Assembly (NCBI RefSeq): GCF_014204935.1
Contig: NZ_JACHMJ010000001.1
Location: forward strand, 2,232,001 to 2,296,000
DNA: 64,000 nucleotides
DNA from: Conyzicola lurida
GTDB lineage: Bacteria > Actinomycetota > Actinomycetes > Actinomycetales > Microbacteriaceae
Direction: 5' to 3'
The notes below the pieces were generated by a model. That model was given only the letters and a program-made list of their open reading frames with translations, was not told the origin of the DNA and did not search any database. The position numbers and the translations under genes were made by a program. Shown piece after piece: positions 1 to 64,000 of this stretch (within the stretch, counting starts at the first letter, position 1; every line of letters starts with the position of its first letter).

Positions 1-1195
1 TCGAGCGCGGATCGTCCTGGATGAGCGTTACCGCGACGGGCGCGAGCGCCTGGCCGTTCGCGTCGGTGCCGCTGTCGGAGATGACGGCGAACACCGCCCG
101 GGGCCAGCCGTCGCTCTGCTGCGGGAGGGTGACCTCGATCGGCCCCGAAGGGATGGCGGGGATCGCGGGGACCGTGGCGTCGGCGGTGCGCGCCGTGTAG
201 TTGAAGGTGCGCGCCTCGAGGGCCGGACCGGCGAGGCGGGTGCCCGCGAGCTCGATGTCGAGCGCGGCATCCGCGGCCGTGGTGACCTCGGAGAGGTCGG
301 CGACGATGCGCTTGGCCTGCTCCTCGGTGACGGCGGGCGGGCTGAACTGCTCGGCCTCCTCGGCGTCGGCCAGCGGGTCGGCGGTCGCGGACGGTTCGAC
401 GACCGTCTGACGGCCGGCCCAGAAGTCGGCGCTGCAGCCGCTGAGCGCGAGCCCGGTGATCAAAAGCGCGGGGATGATCGCGACGCGCGCCGAGCGACGG
501 CCCTTGGCGTTGGCCTCGAGCTCCCTCGGCTTCGACTTGATCGGCTTGTAGCGCGGCTGCTTCGGGAGCTTCGGCATCTTCTGCGACTTGCGGCGCGGGC
601 CGCGGCCCTTGCGGATGTGCGCGATCGCCCAGAAGAGAAGGAGAAGGCCGACGAGCAGCAGCACGCCCCCGGCGACCACGAAGGTGTTCGCCCATGGTGT
701 GGTGTTGTCGACCGGCCACGTGACGCTGATCTCGGCCGGCGCCGGCTGCACGCCGTCGGTCACGACGAGCAGGGAGATGTCCTCGGGCACGTTGACGGTG
801 AACGAGCTGGTGTTGCTGTAGCTCGCGAGCCAGAGGTCGGAGTCGACCGGGGTCGGAACCTCGGTCTCGGTGCCCTCGACCAGGGTGCTGGTGAGGCCGG
901 CTGTCTCGGCGTCGTAGGTGACGTCGTTGTAGCTCGCCTCCCCGACCCAGGCCAGCACGTCGGTGGTGCGGCCGTACGCGGCGAAGTTGCCGTCGGAGTC
1001 GCTCAACTGCACGAACTGGCTGCGCGGGTTCGCATTGAGCGCTTCCCCGCTGATCACCGTGACGGGAGCGTCGGTGGTGATGCTCGTCGCGGCGGTGACC
1101 TCGTCGGGCGCCGCCAGAATGGTCTTCTGAGCGATGCCGAGGCCGATAAGCAGGGCCGCGACAACAAAACTGACAATGGCGAGAACAAATCGCAC
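1..1195 (-). CDS. Membrane protein with internal lipobox (3' end cut by window edge)
   Basis: The reading frame starts at a GTG (1195-1193) preceded by AAAGGAG and stays open to base 1, so about 398 residues of the N-terminal part are visible. It begins with a hydrophobic segment (residues 3-20), then an extracytoplasmic domain of about 140 residues, a second membrane segment ending in a basic stretch rich in Lys, Arg and Pro, and then, near residue 235, a second hydrophobic run ending in LALSGC, which looks exactly like a lipoprotein signal. The part after it is Pro/Glu rich and ends in a soluble domain. I recognise it only as a conserved Microbacteriaceae envelope protein without a known function. 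It is divergent from the coiled-coil gene at 1479. Confidence 0.75.
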   Translation of the reverse strand, partial: MRFVLAIVSFVVAALLIGLGIAQKTILAAPDEVTAATSITTDAPVTVISGEALNANPRSQFVQLSDSDGNFAAYGRTTDVLAWVGEASYNDVTYDAETAGLTSTLVEGTETEVPTPVDSDLWLASYSNTSSFTVNVPEDISLLVVTDGVQPAPAEISVTWPVDNTTPWANTFVVAGGVLLLVGLLLLFWAIAHIRKGRGPRRKSQKMPKLPKQPRYKPIKSKPRELEANAKGRRSARVAIIPALLITGLALSGCSADFWAGRQTVVEPSATADPLADAEEAEQFSPPAVTEEQAKRIVADLSEVTTAADAALDIELAGTRLAGPALEARTFNYTARTADATVPAIPAIPSGPIEVTLPQQSDGWPRAVFAVISDSGTDANGQALAPVAVTLIQDDPRS

Positions 1196-1478
1196 GGGAT
1201 TACTCCTTTCGTGTCGCCCCAGCCAGACAAATCACGTGGCATCCTCACCCACTAGGCGGGTGCTCGCACTCGGGGGCGAGGGAGGATTTCCTGGAACCGG
1301 TGTCCGGGATGGCAACAGCAAAGACGATCAAGATTACCTGATGGGCGGCCCTTCGGCCTAACCACCGCTCTGAGAGTTAACTGGCAAGGCGGTGGGCGTC
1401 GGCCGTAACCGTGAACGAAGCTCGGGCACCCTGACCACTAAACTCGTGTCGTCCGGTTAATCGACAAGGAGCATTTTC
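1196..1478. promoter_or_regulatory. Divergent intergenic region
   Basis: This 283-base gap separates two divergent genes and must hold both promoters. The only clear signals are the two Shine-Dalgarno sites: AAAGGAG before the minus gene, and AAGGAG at 1467-1472 before the plus GTG at 1479. No convincing -35/-10 pair or operator was found. Confidence 0.4.
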
Positions 1479-4361
1479 GTGGCTGCTGACGACACAGACT
1501 TCGGTACGGAGATGCGTGGATACCGCAAAGAAGCGGTAGACAAAGCAATCCAAGACCTCCGGCGCGAGCTGATCAAAGCGAACGCCGACAGGGCCGAAGC
1601 CACCAAAGAGATCAAGCGTCTCGCGGCGGTGGCGGAAGACCTGCAGGCCGAGCTGGACGAGACCGGTACACCCACCTACAGCGGACTCGGCACCAAGCTC
1701 GAGAACACCCTGCGGGTCGCGGAGGAGCAGTCGACCCGGCTCATCAGCCAGGCGGACATCGACGCGGAGAAGCTGCGCAGCAGCGTCAACAACGAGATCC
1801 AGAAGCTGTCGGCGGACGCGCGCGAGACCGCCGACCGCCTGGTCTCCGACGCCACAGCACAGTCGAACCAGCTGCTCGACAGCTCGCGGTCCGAGGCCGA
1901 GCACGTGCTGGGCCGCGCGAAGACCGAGGCCGAGACGCTCATCAACGACGCGGTGCGCGAAGCCGCGTCGATCCGCGGCGCCGTCGCGACCGAGGCCGCC
2001 GAGGCCCGGTCGACCACGAAGCGCGAGGCCGCCGCCATCCGCGCCGCCGGCGAACGCGAAGTCGCCGAACTCACCGTCGTCGCGAGCCGCGAGGCTGCGG
2101 AGGCCCGTGAAGCCGCCGCACTTCTGGCGCGCGAGACCGAGCTCGGCCGCGTCGAGTTCGAGACCGAGAACGCCAAGCTGCGCGGCGATCTCGCCCGCGA
2201 CGTCGAGCAGGGCCGCACCGACCTCGCCCGTGACACCGAGACCGCCCGCGTGCAGCTCGAGAACGAGACCGAGGCCGCACGCACCCAGCTCGCCAACGAG
2301 ACAGAGGCCGCACGCGCCGCCCTCGCCGCCGAGACCGCGGCCACCCGCGCGCAGCTCGACGCCGACACCACGGCCGCGAAGGAAGCGCTCGACGCCGAAG
2401 CGGCCGCCGTGCGCGCCGCTCTCGAGCAGGAGACGACCGCCGCCCGCGCCGAGCTCGAGATCGAGATCACCACGGCCCGCACCGAACTGGCCAACGACCT
2501 GGCGTCGGGCCGCGCGACCCTCGACAACGAGCTCGTCACCGGACGCACCGAACTCGCCAACGAGATCGCAGCGGGAACCGCCGCCCTCGCAGCCGACAAG
2601 GCCCGCGTGGCAGCGGAACTCGAGAACGAGGTGAAGGCGACCAAGGCCGCCCTCGAGAACGAAGTCACCACGACTCGCGCCGCGCTCGAGAACGAGGTCA
2701 CTACCACCCGCGCCGACCTCGCCAAAGAGGTCGACAGCAAGCAGACCGCCATCGACAGCGAGATCGTCGCCCGCCGCACCGCCCTCGACAGCGAGATCAG
2801 CGCCGCGAAGGCCGCTCTCGACAACGAGGTGACCGCCACCAAGGCCGGGCTCGAGAACGAGGTCATCACGACCCGCGCCGACCTCGAGAACGAGGTCGCT
2901 ACCACCCGTGCCGAGCTCGACGCCGACGTCATCGCGACCAAGGCAGAACTCGCCGCCGAAGTCCGGAACACCCGGGCAGCGCTCGAGTCCGAGGTCAGCA
3001 CCACCCGCGCCGCGCTCGAGGCCGAGGTCAGCACCACGCGCGCAGAGCTCGAATCCGAAGTCAGCACCACCAAGGCAGAGCTCGAGGCGGAGGTCATCTC
3101 CACCCGCGCCGCTCTCGAGAACGAGGTCACCAGCACGCGGACCGCGCTCGAGAACGAGGTCAGCGTCACGAAGACCGCGCTCGAGAGCGAGGTGAGCGAC
3201 GGCAAGGCCAAGCTCGAGAACGAGGTCGCTACGACGCTGGCCGCCCTGGAGAACGAGGTCACCACCGCCCGCGCGGAGCTCGCGATCGACATCGCGGCCG
3301 CCCGCGCCGCGCTCGAGGCCGACATCACCGAGAAGAACGCCACGCTCGAGTCGGCCCTGACCGCCGCCCGCGCGTCGCTCGAGGCCGAGATCACCACCGC
3401 CCGCGCCGAGGTGCACGACGAGACCGTCGCCGCCCGCGCCGCCCTCGATGCCGACACGGCCGCCGAGCGCGCCGCACTCGAGCACGAGATCACCACGGCC
3501 CGCAACGCCCTCGCCGCCGACACGGCCGAGGCGCGCACGTCGCTCGAGAACGAGACGGCCGCCGCATGGGCTGCCCTCGAGGCCGACACCGCCGCGGCCC
3601 GCACCGCGCTGGACAACGACACCGCGACGACCCGCGCCGCGCTCAACAAAGAGACGACGGCCGCGCGCATCGCGCTCGAACGTGAGACAGCGGCCGCCAC
3701 TGCCGCTCTCGCCGCCGAGACGGCCGAGGCCTGGACCGCGCTCACCATCGAGACCACCGAGGCGCGTGCGGCACTCGCGGTCGAGGTCGACCAGCAGCGC
3801 AGCGACCTCGCCCGCGACATCGCCCGCGAACGCGAGACCGTCGCCGGCGAGGTCGAACTGACCCGCGCGCAGCTCGCCCACGACGTGGAGGAGACCCGCA
3901 CCGCCATCGCTCGCGACAGCGAGCAGGCCCGCCTCGACCTCGACATCGAACTCAAGTCGCGCCGTGACGAGGGCGAGAAGGAGGCGCTGGCGAAGCAGCA
4001 GGAAGCGATCGCCCAGACGAACAAGTACCTGAGCGAGGCACAGGCCCAGCTCGACGAGGCAAACCTCCGCGCCGCCGAGAAGCGCGCCGAGGCCGCCGCC
4101 CTCGAGGACGATTCCCGTGCGGCCGCAGCCAAGCTTCGGTCGGAGGCCAATGCCACCGCTGCCGAGGTGCTCGCGAATGCCGAGGCCCGCGCAAAGGCCA
4201 TCGTCGCCGAGGCCGAAACCCAGAACACGAAACTCGTTACCGACGCCGAGGACCGTCTCGCTAAGATCAGGATCGAACGCGAGGCAGTCGCGGGATACTT
4301 CGAGAACCTCCGCGGTCTGCTGTCCCAGGCCGAAACCGTGAACGCGCCCGATCGCGACTGA
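1479..4361 (+). CDS. Giant coiled-coil protein, DivIVA-like head plus hendecad repeats
   Basis: This 960-residue protein starts at GTG with AAGGAG six bases upstream. The head (about residues 8-60) carries a DivIVA-type motif, GYRKEAVDKAIQDL, followed by a Lys/Glu-rich helix. From residue 245 to 827 (bases 2211-3959) it is an unbroken run of 53 tandem 11-residue units with consensus T-R/K-A-A-L-E-N-E-V-T-T; not one residue is gained or lost. The tail (828-960) is a conventional Ala/Glu coiled coil. There is no signal peptide or membrane segment, so it is cytoplasmic. Architecture resembles the actinobacterial filament proteins Scy and FilP, whose repeats are 51-residue or irregular. A role as a polar or cell-wall-growth scaffold is inferred from the DivIVA-like head. 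An AI-2E permease follows 19 bases downstream, probably cotranscribed. Confidence 0.85.
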   Translation: MAADDTDFGTEMRGYRKEAVDKAIQDLRRELIKANADRAEATKEIKRLAAVAEDLQAELDETGTPTYSGLGTKLENTLRVAEEQSTRLISQADIDAEKLRSSVNNEIQKLSADARETADRLVSDATAQSNQLLDSSRSEAEHVLGRAKTEAETLINDAVREAASIRGAVATEAAEARSTTKREAAAIRAAGEREVAELTVVASREAAEAREAAALLARETELGRVEFETENAKLRGDLARDVEQGRTDLARDTETARVQLENETEAARTQLANETEAARAALAAETAATRAQLDADTTAAKEALDAEAAAVRAALEQETTAARAELEIEITTARTELANDLASGRATLDNELVTGRTELANEIAAGTAALAADKARVAAELENEVKATKAALENEVTTTRAALENEVTTTRADLAKEVDSKQTAIDSEIVARRTALDSEISAAKAALDNEVTATKAGLENEVITTRADLENEVATTRAELDADVIATKAELAAEVRNTRAALESEVSTTRAALEAEVSTTRAELESEVSTTKAELEAEVISTRAALENEVTSTRTALENEVSVTKTALESEVSDGKAKLENEVATTLAALENEVTTARAELAIDIAAARAALEADITEKNATLESALTAARASLEAEITTARAEVHDETVAARAALDADTAAERAALEHEITTARNALAADTAEARTSLENETAAAWAALEADTAAARTALDNDTATTRAALNKETTAARIALERETAAATAALAAETAEAWTALTIETTEARAALAVEVDQQRSDLARDIARERETVAGEVELTRAQLAHDVEETRTAIARDSEQARLDLDIELKSRRDEGEKEALAKQQEAIAQTNKYLSEAQAQLDEANLRAAEKRAEAAALEDDSRAAAAKLRSEANATAAEVLANAEARAKAIVAEAETQNTKLVTDAEDRLAKIRIEREAVAGYFENLRGLLSQAETVNAPDRD
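2211..3959 (+). repeat. 53 tandem 33-bp coding repeats
   Basis: Fifty-three consecutive 33-base units encode 11-residue repeats in one frame. The commonest word is CTCGAGAACGAGGTC (Leu-Glu-Asn-Glu-Val). Units have diverged in sequence but not in length, and the central units (about 2640-3250) are the most alike. Confidence 0.9.
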
Positions 4362-4380
4362 GTAGCCAGGAGTACCCCGC

Positions 4381-5433
4381 GTGAAGATCCACAATCCGTT
4401 CCGACTCGGTCTTCTCGCGGGACTCGGCGTCCTCGTCGCGATCCTGATCGGTAGCGCCGTCGCGGATCTCGCCACGATCCTCACCTACATCGGTGCGGCG
4501 ATCTTCCTCGCCCTCGGCCTCGACCCGCTGGTCACCTGGCTCGAGCGGCACAAGGTCAAGCGCCCGGTCGCGATCATCATCACCCTGGTCGGCGTACTCG
4601 GTATCTTCGCCGGGCTCGTGTTCGCGCTGATCCCCGTGATCAGCGAACAGGTGCAGAACATCAGCAAGCTCATCACGAAGACGATCATCCCCGGCATTCA
4701 GGACGCCTCGATCATCACCGGCATCGACGACGCCCTGCCCTGGCTCGAGGTCAACGACCTGATCGGGCAGGCCGGCGACTTCATCGCCGACCCGACGAAC
4801 ATCGGCACGATCGGCGGCGGAGTACTGCAGGTCGGCATCAACATCGCAACCGGCGTCTTCGGCGGAATCATCATCATGATCCTGATGATCTATTTCGTGT
4901 CATCTCTCGGCAGCCTCAAGCGCGGCCTGTACCAGCTGGTGCCCGCCTCGAAGCGTGCTAACTTCATCGACCTCGCCGAGCAGATCAGCGTCTCGGTCGG
5001 CCGCTTCGTCATGGGCCAGATCACGCTCGCGCTGGTCAACGGCGTGCTGTCGTTCATCGTCCTCACGGCTCTCGGCGTCAAGTACTCCGCCCTGCTCGCG
5101 TTCATCGCCTTCCTCGGCTCCACGATCCCCCTCGTCGGAACCATCTCCTCGTCGGTGATCATCTCGCTCTGCGTGCTGCTCTTCAACGGCGCCGGCTGGC
5201 AGGTCATCGTGGTCGCGATCTACTACGTGGTCTACATGCAGGTCGAGGCCTACATCCTCAGCCCGCGCATCATGGCCAGCGCGGTGAAGGTGCCGGGCGT
5301 GGTCGTGGTGATCGCCGCCCTCGTCGGAGGCACACTGTTGGGCATCCTCGGCGCGCTCATCGCGATCCCGGTCGCCGCCGCGGTGCAGCTGATCATCAAG
5401 GAAGTCGTCGTCCCGCGGCAGAACGCCCTGTAG
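4381..5433 (+). CDS. AI-2E family transporter (permease)
   Basis: A 350-residue integral membrane protein of the AI-2E/YdiK/TqsA exporter superfamily. It has an N-terminal pair of membrane helices, a third around residue 70, an amphipathic soluble stretch (about 85-150), then five or so helices. The family signature near the C-terminus is visible in EAYILSPRIMASAVKVPG and the following glycine-rich helix GGTLLGILGALIAIPVAA. Family members transport autoinducer-2, ions or are uncharacterised; the substrate here cannot be read. The GTG start has AGGAG eight bases upstream. It follows the coiled-coil gene by 19 bases and ends 17 bases from a convergent hydrolase. Confidence 0.88.
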   Translation: MKIHNPFRLGLLAGLGVLVAILIGSAVADLATILTYIGAAIFLALGLDPLVTWLERHKVKRPVAIIITLVGVLGIFAGLVFALIPVISEQVQNISKLITKTIIPGIQDASIITGIDDALPWLEVNDLIGQAGDFIADPTNIGTIGGGVLQVGINIATGVFGGIIIMILMIYFVSSLGSLKRGLYQLVPASKRANFIDLAEQISVSVGRFVMGQITLALVNGVLSFIVLTALGVKYSALLAFIAFLGSTIPLVGTISSSVIISLCVLLFNGAGWQVIVVAIYYVVYMQVEAYILSPRIMASAVKVPGVVVVIAALVGGTLLGILGALIAIPVAAAVQLIIKEVVVPRQNAL

Positions 5434-5450
5434 GGGCCGAGCTGTACGAA

Positions 5451-6170
5451 CTACGGCCAGGTCGTCGGCAGCGGCAGTGCCGCGGGGTTGAGTCGCGCGA
5501 CGATCTCCGTGAGGACGCGCGTCGTCTGCGTCTCCCCCACCCACAGGTGTTTGCCGCCTTCGACGTTCACCAGTTCCACGTTCGGCGCCCCGGCGAACTT
5601 CTCGGCGGCCTCGTCCGGCCGTAGGTAGTCGTCGAGCTCGGGGATGATCGCGACGACACTCGCGTCGGACCCGGACCAGGCGGCGACCTCCGCGGGCGAC
5701 GCCCGGTGCAGCGGCGGAGACAACAGGATCATGCCGTCGAGCGGGTGGGCGAGACCGTGCTTGAGCGCGACCTCGGTACCGAACGACCAGCCGACGACCC
5801 ACGGGTGCGGCAGCTGGCGAGCGGCAACGAAGTCCATGGCGGCGGCGAAGTCGTGGCGCTCGTCGACGCCGTCGCCGAAAGCTCCCTGCGAGGTGCCCCG
5901 CGCCGACGTCACGCCGCGGAAGTTGAAGCGCAGCACCGCGATATCGGCGATCGCCGGAAGCCGCGCTGCGGCCTTGCGGATGATGTGGGAGTCCATGAAC
6001 CCGCCGTGGGTGGGCAGGGGGTGTAGCGCGACGATCGTGGCGACAGGGGCGCCCGACAACGGCATCGAGAGTTCGCCGACGAGCGTGAGCCCGTCGGCGG
6101 TGTGCAGTTCGATGTCCTCGCGGTCGGCGGGCAGCAGTACCCCGCCCCGGATGTCGACGGCCTCGGTCAC
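5451..6170 (-). CDS. Alpha/beta hydrolase
   Basis: A 239-residue cytoplasmic alpha/beta-hydrolase. The oxyanion region follows strand 3 (LHPLPTHGG), the nucleophile elbow is GWSFG with serine, and the catalytic histidine lies in GGKHLWVGE. An RFNFRG motif is typical of the dienelactone hydrolase/YfhR-like group. The conserved FRGV...G arrangement and the short lid suggest a small-ester or peptide hydrolase; substrate is unknown. It lies 22 bases downstream of the small Cys-motif gene and may be cotranscribed with it and with the antiporter. Confidence 0.85.
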   Translation of the reverse strand: MTEAVDIRGGVLLPADREDIELHTADGLTLVGELSMPLSGAPVATIVALHPLPTHGGFMDSHIIRKAAARLPAIADIAVLRFNFRGVTSARGTSQGAFGDGVDERHDFAAAMDFVAARQLPHPWVVGWSFGTEVALKHGLAHPLDGMILLSPPLHRASPAEVAAWSGSDASVVAIIPELDDYLRPDEAAEKFAGAPNVELVNVEGGKHLWVGETQTTRVLTEIVARLNPAALPLPTTWP

Positions 6171-6192
6171 GGGAGCTCCTTCTCGCTGGTGG

Positions 6193-6492
6193 TCACGGTT
6201 TGATCTTCCAGCAGTGCAAGTGCCAGTGCCGGCGCGCGGCCAGATCGTTCGCCTCGCCCATCAGGCCGTCGGCGCGCCACGCGACCGTGTGCGGCGTACC
6301 GGGCGCGATCTCGAGGCCGCAGCTGGGGCAGGTGTAGTACTTGGTGGCGGATGCCGCGGCGACCGGTTGCACGTTCCACACGCCGTCGCGCTTGTCCTCG
6401 GTGCGACGACGTCCGGTGAGAACGCGGCTGATGTCGTACTCGTCGTCATCGTCGCCCGGGCGCTTGCCGCGGGGACGATTGGAACGGGGCAT
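6193..6492 (-). CDS. Small conserved protein with Cys/His metal-site motif
   Basis: A 99-residue basic protein. The N-terminus is Arg/Pro/Asp rich (PRGKRPGDDDDEYDISRV). Residues about 53-95 hold YYTCPSCGLEIAPGTPH, and HWHLHCW close to the C-terminus. The CPSC pair and the HxHxHC cluster could coordinate one zinc, making a treble-clef or ribbon-like fold; that is inference. Homologues in Microbacteriaceae are usually called ATP/GTP-binding or hypothetical; no P-loop is visible, so I do not support that name. It starts 9 bases from the end of the antiporter gene and is probably in the same transcript. Confidence 0.75.
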   Translation of the reverse strand: MPRSNRPRGKRPGDDDDEYDISRVLTGRRRTEDKRDGVWNVQPVAAASATKYYTCPSCGLEIAPGTPHTVAWRADGLMGEANDLAARRHWHLHCWKIKP

Positions 6493-6501
6493 ACGGTAAG
6501 C

Positions 6502-8244
6502 CTAGCTGCCGCTCGGATTGTCGATCTGTTCGAGCCGCGTCTCTTCCAGGTCGAGCATCGCCTGCGCCCGACCGAGGATGCGCGACGGGTAGCTGCCGGT
6601 CGAGCGCGCCTCGAGCAGCGCCTCGCGTTCGGCCTGGAGCACTTCCTGCCGCAGCGTGCGGTACTGCTGGTGCGGCGATTTCGCGATCCCCGCGGATCCC
6701 CCGCCGTAGTTCGCCCGCTCCCACGCCGACTCCGCGCTGAGCAGGGTATCGTGGCGCACGCGCTCGATGACCTGCTCGTCGACGGGTTCGCCCTTCGGCA
6801 AGGTGAACGTCGGGTTCTCGAGCACCGCGAGGCCGGCGGCGCTCATCTCGTCGAGCAGCTCGGCGAGTTCCCGCCGGTCGGCGACCCGGTCCGAACCACG
6901 GATGCCGCTCACCTTGATCAGCCACGGCAGCGTGCCGCCCTGCACCAACAGGGTGACGACGGCCACGGTGAAGGCGATGAGGATGAGCTGCGACCGGTAC
7001 GGGATCTCCTCCGGCAGCGACTGGGCGGCCGCGAGCGTTACCACGCCGCGCATGCCGGACCAGCTGAGGATGATCCCGCCGCGCCATCCGAAGCCCTCGG
7101 CTTTCAACTGCTTCAGGTCGCCCTGCCGGCGCTGGAAGATGCGCTCGGCCCGGTCCTGACGGCGCCGCAGCTGGGGGTCGCCCTCCGCCCGGCCGCGCAG
7201 GCGGTCGAGCATGGCACGGAACTGCGACTGGCGCTCCTCGGCCTGATCGCCGCGGCGGCGCAGCACGAGCAGCAGCGGCCCGATGAAGAGGAAGCGGATG
7301 ACGACGATCACCAGCGCCATCAGCAGCCCGTATTCGACCGCGGCACGCACGCTGAGGTCTTTGTCGAGCACGTCGGCGATTATCGCGCTGATCTCGACGC
7401 CCATCAGCAGGAAGACGCCGTTCTCGAGCATGAACTGCACGGTGCGCCAGTTGAGCTTCTCCGAGATGCGGGCCTGCGCCGAGAAGCGTTTCGCACTGTT
7501 GTGGCCGGAATAGAGGCCGGCGGCGACGACCGCGAGCACGCCGCTCGCGCCGAGAGTCTCGGCGGGGATGAACGCGATGAACGGCACGGCGAGTGAGATG
7601 GCGGTGTCGAGCACCGGGTCGCGCAGCTTGGAGCGCGCCCAGACCGTGACGAAACCGACCAGCAGCCCGATCACCAACGCGAGCGCGACGGCATAGGCGA
7701 AGTCGCCGATGACATCCCAGAAGGAGACGGCGCCGCCGATGGCGACGATCGCCGAGCGAAGCAGCACGAGCGCCGTGGCGTCGTTGACTAGGCTCTCGCC
7801 CTCGAGAATGGTGACCAGTCGCGGGGGCAGACCGAGCTTCTTGCCGAGCGCCGTGGCGGCGACCGCGTCGGTGGGGCTGATGACGGCGCCGAGAGCGATG
7901 CCGCCGGCCAGCGTCAGGTCGGGGAAGATCAGATACAGGATGACGCCGGTGCCGAATGCGGTGACGAGAACGAGCCCCACGCTGAGCGCCGAAATCGTGC
8001 TGAAGTTGCGGCGCAGGTCGACGACCGGCACGTTGATCGCGGCGGCGTAGAGGATCGGCGGCAACAGGCCGAGCAGCACGATCTCGTGAGGTACGACGGT
8101 CGGTGCACCCGGGATGTAGCTGAATCCGAAGCCCACCAGGATGAGGATCAGCGGGGCAGCGACGCCGAGTTTCTTGCTGAACAGACCCGCGACAACGATC
8201 GTGACGACGGCCACGACACCGAAGACGAGGCCGTTTTCTACCAT
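6502..8244 (-). CDS. CPA1-type Na+/H+ (cation:proton) antiporter
   Basis: A 580-residue membrane antiporter. About eleven to twelve helices fill residues 1-400. The ion-binding helices carry GAVISPTDAVAATALGK and ESLVNDATALVLL, where the NDA aspartate is the expected ion-binding residue of the CPA1/NhaP family. An insert with many charged residues (RRRGDQAEERQSQFR) lies around residue 340-390. A cytoplasmic tail of about 120 residues follows the last helix; such tails are often regulatory. It should extrude Na+ (or K+) in exchange for protons and help pH and salt homeostasis. The ATG at 8244 is the first in-frame start. Confidence 0.9.
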   Translation of the reverse strand: MVENGLVFGVVAVVTIVVAGLFSKKLGVAAPLILILVGFGFSYIPGAPTVVPHEIVLLGLLPPILYAAAINVPVVDLRRNFSTISALSVGLVLVTAFGTGVILYLIFPDLTLAGGIALGAVISPTDAVAATALGKKLGLPPRLVTILEGESLVNDATALVLLRSAIVAIGGAVSFWDVIGDFAYAVALALVIGLLVGFVTVWARSKLRDPVLDTAISLAVPFIAFIPAETLGASGVLAVVAAGLYSGHNSAKRFSAQARISEKLNWRTVQFMLENGVFLLMGVEISAIIADVLDKDLSVRAAVEYGLLMALVIVVIRFLFIGPLLLVLRRRGDQAEERQSQFRAMLDRLRGRAEGDPQLRRRQDRAERIFQRRQGDLKQLKAEGFGWRGGIILSWSGMRGVVTLAAAQSLPEEIPYRSQLILIAFTVAVVTLLVQGGTLPWLIKVSGIRGSDRVADRRELAELLDEMSAAGLAVLENPTFTLPKGEPVDEQVIERVRHDTLLSAESAWERANYGGGSAGIAKSPHQQYRTLRQEVLQAEREALLEARSTGSYPSRILGRAQAMLDLEETRLEQIDNPSGS

Positions 8245-8283
8245 GTCGTCAGACTACGGCAGCGGGATGTGGGGAGGTGACCC

Positions 8284-8958
8284 CTAGTACCAGCCCTTGG
8301 CCTGCGAGGTACCCCAGGCGCCGCACGGGGTGCCGTAGCGTCCGGAGATGTAGCCGAGGCCCCAGGTGATCTGGGTGGCCGCATTGGTCGCCCAGTCGGC
8401 GCCGGCGGAAGCCATCTTCGAACCGGGCAGAGCCTGCGGGATGCCGTAGGCTCCGCTGCCCTTGTTGTGGGCGTACACGTTCCAGCCCGACTCCTTCTTC
8501 CAGAGCGAGACGAGGCAGTTGTACTCGGACTCGCCCCAGCCGCGGGAGAGCACCATGCTGTGGGCGATCGCCTGGGCGGACCCGGGATCGGGGGTACCGG
8601 CGGCGGGAGCCCCGCTCGACGCCGGAGCGACGACGACGGGGGGAACGTACTTGATGACCTCGAACGCGTCGCGGGCGACGGTGGAGTCGACACCTACGGC
8701 GACGACGCTCTGGGTCTCGACCTCTTCGACGGGGGCGATCGTGATCTGGTCGTCGGTCTGCGCGGTCATCGCGAAGGCTGCGGTCGGGTCGGTGATCGCG
8801 ACCAGGACGAAGCTCATCGTCGCCGCGAAGGCGAGGAACGGCAGCGGCTTGCGCGACCGCGTGCTGGTTCTCCGAGTAGCGTTTCTGGCGCCGACGGGCT
8901 GCACGGAAACGTCGAAATCTCTACGTTGGATATCCACAGTTAATCCACCGTAGCCCAT
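8284..8958 (-). CDS. Secreted lytic transglycosylase-like protein
   Basis: A 224-residue exported protein. A basic stretch (RRTSTRSRKP) and hydrophobic core ending AAFA form a Sec signal peptide around residues 30-65. A Pro/Ala/Val linker follows. The C-terminal domain has the actinobacterial transglycosylase-like pattern: YNCLVSLWKKESGWN with the presumed catalytic glutamate, GAYGIPQALPGSKM, and GLGYISGRYGTPCGAW. It should cleave peptidoglycan glycan strands. The start is chosen at ATG 8958, preceded by GAGGGGG; a longer frame to 9267 overlaps the upstream gene and is rejected. A GTG six codons further in is a possible alternative. Confidence 0.85.
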   Translation of the reverse strand: MGYGGLTVDIQRRDFDVSVQPVGARNATRRTSTRSRKPLPFLAFAATMSFVLVAITDPTAAFAMTAQTDDQITIAPVEEVETQSVVAVGVDSTVARDAFEVIKYVPPVVVAPASSGAPAAGTPDPGSAQAIAHSMVLSRGWGESEYNCLVSLWKKESGWNVYAHNKGSGAYGIPQALPGSKMASAGADWATNAATQITWGLGYISGRYGTPCGAWGTSQAKGWY

Positions 8959-8984
8959 CCCCCTCGGGATGTCGCCTCGAAAAC

Positions 8985-9539
8985 TCAGCGGACTGCCAGC
9001 ATCACGGTGACCACGTCGTCGAGCAACTGGTCGACCTGGGACTCGTTGTAGCCGCGGTGCGTGGCGCGGAACGCGCTCAGGCGCACCTCGTCGATGCTCA
9101 TCGGCTTGCCGTGCTGGAAGTAGTCGACGAGCCGGTCGGCGAACGCGTCGACCTGCTTCACGTCGTACGCGCGGCTGAACAGGCTGACCCGCGAGAAGCG
9201 CTGTCCCTCGGGGCGCGCGAGACGGTCGAGGATGACTTGCGCGGTGCTGCGGGCCTTGCTGTACCACTCCGCGTCGCCGCCGGGAGGGGCGAAGGCGCGG
9301 TCGCGCTCACGGCTGGCGAAGGCGTCTTCGAGGCGCTCGAGGGCGGCGTCGACGTGCGTCGTGGAGTAACCGCCCTTCTGCATGGCGAAAGCAGTGGTGC
9401 GGATGCTCTCTGCGGTCACGACCGAGGGGCCGGGGAGTTCGGACGAGTAGGCACGACGGGCGTCTTCGAGGAAGTCCTCGACCTGGTCGACGTTGTAGCC
9501 GCGGCGCGAGTTACGCGTGCGGGGAAAGGTTGTACTCAC
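8985..9539 (-). CDS. DivIVA-domain protein with four motif copies
   Basis: A 184-residue cytoplasmic protein made of four copies of the short DivIVA-type motif: RRGYNVDQVEDFLEDAR (12-28), KGGYSTTHVDAALERL (55-70), SRAYDVKQVDAFADRL (122-137) and HRGYNESQVDQLLDDV (161-176). Copies 1 and 2 parallel copies 3 and 4, including the stretch between them, so an internal duplication is likely. There is no long coiled coil. Role is unknown; DivIVA motifs usually target curved membranes or bind division proteins. It starts 31 bases after cdsA and probably ends the frr-cdsA transcript. Confidence 0.85.
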   Translation of the reverse strand: MSTTFPRTRNSRRGYNVDQVEDFLEDARRAYSSELPGPSVVTAESIRTTAFAMQKGGYSTTHVDAALERLEDAFASRERDRAFAPPGGDAEWYSKARSTAQVILDRLARPEGQRFSRVSLFSRAYDVKQVDAFADRLVDYFQHGKPMSIDEVRLSAFRATHRGYNESQVDQLLDDVVTVMLAVR

Positions 9540-9570
9540 GGTGAATATCCTGACACGTTGTTCTGACGAG

Positions 9571-10518
9571 TTAAGCGAATATGAGGTAGAGCGCGTACGC
9601 GGCAGCGGCCGACGGCAGGATCGAGTCCAGACGGTCGAGGAATCCGCCGTGGCCGGGCAGCCAGGTGCTGATGTCCTTGATGCCGAGATCCCGTTTGATC
9701 AGGGATTCGGCGAGGTCTCCGCCGGTCGCGGTGACGACCATCGTGGCGCCGAGGATGAGTCCGACCCACCACGGCTGCTGCAGCATGAAGATCGACGCGA
9801 GGACTCCGGCGACGAGGGCGGCTACGACGGAACCGGCGAATCCCTCCCAGGTCTTCTTGGGGCTGATCAGCGGGGCCATCGGATGTTTGCCGAAGTTCAA
9901 TCCGGAGGCGTAGGCACCGACATCCACCGAGACGACGACGATCAGGAAGGCCAGCGTCCACCACTGGCCGCCGTCCTGGGCGGTCAGCAGGACCGTGAAG
10001 CCGCCGAGGAAGACCACATAGGACTGGATGAAGGCGCCGGCGCCGATGTCCTTGAGCAGTTCGCGCGGCGAGACCCGGAGTTTCGGAACGGCCAGTTCGG
10101 CGATCCGCCAGAGGGTGACCAGCCCGACGCCGGCGATCGTGGCCAGCCAGTGGCCGGTCGCCAGTCCGTAGAACGACGCGGGCACGATCGCCACGGCGGC
10201 GATCACCGTGGGGATGCGGGGGACGTCGCGGCCGGCGAAGCGCAGCGCGCTGGCGAGTTCGAACGACGCGAAGATGAGCAGGATGGTGCCGAACACCATG
10301 AACAGCTCTTTGACGAAAATGAGACTGATGACCAGTCCCCCGCCGAGGGCCAGACCGATCAGGATCGCCGAGAACAGGTTGCGGCCGCTCCGAGCGTTGA
10401 TCTTGTCGTTCGTGGCGCGCACCTGCGCCTCGATGTCGGCAACGGTCGCTTCGAACTCGGCACGCGAGTGCGGTGATTTCCTGGATCGGTTTTCTGGACC
10501 GCCGGCGGGATCCGACAT
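9571..10518 (-). CDS. cdsA: Phosphatidate cytidylyltransferase
   Basis: A 315-residue inner membrane enzyme that makes CDP-diacylglycerol from phosphatidic acid and CTP, the branch point of phospholipid synthesis. The first 60 residues are soluble and charged, followed by about eight helices. The family signature is near the C-terminus: LIKRDLGIKDISTWLPGHGG followed by FLDRLDS; PKKTWEGF lies earlier. Its ATG directly abuts the frr stop codon (no intervening base), which indicates translational coupling, and the pyrH-frr-cdsA order is the usual bacterial one. Confidence 0.95.
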   Translation of the reverse strand: MSDPAGGPENRSRKSPHSRAEFEATVADIEAQVRATNDKINARSGRNLFSAILIGLALGGGLVISLIFVKELFMVFGTILLIFASFELASALRFAGRDVPRIPTVIAAVAIVPASFYGLATGHWLATIAGVGLVTLWRIAELAVPKLRVSPRELLKDIGAGAFIQSYVVFLGGFTVLLTAQDGGQWWTLAFLIVVVSVDVGAYASGLNFGKHPMAPLISPKKTWEGFAGSVVAALVAGVLASIFMLQQPWWVGLILGATMVVTATGGDLAESLIKRDLGIKDISTWLPGHGGFLDRLDSILPSAAAAYALYLIFA

Positions 10519-11070
10519 CTAGACCTCGAGAAGCTCTGCTTCTTTGCGCTTGAGAGCGTCGTCGATGGCGTCCACATGGGTCTTCGTGGTTGCTTCGAGG
10601 TCTTTCTCAGCGCGGGCGATCTCGTCTTCGCCGACTTCCTTGAGCGAGTCGAGGTCGTCCTTGGCCTTACGACGGATGTTGCGGATCGAGACCTTCGCCT
10701 GCTCGGCCTTCTCGCGGACGAGCTTGACGAACTCCTTACGGCGGTCCTGGGTGAGCTCGGGCAGCGTCACGCGCACGATCTCGCCGTCGTTGCCGACATT
10801 GGCTCCGAGGTTCGGGGCGGCGACGATGGCCTTCTCGATCTCCTTGAGCGCGGTCTTGTCGAAGGGCGTCACGATGAGCGTGCGCGCCTCGGGGTTGTTG
10901 AGCGATGCGAGCTGGCCCAGCGGCGTGGGGCTGCCGTAGTACTCGACCATGATCTTCTGGAACATGAGCGGGTTGGCGCGGCCGGTGCGCACGGTCGCGA
11001 AGTCCTCTTTTGCTGCCTCGAGGGCCTTGGCCATCTTGTCTTTTGTTTCGGCCAGTACGTCGCTAATCAC
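10519..11070 (-). CDS. frr: Ribosome recycling factor
   Basis: A 183-residue protein, close to the 185 usual for RRF. It splits post-termination ribosomes together with EF-G. Recognisable are the N-terminal [14 protein letters not shown], the [17 protein letters not shown] loop and the long charged helices of the three-helix domain. The gene sits 87 bases downstream of pyrH and ends flush against cdsA. Confidence 0.97.
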
Positions 11071-11157
11071 GAGAGCTCCTTTGTGTCTAGTGGAGTTTAC
11101 CGGCTAACAACCGGGGAATAACCCGACACCCGGGGGTGACGGGGTGCGCGGAGGCGC

Positions 11158-11871
11158 TTACTTGGAGACCAGGGTGCCGATACGGTCGCCGCGGATGGCC
11201 TTGGTGAGGTTGCCGGCGGGAGCCATTCCGAAGACCACCATGGGCATCGCGTTGTCCATGCAGAGGCTGAACGCGGTGGAGTCGACGACCTTGAGGCCCT
11301 GCACGAGCGCCTCCTGGTAGGTGATCTCGTCGATCTTCTGAGCGGCCGCGTTGGTGCGGGGGTCGGAGTCGTAGACGCCGTCGACGCCGTTCTTGGCGAC
11401 GAGCACGACCTGCGCGTCGATCTCGAGGGCGCGCTGGGCGGCCACGGTGTCGGTGGAGAAGTAGGGCAGGCCCGCGCCGGCGCCGAAGATGACGACGCGG
11501 CCCTTCTCGAGGTGACGCTCCGCGCGACGCGGGATGTACGGCTCGGCGACCTGGGTCATCGAGATGGCGGACTGGACGCGCGTGGCGGCGCCGGCCTGCT
11601 CGAGGAAGTCCTGCAGGGCGAGCGCGTTCATCACGGTGCCGAGCATGCCCATGTAGTCGGCACGGCCGCGGTCCATGCCGCGCTGGCTGAGCTCTGCGCC
11701 ACGGAAGAAGTTGCCTCCGCCGACGACGATGGCGATTTCCGCGTCAGCGGATGCCTCGGCGATTTCCTTCGCGAGGGCGGACACCACGTCGGGGTTCACG
11801 CCGAGCGACCCGCCGCCGAATGCCTCGCCGGACAGTTTGAGAAGGACGCGTCTCTTGCGCTCGGTGGTCAT
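11158..11871 (-). CDS. pyrH: UMP kinase
   Basis: A 237-residue cytoplasmic kinase that phosphorylates UMP to UDP; bacterial type of the amino-acid-kinase fold. Motifs: [12 protein letters not shown] at the N-terminus, [11 protein letters not shown] for phosphate binding, the [16 protein letters not shown] helix, and [13 protein letters not shown]. Length is normal for hexameric bacterial PyrH. It lies between tsf (with a terminator between) and frr, so it probably has its own promoter in 11872-11926. Confidence 0.97.
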
Positions 11872-11926
11872 GGCAGCTCCCTGGGTCAGTGATCTAGTAA
11901 AGGGTATGGGGTGAGGGCAGAAAAAT

Positions 11927-11956
11927 GGGGTCCGTGACTATTCAGTCACGGACCCC
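11927..11956 (-). terminator. Intrinsic terminator after rpsB-tsf
   Basis: A perfect 13-base-pair stem (GGGGTCCGTGACT and its complement) with a 4-base loop lies just beyond the tsf stop codon. Read on the minus strand it is followed by ATTTTT, giving a standard Rho-independent terminator for the rpsB-tsf transcript. Confidence 0.88.
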
Positions 11957-11969
11957 AGTGGCATTTCGG

Positions 11970-12797
11970 TTAGGCGCCGACCTTGAAGCGAGCGAAACCG
12001 CTCACCGTGAGTCCGGCGTCCGACAGGACCTTGCCGACGGACAGCTTGTTGTCCTTGGCGTAGTCCTGGTCGAGCAGCGAAACCTGCTTGAAGAACGCGG
12101 AAACGCGGCCTTCGATGATCTTCGGAAGCGCAGCCTCGGGCTTGCCCTCGCCGCGGCTGATCTCCTCGACGATGCGACGCTCGTTCTCGACCGTTTCGGC
12201 CGGGACGTCTTCGCGCGTGAGGTACTGCGGGTCAGCGAAGGAGATGTGCTGGGCAACGCTGCGGGCGGTGTCCGCGTCGTCTCCCGTGTAGCCGACGACA
12301 ACGCCGACCTGCGGAGGCAGGTCCTTGTTGGTGCGGTGCAGGTACACGGCGAAGTTCTCGCCGGTGACGACCGCGAGGCGACGCAGTTCGATCTTCTCAC
12401 CGAGGATCGCTGCTTCGCCGCCGATGAGGTCTCCGACGGTCTGGCCGTCGACGGGGGCCGCGAGGCCCTCCTCGACGGTCTTCGCGCCAGCGGCCGCAAC
12501 AGCGTCGATGACCTTGTCACCGAGCGCGACGAACTTGTCGCTCTTGGCGACGAAGTCGGTCTCGCAGGCGAGCTCGATGATGGTCGTGGAACCAGCACCT
12601 TCCTTCGCGGCGACGAGGCCCTCGCTCGTGGAGCGGTCGGAGCGCTTGGCGTTGCTCTTGGCACCCTTGAGACGCAGGAGCTCGGTGGCCTTCTCGAGGT
12701 CACCGCCCGCCTCAACGAGGGCGTTCTTGCTGTCGACCATGCCGGTGCCGAGGCGCTCGCGCAGGGTCTTGAGGTCTGCGAGGCTGAAATCTGCCAT
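11970..12797 (-). CDS. tsf: Elongation factor Ts
   Basis: A 275-residue nucleotide exchange factor for EF-Tu. The N-terminal UBA-like domain begins with FSLADLKTLRERLGTGMVD, followed by KNALVEAGGDLEKATELLR; the Tu-binding core contains ELACETDFVAKSDKF. It lies 29 bases downstream of rpsB, the near-universal arrangement, and is closed by the terminator at 11927-11956. Confidence 0.97.
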   Translation of the reverse strand: MADFSLADLKTLRERLGTGMVDSKNALVEAGGDLEKATELLRLKGAKSNAKRSDRSTSEGLVAAKEGAGSTTIIELACETDFVAKSDKFVALGDKVIDAVAAAGAKTVEEGLAAPVDGQTVGDLIGGEAAILGEKIELRRLAVVTGENFAVYLHRTNKDLPPQVGVVVGYTGDDADTARSVAQHISFADPQYLTREDVPAETVENERRIVEEISRGEGKPEAALPKIIEGRVSAFFKQVSLLDQDYAKDNKLSVGKVLSDAGLTVSGFARFKVGA

Positions 12798-12826
12798 CGT
12801 TTTTCCTTACTTAGAGGGTGGGAAGA

Positions 12827-13858
12827 CTACTTCGAGGACTTCTTGGGAGCGGCCGGCTTCTTCTCGGCGGGAGTTGCCTCTGCCTCGATCTTGGCCTCGG
12901 TCGCGTCATCCGACTCGACAACGTGCTCGGGGACGATGGTCGCGTCGGCGGCGGCCTCGTTCGCGGCGGCGACTGCGTCGGCGTCGTTCTCCTCGACGGG
13001 AACGGCGGCGGCGACGACCTCGGCCACGGCTGCCTCGTCCTTGGCACCGGAGACGAGTCCGTCAACGGACTCGATCTTCTCGGCCTCGGTGGAGGGGGTC
13101 TCGGACGCCTGGAGAAGCTCGGCTTCCCACGCGGCGAGGGGCTCGACGGCTTCGCCGTCTTCCGGCTTCTGGTGACGCTGGACGAGGCCCTCGGCTGCGG
13201 CGTCCGCGATGATGCGGGTCAGCAGTGCGACGGAACGGATCGCGTCGTCGTTACCCGGGATCGGGTACTGGACCTCGTCGGGGTCGCAGTTGGTGTCGAG
13301 GATCGCGATGACCGGGATACCGAGCTTGTGCGCCTCGTCGATCGCGAGGTGCTCCTTCTTGGTGTCGACGATCCAGATCGCGGAAGGCGTCTTCGTCAGG
13401 TTGCGGATACCACCAAGGCTCTTCTGCAGCTTGATGAGCTCGCGCTTCTGGATGAGGAGTTCCTTCTTCGTGTAGCCGCGGCTCGTGTCGTCGAAGTCGA
13501 CCTCTTCGAGCTCCTTCATGCGCGCGAGGCGCTTGGAGACCGTCTGGAAGTTGGTGAGGAGTCCACCGAGCCAGCGCTGGTTGACGTAGGGCTGGCCGAC
13601 GCGGAGAGCCTGCTCGGCGATGGAGCCCTGAGCCTGCTTCTTGGTACCGACGAAGAGGATGGTGCCGCCGTGTGCGACGGTGTCCTTGACGTAGTCGTAG
13701 GTCTTGTCGATGAAGGCGAGCGACTGCTGGAGGTCGATGATGTGGCTTCCCGAACGCTCGGTCAGGATAAAGCGCTTCATCTTCGGGTTCCAACGACGCG
13801 TCTGGTGTCCGAAGTGGACGCCGCTGTCGAGCAGCTGGCGGATTGTTACAACGGCCAT
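12827..13858 (-). CDS. rpsB: 30S ribosomal protein S2 with long acidic tail
   Basis: A 343-residue S2. The conserved core runs to about residue 245: [19 protein letters not shown], then [27 protein letters not shown] and [19 protein letters not shown]. About 100 further residues, rich in Ala, Glu, Val and Asp and ending in a Lys-rich tip, form an extension that is known from Actinobacteria and absent from E. coli (241 residues). The ATG at 13858 is chosen because the S2 N-terminus ([10 protein letters not shown]) starts there and AAAAGGAG precedes it; upstream in-frame codons belong to the leader. Confidence 0.95.
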
Positions 13859-14162
13859 GGCCGTGCTCCTTTTCTGGCGCGCGCCTATTAAGGCTTCTCG
13901 CGCCAACTCAGTTGTTTCCACGGCCGGTCGGCCGTGAACCTGGTGCCCGGCAGGCATCCGCCGCTCCCGCGAGGGAAGGGACTGAGTGGATGCGTTGCGC
14001 GACGTGGAAGTCGCAACGGGCACGCGTAGTCGCCGTGCTTACGCACAGCGCTCCAAGAACTATAGCACCGGGCGGATCCTGCACAGGCCGTTGCGTACCC
14101 CCGTTCCGCACAATTCCGGCCCGGTACGGCCGCAGGCCACCCGCGGCATTCACTGTGGCTGG
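13859..14162 (-). promoter_or_regulatory. rpsB promoter and structured leader
   Basis: This 304-base gap has no gene. On the minus strand a good extended -10 (TGCTATAGT; TATAGT at 14064-14059) suggests transcription starting near 14052, giving a leader of about 195 bases. The leader contains a hairpin CACGGCCG-ac-CGGCCGTG (13919-13936) and, directly upstream of the AAAAGGAG, a stem TGGCGCG/CGCGCCA (13875-13905). S2 autoregulates through its leader in other bacteria; that this leader does so is inference. The plus-strand promoter of the M23 gene must also lie here; none is obvious. Confidence 0.5.
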
Positions 14163-14846
14163 ATGCGAACCCTCCCCGCGCTGCTGACGGCCCTGCTCGT
14201 CACTCCCCTGCTCGTACTGCCCGCCGCCCCCACCGCGGGCAGCTGGTCATGGCCCGTGGCGGCTCCGCACCCCGTCGTGCGCGAGTTCATCGCCCCCGAG
14301 ACGCGGTACTCGGCCGGCCACCGCGGCCTCGACATCGGCACGGAATCGCCCACGGTCACCGCGCCCGCCGACGGGGTCGTGCACTTCTCCGGCGTCGTGG
14401 TCGACCGGCCGGTGCTGTCGATCCGGCACAGCGACGGCGCGCTGTCCAGCTACGAGCCCGTGTCCTCCCCGCTCGCCGCGGGAGACGGCGTCGTCCGCGG
14501 CGCCGAGATCGGCATCCTCCAACCCGGGCACTGCTCGTCGCTCTGCCTGCACTTCGGAGTGCGGGTCGACGGCGAGTACGTGTCGCCGCTGCTCTACCTC
14601 GGCGGCATGGAACGGTCGGTGCTGCTGCCGACACGGGTCATCGCGTCGGCGGCTCCGGGTGCTGCCGCAGCAGCGGCTGCCTTCTCAGGCGCGGGGGTGC
14701 GCGAGCGCGTAGCTCTCTTTGAGCCGCTCGGTGGAGACATGGGTGTAGATCTGCGTCGTGCCGAGGCTCGCGTGCCCGAGCATCTCCTGCACGGCCCGAA
14801 GATCCGCTCCCCCGTCGAGCAGGTGGGTCGCCGCGGTGTGGCGTAG
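14163..14846 (+). CDS. M23-family (LytM-like) secreted peptidase
   Basis: A 227-residue exported protein with signal peptide ([19 protein letters not shown]... AAPTAG). The M23 core has [20 protein letters not shown], with the H-x3-D zinc pair, and [17 protein letters not shown]. The usual catalytic HxH reads CLH in [12 protein letters not shown], so the first His is Cys; this variant may be typical of a subfamily or may reduce activity. The family normally ends soon after the LLPTR stretch (about residue 160); here the frame continues 160 bases antisense into xerC, adding a sequence with no family likeness. Confidence 0.7.
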
Positions 14847-15710
14847 TGCGTGCGGACCCGCGGGTCCGCCGCCGGGCACGGTCTCGAGCAGCTCGGCCAC
14901 GAGCCGGTAGACGGCGCGGGAGCCGACGCGCGCACCACGCGCGCCGACGAACAGCGCGCTGGACGCGGCAGCGCCGGGAACGGTCCCGCGCAGCTCGCGC
15001 CAGGCGGCGATCGCGTTCTTCGCGGGCACACCGAACGGCACCACGCGTTCCTTCGAGCCCTTGCCGAGCACCCGCACGGTCAGGCGCCCGAGATCGACGT
15101 CGCGGTCGTCGAGCCCGGTGAGCTCGCTGACCCGCAGCGCGGACGCGTAGAGCAGCTCGACCATGGCGAGGTCGCGGGCGGCCAGTGCGCGGGCGGTGGC
15201 CGAGGGGCGGTCGGGGTCCGTGGAATCGCTCGCAGCCGCGGGGCTGCCTGTAGCCGCGGGGCTGCCTGTAGCCGCGGGCCTGCCTGTAGCCGCGGGGCTG
15301 CGCGGCACCGTCGGTTCGCCGGCAGCGCGACGGGCGAGCCCGCCGAGCAGGTCGTCCATCTGCGCGCGGGTGAGAACCCGGGGCAGGTGGCGGTCGGGTT
15401 TCGGGGCGCGGAGGCGGGCAGCCGCATCCGTCGGCGTGTCGCCGGTGCGGGCCAGCCAGGAGGTCAGCGCGCGGGCGGTTGCCGAGCGGCGGGCGAGGGT
15501 CGCTTTGGCGAGTCCCGCGGTCGATCCACGCCAGAGCCAGCCCCGCAGCAGTTCGAGGTCGATGTCGCGGGCCGTCGTGGCCCCGGTCTCGGCGGCGAAG
15601 CGCAGCAGGTCGGCGAGGTCGGACCGGTACGAGCGCACGGTGTGCTCGCTGAAGCCGCGCTCTGCCGTGAGGTAGAGCGTGAATTCGTCGAGCACCCGGT
15701 CGAGCTGCAT
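14685..15710 (-). CDS. xerC: Tyrosine recombinase XerC
   Basis: A 341-residue tyrosine recombinase of the XerC/XerD type, which resolves chromosome dimers at dif near FtsK. The N-terminal SAM-like domain has [20 protein letters not shown]. Catalytic residues are seen in order: Arg in [12 protein letters not shown], Lys around [23 protein letters not shown] (His, Arg), [15 protein letters not shown] (His and nucleophile Tyr). Normal length is about 300; the excess is a Pro/Ala/Thr/Ser insert of about 40 residues just before the catalytic Arg, encoded partly by 18-base repeats (15233-15304). Its position near dprA/comM and rpsB is the usual actinobacterial context. Confidence 0.93.
15233..15304 (-). 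repeat. Four 18-bp tandem repeats inside xerC
   Basis: Units at 15233-15250, 15251-15268, 15269-15286 and 15287-15304 follow TAGCCGCGGGGCTGCCTG with one to three differences each. On the coding strand they give a six-residue repeat (S/R-P-A-A-T-G). The length keeps the xerC frame. Confidence 0.9.
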
Positions 15711-15886
15711 GCGTCCATCGTGCCCCGTCGTGCGGCCGCCGCGCGCGAGGCGTGCCGTGACGGCGCGCGAGGCGTGCCGCCGTCGGCGCCGGGCATGCGG
15801 CCGCGGTGCGCGGGGCTTGTCGCCGCGGCGCGCGGGGCTTGCCGCCGCGGTACGCGGGGCTTGTCGCCGCCGTGCGCGCGCTGCCG
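15711..15886. repeat. GC-rich spacer with 22-bp tandem repeats
   Basis: The 176-base gap between xerC and the MMPL gene holds a short array of 22-base units starting GCCGCGG and containing GCGCGGGGCTTG: 15800-15821, 15822-15843, 15844-15865 and a partial fourth from 15866. Two copies of GCGCGAGGCGTGCCG precede them (about 15743-15778). The region carries the xerC promoter; no terminator with a T-run was seen. Confidence 0.75.
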
Positions 15887-17989
15887 CTACGGCCGCGCTG
15901 CCTCAACCGCGGTGTCGGAGTTTTCGTCCGGAGTCGCGAGGTGCGCCGGCGCGTGCAGCTTCGACGGCCACCAGAATTTCTCCCCGGCGATGAATGCCAA
16001 GGACGGCACGAGCACGGTGCGCACGAGCAGGGTGTCGAGCAGCACACCGATGCAGACGATGATGCCGATCTGGGTGAGCGTGATGAGCGGCAGCACGCCG
16101 AGCACAGCGAACACGGCAGCGAGCAGGATTCCCGCGCTGGTGATGACCCCGCCGGTCGACGACAGCGCCCGGATCATCCCGCCGCGGGTGCCGTGCTGCA
16201 CGGCCTCCTCCCGCGCCCGGGTCACGAGGAAGATGTTGTAGTCCACACCGAGCGCCACCAGGAAGAGGAAGCTGAACAGGATCACATTCGTGTCGATCGC
16301 GGGGAAACCGAAAACCGATTCGAACAGCAACCAGCTCGCTCCGAGGCTGCCGAAGAACGACGCGACGACCGTGAGCAGCAACAGCACAGGGGCGACGATC
16401 GAGCGCAACAGCAGCACGAGCACCAGGAAGACGAGCGCGAGGATGAGCGGGATCAGCAGATCCTGGTCGGCCTGCTGCGCCGTGGACTCGTCGAGCGTCT
16501 GCGCGTCGAGTCCGCCGACGAGGGCGTCCGCCCCGTCGATGGACGACAGCTCGCCGCGCAGTGCCGTGATCGCGGCAAACGACTCGGGAGTCTCCGCGGC
16601 CGCGTCGAGGACCACGTCGATCTGGGTGATGTCGCCCGCGGATTCTCCGGGGGTCGCCGAATCGACCCCGTCGACGGTCTCGGCCGCGGCGACGACCTCG
16701 TCGACCGAGTCGCTGTTCGCGATCACCACGACGGGCGAGCCGCTGCCGGCGCTGAACGCGTCGGCGATGATCTCCTGGCCAACGACGGCCTCCGGCACCG
16801 AGGTGAACTTCTCGGTCTGCGCGAGCCCGACCTTGATCTGCGGCACGCCGGCGAGGGCGAGCCCGCCCAGCAGCAGCACTCCGACCACGGCGATGGCGAC
16901 GGGCTTGCGCGAGACGGCGGTGCCGAGGCGGAACCACAGACCCGAGTGCGCCTTGTTCTCGGTGCCGAAGCGCGGCACGTACGGCCAGAACAGTCCGCGG
17001 CCGAACAGCACGAGCGCGGCCGGCAGCACGAAGAGGGCGAACAGCATCGCGACGACGACGCCGGCGGCGCAGGCGAGGCCGAGCGCGCGGTTGCCCGTGA
17101 GCTGGGCAAAAAGAAGGGTCAACAGACTGAGTACGACGGTGCTGCCGCTCGCGATAATGGCGGGCCCGGCACCGCGCAGCGCCTGCGCCATGGCGACGTG
17201 CCGGTCCTCGACCAGCCGCAACTCGTCGCGGTAGCGCGCGATCAGGAGCAGCGCGTAGTTGGTGCCGGCACCGAAGACGAGCACCGAGAGGATGCCCGTG
17301 ACAGAGGCATCGAGCGCGATCCCCGCGGCTGCGGCGATACGTGTGGCGACGATTCCGGCGAGACCGTCGGCGAGACCGACGACCGCGAGCGGCACCAGCC
17401 AGAGCCAGGGGCTGCGGTAGGTGATGAGCAGCAGCACCGCGACCACCAGCACCGTGGTGAGCAGCAGGGTGAAGTCGGCGCCCTTGAAGACCGCGGCGAC
17501 GTCGACCGCAAATCCTTCGGGTCCCGTGAGCAGGGCGGTGAGACCGTCGGGAAGATCGGCACCGGCGATCTCGCGCAGGTCGGCGGCACGCTCGGCCTGC
17601 GCCGCGACATCCGCCACATTTTCCAGGGGGACCACGACGATCGCCGCCGTGCCGTCGTCGGACACCGTGGGCGGCGGCACGAATCCGTCGAGCGAATCCG
17701 CGGCGAGGGCCGTACCGGCCGCGGTGATCGCCGCGATGTCCTCGTCGGTCAGAGTGTCGCCGTCGCGGCCGAAGACGAAGAGCGCTGTCGTGGAGTCGGC
17801 GGCCGGAAGCGTCTCCTGCAGAGCAGCGACACGCGCCGACTCGGCAGAGTCGGGCAGCCCGACACCCGGTGACGTCTCTTCGTCCGAGCCGGACCCCAGC
17901 GCGAAGATCGCCGCGGACACGGCGAGCGCAACGAGGAGCACGATCCACGAGGTCTTTTTCGCGGTGATGAAGGTGGAGAGGCGACGCAT
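15887..17989 (-). CDS. MMPL/RND-superfamily transporter
   Basis: A 700-residue exporter of the MMPL group. It has one N-terminal helix, a periplasmic loop (about 40-165), five helices, a second periplasmic loop (about 375-515), and five more helices: the duplicated RND layout. Key stretches are [22 protein letters not shown] and [19 protein letters not shown], the two Asp/Tyr-containing helices typical of proton relay in this family. Substrates of relatives are lipids, glycolipids or drugs; here unknown. It is transcribed away from the MarR regulator at 18082, whose site probably lies in the 92-base gap between them. Confidence 0.88.
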
Positions 17990-18081
17990 GCTGTGATCCT
18001 CGATCGTTTCTGGAAAACCGGAAGTAGTTAGATCATCTTATTACTCGACGATTTAGCCACCGTAGCGATAAAGTGGGCAGC
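17990..18081. promoter_or_regulatory. Shared MMPL/marR promoter region
   Basis: A 92-base divergent gap with an unusually AT-rich core (about 18018-18055: AGTAGTTAGATCATCTTATT and following bases). It must hold both promoters and is the natural place for MarR binding. No perfect inverted repeat was found. Confidence 0.45.
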
Positions 18082-18582
18082 ATGCAACGAGACGATGCGC
18101 CGCTCCGCGGCGAACGCGGATCGTTCTCCGTACACCCCGCGACGGCCCTGCTGCGCGAAATCCTCGACCTCACGACGGACTTCGAGCGCCACCTCGGCCG
18201 CCAGCTCACGGTCAACCCGACGGACCTCAACGCGATGGAAGAACTCATCCGCGACGGCGCGCTGAGCCCCACCGAACTCGCGCGCCGGCTCGGCGTGAGC
18301 ACGGCGGCCGTCACCACCGTCGTCGACCGCCTCACCGCCGTCGGCCACGTGACGCGGGAACCGAACCCGAGCGACCGGCGCGGTGTGGTCGTCGTACCGA
18401 ATCCCGATTCCGTGCGGGCCGCGATGACGACTCTGCTGCCGCTCATCCTCGGCACCGATCAGGCGCTGGGCGACTTCGACGACGCCGAGAAGGCGACGAT
18501 CACCGCCTACCTCGGGCGGGTGGCCGACGTCTACCGGGAGCAACTGCGGCCCGCGGCATCCGACGACGAACCCGCCGCCTGA
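18082..18582 (+). CDS. MarR-family transcriptional regulator
   Basis: A 166-residue winged-helix protein. The DNA-binding core is LNAMEELIRDGALSPTELA, then RRLGVSTAAVTTVVDRLTAV (recognition helix) and the wing VTREPNPSDRRGVVV, which is the classic MarR signature D-x-R. The start is ATG 18082; a GTG three codons upstream is possible. It probably represses the divergent MMPL exporter, as MarR proteins often do for adjacent transporters; ligand unknown. Confidence 0.9.
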   Translation: MQRDDAPLRGERGSFSVHPATALLREILDLTTDFERHLGRQLTVNPTDLNAMEELIRDGALSPTELARRLGVSTAAVTTVVDRLTAVGHVTREPNPSDRRGVVVVPNPDSVRAAMTTLLPLILGTDQALGDFDDAEKATITAYLGRVADVYREQLRPAASDDEPAA

Positions 18583-18597
18583 CCCGTACGCCGGCCG

Positions 18598-19527
18598 CTA
18601 CGTACGCGGGTCTTCGCCCAGGTTGAACGGCGACGTCTTCTTCGAGAAGAAAGCGGTGCGCTGGTCGGGGGTCATCTGCTCGATCTGCTCGACGAAATCC
18701 GTGGAGAACCCGGTGATCTCGGTGCGCGCCCCGATCGGTACGACGGAGTGGACGAGCCGGTCGTCGTAGACGTGCACGATGTTCATCGCCTGATCGGAAT
18801 TGATGCCGGAGAGCAGGCGGTCTTTCGCGGTGAGGGCGAGCGTGTAGCAGGTGGCCGCCGCAACCGAGACGGGAACGCCGGCGAACGTGCTGTGTGTCGA
18901 GAAGTGCAGGTGGCCACCGAGGATGCCGCGCACGTCGGTGCCGCGCACGACCGCCTCGAGTCGGTCCTGCCCACGCAGTTCGAGCATCTCCATCGCCCAG
19001 AGCAGCGGCGTCGGCACCGGCGGGTGGTGCAGCGCGAGCAGCGTGCCGTGCTCGGCCGGGGTAGAGAGTACGTCGGCGAGCCACTCCAGCTGTGCGTCGG
19101 TCATCTCGCCGTGGTGATAGCCCGGCACCGTCGTGTCGAAGGCGATGATGCGCAGGCCGTCGATGTCGTAGACGCGGTCCTGCGGGGCGTCGGTCGCCTC
19201 GACGTCGAAGAGCAGGCTCGAATACTGCGGCCGCTCGTCGTGGTTGCCCATCACCCAGATCACCTGGGCGCCGAGGCGCGCGGCGGCGGGCTCGACGATC
19301 GAGCGCAGCCGCGAATAGGCCTCCGGTTCGCCGAGGTCGGCGAGATCGCCCGTGAAGACGATCGCCTCGGGGCGGATCCCGGACTGCTCGAGCTGCTCGA
19401 GCGCCCGGGTCAGGTTGCCGTCGGTATCGACCTGGTCGTAGAGCTTCTTGCCGGCGCCCAGGAAGTGGGTGTCGCTGATATGCACGACGACGTGCTGAGC
19501 TGCGGGGTACTGACCGAGAGGTTTCAC
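18598..19527 (-). CDS. cpdA: Metallophosphoesterase, CpdA-like cyclic nucleotide phosphodiesterase
   Basis: A 309-residue cytoplasmic enzyme of the class III 3',5'-cyclic nucleotide phosphodiesterase group. All binuclear metal motifs are present: HISDTHF, FTGDLADLGEPEA, VMGNHDERPQ, ALHHPPVPTPL and GILGGHLHFSTH. The length is somewhat above E. coli CpdA (275), owing to a C-terminal stretch ending FNLGEDPRT. It should hydrolyse cAMP or a related nucleotide; the exact substrate is not provable from sequence. Confidence 0.87.
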   Translation of the reverse strand: MKPLGQYPAAQHVVVHISDTHFLGAGKKLYDQVDTDGNLTRALEQLEQSGIRPEAIVFTGDLADLGEPEAYSRLRSIVEPAAARLGAQVIWVMGNHDERPQYSSLLFDVEATDAPQDRVYDIDGLRIIAFDTTVPGYHHGEMTDAQLEWLADVLSTPAEHGTLLALHHPPVPTPLLWAMEMLELRGQDRLEAVVRGTDVRGILGGHLHFSTHSTFAGVPVSVAAATCYTLALTAKDRLLSGINSDQAMNIVHVYDDRLVHSVVPIGARTEITGFSTDFVEQIEQMTPDQRTAFFSKKTSPFNLGEDPRT

Positions 19528-19585
19528 GCCTTCAGGGTACGCTCATCGGCCGACAATGCGACAAACTATTGCGAACGGATGGCGG

Positions 19586-19981
19586 TCACTCAGGTTGCAG
19601 CACGGCGTACTCACCGCCGCCGCAGTCGCCGTAGCCCTCGCCGTCGTGGCCCCATTCGATCCACCCTCCGCCCGTGGCCGGGAGCGTCTCGCCCAGACCG
19701 AACTTCCCGATGCCCTCGAGCGACACGTACTGGCCGTCTTCGGAGATGGTCGATCCCATGGGCGCGACGATCACCGCGCCGTCGAGTGAGACACAGCCGG
19801 CCTCGTTCGTTCCGAGTACGCCGGTGAGCACCGACTGCATCCTGTCCGTCGTATCGGGACCCACGACCAGAACGACACCGTCCATCGAGACATCGTCTCC
19901 GGCAGCGGCGCAACCGGCCAGCGCGAGCAGGCCCATCGGGAGGATGACGAGGGAAGCGGCGAATCGTGCACGACGGGTCAT
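19586..19981 (-). CDS. Putative lipoprotein, unknown function
   Basis: A 131-residue protein with a type II signal peptide: MTRRARF, a hydrophobic core, and lipobox LAGC (Cys about residue 24). The mature part is Gly/Asp rich, contains three cysteines besides the lipid one, and looks like a small beta domain (MDGVVLVVGPDTTDRMQSV, GTNEAGCVSLDGAVIVAPMG). I do not recognise the family. It stands alone between convergent and divergent neighbours. Confidence 0.75.
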   Translation of the reverse strand: MTRRARFAASLVILPMGLLALAGCAAAGDDVSMDGVVLVVGPDTTDRMQSVLTGVLGTNEAGCVSLDGAVIVAPMGSTISEDGQYVSLEGIGKFGLGETLPATGGGWIEWGHDGEGYGDCGGGEYAVLQPE

Positions 19982-20032
19982 GGGCGCAGCCTAGCGCTGC
20001 GGTTGTCGGTGCCGGGGAGCATGATGGGAGTC

Positions 20033-20755
20033 ATGTGCGGAAGATTCGCTGTCGACAAAGACACCAACGAGTTGATCGAGGAGTTCGTCGCCGCGGGCGG
20101 CGACGTGCACGACTGGGCGCCGAGCTGGAACCTGGCGCCGACCCAGCAGGTACCGGTCGTGATCGAGAGCGTCAAGACCGGCGAACTCGTGCGCCGGCTC
20201 GAGACCGCGCGCTGGTCGCTCGTGCCGGGCTGGTCGAAGTCGCTCACCATGAAGTTCCCCACGTTCAACGCGCGCTCGGAGACTGCTGCCGAGAAGTCCA
20301 CCTTCTCCGCATCGGTGAAGTCGAAGCGTGCCATCATCCCGGCGTCGGGCTACTACGAGTGGCACACCGACCCCGTCACCAAAAAGAAGACGCCGTTCTA
20401 CATCCACTCCGGGAATGACGAGACGCTGGCCTTCGCCGGGTTGTACTCCTGGTGGAAGGACCACAGCAAGGCGGAGGACGACCCGACGTCGTGGAACCTC
20501 ACCGCCACGATCCTCACCTCCGACGCGGTGGACGACCTGCTCGACATCCACGACCGCAACCCCGTGCCGCTCCCCCGCGAGTGGTGGGGACGCTGGCTCG
20601 ACCCGGCGACGGTCGGCGACCAGGACTTCGTCGACGCCGCCGTGCAGGCCGCGCTGCCGGTCGCCGGGTCCCTCGAGATCCGCGAGGTGGCACCGCTCCC
20701 GTTCCAGGGCGAGGGTCCGGAGCTGATCCGGCCGGTGACCAAGGCGGGCCAGTAG
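20033..20755 (+). CDS. SRAP-domain protein (HMCES/YedK-like)
   Basis: A 240-residue SOS-response-associated peptidase family protein. It begins MCGRFAV, so Cys2, exposed after Met removal, is the residue that in HMCES/YedK crosslinks to abasic sites in single-stranded DNA. Further family motifs are RRLETARWSLVPGWSKS, FNARSETAAEK and PASGYYEWHTD with the conserved Glu. The start is fixed by the need for Met-Cys; GATGGGAG lies just upstream. It should shield abasic sites during replication. Confidence 0.93.
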   Translation: MCGRFAVDKDTNELIEEFVAAGGDVHDWAPSWNLAPTQQVPVVIESVKTGELVRRLETARWSLVPGWSKSLTMKFPTFNARSETAAEKSTFSASVKSKRAIIPASGYYEWHTDPVTKKKTPFYIHSGNDETLAFAGLYSWWKDHSKAEDDPTSWNLTATILTSDAVDDLLDIHDRNPVPLPREWWGRWLDPATVGDQDFVDAAVQAALPVAGSLEIREVAPLPFQGEGPELIRPVTKAGQ

Positions 20756-20774
20756 TCCCGGCTATCGTTGGACG

Positions 20775-21137
20775 ATGATCAGCAGACGAGACGCGGCCCA
20801 GCGCCTCGACATCCCCGTGGAGATGTTGGTTCGCCACGACTTCCCCTCGAAGATGTCGTCCACCGACTTCGACGACCTCGAACAGAACCCTCCGCCCTGG
20901 CTCGTGCAGTCCCGCGCGAACCGCAGCGCCAAGGCCCGCCCGGTGTGGTTCACACTGAAGTGCGACGTCTGCGGCTACACCGAAACCGAGCGCCCGAAGA
21001 AGTGGTGGCCCGATTTCACCTACCTGAGCTGCGACGACCACAACATCGGCGACCTCCCCGCGCCCGCCGACGGCCTGCACCGCGAAGAGGTCTACGGTAT
21101 CGGCAGCCGCTTCATCGGCCTGGTCGACAGCAAATAG
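20775..21137 (+). CDS. Conserved hypothetical protein with CDVC motif
   Basis: A 120-residue acidic protein. Residues 1-60 start with a helix-turn-helix-like stretch (SRRDAAQRLDIPVEMLVRH); then KCDVCGYTETE and, further on, YLSCDDHNIGDLP give three Cys and one His that could bind a metal. Homologues are annotated as hypothetical in Actinobacteria. It starts 19 bases after the SRAP gene and is probably cotranscribed with it, which hints at, but does not show, a link to DNA damage. Confidence 0.75.
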   Translation: MISRRDAAQRLDIPVEMLVRHDFPSKMSSTDFDDLEQNPPPWLVQSRANRSAKARPVWFTLKCDVCGYTETERPKKWWPDFTYLSCDDHNIGDLPAPADGLHREEVYGIGSRFIGLVDSK

Positions 21138-21169
21138 TCGTCACCATCGCGTGACGGTCGCCGGCCCCG

Positions 21170-22390
21170 CTACCCCGGCACCATCACCCACCCCCTCTCC
21201 CGCTCGACGACGTCTCCATCGAGCTCGAGCCGTCCGAGCAGCGAACGCACGCGGTCGAGCGGCAGCCCCGACCGCACCGCGATGTCGGCGGCGTCCCGCG
21301 GCGAGCGCACACTCATCGCGTCGTACAGCCGCGTGAGATCCGCGGCCCGGGCGCCGTCGCCCAGATCGAACAGCGTGGGCGCGTGGTCGAGAGGGGCGAG
21401 CTCGGCCATCTGGTCGGGGTTCGTGACGCAGACCGCACCGAACTCGCGCAGCAGCCGGTGGCAGCCCGCCGACGCGGGACTCGTGACCGGACCGGGCACC
21501 GCTCCCAGCGGCCGCCCCAGCTGGGACGCGTGACCCGCCGTGTTCAACGACCCCGACCGCGCCCCGGCCTCGAGCACGACCGTGGCCCGGCTCGCCGCCG
21601 CGATCAGCCGGTTGCGCTGAAGGAAGCGCCAGCGCGTCGGCGCAGCGCCACACGGCAGCTCGGCGATCACCGCGCCCGTCTGCGCCATCTCGGCGAGCAT
21701 GGTCTCGTGCCCGCCCGGGTAGAAGCGGTCGACTCCCCCGGCTAGGAACGCGACCGTGATCCCGCCGCTGCGCAACGCCGCCCGGTGCGCCATGCCGTCG
21801 ATGCCGTACGCGGCGCCCGACACGATCGCGTACCCGCGGTCCACCAGCCCGGCCGAGGCCTCCCCGGTGACGGTCTCCCCGTAGCCGGTCGCAGCCCGCG
21901 CGCCGACGAGCGACATCGACCGCGGCAGCGCGGCAAGCGCCTCGTCGGTTCCGCGCACCCAGAGTGCGAGCGGCGCGTGCTCCTCGAGGTCGTCGACCCC
22001 GGCCGGCCAGCGCGGGTCGGACGGCACCAGGAGTCGCGCCCCGACCCGGGCGGCCTGCCGCAGCGGGTGCAGGGTGGCCGCGTCGGCGAGCCGCGGCATC
22101 CATCGTTTAAGAGCCGTGTCGAGATCATCGGCCGGCAGGGTGTCGTGGCCGGCGTCGGCCAGCCGTGCGTTCAGTTCGACGGGCGACCAGCCCGCACGGA
22201 GCCCGCGCAGCGCGCCACCCGCGCCGAGGGCGTCGACGACGGCAAACGCGAAGCGGTCGCCCGGCTCGGCGATGCCGCTCCACGCCGCTCGCGCGAACAC
22301 CTCCTCGATGCCCGCCCGGTCGAGGTCGTGCCCGGCCACCGCCGTCACGAGCGGCACAAGATCGTTCTCGCCGAAGCCCAGGATTGTCAT
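21170..22390 (-). CDS. dprA: DNA-processing protein DprA/Smf
   Basis: A 406-residue protein that binds incoming single-stranded DNA and loads RecA during transformation. The Rossmann-like core shows SLVGARAATGYGE, DRGYAIVSGAAYGIDGMAHR, LAGGVDRFYPGGHE, RRRFLQRNR-like WRFLQRNRLIAAAS and ATVVLEAGARSGSLNTA. A C-terminal winged-helix domain (about 345-406) is present. The start overlaps the comM stop by four bases (ATGA), so the two are translationally coupled. The longer frame up to 23755 is antisense to comM codons and is rejected. Confidence 0.94.
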   Translation of the reverse strand: MTILGFGENDLVPLVTAVAGHDLDRAGIEEVFARAAWSGIAEPGDRFAFAVVDALGAGGALRGLRAGWSPVELNARLADAGHDTLPADDLDTALKRWMPRLADAATLHPLRQAARVGARLLVPSDPRWPAGVDDLEEHAPLALWVRGTDEALAALPRSMSLVGARAATGYGETVTGEASAGLVDRGYAIVSGAAYGIDGMAHRAALRSGGITVAFLAGGVDRFYPGGHETMLAEMAQTGAVIAELPCGAAPTRWRFLQRNRLIAAASRATVVLEAGARSGSLNTAGHASQLGRPLGAVPGPVTSPASAGCHRLLREFGAVCVTNPDQMAELAPLDHAPTLFDLGDGARAADLTRLYDAMSVRSPRDAADIAVRSGLPLDRVRSLLGRLELDGDVVERERGWVMVPG

Positions 22391-23925
22391 GAGTTCATCG
22401 CCTTCCGCAGGTAGAGGGCGCGGCCCACGTGGTCGGCGCCCGGGATGTCGCGCCCGTCGAGGTCGGCGAGCGTCCAGCCGAGCCGCAGCACCCGGTCGTA
22501 GCCGCGCATGGTGATGCCGCCGCGTTCGAGCGCCCGGTCGATGGAGGCGGTCGTCGACGGGGCGAGCCGCATCCGCGCGCTGCGCAGCCACGGTCCGGGA
22601 ACGTGCGAGTTGAGCGTCCACGGCGTGCTGGCGAGCCGCGCCGCCGCGGCCTCCCGCGCCGCGAGTACCCGGCCACGCGCGACGGCGGTGGACATGCGCG
22701 GGGTGTCGTCGGCCAGGCGCAGCTGCGCGCTGGTGATGCGGTTGACGCGCAGCTGGATGTCGATGCGGTCGAGCAGCGGCCCCGAGATGCGCCCCAGGTA
22801 GCGGCGGCGGGCGGTCGGCGTGCAGGTGCAGTCGGAGTCGCGGGCTCCGTACTGGCCGCACGGGCACGGGTTGGCCGCCATGACGAGCTGGAACGCGCCG
22901 GGGAAGTGCGCGACCGAGTTGGCGCGGTGGATGCTGATCACCCCGCTCTCGAGCGGCTGCCGCAGCGCGTCGAGCACGCTGGACGGGAACTCGGGCGCCT
23001 CGTCGAGGAACAGCACGCCGTGCGACGCCCGCGCCGCCGCGCCCGGACGGATCAGCCCGCTGCCGCCGCCGATCAGCGCTGCCGCGGTCGCCGTGTGGTG
23101 CGGGCTCTCCAGCGGAGGACGCGTGGGCAGCGCGGACCCGACCGGCAGGCCGGCGAGCGACCGCAGCGAGCTCACCTCGAGCGCGTCCTCGGGGCTGAGC
23201 GCGGGCAGAAGCCCGGGCAGCCGGGCCGCGAGCATCGTTTTGCCGGCGCCCGGCGGCCCGAGCAGGAACACGTGGTGCCCGCCCGCGGCGGCGGCCAGCA
23301 TCGCCTCGACCGAGTCGGCGCTGCCGATGACGTCGGCGAGGTCGAGCTGATCGTCGTGCTCCGGGGCGACGGGGAGGTGCCCGAGGATCGGTTCGACCGG
23401 CACGGGCTCGAACTCGCCGCCGTGCCAGATGACGGCGTCGAGCAGGGATGCCGCGGCGACCACCCGCACCCCGGGCACGAGCGCCGCTTCCTCGGCGTTG
23501 CCGGTCGGCACCATGACGGTCGTGAACCCGGCCGCCTGCGCGCCGACCACCGCCGGCAGGATGCCCGCGATCGGCCGCAGCCGCCCGTCGAGACCGAGCT
23601 CGCCGAGGTGCACCACCCGGTCGACCGACGCGGGATCGACCGTGCCGGCCGAAGCGAGAATGGCCAGCGCGATGCCGAGGTCGAATCCCGAGCCGTGTTT
23701 GGGCAGAGCCGCGGGCGAGAGGTTGACGGTGATCTTGTGCGGGGGCAGGTCGCACCCCGAGTTGGTGGCCGCCGCCCGCACCCGGTCTTTCGCCTCGCCG
23801 AGCGCCGCGTCGGGCAGCCCGATGAGCACGAAGAACGGCAGGTTGGCCGAGATGTCGGCCTCGATCTCCACGATCGCCCCGCGCAGCCCCAACAGGGACA
23901 CCGCGTGCGTGCGGCCCACCGCCAT
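22387..23925 (-). CDS. comM: ComM/YifB-family Mg-chelatase-like AAA+ ATPase
   Basis: A 512-residue ATPase; homologue ComM is a hexameric helicase that promotes branch migration during natural transformation. The N-terminal LonC-like domain has GLPDAALGEAKDRVRAA and LSPAALPKHGSGFDL. The AAA+ core shows Walker A FLLGPPGAGKTMLA, Walker B GVLFLDEAPEF and the Cys-rich NPCPCGQYG followed by CTCTP, a family hallmark. The Mg-chelatase C-terminal region ends in LRKAMNS. Starts at ATG 23925, sharing one base with the yraN stop. Confidence 0.94.
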   Translation of the reverse strand: MAVGRTHAVSLLGLRGAIVEIEADISANLPFFVLIGLPDAALGEAKDRVRAAATNSGCDLPPHKITVNLSPAALPKHGSGFDLGIALAILASAGTVDPASVDRVVHLGELGLDGRLRPIAGILPAVVGAQAAGFTTVMVPTGNAEEAALVPGVRVVAAASLLDAVIWHGGEFEPVPVEPILGHLPVAPEHDDQLDLADVIGSADSVEAMLAAAAGGHHVFLLGPPGAGKTMLAARLPGLLPALSPEDALEVSSLRSLAGLPVGSALPTRPPLESPHHTATAAALIGGGSGLIRPGAAARASHGVLFLDEAPEFPSSVLDALRQPLESGVISIHRANSVAHFPGAFQLVMAANPCPCGQYGARDSDCTCTPTARRRYLGRISGPLLDRIDIQLRVNRITSAQLRLADDTPRMSTAVARGRVLAAREAAAARLASTPWTLNSHVPGPWLRSARMRLAPSTTASIDRALERGGITMRGYDRVLRLGWTLADLDGRDIPGADHVGRALYLRKAMNS

Positions 23926-24281
23926 CAGAACACCCGCTTCAGATGCTCGATCACGACGGCTCCGAACACCGGCGCCACGATCGCCACCGCGTCGATGCGC
24001 ACCAGTCCGTGGTCGCCGGGGTGCGCCGCACACCACGCCGCGGCCAGCCGGCGCAGCCGCGCCAGCTTGGCCATGGTGATCGCCTCGAGGGGGTGCCCGT
24101 ACTGCGTGCTCGACCGCGTCTTCACCTCGACGAACACCAGCTCGGGCCCGTCGCGCACCACCAGGTCGATCTCGCCCTGCGTGCACCGCCAGTTGCGCTC
24201 GACCAGCCGCATGCCCGCCCTCACGAGGAACTCGCACGCGAGCTCTTCGCCCCGCCTGCCGAGCTCGTCTTTCGCCGCCAT
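23925..24281 (-). CDS. yraN: YraN/UPF0102-family nuclease-like protein
   Basis: A 118-residue protein of the restriction-endonuclease-like fold. Catalytic-type residues are seen in GRRGEELACEFL, the GEIDLVVRDG aspartate and EVKTRSS (E-x-K). The ATG at 24281 is chosen because GGAGG lies seven bases upstream and the family starts there; the longer frame to 24368 would antisense the fadD leader. The yraN-comM-dprA trio is one tightly overlapping operon, consistent with DNA uptake or repair. Confidence 0.88.
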   Translation of the reverse strand: MAAKDELGRRGEELACEFLVRAGMRLVERNWRCTQGEIDLVVRDGPELVFVEVKTRSSTQYGHPLEAITMAKLARLRRLAAAWCAAHPGDHGLVRIDAVAIVAPVFGAVVIEHLKRVF

Positions 24282-24434
24282 GACCACCTCCGGCCATAAG
24301 ACTGGCCCGCGGCATCCGTCAAGAAATGGATGAGAGCCCCATCGGTCGGGTCCGCCGCGCCGAAGCACCCTGTGGAGGAGAAGTCACTCAGCTTTGTGAC
24401 GGATACTGGAGTTTCGCTCTTGGGGAAGGTCGCT

Positions 24435-26132
24435 GTGAACGTATACGAGAACAAGCCGTGGTTGAGCTCTTACGCACCGGGGGTTCCCGACGAGATCGAC
24501 GAGCCCACCGAGTCGCTCATCGACATGCTCGACGCGAGCGTGAAGAAGTACGGACGCCGCACGGCCCTCGAATTCTTCGGCGCCGAGACCAGCTACGACG
24601 AGCTCGCCGAGCAGGTCGCCCGCGCCGCCGAGGGTCTCCGCCGTCTCGGTGTGACGAAGGGCGACCGGGTCGCCATCGTGCTGCCGAACTGCCCGCAGCA
24701 CGTCGCCGCCTTCTACGCGGTGCTGCGTCTCGGCGCCATCGTGATCGAGCACAACCCGCTCTACACCGCGCGCGAGTTGCGCCACCAGTTCGAGGACCAC
24801 GGCGCCACCGTCGCCATCGTGTGGGACAAGACGCACGACGCGGTCTCCGCTTTCCCGAACGACCTGCCGCTGAAGAAGATCATCTCGGTCGACATGACGA
24901 CCGCGCTGCCGCTGGGGAAGCGTGTTGCCCTGCGCCTCCCGATCAAGAAAGCCCGCGAGACCCGCGCCTCGATGACCGCGACGCCCGCCGCCCGCCGCGT
25001 CTTCACCTGGGAGAAGCTCATCGACGGCCCGCGCATCCTGCGCAAGCGCCCGCGCCCCTCGGTCGACGACGTCGCCGTTCTGCAGTACACCAGCGGCACC
25101 ACCGGCACCCCCAAGGGCGCCATCCTCACCCACGGCAACCTGCGCGCGAACGCGGCGCAGGGCCAGGCCTGGGTGCCGGGCCTCAAGCTCGGCAAGGAGA
25201 CGTTCTACGGCGTGCTCCCCCTGTTCCACGCCTACGGCCTCACGCTCTGCCTCACCGTCGCCATGAGCATCGGCGCCAAGCTCGTGCTGTTCCCGAAGTT
25301 CGACGTGACGATGGTGTTGGATGCGGCCAAGAAGTCGCCCCCGACCTTCCTGCCCGCCGTGCCGCCCATCTACGACGCCCTCACCCGCGTCTCCAAGCGC
25401 CGCCGGGCCGGCCTCTCGCACATCCGTTTCGCGATCTCCGGGGCGATGAGCCTCCCGGTCGCGACCGTCGAGCGCTGGGAGGAAGCCAGCGGCGGCCTCC
25501 TCGTCGAGGGCTACGGCATGACCGAGACCAGCCCGCTCGCCGTCGGCAACCCGATGGGCCCGAGCCGCCGCCCCGGTACCGTGGGTGTGCCGTTCCCGAG
25601 CACCGAGATCCGCGTCGTCGACCCCGAGAACCCCGAGGTCGACCGCCACGAAGGCGAGGCCGGCGAGCTGCTGCTGCGCGGCCCGCAGGTGTTCCAGGGC
25701 TACTGGAACCGCCCCGACGAGACCGCCGCCACCCTTCTCGCCGACGGCTGGCTGCGCACCGGCGACATCGTCACGGTCTCCCCCGACGGCTACGTCTCGG
25801 TGATCGACCGCATCAAGGAACTCATCATCACCGGCGGCTTCAACGTCTCACCCTCCGAGGTCGAAGAAGTGCTGACGAGCCACCCGGATGTCGACGCCGC
25901 CGCCGTGGTCGGAATCCGCCGCGCGAGCGGAACGGAAGACGTCTCCGCCGCCGTCGTCGCCCGCGAGGGCGCGACCCTCGACACCGAGGCGCTGCGCGAG
26001 TTCGCCCGCACCAAGCTCACGGCCTACAAGGTGCCGAAGAAGATCGTCGTGCTCGACGAACTGCCGCGGTCACTCGTCGGCAAGGTCGAGCGACGCAAGG
26101 TCCGCGACATCCTCGTGGCCCGGAAGGACTGA
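24435..26132 (+). CDS. Long-chain fatty-acid-CoA ligase
   Basis: A 565-residue acyl-AMP-forming synthetase. Motifs: P-loop YTSGTTGTPKGAILTHGN, GYGMTETSPLAVGNP, the GWLRTGDI hinge and DRIKELIITGGFNVSPSEVE, with the C-terminal catalytic Lys in LVGKVERRK. It activates fatty acids for beta-oxidation or lipid synthesis. The start is uncertain: GTG 24435 has GGAAGG five bases upstream and gives a normal length; GTG 24396 or an earlier in-frame codon at 24330 would add 13 or 35 residues. Its last 63 bases overlap the convergent Fic-like gene. Confidence 0.9.
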   Translation: MNVYENKPWLSSYAPGVPDEIDEPTESLIDMLDASVKKYGRRTALEFFGAETSYDELAEQVARAAEGLRRLGVTKGDRVAIVLPNCPQHVAAFYAVLRLGAIVIEHNPLYTARELRHQFEDHGATVAIVWDKTHDAVSAFPNDLPLKKIISVDMTTALPLGKRVALRLPIKKARETRASMTATPAARRVFTWEKLIDGPRILRKRPRPSVDDVAVLQYTSGTTGTPKGAILTHGNLRANAAQGQAWVPGLKLGKETFYGVLPLFHAYGLTLCLTVAMSIGAKLVLFPKFDVTMVLDAAKKSPPTFLPAVPPIYDALTRVSKRRRAGLSHIRFAISGAMSLPVATVERWEEASGGLLVEGYGMTETSPLAVGNPMGPSRRPGTVGVPFPSTEIRVVDPENPEVDRHEGEAGELLLRGPQVFQGYWNRPDETAATLLADGWLRTGDIVTVSPDGYVSVIDRIKELIITGGFNVSPSEVEEVLTSHPDVDAAAVVGIRRASGTEDVSAAVVAREGATLDTEALREFARTKLTAYKVPKKIVVLDELPRSLVGKVERRKVRDILVARKD

Positions 26133-27044
26133 CCCGGCCCGCTCCACGAACGCGTCGACCGCGTCGAGGATGGCTGGTGCGAACCACGCGCGGTTGCGGC
26201 GTTCGGGGCCCCGTGGTTCGAGGATGCCGCGTTCCACCAGCGTCTCGATGGCGGTGTACGCCGCGGCCAGGGTCACCCCGAGGGCCGGCACGGTGAGCTT
26301 CGCGTCGATCACCGGGTTGTCGAGCACGACCGCGACGAGGTCGCGCGAGCTGGCGTGCGATCGGACGCCGACCATGCGGTGGTCCCAGTCGTCGCGAGTG
26401 ATCGCGAGCGCGGAGGCGAGCGCCCGCGCGTTCTCGACCGTCGCCTCGACGGCGCGGGCGAGCACGAGCACGATCGGGTTGGCGTCCCCGGCGGCATACG
26501 CAGCGATCGCCGCGCGGTAGGCCTCCTCGTCGGCGAGCAGGCCGCCCGAGATCGGCAACGGCACGACCGGGGTGCTGAGGCGTGCCGCGAGCACGGCGCG
26601 CGCGGTCCGGGCGTTGCCGAGGAAGAACGGCCGCCGTGCCACCAGCCAGGCGTGGTCGAGCGCGGCCGGCACCAGCAGGGTGCGTCCGTCGAGCGACAGC
26701 TCGGCCGCGACGTCGCCGCCCGGATCGATCGCCTCGTGCACGGCGGCCACGTCGTGGGGCGCGTCGAGCGCGGTCAGTGTGGCCTCGAGGACGGATGCCG
26801 CGTCCCGCGCGCCCGCGGAGGCCGCGAGCCCCAGGCGGGCCAGCCCCGTCTCGCGCGCATCCGCCGCGAGGCCGGCGAGGGCCGCGCTGGCCGCGCTCTC
26901 TGCCCGCGCGAAAGTGGCGGCGAACACGGCGTCGTCGTCCGTGAATTCGGCACGGAACTCCTCGAGCGCGACGGACGCCCTACCGGAGGCCTCGAGGGTG
27001 GCGGGGTCGAGTGTCGCGGCGATGTCCGCGGGGGTGAGCAGCAC
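26070..27044 (-). CDS. Degenerate Fic-family protein
   Basis: A 324-residue Ala-rich protein. Its middle and end match Fic proteins: the position of the Fic motif HPFxxGNGR reads RPFFLGNAR (residues 138-146, bases 26607-26633), followed by TARAVLAARL and the typical PISGGLLADEEAYRAAIAAY and DWDHRMVGVRSHASS segments. A winged-helix end (AAYTAIETLVERGILEP, RRNRAW) closes the frame. The catalytic His is Arg and the second Gly is Ala, so AMP transfer should be lost. GTG start at 27044 with no clear ribosome site. Overlaps fadD by 63 bases at the 3' end. Confidence 0.72.
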   Translation of the reverse strand: MLLTPADIAATLDPATLEASGRASVALEEFRAEFTDDDAVFAATFARAESAASAALAGLAADARETGLARLGLAASAGARDAASVLEATLTALDAPHDVAAVHEAIDPGGDVAAELSLDGRTLLVPAALDHAWLVARRPFFLGNARTARAVLAARLSTPVVPLPISGGLLADEEAYRAAIAAYAAGDANPIVLVLARAVEATVENARALASALAITRDDWDHRMVGVRSHASSRDLVAVVLDNPVIDAKLTVPALGVTLAAAYTAIETLVERGILEPRGPERRNRAWFAPAILDAVDAFVERAGSVLPGHEDVADLASLDLADE

Positions 27045-27069
27045 GCTGTGTCCAATAGGGAAGAGAAAA

Positions 27070-27101
27070 GGGGAGCAACGCCATGCTAGGCGCTGCTCCC
27101 C
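27070..27101 (-). terminator. Intrinsic terminator after padR
   Basis: Stem GGGGAGCA-a-CGCC / GGCG-c-TGCTCCCC around ATGCTA, one mismatch. On the minus strand it is followed by TTTTCTCTT, so it terminates the PadR transcript about 20 bases past the stop codon. Confidence 0.8.
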
Positions 27102-27122
27102 CGGTTAGCCGCGGCCATCGGA

Positions 27123-27734
27123 TTAGTCGGCGAGGATGCCGTAGAGGGCACGGCGCGCCTCGTCCAGCTTGGTCACTGCCTCGGCACGCTGCGCGTCGGT
27201 GGCGGCGAACCGGAACTGGTGCACCACGCCCATGAGCTTCGCGACGCTCTCGTGCAGGCCCGCGTCGGCGTCGGTGCGCTCGGTGACGCTCGCCCAGACG
27301 CGGTCGAGTTCCTCGGTGTGGGCCTCGACGTAGGCGCGCCCCTCGGCGGTGAGCTGGAACTCGGTGCGGCGGCCCTCGCCGACGCCCTCGATGAGTTCCT
27401 CGTCGACGAGCTGCTGCAGTGTCGGGTACACCGAGCCGGGGCTCGGAGTCCAGGTACCGCCGCTCCTCTCGGCGATGTCCTTGATGAGCGCGTAGCCGTT
27501 GTACGGCTTCTCTTTCAGCAGGGAGATGATCGCGAGCCGGACGTCGCCCCGGCGCTTGCGCTGCGGCCCGGGTGGCATAAAGCCGCGCGGTCCGAACCCG
27601 CCGAAGCCGGGGCCGAAACCGGGGGCGCCGGCGGCGAAGGCGCGCATGCGCTCTCCGCGTCCGAAGCCGCGAGGCGTGTGGCCCTCTCCGCGCTCGTGGC
27701 GGTGATGGTCGTTCGTGTGGAAGTCGCTGTTCAT
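27123..27734 (-). CDS. PadR-family transcriptional regulator
   Basis: A 203-residue regulator. The first 55 residues are His, Gly, Phe and Arg rich and disordered (FGPGFGGFGPRGFMPP). The PadR winged helix follows: RRGDVRLAIISLLKEKPYNG, then YALIKDIAERSGGTWTPSPG and SVYPTLQQLVDEELIEG with wing GEGRRTEFQLT. A C-terminal helical dimerisation arm ends the protein. Upstream at 27786-27809 lies an AT-rich, repeated palindrome that is probably its own operator, so autoregulation is likely. No target gene is adjacent except possibly the Fic-like gene downstream. Confidence 0.9.
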   Translation of the reverse strand: MNSDFHTNDHHRHERGEGHTPRGFGRGERMRAFAAGAPGFGPGFGGFGPRGFMPPGPQRKRRGDVRLAIISLLKEKPYNGYALIKDIAERSGGTWTPSPGSVYPTLQQLVDEELIEGVGEGRRTEFQLTAEGRAYVEAHTEELDRVWASVTERTDADAGLHESVAKLMGVVHQFRFAATDAQRAEAVTKLDEARRALYGILAD

Positions 27735-27785
27735 AGCGGTTCCGTCCTTTCGTCAGATTCGCCGACCGTTCGTCGGCGATGTAGT

Positions 27786-27809
27786 AACGATATATCGGTA
27801 TCTATCGGA
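27786..27809 (-). promoter_or_regulatory. Probable PadR operator
   Basis: The perfect 10-base palindrome CGATATATCG (27788-27797) is followed directly by the near copy GTATCTATCG. It lies about 50 bases upstream of the padR start, in a G+C-rich genome where such an AT run is unusual. PadR proteins typically bind AT-rich dyads at their own promoter. Confidence 0.55.
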
Positions 27810-27834
27810 ACGCAAGAGCAAACTTAAAAGAAAA

Positions 27835-27864
27835 ACGCCCGGAGGCCGTCAGGCATCCGGGCGT
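27835..27864 (-). terminator. Intrinsic terminator after rnhB-DUF2469
   Basis: Stem ACGCCCGG / CCGGGCGT with an inner GCC-gtca-GGC pair. On the minus strand it is followed by TTTTTCTTTT, a strong U-run, 15 bases past the DUF2469 stop. Confidence 0.9.
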
Positions 27865-27878
27865 CACTACCACGACGA

Positions 27879-28202
27879 CTATTCGTCGAGAGCGAGTTCC
27901 TTGGGCAGCTCGAGCTCCTTCGAGCTCAGCTCTTCGACGTTGACGTCCTTGAAAGTGAGAACGCGTACGCTCTTCACGAAGCGGTCGGAACGGTAGACGT
28001 CCCACACCCACACGTCGTTCATCGTCAATTCGAAGTAGAAGTCGTGCTCGGTGTCCTGGCGCACGAGTTCGACCTCGTTCGCGAGGTAGAAGCGGCGTTC
28101 CGTCTCCACGACATAGCGGAACTGCCCCACCACGTCACGGTATTCGCGGTACAGGGCTAGCTCGACCTCGCGGTCGTAGTCTTCGAACTCGTCTTCGTCC
28201 AT
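27879..28202 (-). CDS. DUF2469 family protein
   Basis: A 107-residue very acidic protein, a conserved actinobacterial family with unknown function. Typical stretches are DEFEDYDREVELALYREYRD, RFYLANEVELV and DVWVWDVYR. It follows rnhB by 12 bases and is closed by the terminator at 27835-27864, the usual rnhB-DUF2469 pairing of Actinobacteria. Confidence 0.93.
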   Translation of the reverse strand: MDEDEFEDYDREVELALYREYRDVVGQFRYVVETERRFYLANEVELVRQDTEHDFYFELTMNDVWVWDVYRSDRFVKSVRVLTFKDVNVEELSSKELELPKELALDE

Positions 28203-28214
28203 CGTCTGACAATC

Positions 28215-28859
28215 CTAAGCCGAAGTCTTGAGCCACGTGCGCCGGTGCAGATCCGTCGCGCCGAGCTCGTCGATCGCGGCGAAGTGCGCCGCGGAGCCGT
28301 AGCCCTTGTTGCCGGCCCAGCCGTAGCCGGGCAGGCGGCCGTCGGCCTCGATCATCAGGGTGTCCCTGTGCACTTTTGCCACGACGGATGCCGCGGCCAC
28401 CGACGCGCAGTCGCGGTCGGCCTTCACGCGGGTCTGAACCCGCAGTGGTGCCTGCAGCGCCGGATTCAACCAGTCGTGCGACCCGTCCAGCAGGATGACG
28501 CTCTCGTTGACGAGCGCCCCGGCCTGGTGCATCGCGACGAGCCCGCGTTTCGCCGCGAGCCCGAGGGCCGCGACGATGCCGATCGCGTCGACCTCGTCGG
28601 CCGACGCCAGCCCGACCGCCGTGTGCACCGCCCAGGCGACGGTGAGCGGCTCGAGTTCCACGCGCCGCTTCTCGCTGAGCATCTTCGAGTCGCGCAGTCC
28701 GACCGGGTGTGCACCGACCGCCTGGTCGACCAGACAGAGTCCGACCGCGACCGGCCCGGCAATCGCGCCCCGGCCCACCTCGTCGATGCCGATGACGTAG
28801 CGCGCCCCGGCCCGGTGCATCGCCGTCTCGACCTCGAGGGTCGGGTCCGTCACCGCCAT
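28215..28859 (-). CDS. rnhB: Ribonuclease HII
   Basis: A 214-residue enzyme that nicks RNA in RNA-DNA hybrids, including single ribonucleotides. Motifs: GIDEVGRGAIAGPV (Asp-Glu), LRDSKMLSEKRR, VKADRDCASVAAASVVAKVHR with the third catalytic Asp, and GYGWAGNKGYG. The start is ATG 28859, one base past the lepB stop; an ATG at 28883 would overlap lepB and is less likely. Confidence 0.95.
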   Translation of the reverse strand: MAVTDPTLEVETAMHRAGARYVIGIDEVGRGAIAGPVAVGLCLVDQAVGAHPVGLRDSKMLSEKRRVELEPLTVAWAVHTAVGLASADEVDAIGIVAALGLAAKRGLVAMHQAGALVNESVILLDGSHDWLNPALQAPLRVQTRVKADRDCASVAAASVVAKVHRDTLMIEADGRLPGYGWAGNKGYGSAAHFAAIDELGATDLHRRTWLKTSA

Positions 28860-28860
28860 G

Positions 28861-29643
28861 TCAGTCCTTCGCGGCGTCGACACCGCGGAAGACGATGGGG
28901 TAGTTGTCGAGCCAGGTCCAGCGGTCGAGCGGCCAGGTCACCAGCACCGCGCGCCCCACGACGTTGTCGATCGGCACGAAGGCGGTCTCGGGGTCGAGGG
29001 CGTAGTGGTACGAGGAGTCGGCCGAGTCGTAGCGGTTGTCGCCCATCACCCAGAGCGAGTCCTCCGGCACGGTGATCGTGAAGTCGTTCGTCGTGGCCTT
29101 GGTGGCGTTGCCCAGCTCGGTGTACGGCTCCTCGAGCGGGACGCCGTTGACGAGCATCTGGCCGAGGTCGTTGCAGCAGGTGACGAGGTCGCCCGGCAGG
29201 CCGATGACGCGCTTGATCAGGTGGTCGTCGCTGTCGGGCGCGCTGAGTCCGACGAAACCGAGCACGGCGTCGATCCCGGCGGCCACGGGGTTCTGGTTCT
29301 TCGGCACGGGCACCCCCAGCCATCCGCCCGGGTCGGTGAAGACCACGACGTCGCCGTGGTCGATGGGTACGACGTCGGGCTCCAGCAGGTTGACAATGAT
29401 GCGGTCGTCGACATGCAGCGTGTCCATCATCGATTCCGAGGGGATGTAGAACGAGCGGATCAGGAACGTCTTGATCAGGAACGAGATGAGGAGGGCCGCG
29501 AGAAAGATGAAGAGGATGTCGCGGAGGAACAGCTTCACTCCGCGCGTCTTGCGCTGCTTGTCCGTGAGACGGGGCTTCCCCGTCGTGCGCCGGCTGTCTT
29601 CGTCGGCGCTCGTCGCGCCAGCCGGCTGTAGTTCGCTTGTCAT
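28861..29643 (-). CDS. lepB: Signal peptidase I
   Basis: A 260-residue type I signal peptidase. One N-terminal membrane anchor (about 37-60, FLRDILFIFLAALLISFLIK) precedes the catalytic box FYIPSESMMDTLHVDDRI with the nucleophile Ser; the general-base Lys is in LIKRVIGLPGDLVTCC, and MGDNRYDSADSSYH is the usual box E. It removes signal peptides of secreted proteins. The ATG at 29643 follows a strong hairpin (29651-29688) that abuts its Shine-Dalgarno sequence. Confidence 0.95.
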   Translation of the reverse strand: MTSELQPAGATSADEDSRRTTGKPRLTDKQRKTRGVKLFLRDILFIFLAALLISFLIKTFLIRSFYIPSESMMDTLHVDDRIIVNLLEPDVVPIDHGDVVVFTDPGGWLGVPVPKNQNPVAAGIDAVLGFVGLSAPDSDDHLIKRVIGLPGDLVTCCNDLGQMLVNGVPLEEPYTELGNATKATTNDFTITVPEDSLWVMGDNRYDSADSSYHYALDPETAFVPIDNVVGRAVLVTWPLDRWTWLDNYPIVFRGVDAAKD

Positions 29644-29650
29644 TAAACCC

Positions 29651-29688
29651 CTGAGCTCCCTGCCAATTGTATTCGGCAGGGAGCTCAG
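29651..29688 (-). terminator. Strong hairpin between rplS and lepB
   Basis: A perfect 14-base-pair stem (CTGAGCTCCCTGCC and complement) with a 10-base loop. On the minus strand it is followed by GGGTTTA and the lepB ATG, so it lacks a proper U-run. It may act as an attenuator or terminator for rplS, or it may control access to the lepB ribosome site, which begins at its foot. Confidence 0.6.
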
Positions 29689-29731
29689 TAGTTCACCCGG
29701 GGGGGTGTGGGTCTCAAGTTAAGAGAGACGC

Positions 29732-30079
29732 TTACGCGTCGCGCTTCTCCTTGATCTTCGCCTTCTTGCCACGCAGGTTGCGCAGGTAGTACAGCTTCGC
29801 GCGACGGACGTCACCGCGGGTGACGACCTCGATGTGGTCGATGACCGGCGAGTGCACGGGGAAGGTGCGCTCTACGCCGACCTGGAAGCTGACCTTGCGG
29901 ACGCAGAACGTCTCGCGGACGCCCTCGCCCGAGCGGCCGATGACGACACCCTGGAAGACCTGGATACGCGAGCGCGTGCCTTCGATGATGTTGACGTGCA
30001 CCTTGACGGTGTCACCGGCGCGGAAGGCCGGGATGTTGTCCTTGAGGGAAGCCGCATCAACGGCGTCGAGAATATGCAT
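29732..30079 (-). CDS. rplS: 50S ribosomal protein L19
   Basis: A 115-residue L19, normal length, placed at the 30S-50S interface. Motifs: [36 protein letters not shown] and [20 protein letters not shown]. The start is ATG 30079; upstream in-frame codons (to 30115) lack family likeness. It is probably transcribed from its own promoter in the 165-base gap 30080-30244, in which no clear -10 was identified. Confidence 0.96.
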
Positions 30080-30244
30080 GGTATTCACTCTCTGCAACCG
30101 CCACAGGTCGATCACTTTTTGATAATTCTTGAAGTAAGGAGGCGTGCGTCACGTGACCACGTTTCCCCTGTGGCAGAAACGTGCGGAAGCACAAAGATCA
30201 ATCATCGCATAAATTGCGCGATTGCCGCCACTTCGCCGGGCGCC

Positions 30245-30745
30245 TCAGCGGTCGGGCAGCTCCTCGCGGGTGCCGTCCGGGTTCACGATGATAACGCGGC
30301 CCGAGGCCGGCCCGGGTTCCGGCGTTTCCGCGCGGTAGGTTCCGACGTCGATCGGATCGAGCGAGAGGGCGGCCTGCACTCGCGTACGGGTCTCGCGGAA
30401 CAACTGCCAGACGGCGTTCCAAAAGGCGACGAGCGCGATCAGCACGATGACGACGGAGAGGGCGCCCGAGGTGGCGAAGCCGTAAGCGATGATGGCGATG
30501 TGCCACGCTCCGAGGACGGCCGCATCCGTCCAGGACACCGCGCGGGCTTCACGCACCGCTTTCCGTGCGGTCGTGAGACCGGCGACAGCCAGCATCACGA
30601 CGAAAAGCACGGGGCAGAGCACGAGATACAGCAGGAAATCCCAGCCCACGCCGTCGAGGATGATACCACGGCCAATTAGCACCCACGAGGGCAGCACAAT
30701 TGCTGCGATAAACTGCCAATAGAACAGTGCTCGACGGAGATACAT
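30245..30745 (-). CDS. Membrane protein of unknown function
   Basis: A 166-residue protein with four membrane helices (about 10-27, 36-57, 76-93, 96-115) and a soluble C-terminal tail of about 50 residues ending NPDGTREELPDR. The pattern FYWQFIAAIVLPSWVLIGRG at the N-terminus is distinctive but I do not recognise a family with known function. It is divergent from the TetR gene at 30801, with 55 bases between. Confidence 0.75.
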   Translation of the reverse strand: MYLRRALFYWQFIAAIVLPSWVLIGRGIILDGVGWDFLLYLVLCPVLFVVMLAVAGLTTARKAVREARAVSWTDAAVLGAWHIAIIAYGFATSGALSVVIVLIALVAFWNAVWQLFRETRTRVQAALSLDPIDVGTYRAETPEPGPASGRVIIVNPDGTREELPDR

Positions 30746-30800
30746 GCTTTAAGGGTAGCCTCATGCTGGGCTCGACCACGAATACGGGGTAATTGCGGCA

Positions 30801-31445
30801 ATGAAAGACCAATCGGCACTCCTCCCGAGTTTGGCGACCATTCGCACGGAACCTGTGCAGCAGCGCAGCAGCGAGCGAATCACCCTCCTCCTCGACACCG
30901 CAGCCTCCCTCATCGACGAGAAGGGCATCGACGGACTCACCACGAGCGATGTCGCCGCGCGCTCGCGCTCGTCGGTCGGAGTCGTCTACCGTTATTTCCC
31001 CAACATCCAGTCCTTGCTGCGCGCCCTCGCCGCCCGCAACATGGAGCGCTTCCTCTCCGCCACGTTCACCGTGGTCGATGAGAACCCCAGCGAATGGCTC
31101 GGCGAACTCGACCTCATCCTCGACGTCTACGCGCAGCTCTCGCGCTCCGAACCGGGCTTCCGCGCCCTGCACTTCGGCGGCGTGATCGACGAGCGGTTCA
31201 TCGACAGCAACGTCAACTCGAACAAAGAGCTCGCCACCCAGATCCTGCAGTTCATGGGCGAGCGGTACGACCTCCCCACGACCGAGGACTTCGTCGTCGA
31301 TCTGGATGTCGCCATCGAGATCGCCATGGCGCTGATCAACCGCGCGTTCCGCATCGACCGCGACGGCGACGAGCGGTACCTCGAGAAAGCCCGCGTCGTC
31401 GTGCGCGACGTCCTCGAGCCGTACCGCACCAATAGCGCCGCCTGA
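30801..31445 (+). CDS. TetR-family transcriptional regulator
   Basis: A 214-residue regulator. The N-terminal HTH is SERITLLLDTAASLIDEKG, then IDGLTTSDVAARSRSSVGVV and YRYFPNIQSLLRALAARN. The C-terminal ligand domain (about 75-214) is all helical and not assignable. Its divergent neighbour, the four-helix membrane protein, is the most natural target. The map gene lies 96 bases downstream. Confidence 0.9.
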   Translation: MKDQSALLPSLATIRTEPVQQRSSERITLLLDTAASLIDEKGIDGLTTSDVAARSRSSVGVVYRYFPNIQSLLRALAARNMERFLSATFTVVDENPSEWLGELDLILDVYAQLSRSEPGFRALHFGGVIDERFIDSNVNSNKELATQILQFMGERYDLPTTEDFVVDLDVAIEIAMALINRAFRIDRDGDERYLEKARVVVRDVLEPYRTNSAA

Positions 31446-31459
31446 CAGCACTTCTCTAA

Positions 31460-31519
31460 GTTTTCGGAGCTCTGAGTTTCGCACTCTGGGTTTCTGCAGC
31501 TCTGAGCTTCGGCAGCAGG
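31460..31519. repeat. Degenerate 14-16 bp tandem repeats upstream of map
   Basis: Four imperfect units in the tetR-map gap: GTTTTCGGAGCTCTGA, GTTTCGCACTCTGG, GTTTCTGCAGCTCTGA and GCTTCGGCAGCAGG. They end about 22 bases before the map ATG. No -35/-10 pair is apparent in them. Confidence 0.6.
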
Positions 31520-31541
31520 TGCCGTCTAGACTGGCAGCACC

Positions 31542-32309
31542 ATGATTGAACTGCGCACCCCCGCCGAAATCGAACAGATGGCCGTCGCGGGGGCCTTCGT
31601 CGCCAGTGTCCTCGAAGCAACCGCGGCCGCCACCGACGTCGGCGTCAACCTGCTCGAGCTCGACAAACTGGCCCACAGCATGATCAGGCAGCGTAAGGCC
31701 GAGAGCTGCTACATCGACTACCACCCCTCGTTCGGCGCGTCGCCGTTCGGCAAGGTTCTGTGCACGTCGGTCAACGACGCCGCGCTGCACGGACTCCCCC
31801 ACGACTACCGGCTGCGCGACGGCGACGTCGTGAGTCTCGACTTCGCGGCATCCGTCGACGGCTGGGTCGCCGACTCCGCGATCACGCTCACCGTGGGCAC
31901 GCCCCGCGACGAGGACCTCGCGCTCCTCGCCACCGTCGAGCTCGCCCTCGAGGCGGGCATCGCGGCCGCCCAGCCCGGCGGCAAGATGGGCGACGTGTCC
32001 GCTGCGATCGGCCAGGTCGCGCACGCGGCCGGCTACGCGGTGAACCTCGACTTCGGCGGACACAGCGTGGGCCGCACCATGCACGGCGACCTGCACGTGC
32101 CCAACGACGGTCGCCCGAAGCGCGGATTTCCACTGCGCGAGGGCCTGGTCTTCGCGATCGAGCCGTGGCTCATGCTCGGCACCTCGAAGATCTACACCGA
32201 CAAAGACGGCTGGACACTGCGCAGCGCCGACGGCTCGCGCGCCGCACACGTGGAGCACACCGTCGCGATCACCGCTGACGGTCCGCGGGTGTTGACGGCG
32301 CGCTCCTAG
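31542..32309 (+). CDS. map: Methionine aminopeptidase
   Basis: A 255-residue type I enzyme that removes N-terminal Met from new proteins. The substrate His lies in NDAALHGLPHDY; metal ligands are two Asp (VVSLDFAASVDGWVADSAI), His in GGHSVGRTMHG, Glu in FAIEPWL and Glu in HVEHTVAI. Length is normal. It is a plus-strand insert in the ribosomal supercluster, convergent with trmD across a 135-base gap. Many Actinobacteria have two map genes; whether this is the sole copy cannot be seen. Confidence 0.93.
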   Translation: MIELRTPAEIEQMAVAGAFVASVLEATAAATDVGVNLLELDKLAHSMIRQRKAESCYIDYHPSFGASPFGKVLCTSVNDAALHGLPHDYRLRDGDVVSLDFAASVDGWVADSAITLTVGTPRDEDLALLATVELALEAGIAAAQPGGKMGDVSAAIGQVAHAAGYAVNLDFGGHSVGRTMHGDLHVPNDGRPKRGFPLREGLVFAIEPWLMLGTSKIYTDKDGWTLRSADGSRAAHVEHTVAITADGPRVLTARS

Positions 32310-32444
32310 CCCGGGTCCCCGACTGCCGACTGCTCGACTGGTCGACTGGTCGACAGGACGGTTCAGCCCCGTCGCACCTCGAACAGGACGATTCGCGCTC
32401 GCAAGAACCGGTCGACCTGTCGGGCGGGTGATCCCGCGGGCCCG
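32310..32444. other. Convergent gap, map/trmD
   Basis: A 135-base region containing short direct repeats of GACTGGTC (32333-32350) and two GTCGAC-centred segments (GGTCGACAGGAC, GGTCGACCTGTCGGG). It may serve as a bidirectional terminator, but no clean stem with a U-run was seen. Confidence 0.35.
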
Positions 32445-33128
32445 CTACTCCCCGAGCAGATCCGGCCGCACGCGTCTCGTGCGCTCGAGCTGCTGCTCGT
32501 GACGCCAGGCGGCGATCGCGCCGTGGTTGCCGCTCAGCAGCACCGGCGGAACCTCGAGGTCGCGCCAGACGCCGGGCTTCGTGTAGCTCGGGTATTCGAG
32601 TAGCCCGTCTTCGTGGCTCTCCTCGGTGAGGCTCTCGGGGTTGCCGACGACACCGGGGACGAGCCTGCCGATCGCCTCGATCATCGCCATGACGGCGACC
32701 TCTCCCCCGTTGAGCACGTAGTCGCCGAGGCTGACCTCGCGCACGCGCGCACGCGTGGACGTGTGGGCGATGACGCGCTGGTCGATTCCCTCGTAGCGGC
32801 CGCAGCCGAACACGAGGTGCGGCTCGAGGGCCAGCTCGCGGGCGGTGGCCTGCGTGAACCTCTCGCCGGCGGGCGACGGGAAGATGACGACGGATGACGC
32901 GTCCGTGAGCACCTCGTCGAAGGCCTCGCCCCACGGCTCGGGCTTCATCACCATTCCGGCGCCGCCGCCGTAGGGGGTGTCGTCGACCGTGCGGTGCCTG
33001 TCGTGCGCGAAGTCCCGCAGGTTGTGCACGCCGAGGTCGATGATGCCCTTCTCGCGCGCCTTGCCGAGCAGCGAGATGTCGAGCACCCCGAAGAACTCGG
33101 GGAAGATGCTGATGATGTCGATGCGCAT
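32445..33128 (-). CDS. trmD: tRNA (guanine-N1)-methyltransferase
   Basis: A 227-residue SPOUT methyltransferase that makes m1G37 in tRNAs reading CNN codons and prevents frameshifting. Motifs: [37 protein letters not shown], and the deep trefoil knot GRYEGIDQR with [15 protein letters not shown]. The start is ATG 33128, four bases after the rimM stop. Last gene of the rpsP-khpA-rimM-trmD operon. Confidence 0.97.
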
Positions 33129-33132
33129 CGGC

Positions 33133-33783
33133 CTAGCTTTCGGCAGGCGCGGGGGTATCGCTTTCGGGGGCGTCGGACGCGGCATCCGGCTCGATGTATT
33201 CGACGAGCTTTTCGGCGCCGGGCTGTTCCTCGTCGGGGAGCTCTTCGAAGAGCCCGACGGGAGGCGTGACGGTGAGGGTGCCGGCCTTGACGTCGACCGC
33301 GGTGACGATCGCCTTGACGAACGGCACGAGGACGTTGCCGTTGTCGGTCTTGACCGTGAGCAGGTCCTGCGCCGGGAAGTGATCGATCTCGGCGACGGTG
33401 CCGACCTTCACGCCGTCGCGGAGAACCGTGAGTCCGACCAGCTGGTGGTCGAACCAGGCGTCTTCTTCATCGGGGATCTCGGCGAGGTCGTGGTCGATCC
33501 AGAGGATCGCCTTGATCAGCGTCTCGGCGACCGAGCGGTCGGGGACGTCCTTGAAGAAGGCGACGGCGTGGCTGTTGTACCACTTGAGCTCGATGAGCTC
33601 GATCGTCTTGTTGTGCCAGGCCGAACTCGTCGGGACCTGGAGAGTGAAAACGGATCCCGGGGTGAAACGACCGTCCGGGTCATCCGTGAACATCTCGACT
33701 TTGATGCCGCCCTTGAGGCCGTGCGCCTTGGTGAGGCGACCGACTCGCAATTGCGACTTGTTGGACTGTGCTGCTGCTGCCAC
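33133..33783 (-). CDS. rimM: 16S rRNA processing protein RimM
   Basis: A 216-residue assembly factor for the 30S head. The N-terminal beta-barrel has [20 protein letters not shown] and [13 protein letters not shown]; the PRC-barrel has [20 protein letters not shown] and [22 protein letters not shown]-terminal acidic Pro/Glu/Asp tail of about 35 residues is extra compared with E. coli. The start is taken as GTG 33783, four bases past the khpA stop; a TTG at 33804 inside khpA would add seven residues. Confidence 0.93.
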
Positions 33784-33787
33784 CGGA

Positions 33788-34024
33788 TTAGAAGTCGGTG
33801 TCAACCACGTCGACGCGCACCTTGCGACCGTCGGCGAGAGCCGTGATCAGGGTGCGGAGCGCCTTGGCGGTGCGGCCTGCGCGGCCGATCACACGGCCGA
33901 GGTCCTCGGGGTGCACGCGCACCTCGAGGACCTCGCCGCGTGGCGAACTCTTAGCTGCTACCTGCACATCTTCAGGGTGATCGACGATCCCCTTGACGAG
34001 GTGTTCAAGAGCGGGAGCGAGCAT
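33788..34024 (-). CDS. khpA: KH-domain RNA-binding protein KhpA
   Basis: A 78-residue single KH domain with the GxxG loop in LGRVIGRAGRTAKALRTLI. It binds RNA, and in Gram-positive bacteria with KhpB affects cell-wall synthesis and division. Always found between rpsP and rimM in Actinobacteria, as here (5 bases after rpsP). Confidence 0.94.
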   Translation of the reverse strand: MLAPALEHLVKGIVDHPEDVQVAAKSSPRGEVLEVRVHPEDLGRVIGRAGRTAKALRTLITALADGRKVRVDVVDTDF

Positions 34025-34029
34025 AGTTG

Positions 34030-34458
34030 TTAGGCCTCGTCTGCAGTCGCTTCGACGGTCTCGGTGGACTCCTCGGCGGGAGCCTCCGCGACCTTCTCGG
34101 CGGGCTTCTCGGTCTTGGGCTTCAGAACCGGCTTCTTCTTCTCGTCGGAGACGAAGGCAACCTTGGGCTCCTTGGTCTTGACGGTCGAGACCGCGTTCTT
34201 GTCGCCCTTGAAGATGCCCCAGTCGCCGGTCAGCTTGAGGATCGCCTCAACCTGCGGGCTCGGCTGGGCGCCGACGGACAGCCAGTACTGGGCGCGAGCC
34301 GAGTCGACCTCGATGAACGAGGGGTTCTCGGTCGGGTGGTACTTTCCGATCTCCTCGATCGAACGGCCGTCGCGCTTGGTGCGCGAGTCGGCAACGACGA
34401 TGCGGTAGAACGGTGCACGGATCTTGCCCATGCGCTTCAAACGAATCTTTACAGCCAC
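34030..34458 (-). CDS. rpsP: 30S ribosomal protein S16
   Basis: A 142-residue S16. The core (about 1-85) begins [20 protein letters not shown] and includes [20 protein letters not shown]; a Lys/Glu/Ala tail of about 50 residues follows, an actinobacterial extension. GTG start at 34458 with AGGAG seven bases upstream. First gene of the four-gene operon ending with trmD. Confidence 0.96.
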
Positions 34459-34631
34459 AATTCTCCTGAGATAAATGTTTTGGTGGCGAACTGCTAGCCG
34501 TGAGCGTGGGGGCACACTCGGCACAAAAGCTCTAAGGGATCCCTTCCGCACCTGATTAGAGGGTCGGGCGCGGAGGGCTCAACACACCATTCTGCCAGAT
34601 AAACGGCCGATGCGGGAACAGCCGGGCGCTC
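34459..34631 (-). promoter_or_regulatory. Leader and promoter region of rpsP operon
   Basis: A 173-base gap downstream of the EamA gene. It must contain the rpsP promoter. A 12-base palindrome AAGGGATCCCTT sits near 34535-34546; its meaning is unclear. No convincing -10 was identified. Confidence 0.4.
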
Positions 34632-35588
34632 TCAGGCCCGGTCAGCGGCGGCGAGTGCCGGACGGCGACGGCTCACCGCGACGCCGACGAGGCAGACGGC
34701 ACCGCCGAGGATGGCGGTGAGGGCCGGGATCTCGCCGAAAACGACGAGGCCGAGCAGGATAGCGAGCGGCGGAACGATGTAGGTGGTGACCCCGAGGTGC
34801 CCGGCGGGCATGCGCGAGAGGGCGTACGCCCAGGTGCTGAAGGCGAGAGCCGTGGGGACGGCGCCGAGGTACACCACTCCCCCGATCGCGGCGGCGGGAG
34901 CGTCGGCGAGCGCGGAGACGAGTTCGCCCGCGAACGGCAGGCACGCGACGAGCCCGATGACACAGCCCAGCCAGGTGACCTGGGCCGCGGGGAGGCGCTT
35001 CAACGCCGGTTTCTGCATCAGGACTCCGGCGGCGTAGGTCACGGCCGCGACGAGCGCCCACACGACTCCGACGGGGTCCACACCCGCGGTACCGCCCGTA
35101 CCGAATCCGATGAGCACGACGCCGAGGAACGCGATGCCCGCGCCGATGGCGAGCCATTTGGGAATGCCCTCGCGCAGGAACACCCCGGCACCGAGCGCGA
35201 TGAGGATCGGCCCGATGTTCACGATCATGGCCGTGGTGCCGGCGTCGAGCGACTTCTCTGCGATGTTGAGGGCCACGTTGTAGCCGCCGAACCAGACGAC
35301 GCCGAAACCGGCGATGAGCAGCCACTCCCGGCGGTCGGGCGCTACCCACTTTCGCCCGATGAGCAGCAGGCTCAGCAGCGCGGCACCGACGGCGAGACGG
35401 CCGAGAGCGAGGGCTCCCCCGCTGAAGTACGGCGCGGTGCCGCGGATCACGATGAAGGCGCTCGCCCAGGCGAGCACCGTCACCACGATGGCCACGGTCA
35501 CCGCCGGGGTGAGGCCGGGCGCGCGGCCCGGAACAGGCACGGGGGACGTCGGGGTCATGCGTACGACGCTAGCGGCGGCATCCGACAT
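34632..35588 (-). CDS. EamA/DMT-family transporter
   Basis: A 318-residue drug/metabolite exporter of the RhaT/YdcZ-like DMT superfamily, with ten predicted helices in two EamA repeats (about 28-155 and 170-305). Family-like stretches are LAWASAFIVIRGTAPYFSGG and GAVPTALAFSTWAYALSRM. Substrate unknown. Two in-frame ATGs compete: 35588 (AGAAG six bases upstream) is preferred over 35558. Divergent from the YbdK gene, 89 bases apart. Confidence 0.86.
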   Translation of the reverse strand: MSDAAASVVRMTPTSPVPVPGRAPGLTPAVTVAIVVTVLAWASAFIVIRGTAPYFSGGALALGRLAVGAALLSLLLIGRKWVAPDRREWLLIAGFGVVWFGGYNVALNIAEKSLDAGTTAMIVNIGPILIALGAGVFLREGIPKWLAIGAGIAFLGVVLIGFGTGGTAGVDPVGVVWALVAAVTYAAGVLMQKPALKRLPAAQVTWLGCVIGLVACLPFAGELVSALADAPAAAIGGVVYLGAVPTALAFSTWAYALSRMPAGHLGVTTYIVPPLAILLGLVVFGEIPALTAILGGAVCLVGVAVSRRRPALAAADRA

Positions 35589-35677
35589 TTCTTCTCAACC
35601 CGTGGATCATGGCAGTTCGTGACGCGGGATTGGCCGTGTTGCGCGCTTCTCGCCCCGAAACTTGCCACAATCGCAGG

Positions 35678-36811
35678 ATGGACATCGAATTCGGCGCCTC
35701 GAAACGCTCGACCGTCGGCATCGAATGGGAGCTCGCCTGCGTGGACCACGCCAGCGGCGAGCTCACCCCTGCCGGTCCGGAGGTGCTCGCCCGGCTCGCC
35801 GACGACCCGGGCTCGCTGCCCCAGGTCACGGGCGAACTGCTCACCAACACGGTGGAGCTCGTGAGCGCTCCGCACGACCGGGTCGGCGACGCCGTCGACG
35901 ACCTGCGCCGCATGGTGGAGCGCGTGCGCGAGGTGACCGACCCGCTCGGAGTCGACCTGATGTGCTCCGGCACCCACCCGTTCAGCCAGTGGTTCCAGCA
36001 GGAGGTGACGCCCGACAAGGAGCGTTACGCCACCCTCATCGACCGCACCCAGTGGTGGGGCCGCCAGATGATGATCTGGGGCGTGCACATGCACGTCGGC
36101 ATCGAGGACCACCGCAAGGCGCTGCCGATCATCAACGGACTGCTGCCCTACTACCCGCACTTCCAGGCCATCTCGGCGTCGAGCCCGTTCTGGTCGGGCG
36201 AGGCCACCGGCTACGCCTCGAGCCGCACGATGCTGTTCCAGCAGCTGCCCACGGCCGGGCTCCCGCCCCAGCTCGGCAGCTGGGAGGAGTACGAGCGCCT
36301 GGTCGCCGACCTCACCCACGTCGGGGTCATCGACGACCACTCCGAACTGCGCTGGGACCTGCGGCCGTCGCCCAAGTGGGGAACGGTCGAGATCCGGTTC
36401 TGCGACGGGCTGTCGACCACGACGGAGGTGGCGTCGGTCGCGGCGCTCGCCCAGTGTCTGGTCGAGGAGCTCTCGCAGAAGCTCGACCGCGGCGAAGACC
36501 TGCCCACGCTGCAGCCGTGGTTCGTGCGCGAGAACAAGTGGCGCGCGGCCCGGTACGGCATGGAGGCGATCATCATCCTCGACGCCGAGGGCAACGAGAC
36601 CCTCGTGACCGACGACCTGCGCGCGATCATGGAACGTCTCACCCCGATCGCCGATTCGCTCGGCTGTCTCGAGGAGCTGTGGGGCATCGAGAGAATCCTC
36701 GACGGCGGTGCGAGCTACCAGCGCCAGCTCGGGGTCGCCGCCGACACCGGCGGCAGCCTCAAGGCCGTCGTCGCGTCGCTCGTCTCCGAGCTGCGCGAGG
36801 GCGGCGCCTGA
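35678..36811 (+). CDS. YbdK-type carboxylate-amine ligase (glutamate-cysteine ligase family 2)
   Basis: A 377-residue ATP-dependent ligase of the YbdK/EgtA-like GCS2 family. Motifs: STVGIEWELACVD, TGELLTNTVELVS, CSGTHPFSQW, MIWGVHMHVGIED, SSPFWSGEATGYAS, RWDLRPSPKWGTVEIRFCDG. E. coli YbdK forms gamma-glutamylcysteine weakly in vitro; the physiological product is unknown. The ATG at 35678 is preferred to earlier frames because the conserved N-terminal begins there. Stands alone. Confidence 0.9.
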   Translation: MDIEFGASKRSTVGIEWELACVDHASGELTPAGPEVLARLADDPGSLPQVTGELLTNTVELVSAPHDRVGDAVDDLRRMVERVREVTDPLGVDLMCSGTHPFSQWFQQEVTPDKERYATLIDRTQWWGRQMMIWGVHMHVGIEDHRKALPIINGLLPYYPHFQAISASSPFWSGEATGYASSRTMLFQQLPTAGLPPQLGSWEEYERLVADLTHVGVIDDHSELRWDLRPSPKWGTVEIRFCDGLSTTTEVASVAALAQCLVEELSQKLDRGEDLPTLQPWFVRENKWRAARYGMEAIIILDAEGNETLVTDDLRAIMERLTPIADSLGCLEELWGIERILDGGASYQRQLGVAADTGGSLKAVVASLVSELREGGA

Positions 36812-36824
36812 GGCTGCCCGCCCG

Positions 36825-37628
36825 CTAGGAGTTCTTCTCGTCGCGCCAGGCCAGCCAGTCGGCCACGCGCGCCGTGTCGTACTTCGGACCGGAGAGTCCC
36901 ACGGTGAACAGGGTCGCACCGAGCGCGAGCTTCTCCTCGGCCTCGGCGGGGGTCGCCTTGCCGATCTCCGTCGAGATCTCGATCTGCGAGGTGTCCCGTC
37001 CCACGGACTCGCCGTGCTCGGCGAGGATGCCGAGCTTGCGCTCGAGGGTCGCGGCGTCGCCGAAGCTGTGCCAGATGTCGGCGTGCTTCGCGACGATGCG
37101 CAGCGTCTTCTTCTCGCCGCCGCCGCCGATGAGCACGGGGATCTTGCGGGTGGGTGCCGGGTTGAGCTTGCCCCAGCGGTCCTCGATCACGGGCAGCGCC
37201 TCGGCGAGGGCGTCGAGACGCTGGCCGACGGTGCCGAACTCGTAGCCGTACTCGTCGTAGTCACGCTCGAACCAGCCGGAGCCGGTGCCGAAGATGAACC
37301 GGCCGACGCCCGTGTCCTTCGCGCTGATGTGGTCGATCGTGCGGGCCATGTCGGCCTGCAGGTTCGCGTTGCGGTAGCTGTTGCAGTTGACGAGCGCGCC
37401 GATCTCGACGCGGTTCGTCTGCTCGGCGAGGGCGGCGAGCATGGTCCACGACTCGAAGTGCAGGCCGTCGGGCTCGCCGCTGAGCGGGTAGAAGTGATCC
37501 CAGTTGAACAGGATGTCGGCTCCGAGCTCTTCCAGCTCGGCGGCGGTCTCTCGGATGTGGGCGTACTCGGCATGCTGGGGTGCGATCTGCACGCCGATGC
37601 GGACGGGACGTGTGGCAGCGGTTGTCAT
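36825..37628 (-). CDS. LLM-class F420-dependent oxidoreductase
   Basis: A 267-residue luciferase-like TIM barrel. The start RPVRIGVQIAPQHAEYAHIR and ADILFNWDHFYPL, the AKDTGVGRFIFGTGSGWFERD stretch and KIPVLIGGGGEKKTLRI are typical of the F420-binding LLM group. It probably oxidises or reduces a small carbonyl or alcohol using coenzyme F420; substrate unknown. It starts 9 bases before the end of the lipoprotein gene upstream, so the two may be cotranscribed. Confidence 0.88.
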   Translation of the reverse strand: MTTAATRPVRIGVQIAPQHAEYAHIRETAAELEELGADILFNWDHFYPLSGEPDGLHFESWTMLAALAEQTNRVEIGALVNCNSYRNANLQADMARTIDHISAKDTGVGRFIFGTGSGWFERDYDEYGYEFGTVGQRLDALAEALPVIEDRWGKLNPAPTRKIPVLIGGGGEKKTLRIVAKHADIWHSFGDAATLERKLGILAEHGESVGRDTSQIEISTEIGKATPAEAEEKLALGATLFTVGLSGPKYDTARVADWLAWRDEKNS

Positions 37629-37637
37629 TGCGCCAGC

Positions 37638-38507
37638 CTATGACGGCGCGACCCTTCCGAGCTCGATTCCCGCTGTGTCGAAGAACACGAGTTGCGAATC
37701 CGTGAGACCCGCGGTGGATGCCGCGGCGAGCCAGTTCGGCACGGCGGCGCCGTCGCAGCCGATCAGCGTGCTCGGTCCGGCCGTCGCGAGGATCCGGCCG
37801 TCGTCGCCCACCACCCAGCGTCCGCTGCCGCCGTTGCAGCCGTCGGAGCCGGTCCAGCTCCCGTCCTCCGCGAGTTCGACGAAGGGCTGGTCGGGCGAGT
37901 AGTCGCCCGCCGGTTCCCAGCGTCCGACGAGCGCGGCGGCATCGGCGGGCTCGACGCCGTCGGGGAGCGGCGCGGCCTCCGCGAAGAGCGCCTCGATCTC
38001 GGGCGTGACCTCGGGGGCGCGCAGGTAGTCGTCGCTGATGCTGTCGTTGGCCGGCGGGGCGCCGTCGACGCGGAGCACGGCCACCACGGCACCGTCGCTG
38101 TCGAGGAGTTCGACCTCGGCCGCGTCATCCACGAGCCTGAAGCCTCGCGCGGCGTAGAGCCACTCGAGCGACGCCACGGGGATCGCGGGGTTCTCGGTGA
38201 GACATCCGGTGCCGAGTCCTCCGGACACGTCGGCGAGGAAGGCGCCGCCCGCCGCCCGCCAGTCGCCGGTCGCGACTCCGCACGCGGTCCAGACCGTGAG
38301 GTCGCGCCCGTCGAGCCGCAGGTACGCCTCGTCGCCCGAACCGTCGGCCTCGGTGACGCGCCAGAGGTTGACGAGTGGCAGCGCGGACACGGCACCGGTC
38401 GACGCGGGCCCCGACTCGGGCGGAGTGGCGGCCGGTATCGAGGGCGGTGCCGCCACGCACCCGGTGAGCACCAGCACCGCGATCGCGACGGGGAAGACTC
38501 GTCTCAT
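37638..38507 (-). CDS. META/HslJ-like lipoprotein
   Basis: A 289-residue lipoprotein with signal MRRVFPVAIAVLVL and lipobox LTGC (Cys about 17), then a Pro/Ala/Ser linker. The C-terminal part, LVGRWEPAGDYSPDQPFVEL and WTGSDGCNGGSGRWVVGDDG, matches the META/HslJ pattern (a compact beta fold in putative stress or secretion lipoproteins). A similar but weaker segment occurs in the first half, so two tandem domains are possible. Function not known. Confidence 0.78.
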   Translation of the reverse strand: MRRVFPVAIAVLVLTGCVAAPPSIPAATPPESGPASTGAVSALPLVNLWRVTEADGSGDEAYLRLDGRDLTVWTACGVATGDWRAAGGAFLADVSGGLGTGCLTENPAIPVASLEWLYAARGFRLVDDAAEVELLDSDGAVVAVLRVDGAPPANDSISDDYLRAPEVTPEIEALFAEAAPLPDGVEPADAAALVGRWEPAGDYSPDQPFVELAEDGSWTGSDGCNGGSGRWVVGDDGRILATAGPSTLIGCDGAAVPNWLAAASTAGLTDSQLVFFDTAGIELGRVAPS

Positions 38508-38659
38508 GCGGCGAGCCTAGGCGCGGGCGTGCCTGAGCGAAACCCAACGTTTTCGGGGGTTCGGACGTGCCGAGGGCTAAACCCGGCAGCGCGGTGCCCG
38601 ATCGGCGTCACGCCGCCGGTCAAGCGACAGCGCGGCGCCGAATCAGCGGCGCAGCTTGG

Positions 38660-40264
38660 CTAGCGCCCGAGGAACTTCTGCAGCGACGCGAGTTCGTCCT
38701 CGCTCGGGCCGCCTGCCGGGGGCTTTGCGCCACCGAGGCCGAAGCCCGAGCCCTTGGGGGCGGCCGAGGCGGCGGGTCCGGCCGCGAGCGCGGCGTTCTC
38801 CGCGGCACGCTTGGCCGGGTTGCCCGACTTGGAGCCCTTCTTCTTCGGCGCCTGCTGCTTGCCGAACTTCTGGCCGGGGATCGGTCCCATGCCGGGGATG
38901 TTGGGCACGCCGCCCTTGGCGACGGTCTTCATCATCTTCGCCGCCTGGTCGAAACGGTTGACGAGGGCGTTGACCTCGGTCACCGTCGTGCCGGAACCGC
39001 GCGCGATGCGCACGCGGCGCGAGCCGTTGAGCAGCTTGGGGGTGCGGCGCTCGGCGAGGGTCATCGACTGGATGATCGCCTCGGTGCGGGTGATCTCCGA
39101 CTCGTCGAAGTTGTCGAGCTGCTCGCGCATTCCCTTGGCGCCCGGCAGCATGCCGAGCATCGCCTTCATCGAGCCCATCTTCTTGAGCTGTTGCATCTGG
39201 CTGAGGAAGTCCTCGAGCGTGAAGCTGTCGGTCGCGAATTTCTCCGCGATCTTCATCGACTCTTCTTCGTCGAAGTTCTTCTGCGCCTGCTCGATGAGAG
39301 TCAGGATGTCGCCGAGATCGAGGATGCGGCTCGCCATGCGGTCGGGGTAGAAGGGCTCGAAGTCGTCGAGCGATTCACCCGTGGAGGCGAAGATGATGGG
39401 GCGACCGGTGACCGAGGCGACGGACAGGGCGGCGCCACCGCGCGCGTCGCCGTCGAGCTTCGTCAGCACGACGGCCGTGAAGTCGACACCGGCCTGGAAG
39501 GCCTTGGCCGTGGCGACGGCGTCCTGGCCGATCATGGCGTCGATCACGAAGAAGACCTCGTCGGGGTCGATGGCCTTGCGGATGTCGGAGGCCTGCTTCA
39601 TCAGCTCGGCGTCGACACCGAGGCGGCCGGCCGTGTCGACGATGACCACGTCGTACTGTTTGTCCTTGGCGTACTTGAGCGCGTCCTTCGCCACCTTGAC
39701 CGGGTCGCCGCCCTTGCTGCCGCCGAAGAACCCGCGGCTGGGCGTGGGGTCTTCGCCGGAGGTGTTGCCGGCCTCGGGCGCGAAGATCGCGACACCGGCC
39801 TGCTCGGCGACGACGGTCAGCTGCGTGACCGCGTTCGGGCGCTGGAGGTCGGCGGCGACGAGCAGCGGCGTGTGGTTCTGGCCGGCGAGCCACTTGGCGA
39901 GCTTGCCCGCGAGGGTGGTCTTACCCGCACCCTGCAGGCCGGCGAGCATGATGATCGTCGGTCCGGTCTTGGCGAACTCGATACGGCGCGCCTCGCCGCC
40001 GAGGATCGCGACGAGCTCGTCGTTGACGATCTGCACGACCTGCTGCGACGGGTTGAGCGCTTTCGAGACCTCGTCGCCGAGGGCGCGTTCGCGCACCTTG
40101 CCGGTGAAGTCCTTGACGACGTCGAGTGCGACGTCGGCGTCGAGCAGGGCGCGACGGATCTCGCGTACCGTGCCGTCGACGTCGGCGGGGCTGAGCTTGC
40201 CCTTGCCGCGCAGGTTCTTAAAGGTTTCCGACAGACGGTCGGAGAGATTTCCAAAGGTGGCCAT
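38660..40264 (-). CDS. ffh: Signal recognition particle protein Ffh
   Basis: A 534-residue GTPase that, with 4.5S RNA, delivers signal peptides to FtsY. Motifs: GLQGAGKTTLAGKLAKW (G1), VAADLQRPNAVTQL (G2), DTAGRLGVDAEL (G3), LTKLDGDARGGAAL (G4) and the methionine-rich M domain (about 330-460). Two oddities: an insert of about 20 Gly/Ser/Asp/Pro-rich residues (about 167-187) in the G domain after FAPEAGN, and a long Ala/Gly/Lys tail. Length of related actinobacterial Ffh is about 515-530. Confidence 0.95.
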   Translation of the reverse strand: MATFGNLSDRLSETFKNLRGKGKLSPADVDGTVREIRRALLDADVALDVVKDFTGKVRERALGDEVSKALNPSQQVVQIVNDELVAILGGEARRIEFAKTGPTIIMLAGLQGAGKTTLAGKLAKWLAGQNHTPLLVAADLQRPNAVTQLTVVAEQAGVAIFAPEAGNTSGEDPTPSRGFFGGSKGGDPVKVAKDALKYAKDKQYDVVIVDTAGRLGVDAELMKQASDIRKAIDPDEVFFVIDAMIGQDAVATAKAFQAGVDFTAVVLTKLDGDARGGAALSVASVTGRPIIFASTGESLDDFEPFYPDRMASRILDLGDILTLIEQAQKNFDEEESMKIAEKFATDSFTLEDFLSQMQQLKKMGSMKAMLGMLPGAKGMREQLDNFDESEITRTEAIIQSMTLAERRTPKLLNGSRRVRIARGSGTTVTEVNALVNRFDQAAKMMKTVAKGGVPNIPGMGPIPGQKFGKQQAPKKKGSKSGNPAKRAAENAALAAGPAASAAPKGSGFGLGGAKPPAGGPSEDELASLQKFLGR

Positions 40265-40363
40265 GATCGCACCAGTTTAACCGCGCGCGGGCCGTCTCGC
40301 CGCGCGCTGACCGAACCCGAGAAAATTTTCCCCCGCGCGCACCCCGTGTCATACCCTGAAGAG

Positions 40364-40885
40364 ATGCCTCTCATCGTGCCCTTCGGTACCGGATCGCCGT
40401 CCATCGACCCCAGCGCGTGGGTCGCCCCGAACGCCACACTCGTCGGCGCCGTCACCGTGGACGCCCACGCGAGCGTCTTCTACGGCGCTGTGCTGCGGGC
40501 GGACATCGGCGAGATCCACCTCGGCCCGGGCAGCAACGTGCAGGACAACGTGACGATGCACATCGACGGCGGCGGCCGGGTCGAGATCGGCTCGCGGGTG
40601 AGCGTCGGGCACGGCGCCATCCTGCACGGCTGCACCGTCGAAGACGACTGCCTCATCGGTATGGGGTCGACCGTGCTGAACGGCGCCGTGATCGGCGCAG
40701 GATCCCTCGTCGCCGCCGGCGCCGTCGTGCTCGAGAACACGGTGATCCCCCCGGGCTCGCTCGTCGTCGGAGTACCCGCCAAGGTCGCCCGCCAGCTCTC
40801 CGCGGGGGAACGCGCCGGCCTCGTCGACAACGCGCGCCGCTACGCCGAAATCAGCCCCGCCCACCGAGCGGCGAACGGCGGCTGA
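40364..40885 (+). CDS. Gamma-carbonic anhydrase-like hexapeptide protein
   Basis: A 173-residue left-handed beta-helix trimer subunit. Hexapeptide repeats run from about residue 15 to 135. Zinc ligands of the gamma-class are visible: RADIGEIHLGPGSNVQDNV followed by MHID, and VGHGAILHGC. It is likely to hydrate CO2 or bind a metal without strong catalysis, as in related YrdA proteins. ATG 40364 has GAAGAG upstream. A HAD phosphatase follows after 71 bases. Confidence 0.88.
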   Translation: MPLIVPFGTGSPSIDPSAWVAPNATLVGAVTVDAHASVFYGAVLRADIGEIHLGPGSNVQDNVTMHIDGGGRVEIGSRVSVGHGAILHGCTVEDDCLIGMGSTVLNGAVIGAGSLVAAGAVVLENTVIPPGSLVVGVPAKVARQLSAGERAGLVDNARRYAEISPAHRAANGG

Positions 40886-40956
40886 ACGGGGTCGGCGGTG
40901 TGACGTAGCCTGAGCAGGCCGCTTCAGGGCACACCCCGACCCGCAAGGAACCACCC

Positions 40957-41823
40957 GTGACGTCTCTCGCGCCCGCCGGCCGCTACTCCGACTGGCAGCC
41001 CGCCCCCGTGCAACTCGTGGTCTCCGACCTCGACGGCACGTTCCTGGGAACGACGGAGACACCGTCGACGACGGTCACGGATGCCGCGGCCGCCCTAGTC
41101 GCAGCCGGTATCCGTTTCTCGTTCGCCACGGGGCGTCTGCCCGCCGGACTCCCCGACCTTGCCGAACTCGCTGCCGGCCCGCACATCGTGCACAACGGTG
41201 CCCAGGTCGTCGAACAGTCGCCGGCCGGCCACGCGACCACCTTCTCCCTCGCCCCGGAACAGGCGACGCTGCTGGCCGCGGTCTGCCGCCGGTACGACGT
41301 CTACGCCGAGTTCTACACCGAGGCGGGGTTCTACGTCACCAGCCGCGACCCGCTGGCCGACGGCGCGTGGGAGCTGATGATGGGCAGCCCGATCGGCATC
41401 GTCACCGACGAGGTCATCGCGGCCACGACGATCCTCAAGGCCACCATCGCCGACTACACCGGAGTGCACACCCCGGCGCTCATGGTCGAGATCGCCGCGA
41501 TCGGACTCGCCGGCGAGGAGTCGACCGCACCCGCCCTGCCCGACGCCGTGTTCATCAACGCGACGGCGCCCGGCGTCTCGAAGGGCGCCACCCTCCGCTG
41601 GCTCTGCGACCGGCTCGGCATCCCTCTTGCCGCGGTCGCCGCGATCGGCGACGGCCGCAACGACTCGTCGATGTTCCAGATCGTCGGCACCGCGATCGCG
41701 ATGGGCAGCGCCCCCGACGACGTCGTGGCACTCGCGCACTTCGTCGCGCCCGACGTGTTCGACGACGGTGCCGCCGTCGCGATGCGGGCGCTGCTCGAGG
41801 CCCGCGCGGACGACGCGGCCTGA
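40957..41823 (+). CDS. HAD-superfamily (Cof-type) phosphatase
   Basis: A 288-residue class IIB HAD hydrolase. Motif I is VVSDLDGTFLGTTETP, motif II is RFSFATGRLPAGL, motif III Lys in SKGATLRWLC and motif IV is IGDGRNDSSMFQIV. The cap lies between II and III (about 95-195). Such enzymes dephosphorylate sugar phosphates or FMN; the substrate is not set. GTG start with AAGGAA upstream. It ends 18 bases from the convergent ftsY. Confidence 0.88.
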   Translation: MTSLAPAGRYSDWQPAPVQLVVSDLDGTFLGTTETPSTTVTDAAAALVAAGIRFSFATGRLPAGLPDLAELAAGPHIVHNGAQVVEQSPAGHATTFSLAPEQATLLAAVCRRYDVYAEFYTEAGFYVTSRDPLADGAWELMMGSPIGIVTDEVIAATTILKATIADYTGVHTPALMVEIAAIGLAGEESTAPALPDAVFINATAPGVSKGATLRWLCDRLGIPLAAVAAIGDGRNDSSMFQIVGTAIAMGSAPDDVVALAHFVAPDVFDDGAAVAMRALLEARADDAA

Positions 41824-41841
41824 CTAGACCGCTCGGCCTGG

Positions 41842-42720
<879 letters not shown>

Positions 42721-42797
42721 GTGCCGATTCTACCGACGCGAGCGCGAGGGGCCGCGCCAGCTAGTCTGGCCCACACGACACTCACCCGGGGGAACCG

Positions 42798-43427
42798 ATG
42801 ACCGTGCAGACTCTCAGGCCTCAAGCGCCGCCGCTCTCGCAGTACGGCGTGGGCGTGCTCGCCCTCGTCGCGATCGTGATCGTCGCCAGCCTGTCGTACG
42901 ACGACGCCCTGCTCGCCTTCTTCTGGTTCGGCGCGGGGACGCTCGTGCTGATCGCCGTGGTCGCCGTGTTCCTCGCGCTCCACCGGCAGAACTCGTCGAT
43001 CTCGCTGGAGCCCGGCGCGGTCTGGCACCGCAGCCTGTTCGGGCGCACACGACGCGTCGACGCGACATCCGTGGCGACCGTACTCGTCATCGACAGCTAC
43101 TCGACCCTGGTCAACCCGATCTCCCGCACGCGTGCCCACGAACCGACGACGTTCTTCCTCGACCACACCGGGGCGACCGTCCTGCGCCTGCGTGGCAGCC
43201 TGTGGAGCACCGAGGCGATGAGCGCCGTCGTCGCCTCGGTCACCGCCGTCACGCCCGCCCGGGTCGTGAACGAGATCTCGGCGACGCCGCAGTCGGTGAG
43301 TGCCCAGTACCCGCGCGCCATCAGCTTCTTCGAGGCACACCCGATGCTCGTCGCCGTGATCGTCAGCGCGACGGCTCTTGTACTCCTGATCGTTGTGCTC
43401 GTCGCCGTCGCCTTCGCCCTCTCCTAG
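42798..43427 (+). CDS. Membrane protein, paralogue of 45199-45780
   Basis: A 209-residue protein with two N-terminal helices (about 15-58), a soluble beta-rich domain (about 60-180) and one C-terminal helix. The soluble domain contains SLFGRTRRVDATSVATVLVI and FFLDHTGATVLRLRGSLWST, closely paralleling the protein at 45199. Such a PH-like, bPH-type domain is a guess. Function unknown. It lies upstream of the TreS-like amylase in the same direction (61-base gap). Confidence 0.78.
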   Translation: MTVQTLRPQAPPLSQYGVGVLALVAIVIVASLSYDDALLAFFWFGAGTLVLIAVVAVFLALHRQNSSISLEPGAVWHRSLFGRTRRVDATSVATVLVIDSYSTLVNPISRTRAHEPTTFFLDHTGATVLRLRGSLWSTEAMSAVVASVTAVTPARVVNEISATPQSVSAQYPRAISFFEAHPMLVAVIVSATALVLLIVVLVAVAFALS

Positions 43428-43488
43428 CGAGGCCGCTGTCGAGACCGCTTTCCTAGCGACATTGAGGTCCGCTCGATAGCGTTGCACG

Positions 43489-45162
43489 ATGAGGATCACC
43501 GATACCAGCGACCTGTGGTGGAAGACCGCCGTCATCTACTGCCTCGACGTCGAGACGTTCATGGACTGGAACGACGACGGGGTCGGCGACTTCGAGGGCC
43601 TGTCGCACCGCATGGACTACCTCGCCGAACTCGGTGTCACCTGCCTCTGGCTGATGCCCTTCTACCCGACGCCCGACCAGGACGACGGCTACGACATCTC
43701 CGACTTCTACGGCGTCGACCCGCGGCTCGGCAACCACGGCGACTTCGTCGAGGTCGTCCGCACCGCCCGCGACCGGGGTATGCGCGTCATCATCGACCTC
43801 GTCGTCAACCACACCTCCGACAAGCACCCGTGGTTCCAGGCCGCGCGGTCGAGTAAGAGCTCCCCGTACCGCGACTACTACGTCTGGCGTGACGAGCCGC
43901 CGGCCAACCCCGCCGCCTCGGTTTTCCCCGGCGAGGAGTCGGGCGTCTGGAACTTCGACGAGCGCACCGGCCAGTACTATCTGCACAGCTTCTACAGCCA
44001 CCAGCCCGATCTCAACGTCGCGAACCCCAAGGTGCGCGAGGAACTCGAGAAGATCATCGGCTTCTGGCTGCAACTCGGTGTGTCCGGCTTCCGCGTCGAC
44101 GCCGTGCCGTTCCTGCTCGACCCCAGCGGCGTGATGCCGGGCAAGGGCGAGCTGACCGACCCGATGGGGTTCCTCCGCTCGCTCCGTGCCTTCCTCGGCC
44201 GCCGCTCGGGCGAGGCGATCCTGCTCGGCGAGGCGAACCTGCCGCACGAGGACCAGGTCGACTACTTCGGCGGCGAGGACGGCGACGCTCTGACCATGCA
44301 ATTCGACTTCGTGGTGATGGCGAACCTCTACCTGTCGCTCGCCCGCGCCGACGCGCGGCCGCTCGCGGCGGCGCTGGCCGACCGTCCCCCGATCGCCATC
44401 GGGTCGCAGTGGGCGAACTTCGTGCGCAACCACGACGAACTCACCCTCGACAAACTGAGCGACGACGAGCGCGAGGAGGTCTTCGCCGCGTTCGCCCCCG
44501 AGCAGAGGATGCGCGTCTACGACCGCGGCATCGTGCGACGTCTGCCGCCCATGCTCGACGGCGATCCCCGCCGCATCCGCATGGTGTACAGCCTGCTCTT
44601 CTCGCTCCCGGGCACCCCGGTTCTGTTCTACGGCGAGGAGCTCGGCATGGGCGAGAACCTCGACATCCCCGGGCGGCAGTCGGTGCGCAGCCCGATGCAG
44701 TGGACCGCCGAGAAGAACGGCGGCTTCTCGAACGCCCGACCCTCCCGGCTCGCGGCCCCGGTCACCGGCGGCGGCTACTCCCCCGAGCACGTCAACGCCT
44801 CGGTGCAGCGTCACGACCCCGATTCGATGCTGCGGTTCATGCGCACCCTCATCGAGCGATACCGGGCGTCGGCGGAGATCGGCTGGGGCGATTTCACCCT
44901 GCTCGAGCAGGACGACCCCGCCGTGCTCGCGCACCGGGTGACGGGAGCCGAGGGCACCATGGTCGCGGTGCACAACCTCGGCCCCGAACCGACGACGGTC
45001 ACACTCGCCCTCGATCTCGACGACGACCACCGTCTGGTGGACCTGCTCCTCGACGGCAGCATCACCACCCCCTCGCCGAAAGGGCGGGTCGAACTCGCCC
45101 TCGAGGGCTACGGCTATCGCTGGCTGCGGGTACTCGCGCCGGGAGAGAAGCGCCTGAGCTGA
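43489..45162 (+). CDS. GH13 alpha-amylase family, trehalose synthase-like
   Basis: A 557-residue GH13 enzyme resembling trehalose synthase (maltose isomerase). The TIM barrel has WWKTAVIYCLDVETFMDWN, VIIDLVVNHTSD, FRVDAVPFLLD (nucleophile Asp), LLGEANLPHEDQV (acid/base Glu) and FVRNHDELTLDKL (third acid). The C-terminal beta domain ends GYRWLRVLAPGEK. TreS of other Actinobacteria starts WYKDAVIYELHVRSF; here ELHV is CLDV. It may isomerise maltose or hydrolyse alpha-glucans. It has no maltokinase neighbour and is flanked by two paralogous membrane proteins. Confidence 0.87.
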   Translation: MRITDTSDLWWKTAVIYCLDVETFMDWNDDGVGDFEGLSHRMDYLAELGVTCLWLMPFYPTPDQDDGYDISDFYGVDPRLGNHGDFVEVVRTARDRGMRVIIDLVVNHTSDKHPWFQAARSSKSSPYRDYYVWRDEPPANPAASVFPGEESGVWNFDERTGQYYLHSFYSHQPDLNVANPKVREELEKIIGFWLQLGVSGFRVDAVPFLLDPSGVMPGKGELTDPMGFLRSLRAFLGRRSGEAILLGEANLPHEDQVDYFGGEDGDALTMQFDFVVMANLYLSLARADARPLAAALADRPPIAIGSQWANFVRNHDELTLDKLSDDEREEVFAAFAPEQRMRVYDRGIVRRLPPMLDGDPRRIRMVYSLLFSLPGTPVLFYGEELGMGENLDIPGRQSVRSPMQWTAEKNGGFSNARPSRLAAPVTGGGYSPEHVNASVQRHDPDSMLRFMRTLIERYRASAEIGWGDFTLLEQDDPAVLAHRVTGAEGTMVAVHNLGPEPTTVTLALDLDDDHRLVDLLLDGSITTPSPKGRVELALEGYGYRWLRVLAPGEKRLS

Positions 45163-45198
45163 CGCGCCGGAATGTGCCCGCGGCGTAGTCTTGTCGGC

Positions 45199-45780
45199 AT
45201 GCAGACGGTCACGCCCTCGAGGGCGAACTACGCACGGTCGGTCCTCGCGACTTCCGGCATCGCGGTGCTGTTCGTGGTGATCGCGTTCGGCCGGCTCCGG
45301 GGCGAATCGCTCATGGTCGGCGTCGCCGTGATCGCCGTGACGTTCGCGGTCATGTTGCTCGGCGTCTTCCTGTTCTTCCACAACACGAAAATCGTCTGCG
45401 CGCCGGGGCGCATCGTCCGTTCAAACCTGTTCGGCGCGAAAACCGAGATCGGCACATCGGATGTCGGAACCGTCGTCCTGGTCGAACGTCTCACGGGCGC
45501 CACCCAGCAACCGGCCCCGTCGCTCCTCCTGCTCGACGAGGGCGGCAAGCCGCTCCTCCGGCTGCGCGGGGAGCTCTGGTCGATCGACGCCATGGGCGCC
45601 GTGGGCGGGTCGATGCTGCAGACGCCCGAGGTCATCTCGGAACCGATCACGACCGGCGAGCTGCGCCGGCGCCACCCGCTCTCGATCCCCCTGTGGGAGG
45701 CGCACCCCGTCGTCACGAGCCTGCTCGTCGCGCTCGCGATCGTCGTCGCGGTCGCCGTCATCGCCTTCGTGATCGCCTAG
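45199..45780 (+). CDS. Membrane protein, paralogue of 42798-43427
   Basis: A 193-residue protein with the same plan as that at 42798: two N-terminal helices (about 14-60), a soluble domain with NLFGAKTEIGTSDVGTVVLV and LLDEGGKPLLRLRGELWSID, and a single C-terminal helix after WEAHPVVTSLL. Start at ATG 45199; an ATG nine codons earlier is less likely. It is 36 bases downstream of the amylase. Unknown function. Confidence 0.78.
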   Translation: MQTVTPSRANYARSVLATSGIAVLFVVIAFGRLRGESLMVGVAVIAVTFAVMLLGVFLFFHNTKIVCAPGRIVRSNLFGAKTEIGTSDVGTVVLVERLTGATQQPAPSLLLLDEGGKPLLRLRGELWSIDAMGAVGGSMLQTPEVISEPITTGELRRRHPLSIPLWEAHPVVTSLLVALAIVVAVAVIAFVIA

Positions 45781-45835
45781 CGCCTCCCGGCGTCACTCGC
45801 GGACACCGTTCACCCGGGTGCGGCAGGATAGAAGC

Positions 45836-46402
45836 ATGACTCTCGCCTTCATCCGCCACGGACAGACCAATTGGAACTTCGAGAAGCGGCTGCAGGGGTC
45901 CACCGATATCCCGCTCAACGACACCGGACGCGAGCAGGCCCGCGCCGCCGTCGCCGTGCTCGACGGCGTGGACTGGGAAGTGATCGTGAGCTCGCCGCTC
46001 AGCCGCGCCCGCGAGACCGCGGCCATCATCGCCGCCGGCCTCGACATCGAACTCGGCCCGGCCTACGACGAGCTGGTCGAGCGAGACTACGGCGAGGGAG
46101 AGGGCGCGACCGCCGAGATCATCGCCGAGCGCTGGCCGGACAAGGCGTACCCCGGCCTCGAGTCGCTCGACTCTGTCGTGGCGCGCGGAATCGCCGCACT
46201 CGAACGTATCGACGCCGAGTACGGCGACCGCAACACCCTCATCGTCTGCCACGGCACGATCATCCGCTACACGCTCGCCGCCCTGGCCGGCCGCGAGTTC
46301 GACCAGATCCTCAACGGGTCGGTCGCGACCTTCGAGCGTCAGGGCGAGGAGTGGCGCGTGCTGAGCGTCAACGACGAGCCGCTGACGGAGATCGTCAACT
46401 GA
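45836..46402 (+). CDS. Histidine phosphatase (phosphoglycerate-mutase-like)
   Basis: A 188-residue member of the histidine phosphatase superfamily. The catalytic RHG is in AFIRHGQTNWN, followed by SSPLSRARETAAIIA, ELVERDYGEGEGATAE (Glu) and VCHGTIIRYTLAAL with the second His. Substrate could be a phosphoglycerate, a sugar phosphate or a cofactor phosphate. It follows the membrane protein after 55 bases and converges on the ABC permease gene after 7 bases. Confidence 0.9.
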   Translation: MTLAFIRHGQTNWNFEKRLQGSTDIPLNDTGREQARAAVAVLDGVDWEVIVSSPLSRARETAAIIAAGLDIELGPAYDELVERDYGEGEGATAEIIAERWPDKAYPGLESLDSVVARGIAALERIDAEYGDRNTLIVCHGTIIRYTLAALAGREFDQILNGSVATFERQGEEWRVLSVNDEPLTEIVN

Positions 46403-46409
46403 GGCGCGC

Positions 46410-47171
46410 CTAGGCGACCTTGCGCCGGTACGCCGCCATCGCGAACACGTAGGCGACCACGAGGATCCCGGCGCACCAGGCGAGCGCGACCCACAGGTCG
46501 CCGCCGACCGGTTGCCCGCCGAACAGGTCCTGGATCGAGTTGACGATCGACGTCACGGGCTGGTTCTCCGCGAACATGCGGACCGGTCCCGGCATCGACT
46601 CCGTGGGCACGAACGCCGAGCTGATGAACGGCAGGAAGATCAGCGGGTAGGAGAACCCCGTCGCCCCGTCCATCGTCTTCGCCGAGAGGCCGGCGACGAT
46701 CGCGAGCCAGGTCAGCGCGAGCGTGAACAGCGCCAGGATGCCGAACACGGCGAGCCAGTCGAGCACGCCCGCCGATGTGCGGAACCCCATCAGCAGCCCG
46801 ACGAGCACGATGATCACGACCGTGATGCCGTTCGCCACGAGCGACGTGAGCACGTGCGCCCAGAGTACCGACGACCGCGCGATCGGCATCGAGTGGAACC
46901 GCTCGAAAATGCCGCTCTGAAGGTCGGTGAACAGCCGCAGGCTCGTATAGGCGATGCCCGAGGCGATGGCGATCAGCAGCACACCCGGCAGGATGTAGTC
47001 GATGTACTCCTGCGAACCCGTGTCGATCGCCCCGCCGAAGACGTAGACGAACAGCACCATGATGGCGATCGGCGTGATCGCGGTGGTGATGATGGTGTCG
47101 GCACTGCGGAAGATGTGCCGCAGCGACCGGCCGAGCAGCACCGACGTGTCGGTGAAGAAGTGCGTGTTCAT
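46410..47171 (-). CDS. ABC-2 type transporter permease
   Basis: A 253-residue permease with six helices. The order TTAITPIAIMVLFVYVFGGA, LRLFTDLQSGIFERFHSMPI and GFSYPLIFLPFISSAFVPT, ending in MFAENQPVTSIVNSIQDLF, is typical of DrrB-type exporters. The start overlaps the ATPase gene by four bases (ATGA at 47168-47171). With the ATPase it forms an exporter for a drug or lipid; substrate unknown. Confidence 0.9.
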   Translation of the reverse strand: MNTHFFTDTSVLLGRSLRHIFRSADTIITTAITPIAIMVLFVYVFGGAIDTGSQEYIDYILPGVLLIAIASGIAYTSLRLFTDLQSGIFERFHSMPIARSSVLWAHVLTSLVANGITVVIIVLVGLLMGFRTSAGVLDWLAVFGILALFTLALTWLAIVAGLSAKTMDGATGFSYPLIFLPFISSAFVPTESMPGPVRMFAENQPVTSIVNSIQDLFGGQPVGGDLWVALAWCAGILVVAYVFAMAAYRRKVA

Positions 47172-47956
47172 GACCTGTTCTCCCGTGTCTCGTCTGTTGC
47201 GTCGCTCCCCACGAGTGTGAGGAAGATGTCTTCCAGGGTGGGCTGCTTCTCGACGTACTCGACCGTCGCCGGCGGGAGCAGCCGCTTCAGCTCGTCGAGC
47301 GTCCCGTTCGCGATGATGCGCCCCTGGTGCAGGATCGCGATGCGGTCGGCGAGCTGCTCTGCCTCGTCGAGGTACTGCGTGGTGAGCAGCACCGTGGTGC
47401 CCCGGGTCGCGAGTTCGCGGATCACCCGCCACACCTCGAGTCGCGCTTCCGGGTCGAGCCCGGTGGTCGGCTCGTCGAGGAAGATCACCGACGGCTGACC
47501 GATCAGGCTCATGGCGATGTCGAGCCGGCGGCGCATGCCTCCCGAGTACGCAGAGACCTTCCGGGATGCCGCATCGGCCAGGTCGAAGCGTTCCAGAAGC
47601 TCGTCCGCGATCTGTCCGGCAGCGTCGAGGTGCCGCAGCTTGGCCACCAGCACGAGGTTCTCGCGTCCGCTCAGCACGTCGTCGACGGCCGCGAACTGCC
47701 CGGTCAGGCTGATCGACTCGCGCACCCGCTGGGGGTCGGCCGCGACATCCACACCGTTGACGGCGGCAACGCCGGCGTCGGGCTTCAGCAGTGTCGACAG
47801 GATGCGGATGATCGTGGTCTTGCCCGCCCCGTTCGAGCCGAGGAGCGCGAAGACGCTGCCGGGTGCGACGTCGAAGTCCACCCCGCGCAGCACGCTCAAT
47901 TCTTTGTATGACTTTTCCAGGCCCCGCAACCGGATCGCGGGTTCCGTTGTGTTCAT
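47168..47956 (-). CDS. ABC transporter ATP-binding protein (DrrA-like)
   Basis: A 262-residue ABC ATPase. Walker A is LLGSNGAGKTTIIRIL, signature YSGGMRRRLDIAMSL, Walker B PSVIFLDEPTTGLDPEARLE, and the H-loop region TTQYLDEAEQLADRIA. The C-terminal extension of about 40 residues (KRLLPPATVEYVEKQPTLED) is typical of DrrA. It is the second gene of the operon starting with the RHH regulator, 33 bases after DUF4097. Confidence 0.92.
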   Translation of the reverse strand: MNTTEPAIRLRGLEKSYKELSVLRGVDFDVAPGSVFALLGSNGAGKTTIIRILSTLLKPDAGVAAVNGVDVAADPQRVRESISLTGQFAAVDDVLSGRENLVLVAKLRHLDAAGQIADELLERFDLADAASRKVSAYSGGMRRRLDIAMSLIGQPSVIFLDEPTTGLDPEARLEVWRVIRELATRGTTVLLTTQYLDEAEQLADRIAILHQGRIIANGTLDELKRLLPPATVEYVEKQPTLEDIFLTLVGSDATDETRENRS

Positions 47957-47989
47957 GGTTCGTCCTTTCTCTTCTCGGTGCGCCCGCGG

Positions 47990-48832
47990 TCAGCGGGCGC
48001 GGGTGATGGTGATGTCGCCGCGCGTGCGCACGCGCACCGCGACGGCCGTTTCGGGAGCGTCGGGCGCGCGGTCGCCGTCGAGCTCGTTGCGCACCCGGCC
48101 GTCTTTCGACGCGAGGTCGAGCCAGGCCGGCACACCGGGCAGCACGCCGACCTCGACGTTGCCGAAGCCGCCCTCGACCCGCACGGAACCACTCGCGACC
48201 TCGGCCAGCCGCACGCTGCCGTACGCCGACTTCACCGCGACCGAGGCGGCCGCGCGGTCGATACCGATGTCGCCGTAGGAGAGCTTCGCGTCGAGCTCGC
48301 CGCCGCTAGCCCCCACCGCGATCGAGCCGTACGAGGCTTTGAGGACCGCGTCGCCGGCGACGCTGCCGACCCGGATCTGGCCGTGGTCGGCGGTGACGGT
48401 GAGCCCGCCGGCGACGGCGTCCGCGGTGACGTTGCCGTGCCCGGCCCGCACCCACAGGTCACCGGCGGACGCGACATCCACCGCCCCCATCGATGCCTTG
48501 ATGCGTGTCGCGCCAAGGGTGCCGATCGTGCGCACGTTGCCCATCGCGAGCTCTGCGGAGAGCCGGGAGCCGGTCGGGAGCTCGATTCTCAGGTCGACCG
48601 ATTCACTCGGGCCGATCCAGCTGATGCGGGGGCGCGGGCCGATGACGGTGAGCCGCTGGCCGTCGAATTCGACCTTCGTCTCGGCGGCGCCGCGGCGGTC
48701 GACGGCCTTGGCGGGGTTGGTCGGCTCGACGGACACGACGGTCGTATCGCGGTCGGTCGCGACGACCTCGATGATGCCGACGGGCAGGTTGACGGCGAGG
48801 TCGATGGGGGTGGGTGTGTTGAATTCAGGCAT
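47990..48832 (-). CDS. DUF4097-family beta-helix-like protein
   Basis: A 280-residue Gly/Asp/Val-rich protein without signal peptide. The C-terminal 150 residues are repeats of the type VRAGHGNVTADAVAGGLTV / KASYGSIAVGASGGELDAK / KSAYGSVRLAEVASGSVRV, giving a beta-solenoid-like pattern with a period of about 20 residues. DUF4097/bactofilin-like proteins are often coded beside ABC exporters. The start is ATG with AGGAAGGGAAG upstream. Function unknown. Confidence 0.85.
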   Translation of the reverse strand: MPEFNTPTPIDLAVNLPVGIIEVVATDRDTTVVSVEPTNPAKAVDRRGAAETKVEFDGQRLTVIGPRPRISWIGPSESVDLRIELPTGSRLSAELAMGNVRTIGTLGATRIKASMGAVDVASAGDLWVRAGHGNVTADAVAGGLTVTADHGQIRVGSVAGDAVLKASYGSIAVGASGGELDAKLSYGDIGIDRAAASVAVKSAYGSVRLAEVASGSVRVEGGFGNVEVGVLPGVPAWLDLASKDGRVRNELDGDRAPDAPETAVAVRVRTRGDITITRAR

Positions 48833-48909
48833 GCTGGCGCTTCCCTTCCTGAGGGCATGACGGTGAGACCGCGCGGTCGCGCGGACGGTTGAACGAGGGA
48901 CGGGGCTGT

Positions 48910-49398
48910 CTAGCGCGCCCAGCCCGCGAAATTGTCGCCGGTGCGCAGGGTGCGCTGCGCCGACCGGCGTTGTCTCGGTTCGAGTGCGGCGGCGACGGCC
49001 CGCACGAGCCAGGTGTTCACGGAGAGACCGTCGGCGGCCGCCGCGTCGTCGACCCGGGCCTTGAGGGCGTCGGGCAGACGGAGCGTCGTGCGTGAGGTGC
49101 TCTGGTCGTCGAGATCGACGGATGCCGCGGGCTGGTCGTCCCCGTCGGCATCCACGTGCGGCGCGGAAACCACGAACTCGACCTCGCGGCCGCGCAGCCG
49201 CAGGTCGACCGATCCCGGAGCGAGTTCGCGGGTGATCTCGCCGACCGCGGCCGAGAGCACGTCGAGCAGCACGAGCCGGGTGGCGGAATCCAGTCCGCCG
49301 GCGAGCCGTTCAGCGACGGCACGGGTGTCGTCCGTACCGTTCTCCGCGGTGCTCACCAGCTGACGCTGCAGGTCGTTGACGTACTGTCCGAGTTCCAT
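48910..49398 (-). CDS. Ribbon-helix-helix (HicB-like) regulator
   Basis: A 162-residue protein. The N-terminal two thirds are helical (LGQYVNDLQRQLVSTAENG) plus a beta segment (VDLRLRGREVEFVVSA). The end contains a ribbon-helix-helix: RTTLRLPDALKARVDDAAAA then DGLSVNTWLVRAVAAALEPR, as in HicB antitoxins and Arc/MetJ-type repressors. There is no HicA toxin next to it. The start is ATG 49398. Directly upstream, 49399-49464 holds four copies of TGGTGTCA, a probable autoregulatory operator for the whole operon. Confidence 0.85.
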   Translation of the reverse strand: MELGQYVNDLQRQLVSTAENGTDDTRAVAERLAGGLDSATRLVLLDVLSAAVGEITRELAPGSVDLRLRGREVEFVVSAPHVDADGDDQPAASVDLDDQSTSRTTLRLPDALKARVDDAAAADGLSVNTWLVRAVAAALEPRQRRSAQRTLRTGDNFAGWAR

Positions 49399-49464
49399 GT
49401 CACCATAGTGACACCACAGTGGTGTCACGTCAAGCACCAATGGTGTCAGATCGTGGTGTCAGCC
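49399..49464 (-). promoter_or_regulatory. Four-site operator of RHH/DUF4097/ABC operon
   Basis: The 66-base gap between smc and the RHH gene contains a perfect palindrome with arms GTGACACCAC and GTGGTGTCAC around one A (49408-49428) and four exact 8-base sites: TGACACCA at 49409-49416 and TGGTGTCA at 49420-49427, 49441-49448 and 49454-49461. A second overlapping dyad, TGTCAC-cata-GTGACA (49398-49413), touches the start codon. RHH repressors bind tandem half-sites of this kind. Confidence 0.8.
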
Positions 49465-52400
49465 CTAGCTGGCGACTTCGACCACCGTCTCGGGCTCCTC
49501 GCGCACCACACGCTGACCGATGACGGCGCTGATGCCGTCGGCGCGCATCGACACCCCGTAGAGCGCGTCGGCGATCTCCATGGTGCGCTTCTGGTGCGTG
49601 ATGACGATGAGCTGGGAGGTCTCGCGCAGGTCTTCGAAGATGGCGAGCAGGCGGCCGAGGTTGGCGTCGTCGAGCGCCGCCTCCACCTCGTCCATGATGT
49701 AGAACGGGCTGGGGCGCGCCTTGAAGATCGCGATGAGCAGGGCGACGGCGGCCAGCGACCGCTCTCCGCCGCTGAGCAGCGACAGGCGCTCGATCTTCTT
49801 GCCGGCGGGACGCACCGAGACCTCGATGCCCGTGGTGAGCAGGTTCTCGGGGTCGGTGAGGTGGATGCTGCCGGTGCCGCCCGGGAACAGCACGGGGAAC
49901 ACCGTGTCGAACGCGGCGCGGGTGTCTTCGAAGGCCGCCGCGAAGATGTCCTGCATCTTCTCGTCGATCTCCTCGATGATCGTGATGAGGTCTTTCCGCG
50001 TGTTGGTGAGGTCGGTGAGCTGCTCTGTCAGGAACTTGTGGCGCTGCTCGAGCGCCGCGAACTCCTCGAGGGCGAGCGGGTTGACCCGGCCGAGCTGGGC
50101 GAGCTTACGCTCGGCCCGGGCGAGGCGGGCCTGCTGCTCCTCTCGGACGAAGGGCATTCCGTCGCCCTGCTCGTCGCCGCTCGTCGCGTCGTCGGGGATC
50201 AGCTGCTCGGGACCGTACTCGGCCACCAGCACGTCCTCGACCAGACCGAGTTCTTCGCCGGCGCGTTCGAGCAGGGTGGAGAGCTGCAGCTTCTTCTCGT
50301 AGATCTGCATCTCGAGGCCGTGCACGTTCTCGCTCACCGTGGTGAGGCGTTCGCGCAGCGCGCGTTCCTGCGACCGGATCTCGGCGAGCTCGGCGTTCTG
50401 CTGGGCGCGCTCGGACTCGGCCGTCGCGAGTTCGAGGCGGGCGGCCGACACCGAGCGGTCGACGGAGTCGAGTACGGCGGGAAGCGCGGCGATGACGCCC
50501 TGCGCGGCCTGCACCTGGCGGCGGCGGATGACGGCGCGGCGGGCGGCCTCCTCGGCGGCCGCGCGCTCGGCATCGAGCTGGTCGGCGAGCTGCTTGGCCC
50601 GCAGTTCCTGGGCGCGCACGCGCTCGCGCGCGGTCTCGACCTGCAGGCGGGCCTCGATCTCCCGCTCGCGGGCGGCGTCGAGTTCGGCGTCGATGCCGTC
50701 TCGGGCGGCGACGTCGAGGATCGGACGCGGGCGCGACTGGGCGGTCTCGAGTTCGGACTGGGCGCGGGCGGCGCCGGCGACGGCGTCCGCGACGGTCTCG
50801 GCCGCGAGGCCCAGCCCGCGTTCGAGGCGCTCGGCTTCCGCCTCGGCCGCTTCGACCTGCACGCGGGCGCGGTTGAGCTTCTCGGTCTGCGCCGCCAGCT
50901 GCGAGTCGAACTCGCGCAGGCTGGCGAGGGCGCGCACCGACTGCTCTTTGGCGACCTTGACGGTTCCGCGCTGCTCGGCGAGGGCGAACTGGGCGCGCTC
51001 GATGAGCGAGGTGACCTCGGTGAGTCGGTGCTTCGCGGCGTCGCGGTCGGCGACGAGTTCGAGGCGGGAGCGCTTGGCACCCGAGCCGCCCTTGAGCACG
51101 TACCGGCTGAGCACGTCGCCCGCCTTGGTGATGACGGTGAGGGTGTCGGATGCCGCGGCGGACTCCCACACGGAGCGTGCGACGGCGAGATCGTCGGCGA
51201 CCACGACGTCGGCGAGCAGTCCGAGCACGCCGTCGGGCGCGGTGACCACGCTCGGAGCGGAGACGGCGCCCGCGGGCAGGTCCACCGTGCGCGGGGCGAC
51301 GGTTCCGGCGTCGGCGAGCAGCAACTCGACCCGGCCGAGTTCGTGCGACGCGGCGTGCGCGAGGGCGTCGGCCCCCGCGGAGCGGTCGTCGGCGAGCACG
51401 GCGTCGGCGAGGGAGCCCAGCGCGGCCGCGATCGCCGCCTCGAACCCGGGCTGCACCTGGATGTGTTCGGCGACCAGTCCGCGCACCCCGGCGAGCTTGG
51501 AAGCGACGAGAGCGCTCGAGCCGTCCTTCTGGTCGAGCGCGAGGGAGAGCGCGCCGACGCGGGCGCTCAGGGCGTCGCGTTCGCGCTCGTGGTCGTGCAG
51601 TTCTTCGCGCAGGCGGTCGATGTCGGACTCGGCCGCCACCACCTCGGCCTGCGCTGTCTGGTACAGGGCGTCGAGGTCGGTCTCGCTCGCGTCGGTGAGA
51701 GACGCGGTGTTCTCGATCTCGACGAGGTTGGCCGCGGCGGCCGCACCGCGGTCGCGGGCGGCGTCGAGGGCGTTCTGCTGGCGCAGGACCTCGCCGCGCA
51801 CGGCGGCGAGCCGGGAGGCGGCGGTCGCGGCCTGCCCGGTGAGCTTGGAGATCTCGAGGTCGTGGCGTGAGACGAGCGAGCTCTGGTGCGCGATCTCCTC
51901 GTCGAGTGCGTCGAGGTTCGCGCGCGCCTCGACCGTCGCGGCCTGCGCCTCGCGCCAGGCCGTCTCGGCGTCGGCGATGGTGTCGGCGAGGCGCTCGGCC
52001 TCGTCGCGGGCATCGGCGACCATCGACGGCGTCACACCGGGCGCCTGGTCGGCGACCTCCGACTGCTGGCCGAGCAGCGCGAGCCGCTGGTTGGCGAGCG
52101 AGTAGAGGTTGCGCAGCCTCTCCTGCACCGATTCGAGGCCGAAGGCGGTGCGGCGGGCGAGGTCGACCGCGTCGCCGACCTGCTGCTGTTCGAGACGGTG
52201 CTCGCGCAGCTTGGCCTGGTCGAGCTGCTCCTGCAGCACGATGCGCTCGGTCTTGCGCTCCGACTCGCTGCGGCTCGAGGCGGTGATCGCGGCGCGCAGG
52301 TCGACGACCTCGTCGGCGAGCAGGCGGGCACGGGCGTCGCGAACGATGCTGGCGATCGACTGCGCCTCTTTGGCGATCTCGGCCTGATGGCCGAGCGGCT

Positions 52401-53007
52401 TGAGCTGGCGGCGGATCTCCCCGGCGAGGTCGCTCAGGCGGGTGAGGTTGGCCTGCATCGCGTCGAGCTTGCGGAGGGTCTTCTCTTTGCGGCGACGGTG
52501 CTTGAGGATTCCGGCGGCCTCTTCGATGAACCCGCGGCGTTCCTCGGGGCTCGCGCGCAGCACGGCGTCGAGCTGGCCCTGCCCGACGATGACGTGCATC
52601 TCGCGGCCGAGGCCGGAGTCGCTCAGCAGTTCCTGCACGTCGAGCAGCCGGCAGCTGTCGCCGTTGATCGCATACTCGCTGCCGCCGTTGCGGAACAGGG
52701 TGCGGCTGATCGTCACTTCCGCGTACTCGATCGGGAGAGCGCCATCCGCGTTATCGATCGTCAGGATGACTTCGGCACGGCCGAGCGGGCCCTTGGTCGA
52801 GGTGCCGGCGAAGATGACGTCTTCCATCTTGCCGCCGCGCAGCGACTTCGCACCCTGCTCGCCCATCACCCAGGCGAGGGCGTCGACGACGTTGCTCTTG
52901 CCCGAACCGTTGGGACCGACGACGCACGTGACGCCGCGCTCGAAGGCGAAGGTCGTCGGCTGAGCGAAGGACTTGAAACCTTTGAGGGTCAGGCTCTTCA
53001 GGTACAC
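49465..53007 (-). CDS. smc: Chromosome segregation protein SMC
   Basis: A 1180-residue SMC ATPase, normal length, that organises chromosomes with ScpA/ScpB. Walker A is GPNGSGKSNVVDALAWVMG in the N-terminal head; the hinge (about 500-640) contains KLAGVRGLVAEHIQVQPGFE; the coiled-coil arms are about 170-500 and 660-1000; the C-terminal head has the signature LSGGERSLAAVALLIAIF and Walker B PFYIMDEVEAALDD. The ATG at 53007 begins MYLKSLTLKGFKSFAQPTTF, the standard start. Confidence 0.97.
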   Translation of the reverse strand: MYLKSLTLKGFKSFAQPTTFAFERGVTCVVGPNGSGKSNVVDALAWVMGEQGAKSLRGGKMEDVIFAGTSTKGPLGRAEVILTIDNADGALPIEYAEVTISRTLFRNGGSEYAINGDSCRLLDVQELLSDSGLGREMHVIVGQGQLDAVLRASPEERRGFIEEAAGILKHRRRKEKTLRKLDAMQANLTRLSDLAGEIRRQLKPLGHQAEIAKEAQSIASIVRDARARLLADEVVDLRAAITASSRSESERKTERIVLQEQLDQAKLREHRLEQQQVGDAVDLARRTAFGLESVQERLRNLYSLANQRLALLGQQSEVADQAPGVTPSMVADARDEAERLADTIADAETAWREAQAATVEARANLDALDEEIAHQSSLVSRHDLEISKLTGQAATAASRLAAVRGEVLRQQNALDAARDRGAAAAANLVEIENTASLTDASETDLDALYQTAQAEVVAAESDIDRLREELHDHERERDALSARVGALSLALDQKDGSSALVASKLAGVRGLVAEHIQVQPGFEAAIAAALGSLADAVLADDRSAGADALAHAASHELGRVELLLADAGTVAPRTVDLPAGAVSAPSVVTAPDGVLGLLADVVVADDLAVARSVWESAAASDTLTVITKAGDVLSRYVLKGGSGAKRSRLELVADRDAAKHRLTEVTSLIERAQFALAEQRGTVKVAKEQSVRALASLREFDSQLAAQTEKLNRARVQVEAAEAEAERLERGLGLAAETVADAVAGAARAQSELETAQSRPRPILDVAARDGIDAELDAAREREIEARLQVETARERVRAQELRAKQLADQLDAERAAAEEAARRAVIRRRQVQAAQGVIAALPAVLDSVDRSVSAARLELATAESERAQQNAELAEIRSQERALRERLTTVSENVHGLEMQIYEKKLQLSTLLERAGEELGLVEDVLVAEYGPEQLIPDDATSGDEQGDGMPFVREEQQARLARAERKLAQLGRVNPLALEEFAALEQRHKFLTEQLTDLTNTRKDLITIIEEIDEKMQDIFAAAFEDTRAAFDTVFPVLFPGGTGSIHLTDPENLLTTGIEVSVRPAGKKIERLSLLSGGERSLAAVALLIAIFKARPSPFYIMDEVEAALDDANLGRLLAIFEDLRETSQLIVITHQKRTMEIADALYGVSMRADGISAVIGQRVVREEPETVVEVAS

Positions 53008-53127
53008 GAACCCACCTCTCCCCTCGGCCTAAAGTCTGGGTCAACGGTACCGGATTCGCGGGGCCGGACCGGTTGTACGCGCGGGCGGGCCGTTGTGCTG
53101 CCACCGCCACCCCGCGAGACTGGATCG

Positions 53128-54222
53128 ATGACCAGCTTCAACGTTGAAGAACTGACCATCCCGTCTACCGTGTACGACGACGACGCGGCCGACTTCGTCG
53201 AGTCGGTCGTCGTACGCAACGCCGTCGAGACGGCGGGCTACGGTACCCCCGACCTCGCCTACACCCCGGCCGAGGTACTGCCCGGCTGGCTCGACACCGA
53301 GCACTCCCCGCGGCGCCTGTTCGGCGTGCGGGTCGACGGGAAGATCGTCTCCCGAGGCATGTACGAGAGGGGCACCGCCGCCGACGCGCGGGTGGCGTGG
53401 GCGGTCGTCGAGGTGCTGCCCGAGTACCGCGGACGCGGCATCGGCAGCGCCGTCGCCGACCGCATCGAGCAGATCGCCCGGCTGGACCGACGGCAGCGCC
53501 TGCTCGTCTACGTGGTGTCGCCCGGTTCCGACGGAGGGCCCGACGGCCCCGGCGAGCGCCTCGTGCCGCCGACCGGGTTCGGCTCGCTGCCCGCCGCAAA
53601 CCCCGAGGTGCGGTTCCTCACCGCGCGGGGTTTCCGCCTCGAGCAGATCGAGCGGGCGAGCCGCCTGGCCCTGCCGCTGGACGAGCACGAGCTGCGGGGG
53701 CTGGTCGCCGCGGCATCCATCGCCTCTGGCCTCGACTACGTCGTGCACTCCTGGATCGACCACACGCCCGAGGAATGGCGCGACGACGTCGCCCGTATGT
53801 ACACGCGGATGAGCACTGACGCTCCCTCGGCCGGGCTCGACGAACCGGAGGACGTCTGGACGACCGAGCGGCTCCTCGAGAGCGAACGACGCAACGAGGC
53901 CGACCCGCGCTCGATGCTCACCGTGGCGGCGGAGCATCGGCCGAGCGGCCGGCTCGTCGGCTATTCGCAGCTGTCGGTGCCGCCCGAGCCCGACCGGGCC
54001 GTGATCCAAGACGACACGCTCGTGCTGCGCGAGCACCGCGGACACCGGCTCGGCATGCTCCTCAAGGTCGCCAACCTCGCCGCGCTGCAGCACAAGCGGC
54101 CGGGACACCCGTCGGTGATCACCTTCAACGCGGAGGAGAACCGGCACATGCTGCGGGTGAACGAGGAGCTCGGCTTCGTGCCCATCGGCTACGAGGGCGC
54201 GTGGAGGAAAGACCTCCTGTGA
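53128..54222 (+). CDS. Double-domain GNAT acetyltransferase (copy 1)
   Basis: A 364-residue protein with two GNAT-like halves. The first half has the acetyl-CoA loop in VVEVLPEYRGRGIGSAVADR (about 90-110); the second half has LVLREHRGHRLGMLLKVANL and the C-terminal FNAEENRHMLRVNEELGFVP. Such proteins acetylate antibiotics, amino acids or protein termini; the substrate is unknown. Stop codon overlaps the start of the second copy by four bases (GTGA), indicating coupling. A related protein follows. Confidence 0.86.
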   Translation: MTSFNVEELTIPSTVYDDDAADFVESVVVRNAVETAGYGTPDLAYTPAEVLPGWLDTEHSPRRLFGVRVDGKIVSRGMYERGTAADARVAWAVVEVLPEYRGRGIGSAVADRIEQIARLDRRQRLLVYVVSPGSDGGPDGPGERLVPPTGFGSLPAANPEVRFLTARGFRLEQIERASRLALPLDEHELRGLVAAASIASGLDYVVHSWIDHTPEEWRDDVARMYTRMSTDAPSAGLDEPEDVWTTERLLESERRNEADPRSMLTVAAEHRPSGRLVGYSQLSVPPEPDRAVIQDDTLVLREHRGHRLGMLLKVANLAALQHKRPGHPSVITFNAEENRHMLRVNEELGFVPIGYEGAWRKDLL

Positions 54223-55289
54223 CTCTCGTCTCGGTCGACGACCTCGCCATCCCCGCCTCGGTCGAGGAGCCGGGTGCCGAGGCGTTCATCGAGATGACCC
54301 GCGTGCGCAACCGCATCTCGGTCGAGGCCACGGGCGGCTACGACCTCGCCGTGACTCCGGACGAGCTGCTGCCGGGCTGGCTCGACCAGCGGTTCGCGCC
54401 CAAGCGGATGCTCGTCGCCCGCATCGAGGGACGCATCGTCGGCAGGGCCGTCGCCGAGCTGCCCGTGCCCGGCTCCCCCGCCGCGTGGATCACCGTTGAG
54501 GTGCTGCCGGAGCTGCGGCATCGGGGAATCGGCGGAGCCCTGTACTCCGCGGTCGAGCGGCTGGCGGTGGATGCCGGGGCCACCGTGCTGCAGTCGTCGG
54601 TGCTGCAGGGCGAGAGCGGGTCGGTGGAACGCATCACCGCGCCGACCGGGTTCGGTTCGGTGCCGCGTGACAGCGAGACCACCCGCTTCCTCGTCGCCCG
54701 CGGGTACGGGCTGGAGCAGGTGACCCGGCTCAGCCGGCTCGAGCTGCCGGCCGACCGCGCAGACCTGCGGCGGCGCTTCGTGCGCGCCACCGCGATGTCG
54801 CGCGACTACCACCTCGCCTACTGGGCGGGTGCGACGCCCGACGAGTGGCTCGCGCACGTGGCGCGGCTGCGCGGCCGCCTCGCGACCGACGCCCCGCAGG
54901 CCGGCCTGGAGCCCGACCTGTCGCCGTGGACGCCCGAGCGGGTGCGCGACACCGACCGGGTCGCAGCGGCGAGCCCGGCGACGTCGCTCACCGTGCTCGC
55001 CGTGCACTCGCCGTCCGGCAACGCCGCCGGCTACACCACGCTCACGGTTCCCCGGCAGACCGCCCGCCCGGTCACGCAGGGCGACACGATCGTGCTGCAA
55101 GAGCACCGCGGGCACCGGCTCGGTCTGACCCTCAAGGTCGCGAACCTTCTGCGGCTCGGCGAGGTGGCGCCGGGCCACCCTCGCGTCGTGACCTTCACCG
55201 CCGAGGAGAACCGTCACATGCTCGCCGTCAACGAGTCCCTCGGCTTCCTGCCGTGGGGCTACGAGGGAGCGTGGAAGCGCGTGCTCTAG
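54219..55289 (+). CDS. Double-domain GNAT acetyltransferase (copy 2)
   Basis: A 356-residue paralogue of the preceding gene, in the same frame layout: EVLPELRHRGIGGALYSAVE in the first half, VLQEHRGHRLGLTLKVANLL and FTAEENRHMLAVNESLGFLP in the second, and the same YEGAWKR end. The GTG start at 54219 sits inside the preceding stop codon, with GGAGG at 54203-54207. The two are a tandem duplication that has diverged. Confidence 0.86.
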   Translation: MTLVSVDDLAIPASVEEPGAEAFIEMTRVRNRISVEATGGYDLAVTPDELLPGWLDQRFAPKRMLVARIEGRIVGRAVAELPVPGSPAAWITVEVLPELRHRGIGGALYSAVERLAVDAGATVLQSSVLQGESGSVERITAPTGFGSVPRDSETTRFLVARGYGLEQVTRLSRLELPADRADLRRRFVRATAMSRDYHLAYWAGATPDEWLAHVARLRGRLATDAPQAGLEPDLSPWTPERVRDTDRVAAASPATSLTVLAVHSPSGNAAGYTTLTVPRQTARPVTQGDTIVLQEHRGHRLGLTLKVANLLRLGEVAPGHPRVVTFTAEENRHMLAVNESLGFLPWGYEGAWKRVL

Positions 55290-55301
55290 CTACCCCTCGG
55301 G

Positions 55302-56240
55302 CTACTTCGCCGACGCCGCGTCGAGCGCCGCGATCTCGTCGGCGGTCAGCTCGAGCGTCGCCGAGGCGAGCAGGTCGGGCAACTGCTCGGTCGTACGCGC
55401 GCTGGCGAGCGGGGCGACGATGCCCTGGCGGGTGCGGAGCCAGGCGAGGGCGACGGATGCCACGGCCACGCCGTGCGCGGACGCCGCGTCTTCGAGGGCC
55501 GCCAGCACGCCGAGGCCGGTCTCGTTCAGGTAGGCGGCGGCGCCCTGGCCGCGGGGCGACTTGCCGTAGTCGTCGGCGGAGCGGTACTTGCCGGTGAGGA
55601 AGCCGCTCGCGAGGGCGTAGTACGGCACGACGCCGAGCTGCTTCTCGGCGACGATCGGGCCGAACTCGCTCTCGAACGGCTCGCGGTGCACGAGGTTGTA
55701 GTGCGGCTGGAGGGCCACCGGAAGGGCGAAGCCGTTCTTCTCGGCGATCGCGAACCACTCGGCGACGCGGTCGGCCGTGTAGTTCGACACGGCGATGTAG
55801 CGCACCTTGCCCGCGACGACGAGGTCGTTGAACGCGGACGCGGTCTCTTCGAGCGGCGTCTCGGCGTCGTCGAAGTGCGCGTAGTAGAGGTCGATGTAGT
55901 CGGTGCCGAGGCGGGCGAGCGAGGCGTCGGCCGCCGCGGCGACGGTTGCCGCGGAGAGGCCGCGGAAGTCGGGGTGCTGGCTCACCTTGGTGCCGAGCAC
56001 GACCGCGTCGCGGTTGCCGTTCTTGGCGAACCAGCTGCCGATGATCGTCTCCGACTCGCCGCCGGAGTTGCCGGGCACCCAGGAGGAGTAGCCGTCGGCG
56101 GTGTCGACGAAGTTGCCGCCGGCCGCGGTGAACGCGTCGAGCACGGCGTGCGATTCGGCCGCGTCCGAGGTCCAGCCGAAGGTGTTACCACCCAGCGCGA
56201 GGGGGAAGACGTCGAGGTCCGAGGTTCCGATTCTTGTCAT
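55302..56240 (-). CDS. Aldo/keto reductase
   Basis: A 312-residue AKR TIM-barrel oxidoreductase, NADPH-dependent. Catalytic residues: Asp and Tyr in FVDTADGYSSW, Lys in VVLGTKVSQH, His in DLYYAHFDD. The cofactor end is SVALAWLRTRQGIVAPLAS. Members reduce aldehydes and sugars; substrate unknown. It lies 18 bases downstream of the MFS gene and is likely cotranscribed with it. Confidence 0.92.
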   Translation of the reverse strand: MTRIGTSDLDVFPLALGGNTFGWTSDAAESHAVLDAFTAAGGNFVDTADGYSSWVPGNSGGESETIIGSWFAKNGNRDAVVLGTKVSQHPDFRGLSAATVAAAADASLARLGTDYIDLYYAHFDDAETPLEETASAFNDLVVAGKVRYIAVSNYTADRVAEWFAIAEKNGFALPVALQPHYNLVHREPFESEFGPIVAEKQLGVVPYYALASGFLTGKYRSADDYGKSPRGQGAAAYLNETGLGVLAALEDAASAHGVAVASVALAWLRTRQGIVAPLASARTTEQLPDLLASATLELTADEIAALDAASAK

Positions 56241-56258
56241 TGTGTTGCCTTTCTTCGC

Positions 56259-57482
56259 TTACGGATTCTGTGGAAGAGGGAGGGAGCCGGTCGAGGTGAC
56301 CCGGCCGGGAGCGGTGAACCAGGCGAGCGCCCAGACCAGGGCGGCGACGGTGACGAAGCCCACGCCCACCGTGGCGACGAGCGGTACTCCGCCGGCGGTG
56401 AAGGCGAGCGGGCCGACGGTGGCGCCGGCCGCGCCGCCGAGGAACATGCCGACCATGAACAGCGTGTTCGCACCGGCCGTGGCGCCGGGGTTGGCGGCGA
56501 GGGCACGGCTCTGGTTCGCCGACTGGATGAGCTGGTTGGCGAGGGTGACCACGAAGATCGTCGCGCCGAAGAGCCAGATGCTGTCGGAGTCGACGATCGC
56601 CGACGCGGTCGCGGCGAGCAGCACGACGAACAGCACCCCGGCGAAACGCAGCGGGCCGAAGCGGTCGATGAAGCGGCCGCCCTGTGTCGTGGCGAACCCC
56701 GCGGCGAGGCCGACGAGGCTGAACAGGCCGGCGCCGAGCACGCTCCAGCCGTAGTTGCCGCCGGTGAGGTGCAGCACCATCGACGACCAGAACAGGTTGA
56801 AGGTGCCGAAGACGAAGAACTGCATCACGGCGGACTGCACGAGCACGGGGCTCGTGCGGGCGAGCCGCAGGGTGGAGGCGAGCAGCGAGGCGTGGCTGCG
56901 GCCGGCACCCGAGAGGTGAAGGTCGGCGGTGAGCGACCGGCGCACGAGGGGAACGGCGGCGAGCACGAGCAGCGCGAACACCGCGACGACCCAGCGCCAG
57001 CCGATCGCGTCGATGAGCAGGCTCGCGAGGATGCGTCCGCCGAAGACGCCGACCAGCAGCGCGCCGACGAGCGTGCTCGTGGTGGCGCCGCCCTGGCCCG
57101 CGGGCGAGAGCTTCGCCGCGGTCGGGATGATCAGCTGGGCGATGTTCGCGACCAGTCCGACGACGAAGAAGCCGACGGCGATGCAGACGACGGTGGGCAG
57201 GATGGCGCTCAGGAGCAGCGCCGCGGCGAGCAGCGACGCCTGCACGGTGATCTGCCGACGCGGTTGCACACGGTCGCCGAGCGGCACGAGGAAGAAGATG
57301 CCGACCGCGTAGCCCACCTGCACCATCGTCGCGACGATGCCCGCGGCGACCGGTTCGACGCCGAGCGAGGAGGCGATGCCGGTGAGCAGCGACTGCGGCA
57401 GGTAGAGCACGCTCACCGAGACCGCGGACACCACGGCGAGGGAGAACAGACGTGTGCGCCACGTCCAGCTGTCAGTACCCAC
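56259..57482 (-). CDS. MFS transporter
   Basis: A 407-residue major facilitator with twelve helices. The loop 2-3 motif appears as FFLVPLGDRVQPRRQI. Overall it resembles YnfM/AraJ-type exporters. The start is taken as GTG 57482 with GGGGGA upstream; a TTG at 57512 would add ten residues. Substrate unknown. Followed by an aldo/keto reductase, which could detoxify or make its cargo. Confidence 0.88.
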   Translation of the reverse strand: MGTDSWTWRTRLFSLAVVSAVSVSVLYLPQSLLTGIASSLGVEPVAAGIVATMVQVGYAVGIFFLVPLGDRVQPRRQITVQASLLAAALLLSAILPTVVCIAVGFFVVGLVANIAQLIIPTAAKLSPAGQGGATTSTLVGALLVGVFGGRILASLLIDAIGWRWVVAVFALLVLAAVPLVRRSLTADLHLSGAGRSHASLLASTLRLARTSPVLVQSAVMQFFVFGTFNLFWSSMVLHLTGGNYGWSVLGAGLFSLVGLAAGFATTQGGRFIDRFGPLRFAGVLFVVLLAATASAIVDSDSIWLFGATIFVVTLANQLIQSANQSRALAANPGATAGANTLFMVGMFLGGAAGATVGPLAFTAGGVPLVATVGVGFVTVAALVWALAWFTAPGRVTSTGSLPLPQNP

Positions 57483-57540
57483 GCATCCCCCAGTAACTAT
57501 CTCTGGGGGCAACCGGGGCGGGGCCGTGATTATTTCCGGC

Positions 57541-58422
57541 TCAGCGCACCCGCTGGCAGAACGCGCAGAAGTGCGACCCGCGGTTCATAAACGACTCGCG
57601 CGTGATCGGGCGGCCGCAGCGCGGGCACGGTTTGCCCTGCTGGCCGTAGGCGTTGAGCGAGTGCGAGAAATAGCCGGAGGCGCCGTTGACGTTGACGTAC
57701 TGCGCGTCGAAGCTGGTGCCGCCCTCCCCGAGCGCTTTCTCGAGGACGAGACGCACCTCGGCGAGCAGCAGCTTCGCGCGCGGCCGCGACAGCGTCGACG
57801 TCGGCTGGTCGTAGTGCACCCGGGAGGCCCAGAGCGCCTCGTCGGCGTAGATGTTGCCGACGCCGCTGAGCAGGGTCTGGTCGAGCAGCGCGCGCTTCAC
57901 GCCGGTGGTGCGACGGGCGAGCCGCTCGAAGAACAGCCGGTCGTCGAACAGCGGGTCGAGCGGGTCGCGGGCGATGTGCGCGACCTGGCTCGGCACGAGG
58001 CCGTCGGGGGCGTCCGCGGTCGGGAGCAACCGGTCGACCGCCATCGAGCCGAAGATGCGCTGGTCGACGAAGTTCAAGCGCAGCGGACCGTGCTGCGGGT
58101 GGTCGAGCTCGAGCCGGATGCGCGTGAGCCGATCGTCGGTCGACCGGTCGCGCAGCAGCACCTGGCCGCTCATGCCGAGGTGTACGACGAGCGCCTCGGG
58201 CTCCTCCGCGAGCGTCGCCGCCAGCGGCATCCATAAAAATTTGCCCCGCCGTTCGGCCGAGAGGATGCCGCGGCCGACGAGCCGGTCGACGAAGTCCTCG
58301 CCGGGACCGTCGTGGCGGCGCAGCGAGCGTTCGTCGAAGACGGTGACGCCCGCGATCGTGGCGTCGGTGACGGCGGGTTCGAGGCCGGCGCGGACGACCT
58401 CGACCTCTGGCAGCTCCGGCAC
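57541..58422 (-). CDS. mutM: Formamidopyrimidine-DNA glycosylase (Fpg)
   Basis: A 293-residue repair enzyme that removes 8-oxoguanine and opens the sugar ring. The GTG start gives Pro2-Glu3 (PELPEVEVVRAGL), the catalytic N-terminus. Other features: KFLWMPL, the helix-two-turn-helix LLDQTLLSGVGNIYADEALW, and a C-terminal zinc finger with four Cys (CPRCG and FCAFCQ). Shares one base with the rnc stop (TAGTG). Confidence 0.95.
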   Translation of the reverse strand: MPELPEVEVVRAGLEPAVTDATIAGVTVFDERSLRRHDGPGEDFVDRLVGRGILSAERRGKFLWMPLAATLAEEPEALVVHLGMSGQVLLRDRSTDDRLTRIRLELDHPQHGPLRLNFVDQRIFGSMAVDRLLPTADAPDGLVPSQVAHIARDPLDPLFDDRLFFERLARRTTGVKRALLDQTLLSGVGNIYADEALWASRVHYDQPTSTLSRPRAKLLLAEVRLVLEKALGEGGTSFDAQYVNVNGASGYFSHSLNAYGQQGKPCPRCGRPITRESFMNRGSHFCAFCQRVR

Positions 58423-59114
58423 TAGGCGGAGGTGCGGGTGAGACGCGTCCAGGCCTCGAGCGCCGCGGCGACCTCGGCCTGCTTCTTGCTCGAGCCGGTG
58501 CCCGTGGCGATCTCGTCGCCGCCGACGATGACCGTGGCGTGGAAACGCTTGAGGTGGTCGGGCCCGCTGTCGACGATGACGTAGCTGGGCGCGCCGAGGC
58601 TGCGGCGAGCGGAGAGCTCCTGCAGGCTCGTCTTCGGGTCCATGGTGGCGCCGAAGCGTTCGGGGTCGGCGAGCAGCGGTGCGATCAGCCGGTGCACGAG
58701 CGCCGTGGCCTCGTCGCCGCCGCGGGAGAGATACGCGGCCCCGATGATGGCTTCGACGGTGTCGGCGAGCATCGACGACTTGTCCCGGCCGCCGGTGAGC
58801 TCTTCGCCGCGGCCCACGCGGAGGTACTGGCCGAGCCCGATCGAGCGGGCGATCTCGGCCAGCGCGACCGTCGACACGAGGCTCGCGCGACGCTTGGCCA
58901 GCTCGCCCTCGTCGAGGTCGGGGTGCTCGGTGAAGAGCATGACCGTGACGGCCTGGCCCAAAATCGAGTCGCCGAGGAACTCGAGGCGCTCGTTGTTCGA
59001 TCCGCCGTTTTCGTACGCGAAAGACCGGTGCGTCAGGGCGAGCTCGAGCAGCTCGGGGGCGATTTCGACCTCGAGCAGGGACGACAAATCGGCCCGGCTG
59101 GCCCCGTCAGTCAT
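58422..59114 (-). CDS. rnc: Ribonuclease III
   Basis: A 230-residue double-strand RNase. The signature is GGSNNERLEFLGDSILG with the catalytic Glu/Asp; LADTVEAIIGAAYLSRG is the second motif. The C-terminal dsRBD (about 155-228) has TSLQELSARRSLGAPSYVI and GTGSSKKQAEVAAALEAW. It processes rRNA. Start taken as ATG 59114. Together with yceD-rpmF upstream and mutM downstream it forms the standard actinobacterial order. Confidence 0.96.
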   Translation of the reverse strand: MTDGASRADLSSLLEVEIAPELLELALTHRSFAYENGGSNNERLEFLGDSILGQAVTVMLFTEHPDLDEGELAKRRASLVSTVALAEIARSIGLGQYLRVGRGEELTGGRDKSSMLADTVEAIIGAAYLSRGGDEATALVHRLIAPLLADPERFGATMDPKTSLQELSARRSLGAPSYVIVDSGPDHLKRFHATVIVGGDEIATGTGSSKKQAEVAAALEAWTRLTRTSA

Positions 59115-59162
59115 TGTGACCGAGGTTCCACGCACGAGCCGACTCGCAGTAGTTCAAGTGGA

Positions 59163-59366
59163 CTATACGTCCGCGACCTTGCGGCCCTTGTACTCCATGT
59201 ACAGGGGCGTGCCGGTGGAGTCTTCGACAACCTTCGCGCGGTGCGGGAGGCTGTAGGTGGTCTTGCCGTTCTCGACGGTCTTGACCAGGGTGGGGGCGGT
59301 TGCCTTCCACTGTGCGCGGCGCATGCGGGTGCTCGCGCGCGACATCTTGCGCTTCGGTACAGCCAT
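59163..59366 (-). CDS. rpmF: 50S ribosomal protein L32
   Basis: A 67-residue L32, normal length, without the four Cys of the zinc form. It begins MAVPKRKMSRASTRMRRAQW. The start is fixed by family likeness; the ATG shares one base with the yceD stop (TAATG). Codes right after the DUF177 gene, as in most bacteria. Confidence 0.95.
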   Translation of the reverse strand: MAVPKRKMSRASTRMRRAQWKATAPTLVKTVENGKTTYSLPHRAKVVEDSTGTPLYMEYKGRKVADV

Positions 59367-59947
59367 TAGCTTCTCTTCTCTCTCTCGGCGCGATCGGCAT
59401 CGCCTGCCGCCTCGCCTGCAACATCTGATTCGGATGACTGGAACCCGGCGAGCGCAGACCAGCGTGGATCTACGATCTCTTTGGGTTTCCTGTCCGGAAA
59501 ATCGGCCAGCCTTTCGCCCGTTTCCGGGTCGAGGCCTGGGCAATCCGGACGACATACCGGTTGAAACGGCAGTGACAGCACTACCGCATCCCTGACGGAC
59601 GGTTCGAGGTCAATATGGTCCTCGACAACCGTGTAGTCAAAAGCTTCGTCAACAGAGTACGCGAAAAGCTCCTGAATATCGACTTCGACAGGCAGTTCGA
59701 TCTCGTCGAGGCAGCGTCCGCACTCGCCCTTGGCGAGCGTCTGCACGTCTGCGGAGACCAGGATGCCGTCGTGGAGCGCTTCGAGGCGCACGTCGACGTG
59801 CATGGAGGCACCCTCGGGGATGCCGATCAGGGCATTGCCGAAGGCCTCGGGAACGGTGATGTCGAGCTCATGCTCGCGCATCTCGCCCGAGCGGTGCATG
59901 AGGTCGTACACCGGGACGGTGAACGGGGTGGGGGTGAAGTTCGACAC
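59366..59947 (-). CDS. yceD: DUF177/YceD-family protein
   Basis: A 193-residue YceD protein that acts in 23S rRNA and lipid-gene expression in other bacteria. The conserved Cys cluster is GECGRCLDEIELPVEVDIQE and PVCRPDCPGLDPETGERL. GTG start at 59947. The tail is acidic. It is the first gene of yceD-rpmF. Confidence 0.92.
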   Translation of the reverse strand: MSNFTPTPFTVPVYDLMHRSGEMREHELDITVPEAFGNALIGIPEGASMHVDVRLEALHDGILVSADVQTLAKGECGRCLDEIELPVEVDIQELFAYSVDEAFDYTVVEDHIDLEPSVRDAVVLSLPFQPVCRPDCPGLDPETGERLADFPDRKPKEIVDPRWSALAGFQSSESDVAGEAAGDADRAEREKRS

Positions 59948-59974
59948 AACCGAGAATTCTACGCTGAACGGCGT

Positions 59975-60013
59975 GGATGTCGCAGGCTCGGGTAGGCCGA
60001 GGCTGCGACATCC
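59975..60013. terminator. Perfect hairpin after the aminotransferase gene
   Basis: Stem GGATGTCGCAG / CTGCGACATCC (11 base pairs) with inner CTCGG/CCGAG pair. It lies between yceD and the aminotransferase stop and may terminate the aminotransferase transcript, but there is no clear U-run. Confidence 0.55.
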
Positions 60014-60019
60014 GGGATT

Positions 60020-60065
60020 TCGACAGGCTCGATCCGCCAGGTGCCAGGCCGGTCGGGCCTGTCGA
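60020..60065. repeat. Inverted repeat TCGACAGGC/GCCTGTCGA
   Basis: A 9-base-pair stem with a 28-base spacer, right behind the aminotransferase stop at 60072. It contains the same TCGACAGGCTC-type word as the hairpin at 61434-61475. Confidence 0.55.
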
Positions 60066-60071
60066 GACCCG

Positions 60072-61409
60072 CTAGAGCGTCGCCTCGACCGCGGTGAACG
60101 CCTCGTCGTAGATCGCCAGCGCCGTGGCGACCTCCTCGGGCGTCACGATGCAGGGCGGTACGACGTGGATGCGGTTGTCCGCGGAGAAGGGCAGCAGGCC
60201 GCGGGAGAGCAGCTCCTTCTTGAGCTGGCCGATGACGACGCCGGAGACCGGTTCGCGGGTCTCCGGGTCGGAGACCAGGTCGAGCGCCCAGAAGACGCCG
60301 AGACCGCGCACCTCGCCGATGAGCGGGTGCTTCGCGGCCAAGGCCGCGAGCCCGGGCGCGAGGTGGTCGGTGCCGATGGTGCGGGCGTTGTCGATGATGC
60401 CGTCGTCCTCCATGGCGTCGAGCGCCGCGACGATGGACGCCATCGCGAGCGGATGCCCGGAGTAGGTGAGACCGCCCGGGAACACCTGCGTCTCGAACGC
60501 GTTGGCGATCGACTCGGAGATGATGACGCCGCCGGTCGGCACGTAGCCCGAGTTGACGCCCTTGGCGAAGGTGATCAGGTCGGGCACGACGGGGCCGTCG
60601 TCGTCGGGGAACGCCTGCCAGGCGAACCATTCCCCGGTGCGCCCGAAGCCGCACATGACCTCGTCGAAGATGAGTACGATGCCGTATTTGTCGGCGAGGC
60701 GGCGCACACCGCGCAGGTAGCCGGGCGGCGGCACGAGCACGCCGGCGGTGCCGGGCACGGTCTCGATGAGGATGGCCGCGATGCCCGACTGCCCCTCCGA
60801 CTGGATGACGCGTTCCAGGTGCTGCAGGGCGCGTTCCGACTCCTGCTCGGGCGAGTCGGCCCAGAATTCGGAGCGGTAGGCGAAGGGGCCGAAGAAGTGC
60901 GCGTGGCCGCGGGCGAACTCGTTCGGCACTCGACGCCAGTCTCCGGTGGCCACGATGGCCGCGCCGGTGTTGCCGTGGTACGACCGGTACATCGAGAGCA
61001 CCTTGTCACGGCCGGTGGTCAGCCGCGCCATCCGGATGGCATTTTCGTTGGCATCGGCACCGCCGTTGGTGAAGAAGACCTTGCCGAAGCTGCTGCCGGC
61101 CCGCGCGAGGATGCGCTTGGCCGCCTCGCCGCGCGCGAGATTGGCGTGCGCGGGGGCGACGGTGGTGAGGATGTCGGCCTGGGCCTTGATCGCGCCGACG
61201 ACGGCCGGGTGCTGGTGGCCGATGTTGGTGTTGACGAGCTGGCTGGAGAAGTCGAGGTAGCGGGTGCCGTCGAAGTCCCAGACGGTGCTGCCCGCTCCCC
61301 CGGCGATCACGAAGGGCGTCAGTGCCCCCTGTGCGCTCCAGGAGTGGAAGACGTGCGCGCGGTCGAGGTCGTAGGCGAGTTCGCCGTCGGCGGGATTCAG
61401 GTCGTTCAT
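60072..61409 (-). CDS. Class III PLP aminotransferase
   Basis: A 445-residue omega- or beta-amino-acid aminotransferase. Motifs: FTNGGADANENAIRMARL, RSYHGNTGAAIVATG, LIFDEVMCGFGRTGEWFAW, and the PLP-Lys in LITFAKGVNSGYVPTGGV. It is likely to act on beta-alanine, taurine, GABA or putrescine; I cannot tell which. The companion ABC importer upstream (61488-64000) suggests uptake and first-step catabolism of an amine or pyrimidine-derived compound. ATG at 61409; 78-base gap from the SBP gene holds a strong hairpin. Confidence 0.92.
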   Translation of the reverse strand: MNDLNPADGELAYDLDRAHVFHSWSAQGALTPFVIAGGAGSTVWDFDGTRYLDFSSQLVNTNIGHQHPAVVGAIKAQADILTTVAPAHANLARGEAAKRILARAGSSFGKVFFTNGGADANENAIRMARLTTGRDKVLSMYRSYHGNTGAAIVATGDWRRVPNEFARGHAHFFGPFAYRSEFWADSPEQESERALQHLERVIQSEGQSGIAAILIETVPGTAGVLVPPPGYLRGVRRLADKYGIVLIFDEVMCGFGRTGEWFAWQAFPDDDGPVVPDLITFAKGVNSGYVPTGGVIISESIANAFETQVFPGGLTYSGHPLAMASIVAALDAMEDDGIIDNARTIGTDHLAPGLAALAAKHPLIGEVRGLGVFWALDLVSDPETREPVSGVVIGQLKKELLSRGLLPFSADNRIHVVPPCIVTPEEVATALAIYDEAFTAVEATL

Positions 61410-61433
61410 GGTGCTGTTCCTTCGGGGTTAGGC

Positions 61434-61475
61434 GGTCCCTGAGCTTGTCGAAGCCCTTCGACGAGCTCAGGGACC
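61434..61475. terminator. Long hairpin between SBP and aminotransferase genes
   Basis: Arms GGTCCCTGAGCTTGTCGAA and TTCGACGAGCTCAGGGACC, 19 bases with a single G-U difference, around GCCC. It is a strong stem between an ABC operon and the aminotransferase; with no U-run it could be a processing or stability element. The word CTGAGCTTGTCGAA is a frequent extragenic repeat in bacteria. Confidence 0.6.
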
Positions 61476-61487
61476 GTTGGGGGGATG

Positions 61488-62633
61488 CTACTCGCCGCCC
61501 TCCTTGAGTTCGACCTCGAGGGGCTCGAACGACGCGCCTTCCACGTCTACGCCTTCGTCGGTCAGTTCGGCGAGCGCCTGCTCGACGTACTCGTTGCTGT
61601 ACGCGGTGGCGGGCGGCTCCTCGGTGATGATGGTCGCGCCGGTCTCGTTGCTTGTCTCGAGCGCCATGGCCACGGTCGCGTCCCACGCGTCGGTGTCGAT
61701 CATGCCGATGCCTCCGGCGGTCGACGGCCAGATCAGCTTGTTGACCTCGTTGGTCATCCACAGCTGGTGCGAGAGGCCGAGGGTCGAGCCGGCGGCGGTC
61801 ACCTCGTCGGCGGCCTCCTGCGCGTTGTCGCGGGCGAAGACCCAGCCCTTGATCGAGGCCTTGATGAACTTGACGGTGGTCTCGGCGTACTCGTCGTCTT
61901 CGAGGCGCGACGTGTCGGCCCAGATCGCGTCCTGCAGCATCGAGGTGCCCTCCTCGTTCCAGTCGATGACGGAGAAGTCGTCGGCCGTGTAGAGCTCGCC
62001 GGTCTCGGGGTCGACCGTCTCGAGCAGCTGCGCGTACTCGTTGTAGGTCATCGCCTGTGCGGCGTCGATGTCGCCGGAGAGCAGCGCGTTCATGTCGAAG
62101 TTCTGCGACACGACCGAGACCTCGTCGGTCACGCCCGCCTTGTTGAGGCCGGCGTAGAGCTCCCACTCGTTGCCGTAGCCCCAGCTGCCGATGGTCTTGC
62201 CGGCCAGGTCGGCCGCGGTCTCGATGCCGGAGTCGGCGAACGCGACCTGCAGCGTGGCCGAGCGCTCGAAGATCTGCGCGACGTTGGTGATGTTCGCGCC
62301 GTTCTCGATCGAGCCGAGCACCTTGGGCACCCAGGAGATCGCGTAGTCGACGTCGCCGCTCGCGAGGGCGTCCTGCGGCACGATGTCGCCGCCGCCCTGG
62401 ATGATCTCGACGTCGAGCCCCTCGTCTTCGTAGTAGCCCTCGGCGGCGGCCGCGTAGTAGCCGGCGAACTGCGCCTGCGTGAGCCACTGGAGCTGGAGCT
62501 TGACCGGGGTGAGGTCCGAATCGCCGGAGGCCGTCTCCTCGGCAGGTTCGCTGGCGCTGCAACCGGACAGGACGAGTGCGCTGACTGCCGCGGCAGCGGC
62601 GAGCCCGTAGGTAAAACGCTTACTGTGCTTCAC
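61488..62633 (-). CDS. ABC transporter substrate-binding lipoprotein (NMT1/THI5-type)
   Basis: A 381-residue lipoprotein: signal [20 protein letters not shown], lipobox LSGC (Cys about 25). The mature part begins [20 protein letters not shown] and continues [20 protein letters not shown], which is the NMT1/RibY-like start; [14 protein letters not shown] is typical for this class II-like fold. Relatives bind hydroxymethylpyrimidine, riboflavin precursors or sulfonates; the ligand is uncertain. Confidence 0.9.
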
Positions 62634-62723
62634 GTGGTGCCTCCTTGTGTGGGTGCTGTCTCTTGGTGCGGTTCTTTGTTCGGCCTCCTCGGCGCCGTCG
62701 GCGAGTGGTCGTCTGTGGGGCCC
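62634..62723. promoter_or_regulatory. SBP-permease gap
   Basis: A 90-base gap between the permease stop and the SBP start. It has no clear terminator; the SBP ribosome site AGGAGG lies at its 3' edge on the minus strand. Confidence 0.35.
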
Positions 62724-63494
62724 TCAGGCCGGTCGGTGCCGGGTGAAGACGCGTTCGATCGCCAGGGTGGCGCCGAAGAAGATCAGGCCGACGATGATGG
62801 CGCCGACCACGAAAGCCCAGGCCCGGGCGTAGTTGCTGCCGGATGCCGCGGTCGTGATGAACGACCCGATACCCGAGCGCGGTCCCCCGAAATACTCCGA
62901 GACGATGGCGGAGATCACCGCGAGCGACGACGCGATGCGGAGCCCGGTGAAGACGAACGGGAGGGCGTTCGGGATGGTGACGGTGCGCGCTGTCTGCCAG
63001 CCGGTCGCGGCGTAGGCGCGCATGAGGTCGCGCTGCACGGGCCGCACCTGGCGGAGGCCGCGCAGGCTGTTGATGAACACCGGCACGAACACGGCGATCG
63101 CGGCGACGATGACCCGGGCGATCTCGATGCTCGCGCCGAACATCGTGTAGAGCACGGGCGCGAGGGCGACGATCGGCACGACCGCGATGGCCGCCACCAC
63201 GGGGGCGAACATCTCGTCGAGCACGCGCACGAACGCGGCGACGACGGCTGCGACGACGCCGAGCAGCGATCCGATCAGCAGACCGAGGAGGGCGTTCGTG
63301 CCGGTGACGAGGCTGGCGGCTACGATGCTCGGCAGCAGGGCTCCGAACTCCTCGAGGATGGCGAGCGGGCTGGGAAGCAGGAACGCCGGGATGTCGCCGA
63401 CGACGACGGCCAGCTGCCAGACGACGAGCAGCGCGACGAACAGGGCGACCGGCGGGAGCACGCGCGTGACGAAGGAGTTGCCCACCGTGATCAT
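62724..63494 (-). CDS. ABC transporter permease (NitT/TauT type)
   Basis: A 256-residue permease with six helices. The EAA loop appears as [20 protein letters not shown]. It belongs to the SsuC/TauC-like importers. It shares four bases with the ATPase gene upstream (ATGA at 63491-63494) and lies 90 bases before the SBP gene. Confidence 0.9.
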
Positions 63495-64000
63495 CGGAGA
63501 TCCACCCCCACGGTGGGCGCTTCGGCTCCGTGCAGCGCCTCGCGCACCTTCGTGACCGCCTCGAAGAAGTCCCTCTCTTCGCGCAGGTCTTCTCCGCGGT
63601 CGGCGGCGGCGCCGAGCCTCACGTCGACGATGTCGCGGATGCGCCCGGGCCGCGGCGACATCACGACGACACGGTCGGAGAGGAACACGGCCTCGGGGAT
63701 CGAGTGCGTGACGAAGACGACCGCGGCACCCGTCTCGGCGGTGATACGCACGAGCTCGAGCTGCATGTGCTCGCGCGTCATCTCGTCGAGGGCGCCGAAC
63801 GGTTCGTCCATCAGCAGCAGCCGCGGCTGCTCGGCGATGGAGCGCGCGATCGCGACGCGCTGCTGCATGCCGCCCGAGAGCTGGTCGGGGAAGTGCCCGG
63901 CGAAGTCGCTGAGCCCGACGAGGGCGATGAGCTCCGCGGCTCGCTTCGCGCGGGCCGCCTTGCCGACGCCGTGCAGCTCGAGCGGCAGTTCGATGTTGGC
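63491..64000 (-). CDS. ABC transporter ATP-binding protein (N-terminus beyond window)
   Basis: The last 169 residues of a NitT/TauT-type ATPase; the open frame runs off the window at 64000. Visible are the signature [20 protein letters not shown], Walker [39 protein letters not shown] and a C-terminal extension. Walker A is missing because it lies outside the window. Energises the permease 62724-63494. Confidence 0.9.

Follow-up and report, generated by a model that had tools for sequence, protein, structure and literature searches.

A FilP-family protein of Conyzicola lurida with an all-hendecad rod and the whole-unit variation of rod length among its homologues

The FilP family of bacterial coiled-coil proteins has been defined in two ways. 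In the part of PMC2680258 drawn on here, the hallmark of the family is a conserved pair of motifs, each marking the N-terminal border of one of the first two coiled-coil segments. According to this source the members include proteins of Janibacter and Tropheryma, and it reports that three members with different rods, from Streptomyces, Mycobacterium and Janibacter, form filaments in vitro. In the cited sections of PMC9858780, the family is recognized by a DivIVA-like motif, RGYDxxEVD, together with a heptad coiled coil; FilP is placed there mainly in Micrococcales, Micromonosporales and Pseudonocardiales, with protein lengths ranging from less than 200 to more than 1000 residues. The same sections note hendecads in both FilP and Scy, describe them as largely unexplored beside heptads, and describe Scy as being without a helix before the DivIVA-like motif. 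An interaction between FilP and DivIVA has been described in Streptomyces (PMC4255298; PMC6599971, both cited in part).

The DNA analyzed here, called the window, is a stretch of 64,000 nucleotides from the genome of C. lurida. It was confirmed to encode a 960-residue protein with a GTG start, and the parts of this gene and its neighbors are listed in Table 1. Two long antisense reading frames lie over the gene, of 1035 residues at 1377-4484 (-) and of 850 residues at 1676-4228 (-), and were taken as by-products of the GC-rich 33-bp repeat. A DUF3068-like identity for the upstream 588-residue protein was rejected because the Pfam scan gave no match.

Table 1. The window protein, its parts and the neighboring genes
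Feature	Position	Strand	Basis or remark
AAGGAG, likely ribosome-binding site	1466..1471	+	7 bases 5' of GTG; direct reading
FilP-family protein, 960 aa	1479..4361	+	GTG start, stop 4359-4361; head profile versus Streptomyces FilP
Motif 1 RGYRKEAVDKAIQDL, residues 13-27, DivIVA-like	1515..1559	+	Invariant residues; profile matches GpsB/DivIVA structures
Helix 1, residues 17-63	1527..1667	+	Predicted helix; heptad period 3.505 over residues 16-62
Motif 2 PTYSGLGTKLENTLRVAEE, residues 65-83, begins second coiled coil	1671..1727	+	Invariant residues; counterpart in Streptomyces FilP
Conserved helix, residues 67-244, lead-in to rod	1677..2210	+	AlphaFold2 helix 67-245
Rod, 53 x 11 residues (245-827), 33-bp units	2211..3959	+	
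Conserved tail, residues 828-960	3960..4358	+	Invariant columns dense again from about residue 805 (10 sequences)
Tail motif AGYFENLR, residues 938-945	4290..4313	+	Anchor for length counting
588-aa protein, continues upstream of window	1..1195	-	No Pfam match; divergent neighbor, conserved in 66/66 loci
AI-2E family transporter, 19 bases downstream	4381..5433	+	Pfam PF01594 E 4.6e-53; 66/66 loci
PolyDIV-like protein, repeated DivIVA-type motifs	8985..9539	-	Pfam DivIVA 39.4 bits; 66/66 loci

Head domain and family assignment

Both motifs that define the FilP family were found in the window protein, at residues 13-27 and 65-83, and a predicted helix started at each. The core of motif 1, RGYRKEAVD, stands at the start of helix 1 and corresponds to RGYDRAQVD in Streptomyces FilP. 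Motif 2 stands at the start of helix 2 and reads PTYSGLG...LRVAEE, with PSYAGLG...LRLAEE as the FilP counterpart (Streptomyces FilP carries PSYAGLGARVEKILRLAEE at this place). In 44 sequences, R13, G14, V20 and L27 of motif 1 and G69, G71 and L78 of motif 2 were invariant. Relative to RGYDxxEVD, the D and E are replaced here, and several relatives from Cryobacterium, Agromyces and Leifsonia have RGYDKDEVD. Residues 16-62 showed a hydrophobic period of 3.505, that of an ordinary heptad coiled coil. In other words, the DivIVA-like motif and the heptad coiled coil occurred together, as in the second definition of the family.

Similarity searches with the head gave the same placement. In a phmmer search the window head, which aligned with FilP over residues 5-198, matched all eight Streptomyces FilP sequences (E 3e-10 to 6e-9) and all six Scy sequences (2e-7 to 2e-3); none of the 24 Wag31 sequences and not the one PolyDIV was among the matches listed. 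With a profile of 86 heads, the values were 6e-24 to 7e-22 for Streptomyces FilP (8/8) and 8e-8 to 9e-6 for Scy (6/6), and 12 of the 24 Wag31 sequences were among the matches listed, the best at 6e-7. Scy was therefore hardly closer to this profile than the best Wag31 (8e-8 versus 6e-7), and the clear affinity was to FilP. In a head tree of 56 rows, for which the bootstrap had not fully settled and long branches were flagged, the 12 Wag31 rows split off as a separate branch (100/100), with Scy, FilP and the window family on the opposite side. The Wag31 sequences inspected showed no motif 2 within their first 110 residues.

The FilP motifs, the head-profile match and the tree therefore place the window protein, by sequence, in the FilP family; it is closer to FilP than to DivIVA/Wag31, and its rod contains hendecads. 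The initial annotation had suggested an undescribed cytoskeletal class, which fails in view of both N-terminal motifs, the profile match and the split from Wag31; the head searches and the family descriptions in the cited parts of PMC2680258 and PMC9858780 rule it out as well. The DivIVA-like motif is shared with PolyDIV too, which according to the cited part of PMC9858780 has two to eight DivIVA-like domains, and an identity as PolyDIV was rejected because at least two such domains are needed and the window protein has a single RGY motif.

A DivIVA-type head had also been proposed in that annotation, with a motif that was located at residues 14-27, and this was supported with a reservation about the score. 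By profile, the head domain is shared with DivIVA/Wag31 and GpsB: a profile of 44 heads matched solved N-termini of GpsB and DivIVA with E values of 6e-5 to 6e-3. The Pfam DivIVA match of the window protein was weak when taken alone (19.5 bits versus a cut-off of 28), and reached 29.1 bits with neighboring pieces added. Since a designed helical bundle (1.8e-8) outranked GpsB as the best structure match of the 44-head profile, part of the head-profile score represents generic coiled coil.

The hendecad rod

A row-by-row count confirmed that residues 245-827 form 53 ungapped 11-residue units, with no insertion or deletion, as had been annotated. The unit at 234-244 is also in register, which makes 53 a slight undercount. 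The identity of the rod to itself was 0.48 at lag 11 and 0.44, 0.42 and 0.44 at lags 22, 33 and 44, and other lags up to 43 gave 0.07-0.14. Hydrophobicity peaked at a period of 3.670 (11/3 = 3.667) with a power of 20.6, compared with 8.8 or less in 200 shuffles of the rod. The period and the lag-11 identity support the hendecad coiled coil that had been proposed, and the length of about 87 nm given for the repeat was correct as arithmetic (583 x 0.15 nm). The proposed consensus, T-R/K-A-A-L-E-N-E-V-T-T, held in outline: position 5 was Leu in 92% of units, position 2 was Arg or Lys in 85%, position 8 was Glu or Asp in 98%, and position 9 was Val, Thr or Ile (40, 30 and 17%). Positions 1, 10 and 11, however, are mixtures of Ala and Thr.

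These residues form a hydrophobic stripe along the rod (Ala/Thr1-Leu5-Val/Thr/Ile9), flanked by opposite charges, with acid on one side (position 8, -0.98) and base on the other (position 2, +0.85), arranged as for pairing salt bridges. Proline was nearly absent from the rods, the 83 homologues examined having a single one among 21,014 rod residues. A free helix has 3.63 residues per turn (PMC9858780, cited in part), and because 11/3 is very near this value the label "right-handed" is only nominal and the rod should be almost straight. AlphaFold2 predicted helices at 17-61, 67-241 and 246-953 for the full protein, modeled as a single chain with a mean pLDDT of only 63.6, and at 17-63 and 67-245 for the head, with a mean pLDDT of 88.7.

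Comparison of the window protein with its homologue L130 showed that 66% of rod residues were kept versus 88% in the head, and that the synonymous share of changed codons was 41% in the rod versus 75% in the head. Within the units, core position 5 was conserved in 94% of cases and the outward positions 6 and 10 in only 47 and 38%. The pair L052/L055 had a weaker core bias in the same direction (position 5, 97%; others, 59-89%), the bias was absent in L060/L070, and L055/L057 were too similar to discriminate. In the window/L130 and L052/L055 pairs it appears, from these alignments, that the pattern rather than the exact sequence is conserved.

FilP of Streptomyces coelicolor (SCO5396) shares with the window protein both N-terminal motifs, the head-profile match and a hendecad-rich helix. 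However, the Streptomyces FilP proteins are 311-312 residues long with a lag-11 identity of 0.22-0.24 (8 sequences), while the window protein has 960 residues and a pure hendecad array. Scy resembles the window protein in having a very long rod, mostly of hendecads, and a DivIVA-like motif. Six of eight Scy sequences were used for the repeat comparison (L122 and L123 were omitted, as they gave no clean excision), and their lag-11 identity was 0.26-0.28, with raised values also at lags 7, 18, 29 and 40, a sign of heptads among the hendecads. Unlike Scy, which presumably follows a 51-residue pattern, the window rod showed no heptad-offset signal at lags 7, 18 and 29. The earlier statement that FilP and Scy have different repeats was right in detail, the window rod being all hendecad; FilP and Scy contain hendecads too. 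A Scy orthologue was rejected as an identity because the window genome had no match to NCBIfam NF041483.

Length variation among homologues

Length was counted between two anchors, RGY in the head and AGYFENLR in the tail, the latter in a relaxed form. Among the 150 homologues at 44% head identity or above, 145 had both anchors, and in these 145 the distance modulo 11 was 1 in 96, 8 in 48 and 5 in one (L011). In other words, 144 of 145 fell into two residue classes, and the repeat number, for which the initial annotation had proposed a search, varied among homologues almost only by whole 11-residue steps. With one row per distinct head there were 128 rows (82 in class 1, 45 in class 8 and 1 in class 5). 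Their lengths ranged from 353 to 1068 residues and took 50 different values, 49 of which belonged to the two classes. A short relative, L010, has 450 residues in all and seven units. The five homologues left out for lack of a tail anchor were L042, L048, L056, L075 and L217, of which four run off the contig end and L042 is closed at 270 residues. Homologues below 44% head identity were also left out of the count (L013, L015, L019-L021, L023-L029 and L133-L137 among them); L016, also in this group, was assigned to class 0, apparently through a false anchor. With stricter anchors, the two classes held 79 of 79 sequences at 47% identity or more, and 82 of 83; in a further set they held 39 of 39 non-duplicates, or 53 of 53 with duplicates. 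For the first set, with its 32 distinct lengths, none of the other moduli from 5 to 18 gave a comparable concentration.

Alignment of seven class-8 rows with seven class-1 rows located the difference between the classes in a 4-residue gap at the rod end, where 11 residues become 7. In one homologue, L108, the head alignment showed four additional residues close to the start of the rod, which may be an end effect, this alignment being cut at 270 residues. A quick tree built from the 128 heads required no fewer than 69 changes of length and 3 of class, and FastTree gave the same result. Because metagenome assemblies may collapse repeats, the count was repeated with isolates only, chosen by record titles (49 sequences, window included). 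Here there were 17 lengths, with at least 16 length changes and 1 class change, and classes defined by moduli 7-10 and 12-14 needed 12-15 class changes.

Seventeen homologue pairs were also aligned at the DNA level with gap lengths left free. The pair L071/L050 differed by a single 66-bp gap at 87% identity, and L071/L037, L037/L050, L083/L044 and L083/L087 by a single 33-bp gap each. Six pairs were of equal length and free of gaps. Two more equal-length pairs, window/L129 and L129/L130, were best aligned with compensating whole-unit gaps, the window protein, L129 and L130 having 53 units each. The remaining four pairs were distant (window/L131, L031/L033, L039/L031 and L032/L072) and had scattered gaps, not all of whole units, which prove nothing alone.

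Two explanations of the whole-unit steps have to be weighed, both compatible with membership in the FilP family. The steps may be a mutational by-product of misaligned recombination between the 33-bp units, the length itself having no function. We give this explanation serious weight, at somewhat less than an even chance. It is favored by the five close pairs with one 33- or 66-bp gap and by the two pairs with compensating gaps, as well as by the free variation of rod lengths among related genera. The longer class-1 rods were also more self-similar (Spearman 0.72, n = 53), which fits copying. However, the sharing of synonymous codons between units showed no average excess (mean of 0.002 for class 1 at lag 1; window protein, 0.06), which is evidence against recent copying and led us to reject recent tandem duplication at the DNA level. 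Because the units are unlike in their synonymous codons, they should offer few long stretches of identity to recombination. In addition, the other class arose by a 4-residue loss, a step that preserves the stripe although it does not correspond to a repeat unit, and 33 of the 45 non-redundant class-8 homologues share one length, so that length is not always in flux. The second explanation is selection, which, rather than mutation bias alone, may be the cause of the whole-unit quantum. The stronger form of this idea, in which the rod of a polar scaffold is an orientation-preserving spacer whose length (about 1 to 66 units among species) is adjusted by selection in steps of 1.65 nm because only whole hendecads or the 4-residue step keep the phase between head and tail, is doubtful at present.

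Among the papers listed in the literature search, none dealt with the window rod or with length variation by whole hendecads, and the novelty of the 11-residue length quantum is provisional. By sequence, the membership and the putative general role of the protein are of known kinds; the unusual feature is the rod, a pure hendecad array with lengths in two classes modulo 11.

Locus, distribution and probable role

The locus was conserved in every case counted. Among the 80 named loci fetched, 66 held at least 16 kb, and in all 66 the order was the same: the 588-residue gene upstream (-), the AI-2E transporter downstream (+), and the PolyDIV-like gene further downstream. In the cited part of PMC9858780, a neighborhood with methylmalonyl-CoA epimerase or crotonyl-CoA carboxylase is described for Scy and for only some FilP clusters; neither enzyme was among the 10 neighboring proteins scanned here, which include some of the upstream reading frames.

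A search with the head matched 32 of 40 genomes. The head profile matched 211 of 249 Microbacteriaceae genomes (70 of 78 genera), leaving 38 without a match. In a sample of 149 genomes from the order it matched 127, which represent 56 of the 63 genera. All of these counts include the window genome, and the weakest profile matches in the family and order counts may be other DivIVA-like proteins. AI-2E genes were located in eight genomes without a head match, and stretches of seven of them were read. In all seven, the 588-residue gene adjoined an AI-2E transporter with a gap of some 160-250 bases, and tblastn at E 1e-3 found neither head nor tail in the stretch. One of these genomes has a second AI-2E gene, and the stretch read there, the eighth, was without the 588-residue gene. 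With the flanks adjacent and head and tail missing, the gene is cleanly absent in seven genomes, and it is therefore dispensable there and not generally essential.

The initial annotation had suggested a polar or septal scaffold, and this is the most likely role. We consider it probable (roughly 0.78) that the protein is an intermediate-filament-like polar scaffold of Microbacteriaceae belonging to the FilP family, with dimers paired through their heads and a hendecad rod tunable in whole units. It would likely be dimeric, nearly untwisted and filament-forming, with localization, filaments and oligomeric state being predictions. The DivIVA-like head, consisting of motif 1 with its heptad coiled coil, a break and motif 2, would pair two chains, probably in parallel, and offer a binding loop. 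The all-hendecad rod would hold the two helices side by side and almost untwisted, up to a conserved tail that ends in AGYFENLR. The dimers may then associate both longitudinally and laterally to give filaments close to the growing pole, together with Wag31/DivIVA.

Such an arrangement may account for the length quantum. Eleven residues make three turns at 3.667 residues per turn, so each unit would add about 1.65 nm and no rotation. A whole-unit change would therefore keep the stripe and the orientation of head to tail: with one unit more or less, the rod would change by about 1.65 nm and the tail would not be turned relative to the head. Removal of four residues, about one turn, would also preserve the hydrophobic stripe. 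Rod length could vary widely, yet nearly only by whole hendecads, because the phase is kept.

Two other identities for the protein were considered, both improbable. In the first, the rod is an amphipathic 11-mer helix of the apolipoprotein or synuclein kind that lies flat on the membrane and binds lipid. Pfam Apolipoprotein matched five stretches (E 2.6e-21), and the head profile had a weak match to apolipoprotein A-IV (0.0068), but the PF01442 score of 76.7 bits is below the cut-off of 90, the hydrophobic face takes up only 3 of 11 positions, and the rod has a net charge of -59 in 583 residues. Lipid-binding helices have basic residues on both sides of the hydrophobic face, and the opposite charges on the two sides of the stripe are unlike this arrangement. 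Still less probable is an identity as canonical paralogue of DivIVA (Wag31) and main polar organizer, which would agree with the match of residues 13-198 to the NCBIfam model of Wag31 (E 7.2e-8) and with the match of the head profile to GpsB and DivIVA structures but is largely refuted by the head searches and by the separation from Wag31 in the head tree (100/100), as well as by a score of 32.6 bits against the NF050102 cut-off of 260 (reached by no protein in 40 genomes), by a separate Wag31 candidate in the genome at 110.5 bits (also below the cut-off), and by Wag31-model matches in 40 of the 40 genomes searched, its own included.

The assignment to FilP gives a protein that had seemed unknown a place in a family for which experimental precedent exists. 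Between a conserved head and a conserved tail there are 50 natural rod lengths, and almost all of the changes between them are exact 11-residue steps. If the rod is indeed a spacer tuned by selection, bacteria would hold a natural series of rods of varied length with head and tail fixed. The 50 lengths allow a direct test of how coiled-coil phase constrains evolution and of whether the length of a scaffold is tuned to cell shape.

Rod length and absence of the rod gene

The number of residues from the RGY motif in the head to the tail motif AGYFENLR, taken as a measure of rod length, was exactly 503 in 14 of the 17 Cryobacterium loci and in all 10 Agromyces loci (homologue loci between L060 and L110). 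This shared length contrasts with the free variation in the other homologues. In Homoserinibacter gongjuensis, the copy of the rod gene near position 8000 of locus L042 was closed by a stop codon after 270 residues, and represents either a truncated gene or an assembly error within the repeat. In seven genomes without the rod gene (stretches L238 to L243 and L245), its two flanking genes were separated by about 160-250 bases; because they directly adjoin, the rod gene is cleanly absent there.

Other repeats and the PolyDIV-like neighbor

Three further repeat regions were found in the window, the second lying mostly between the integrase-type ORF and an MMPL-family gene.

Repeats and neighboring genes, in window coordinates
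Feature	Position	Strand	Remarks
PolyDIV-like protein	8985-9539	-	adjoins cytidylyltransferase gene
Cytidylyltransferase gene	9571-10518		next to PolyDIV-like gene
Amino-acid-kinase-family gene	11158-11871		near PolyDIV-like gene
Integrase-type ORF	14685-15710	-	contains 18-bp repeat
Tandem repeat	15234-15301		18-bp unit, 3.8 copies, 96%
Repeats	15729-15898		22/44/65 bp, GC-rich
Tandem repeats	31454-31516		16 bp, imperfect

The amino-acid-kinase-family gene was read as a UMP kinase, and most PolyDIV clusters are described in PMC9858780 as having a UMP kinase close by. Comparison of the named loci holding at least 16 kb showed that the PolyDIV-like gene was kept near the FilP-like gene in every one (66 of 66).
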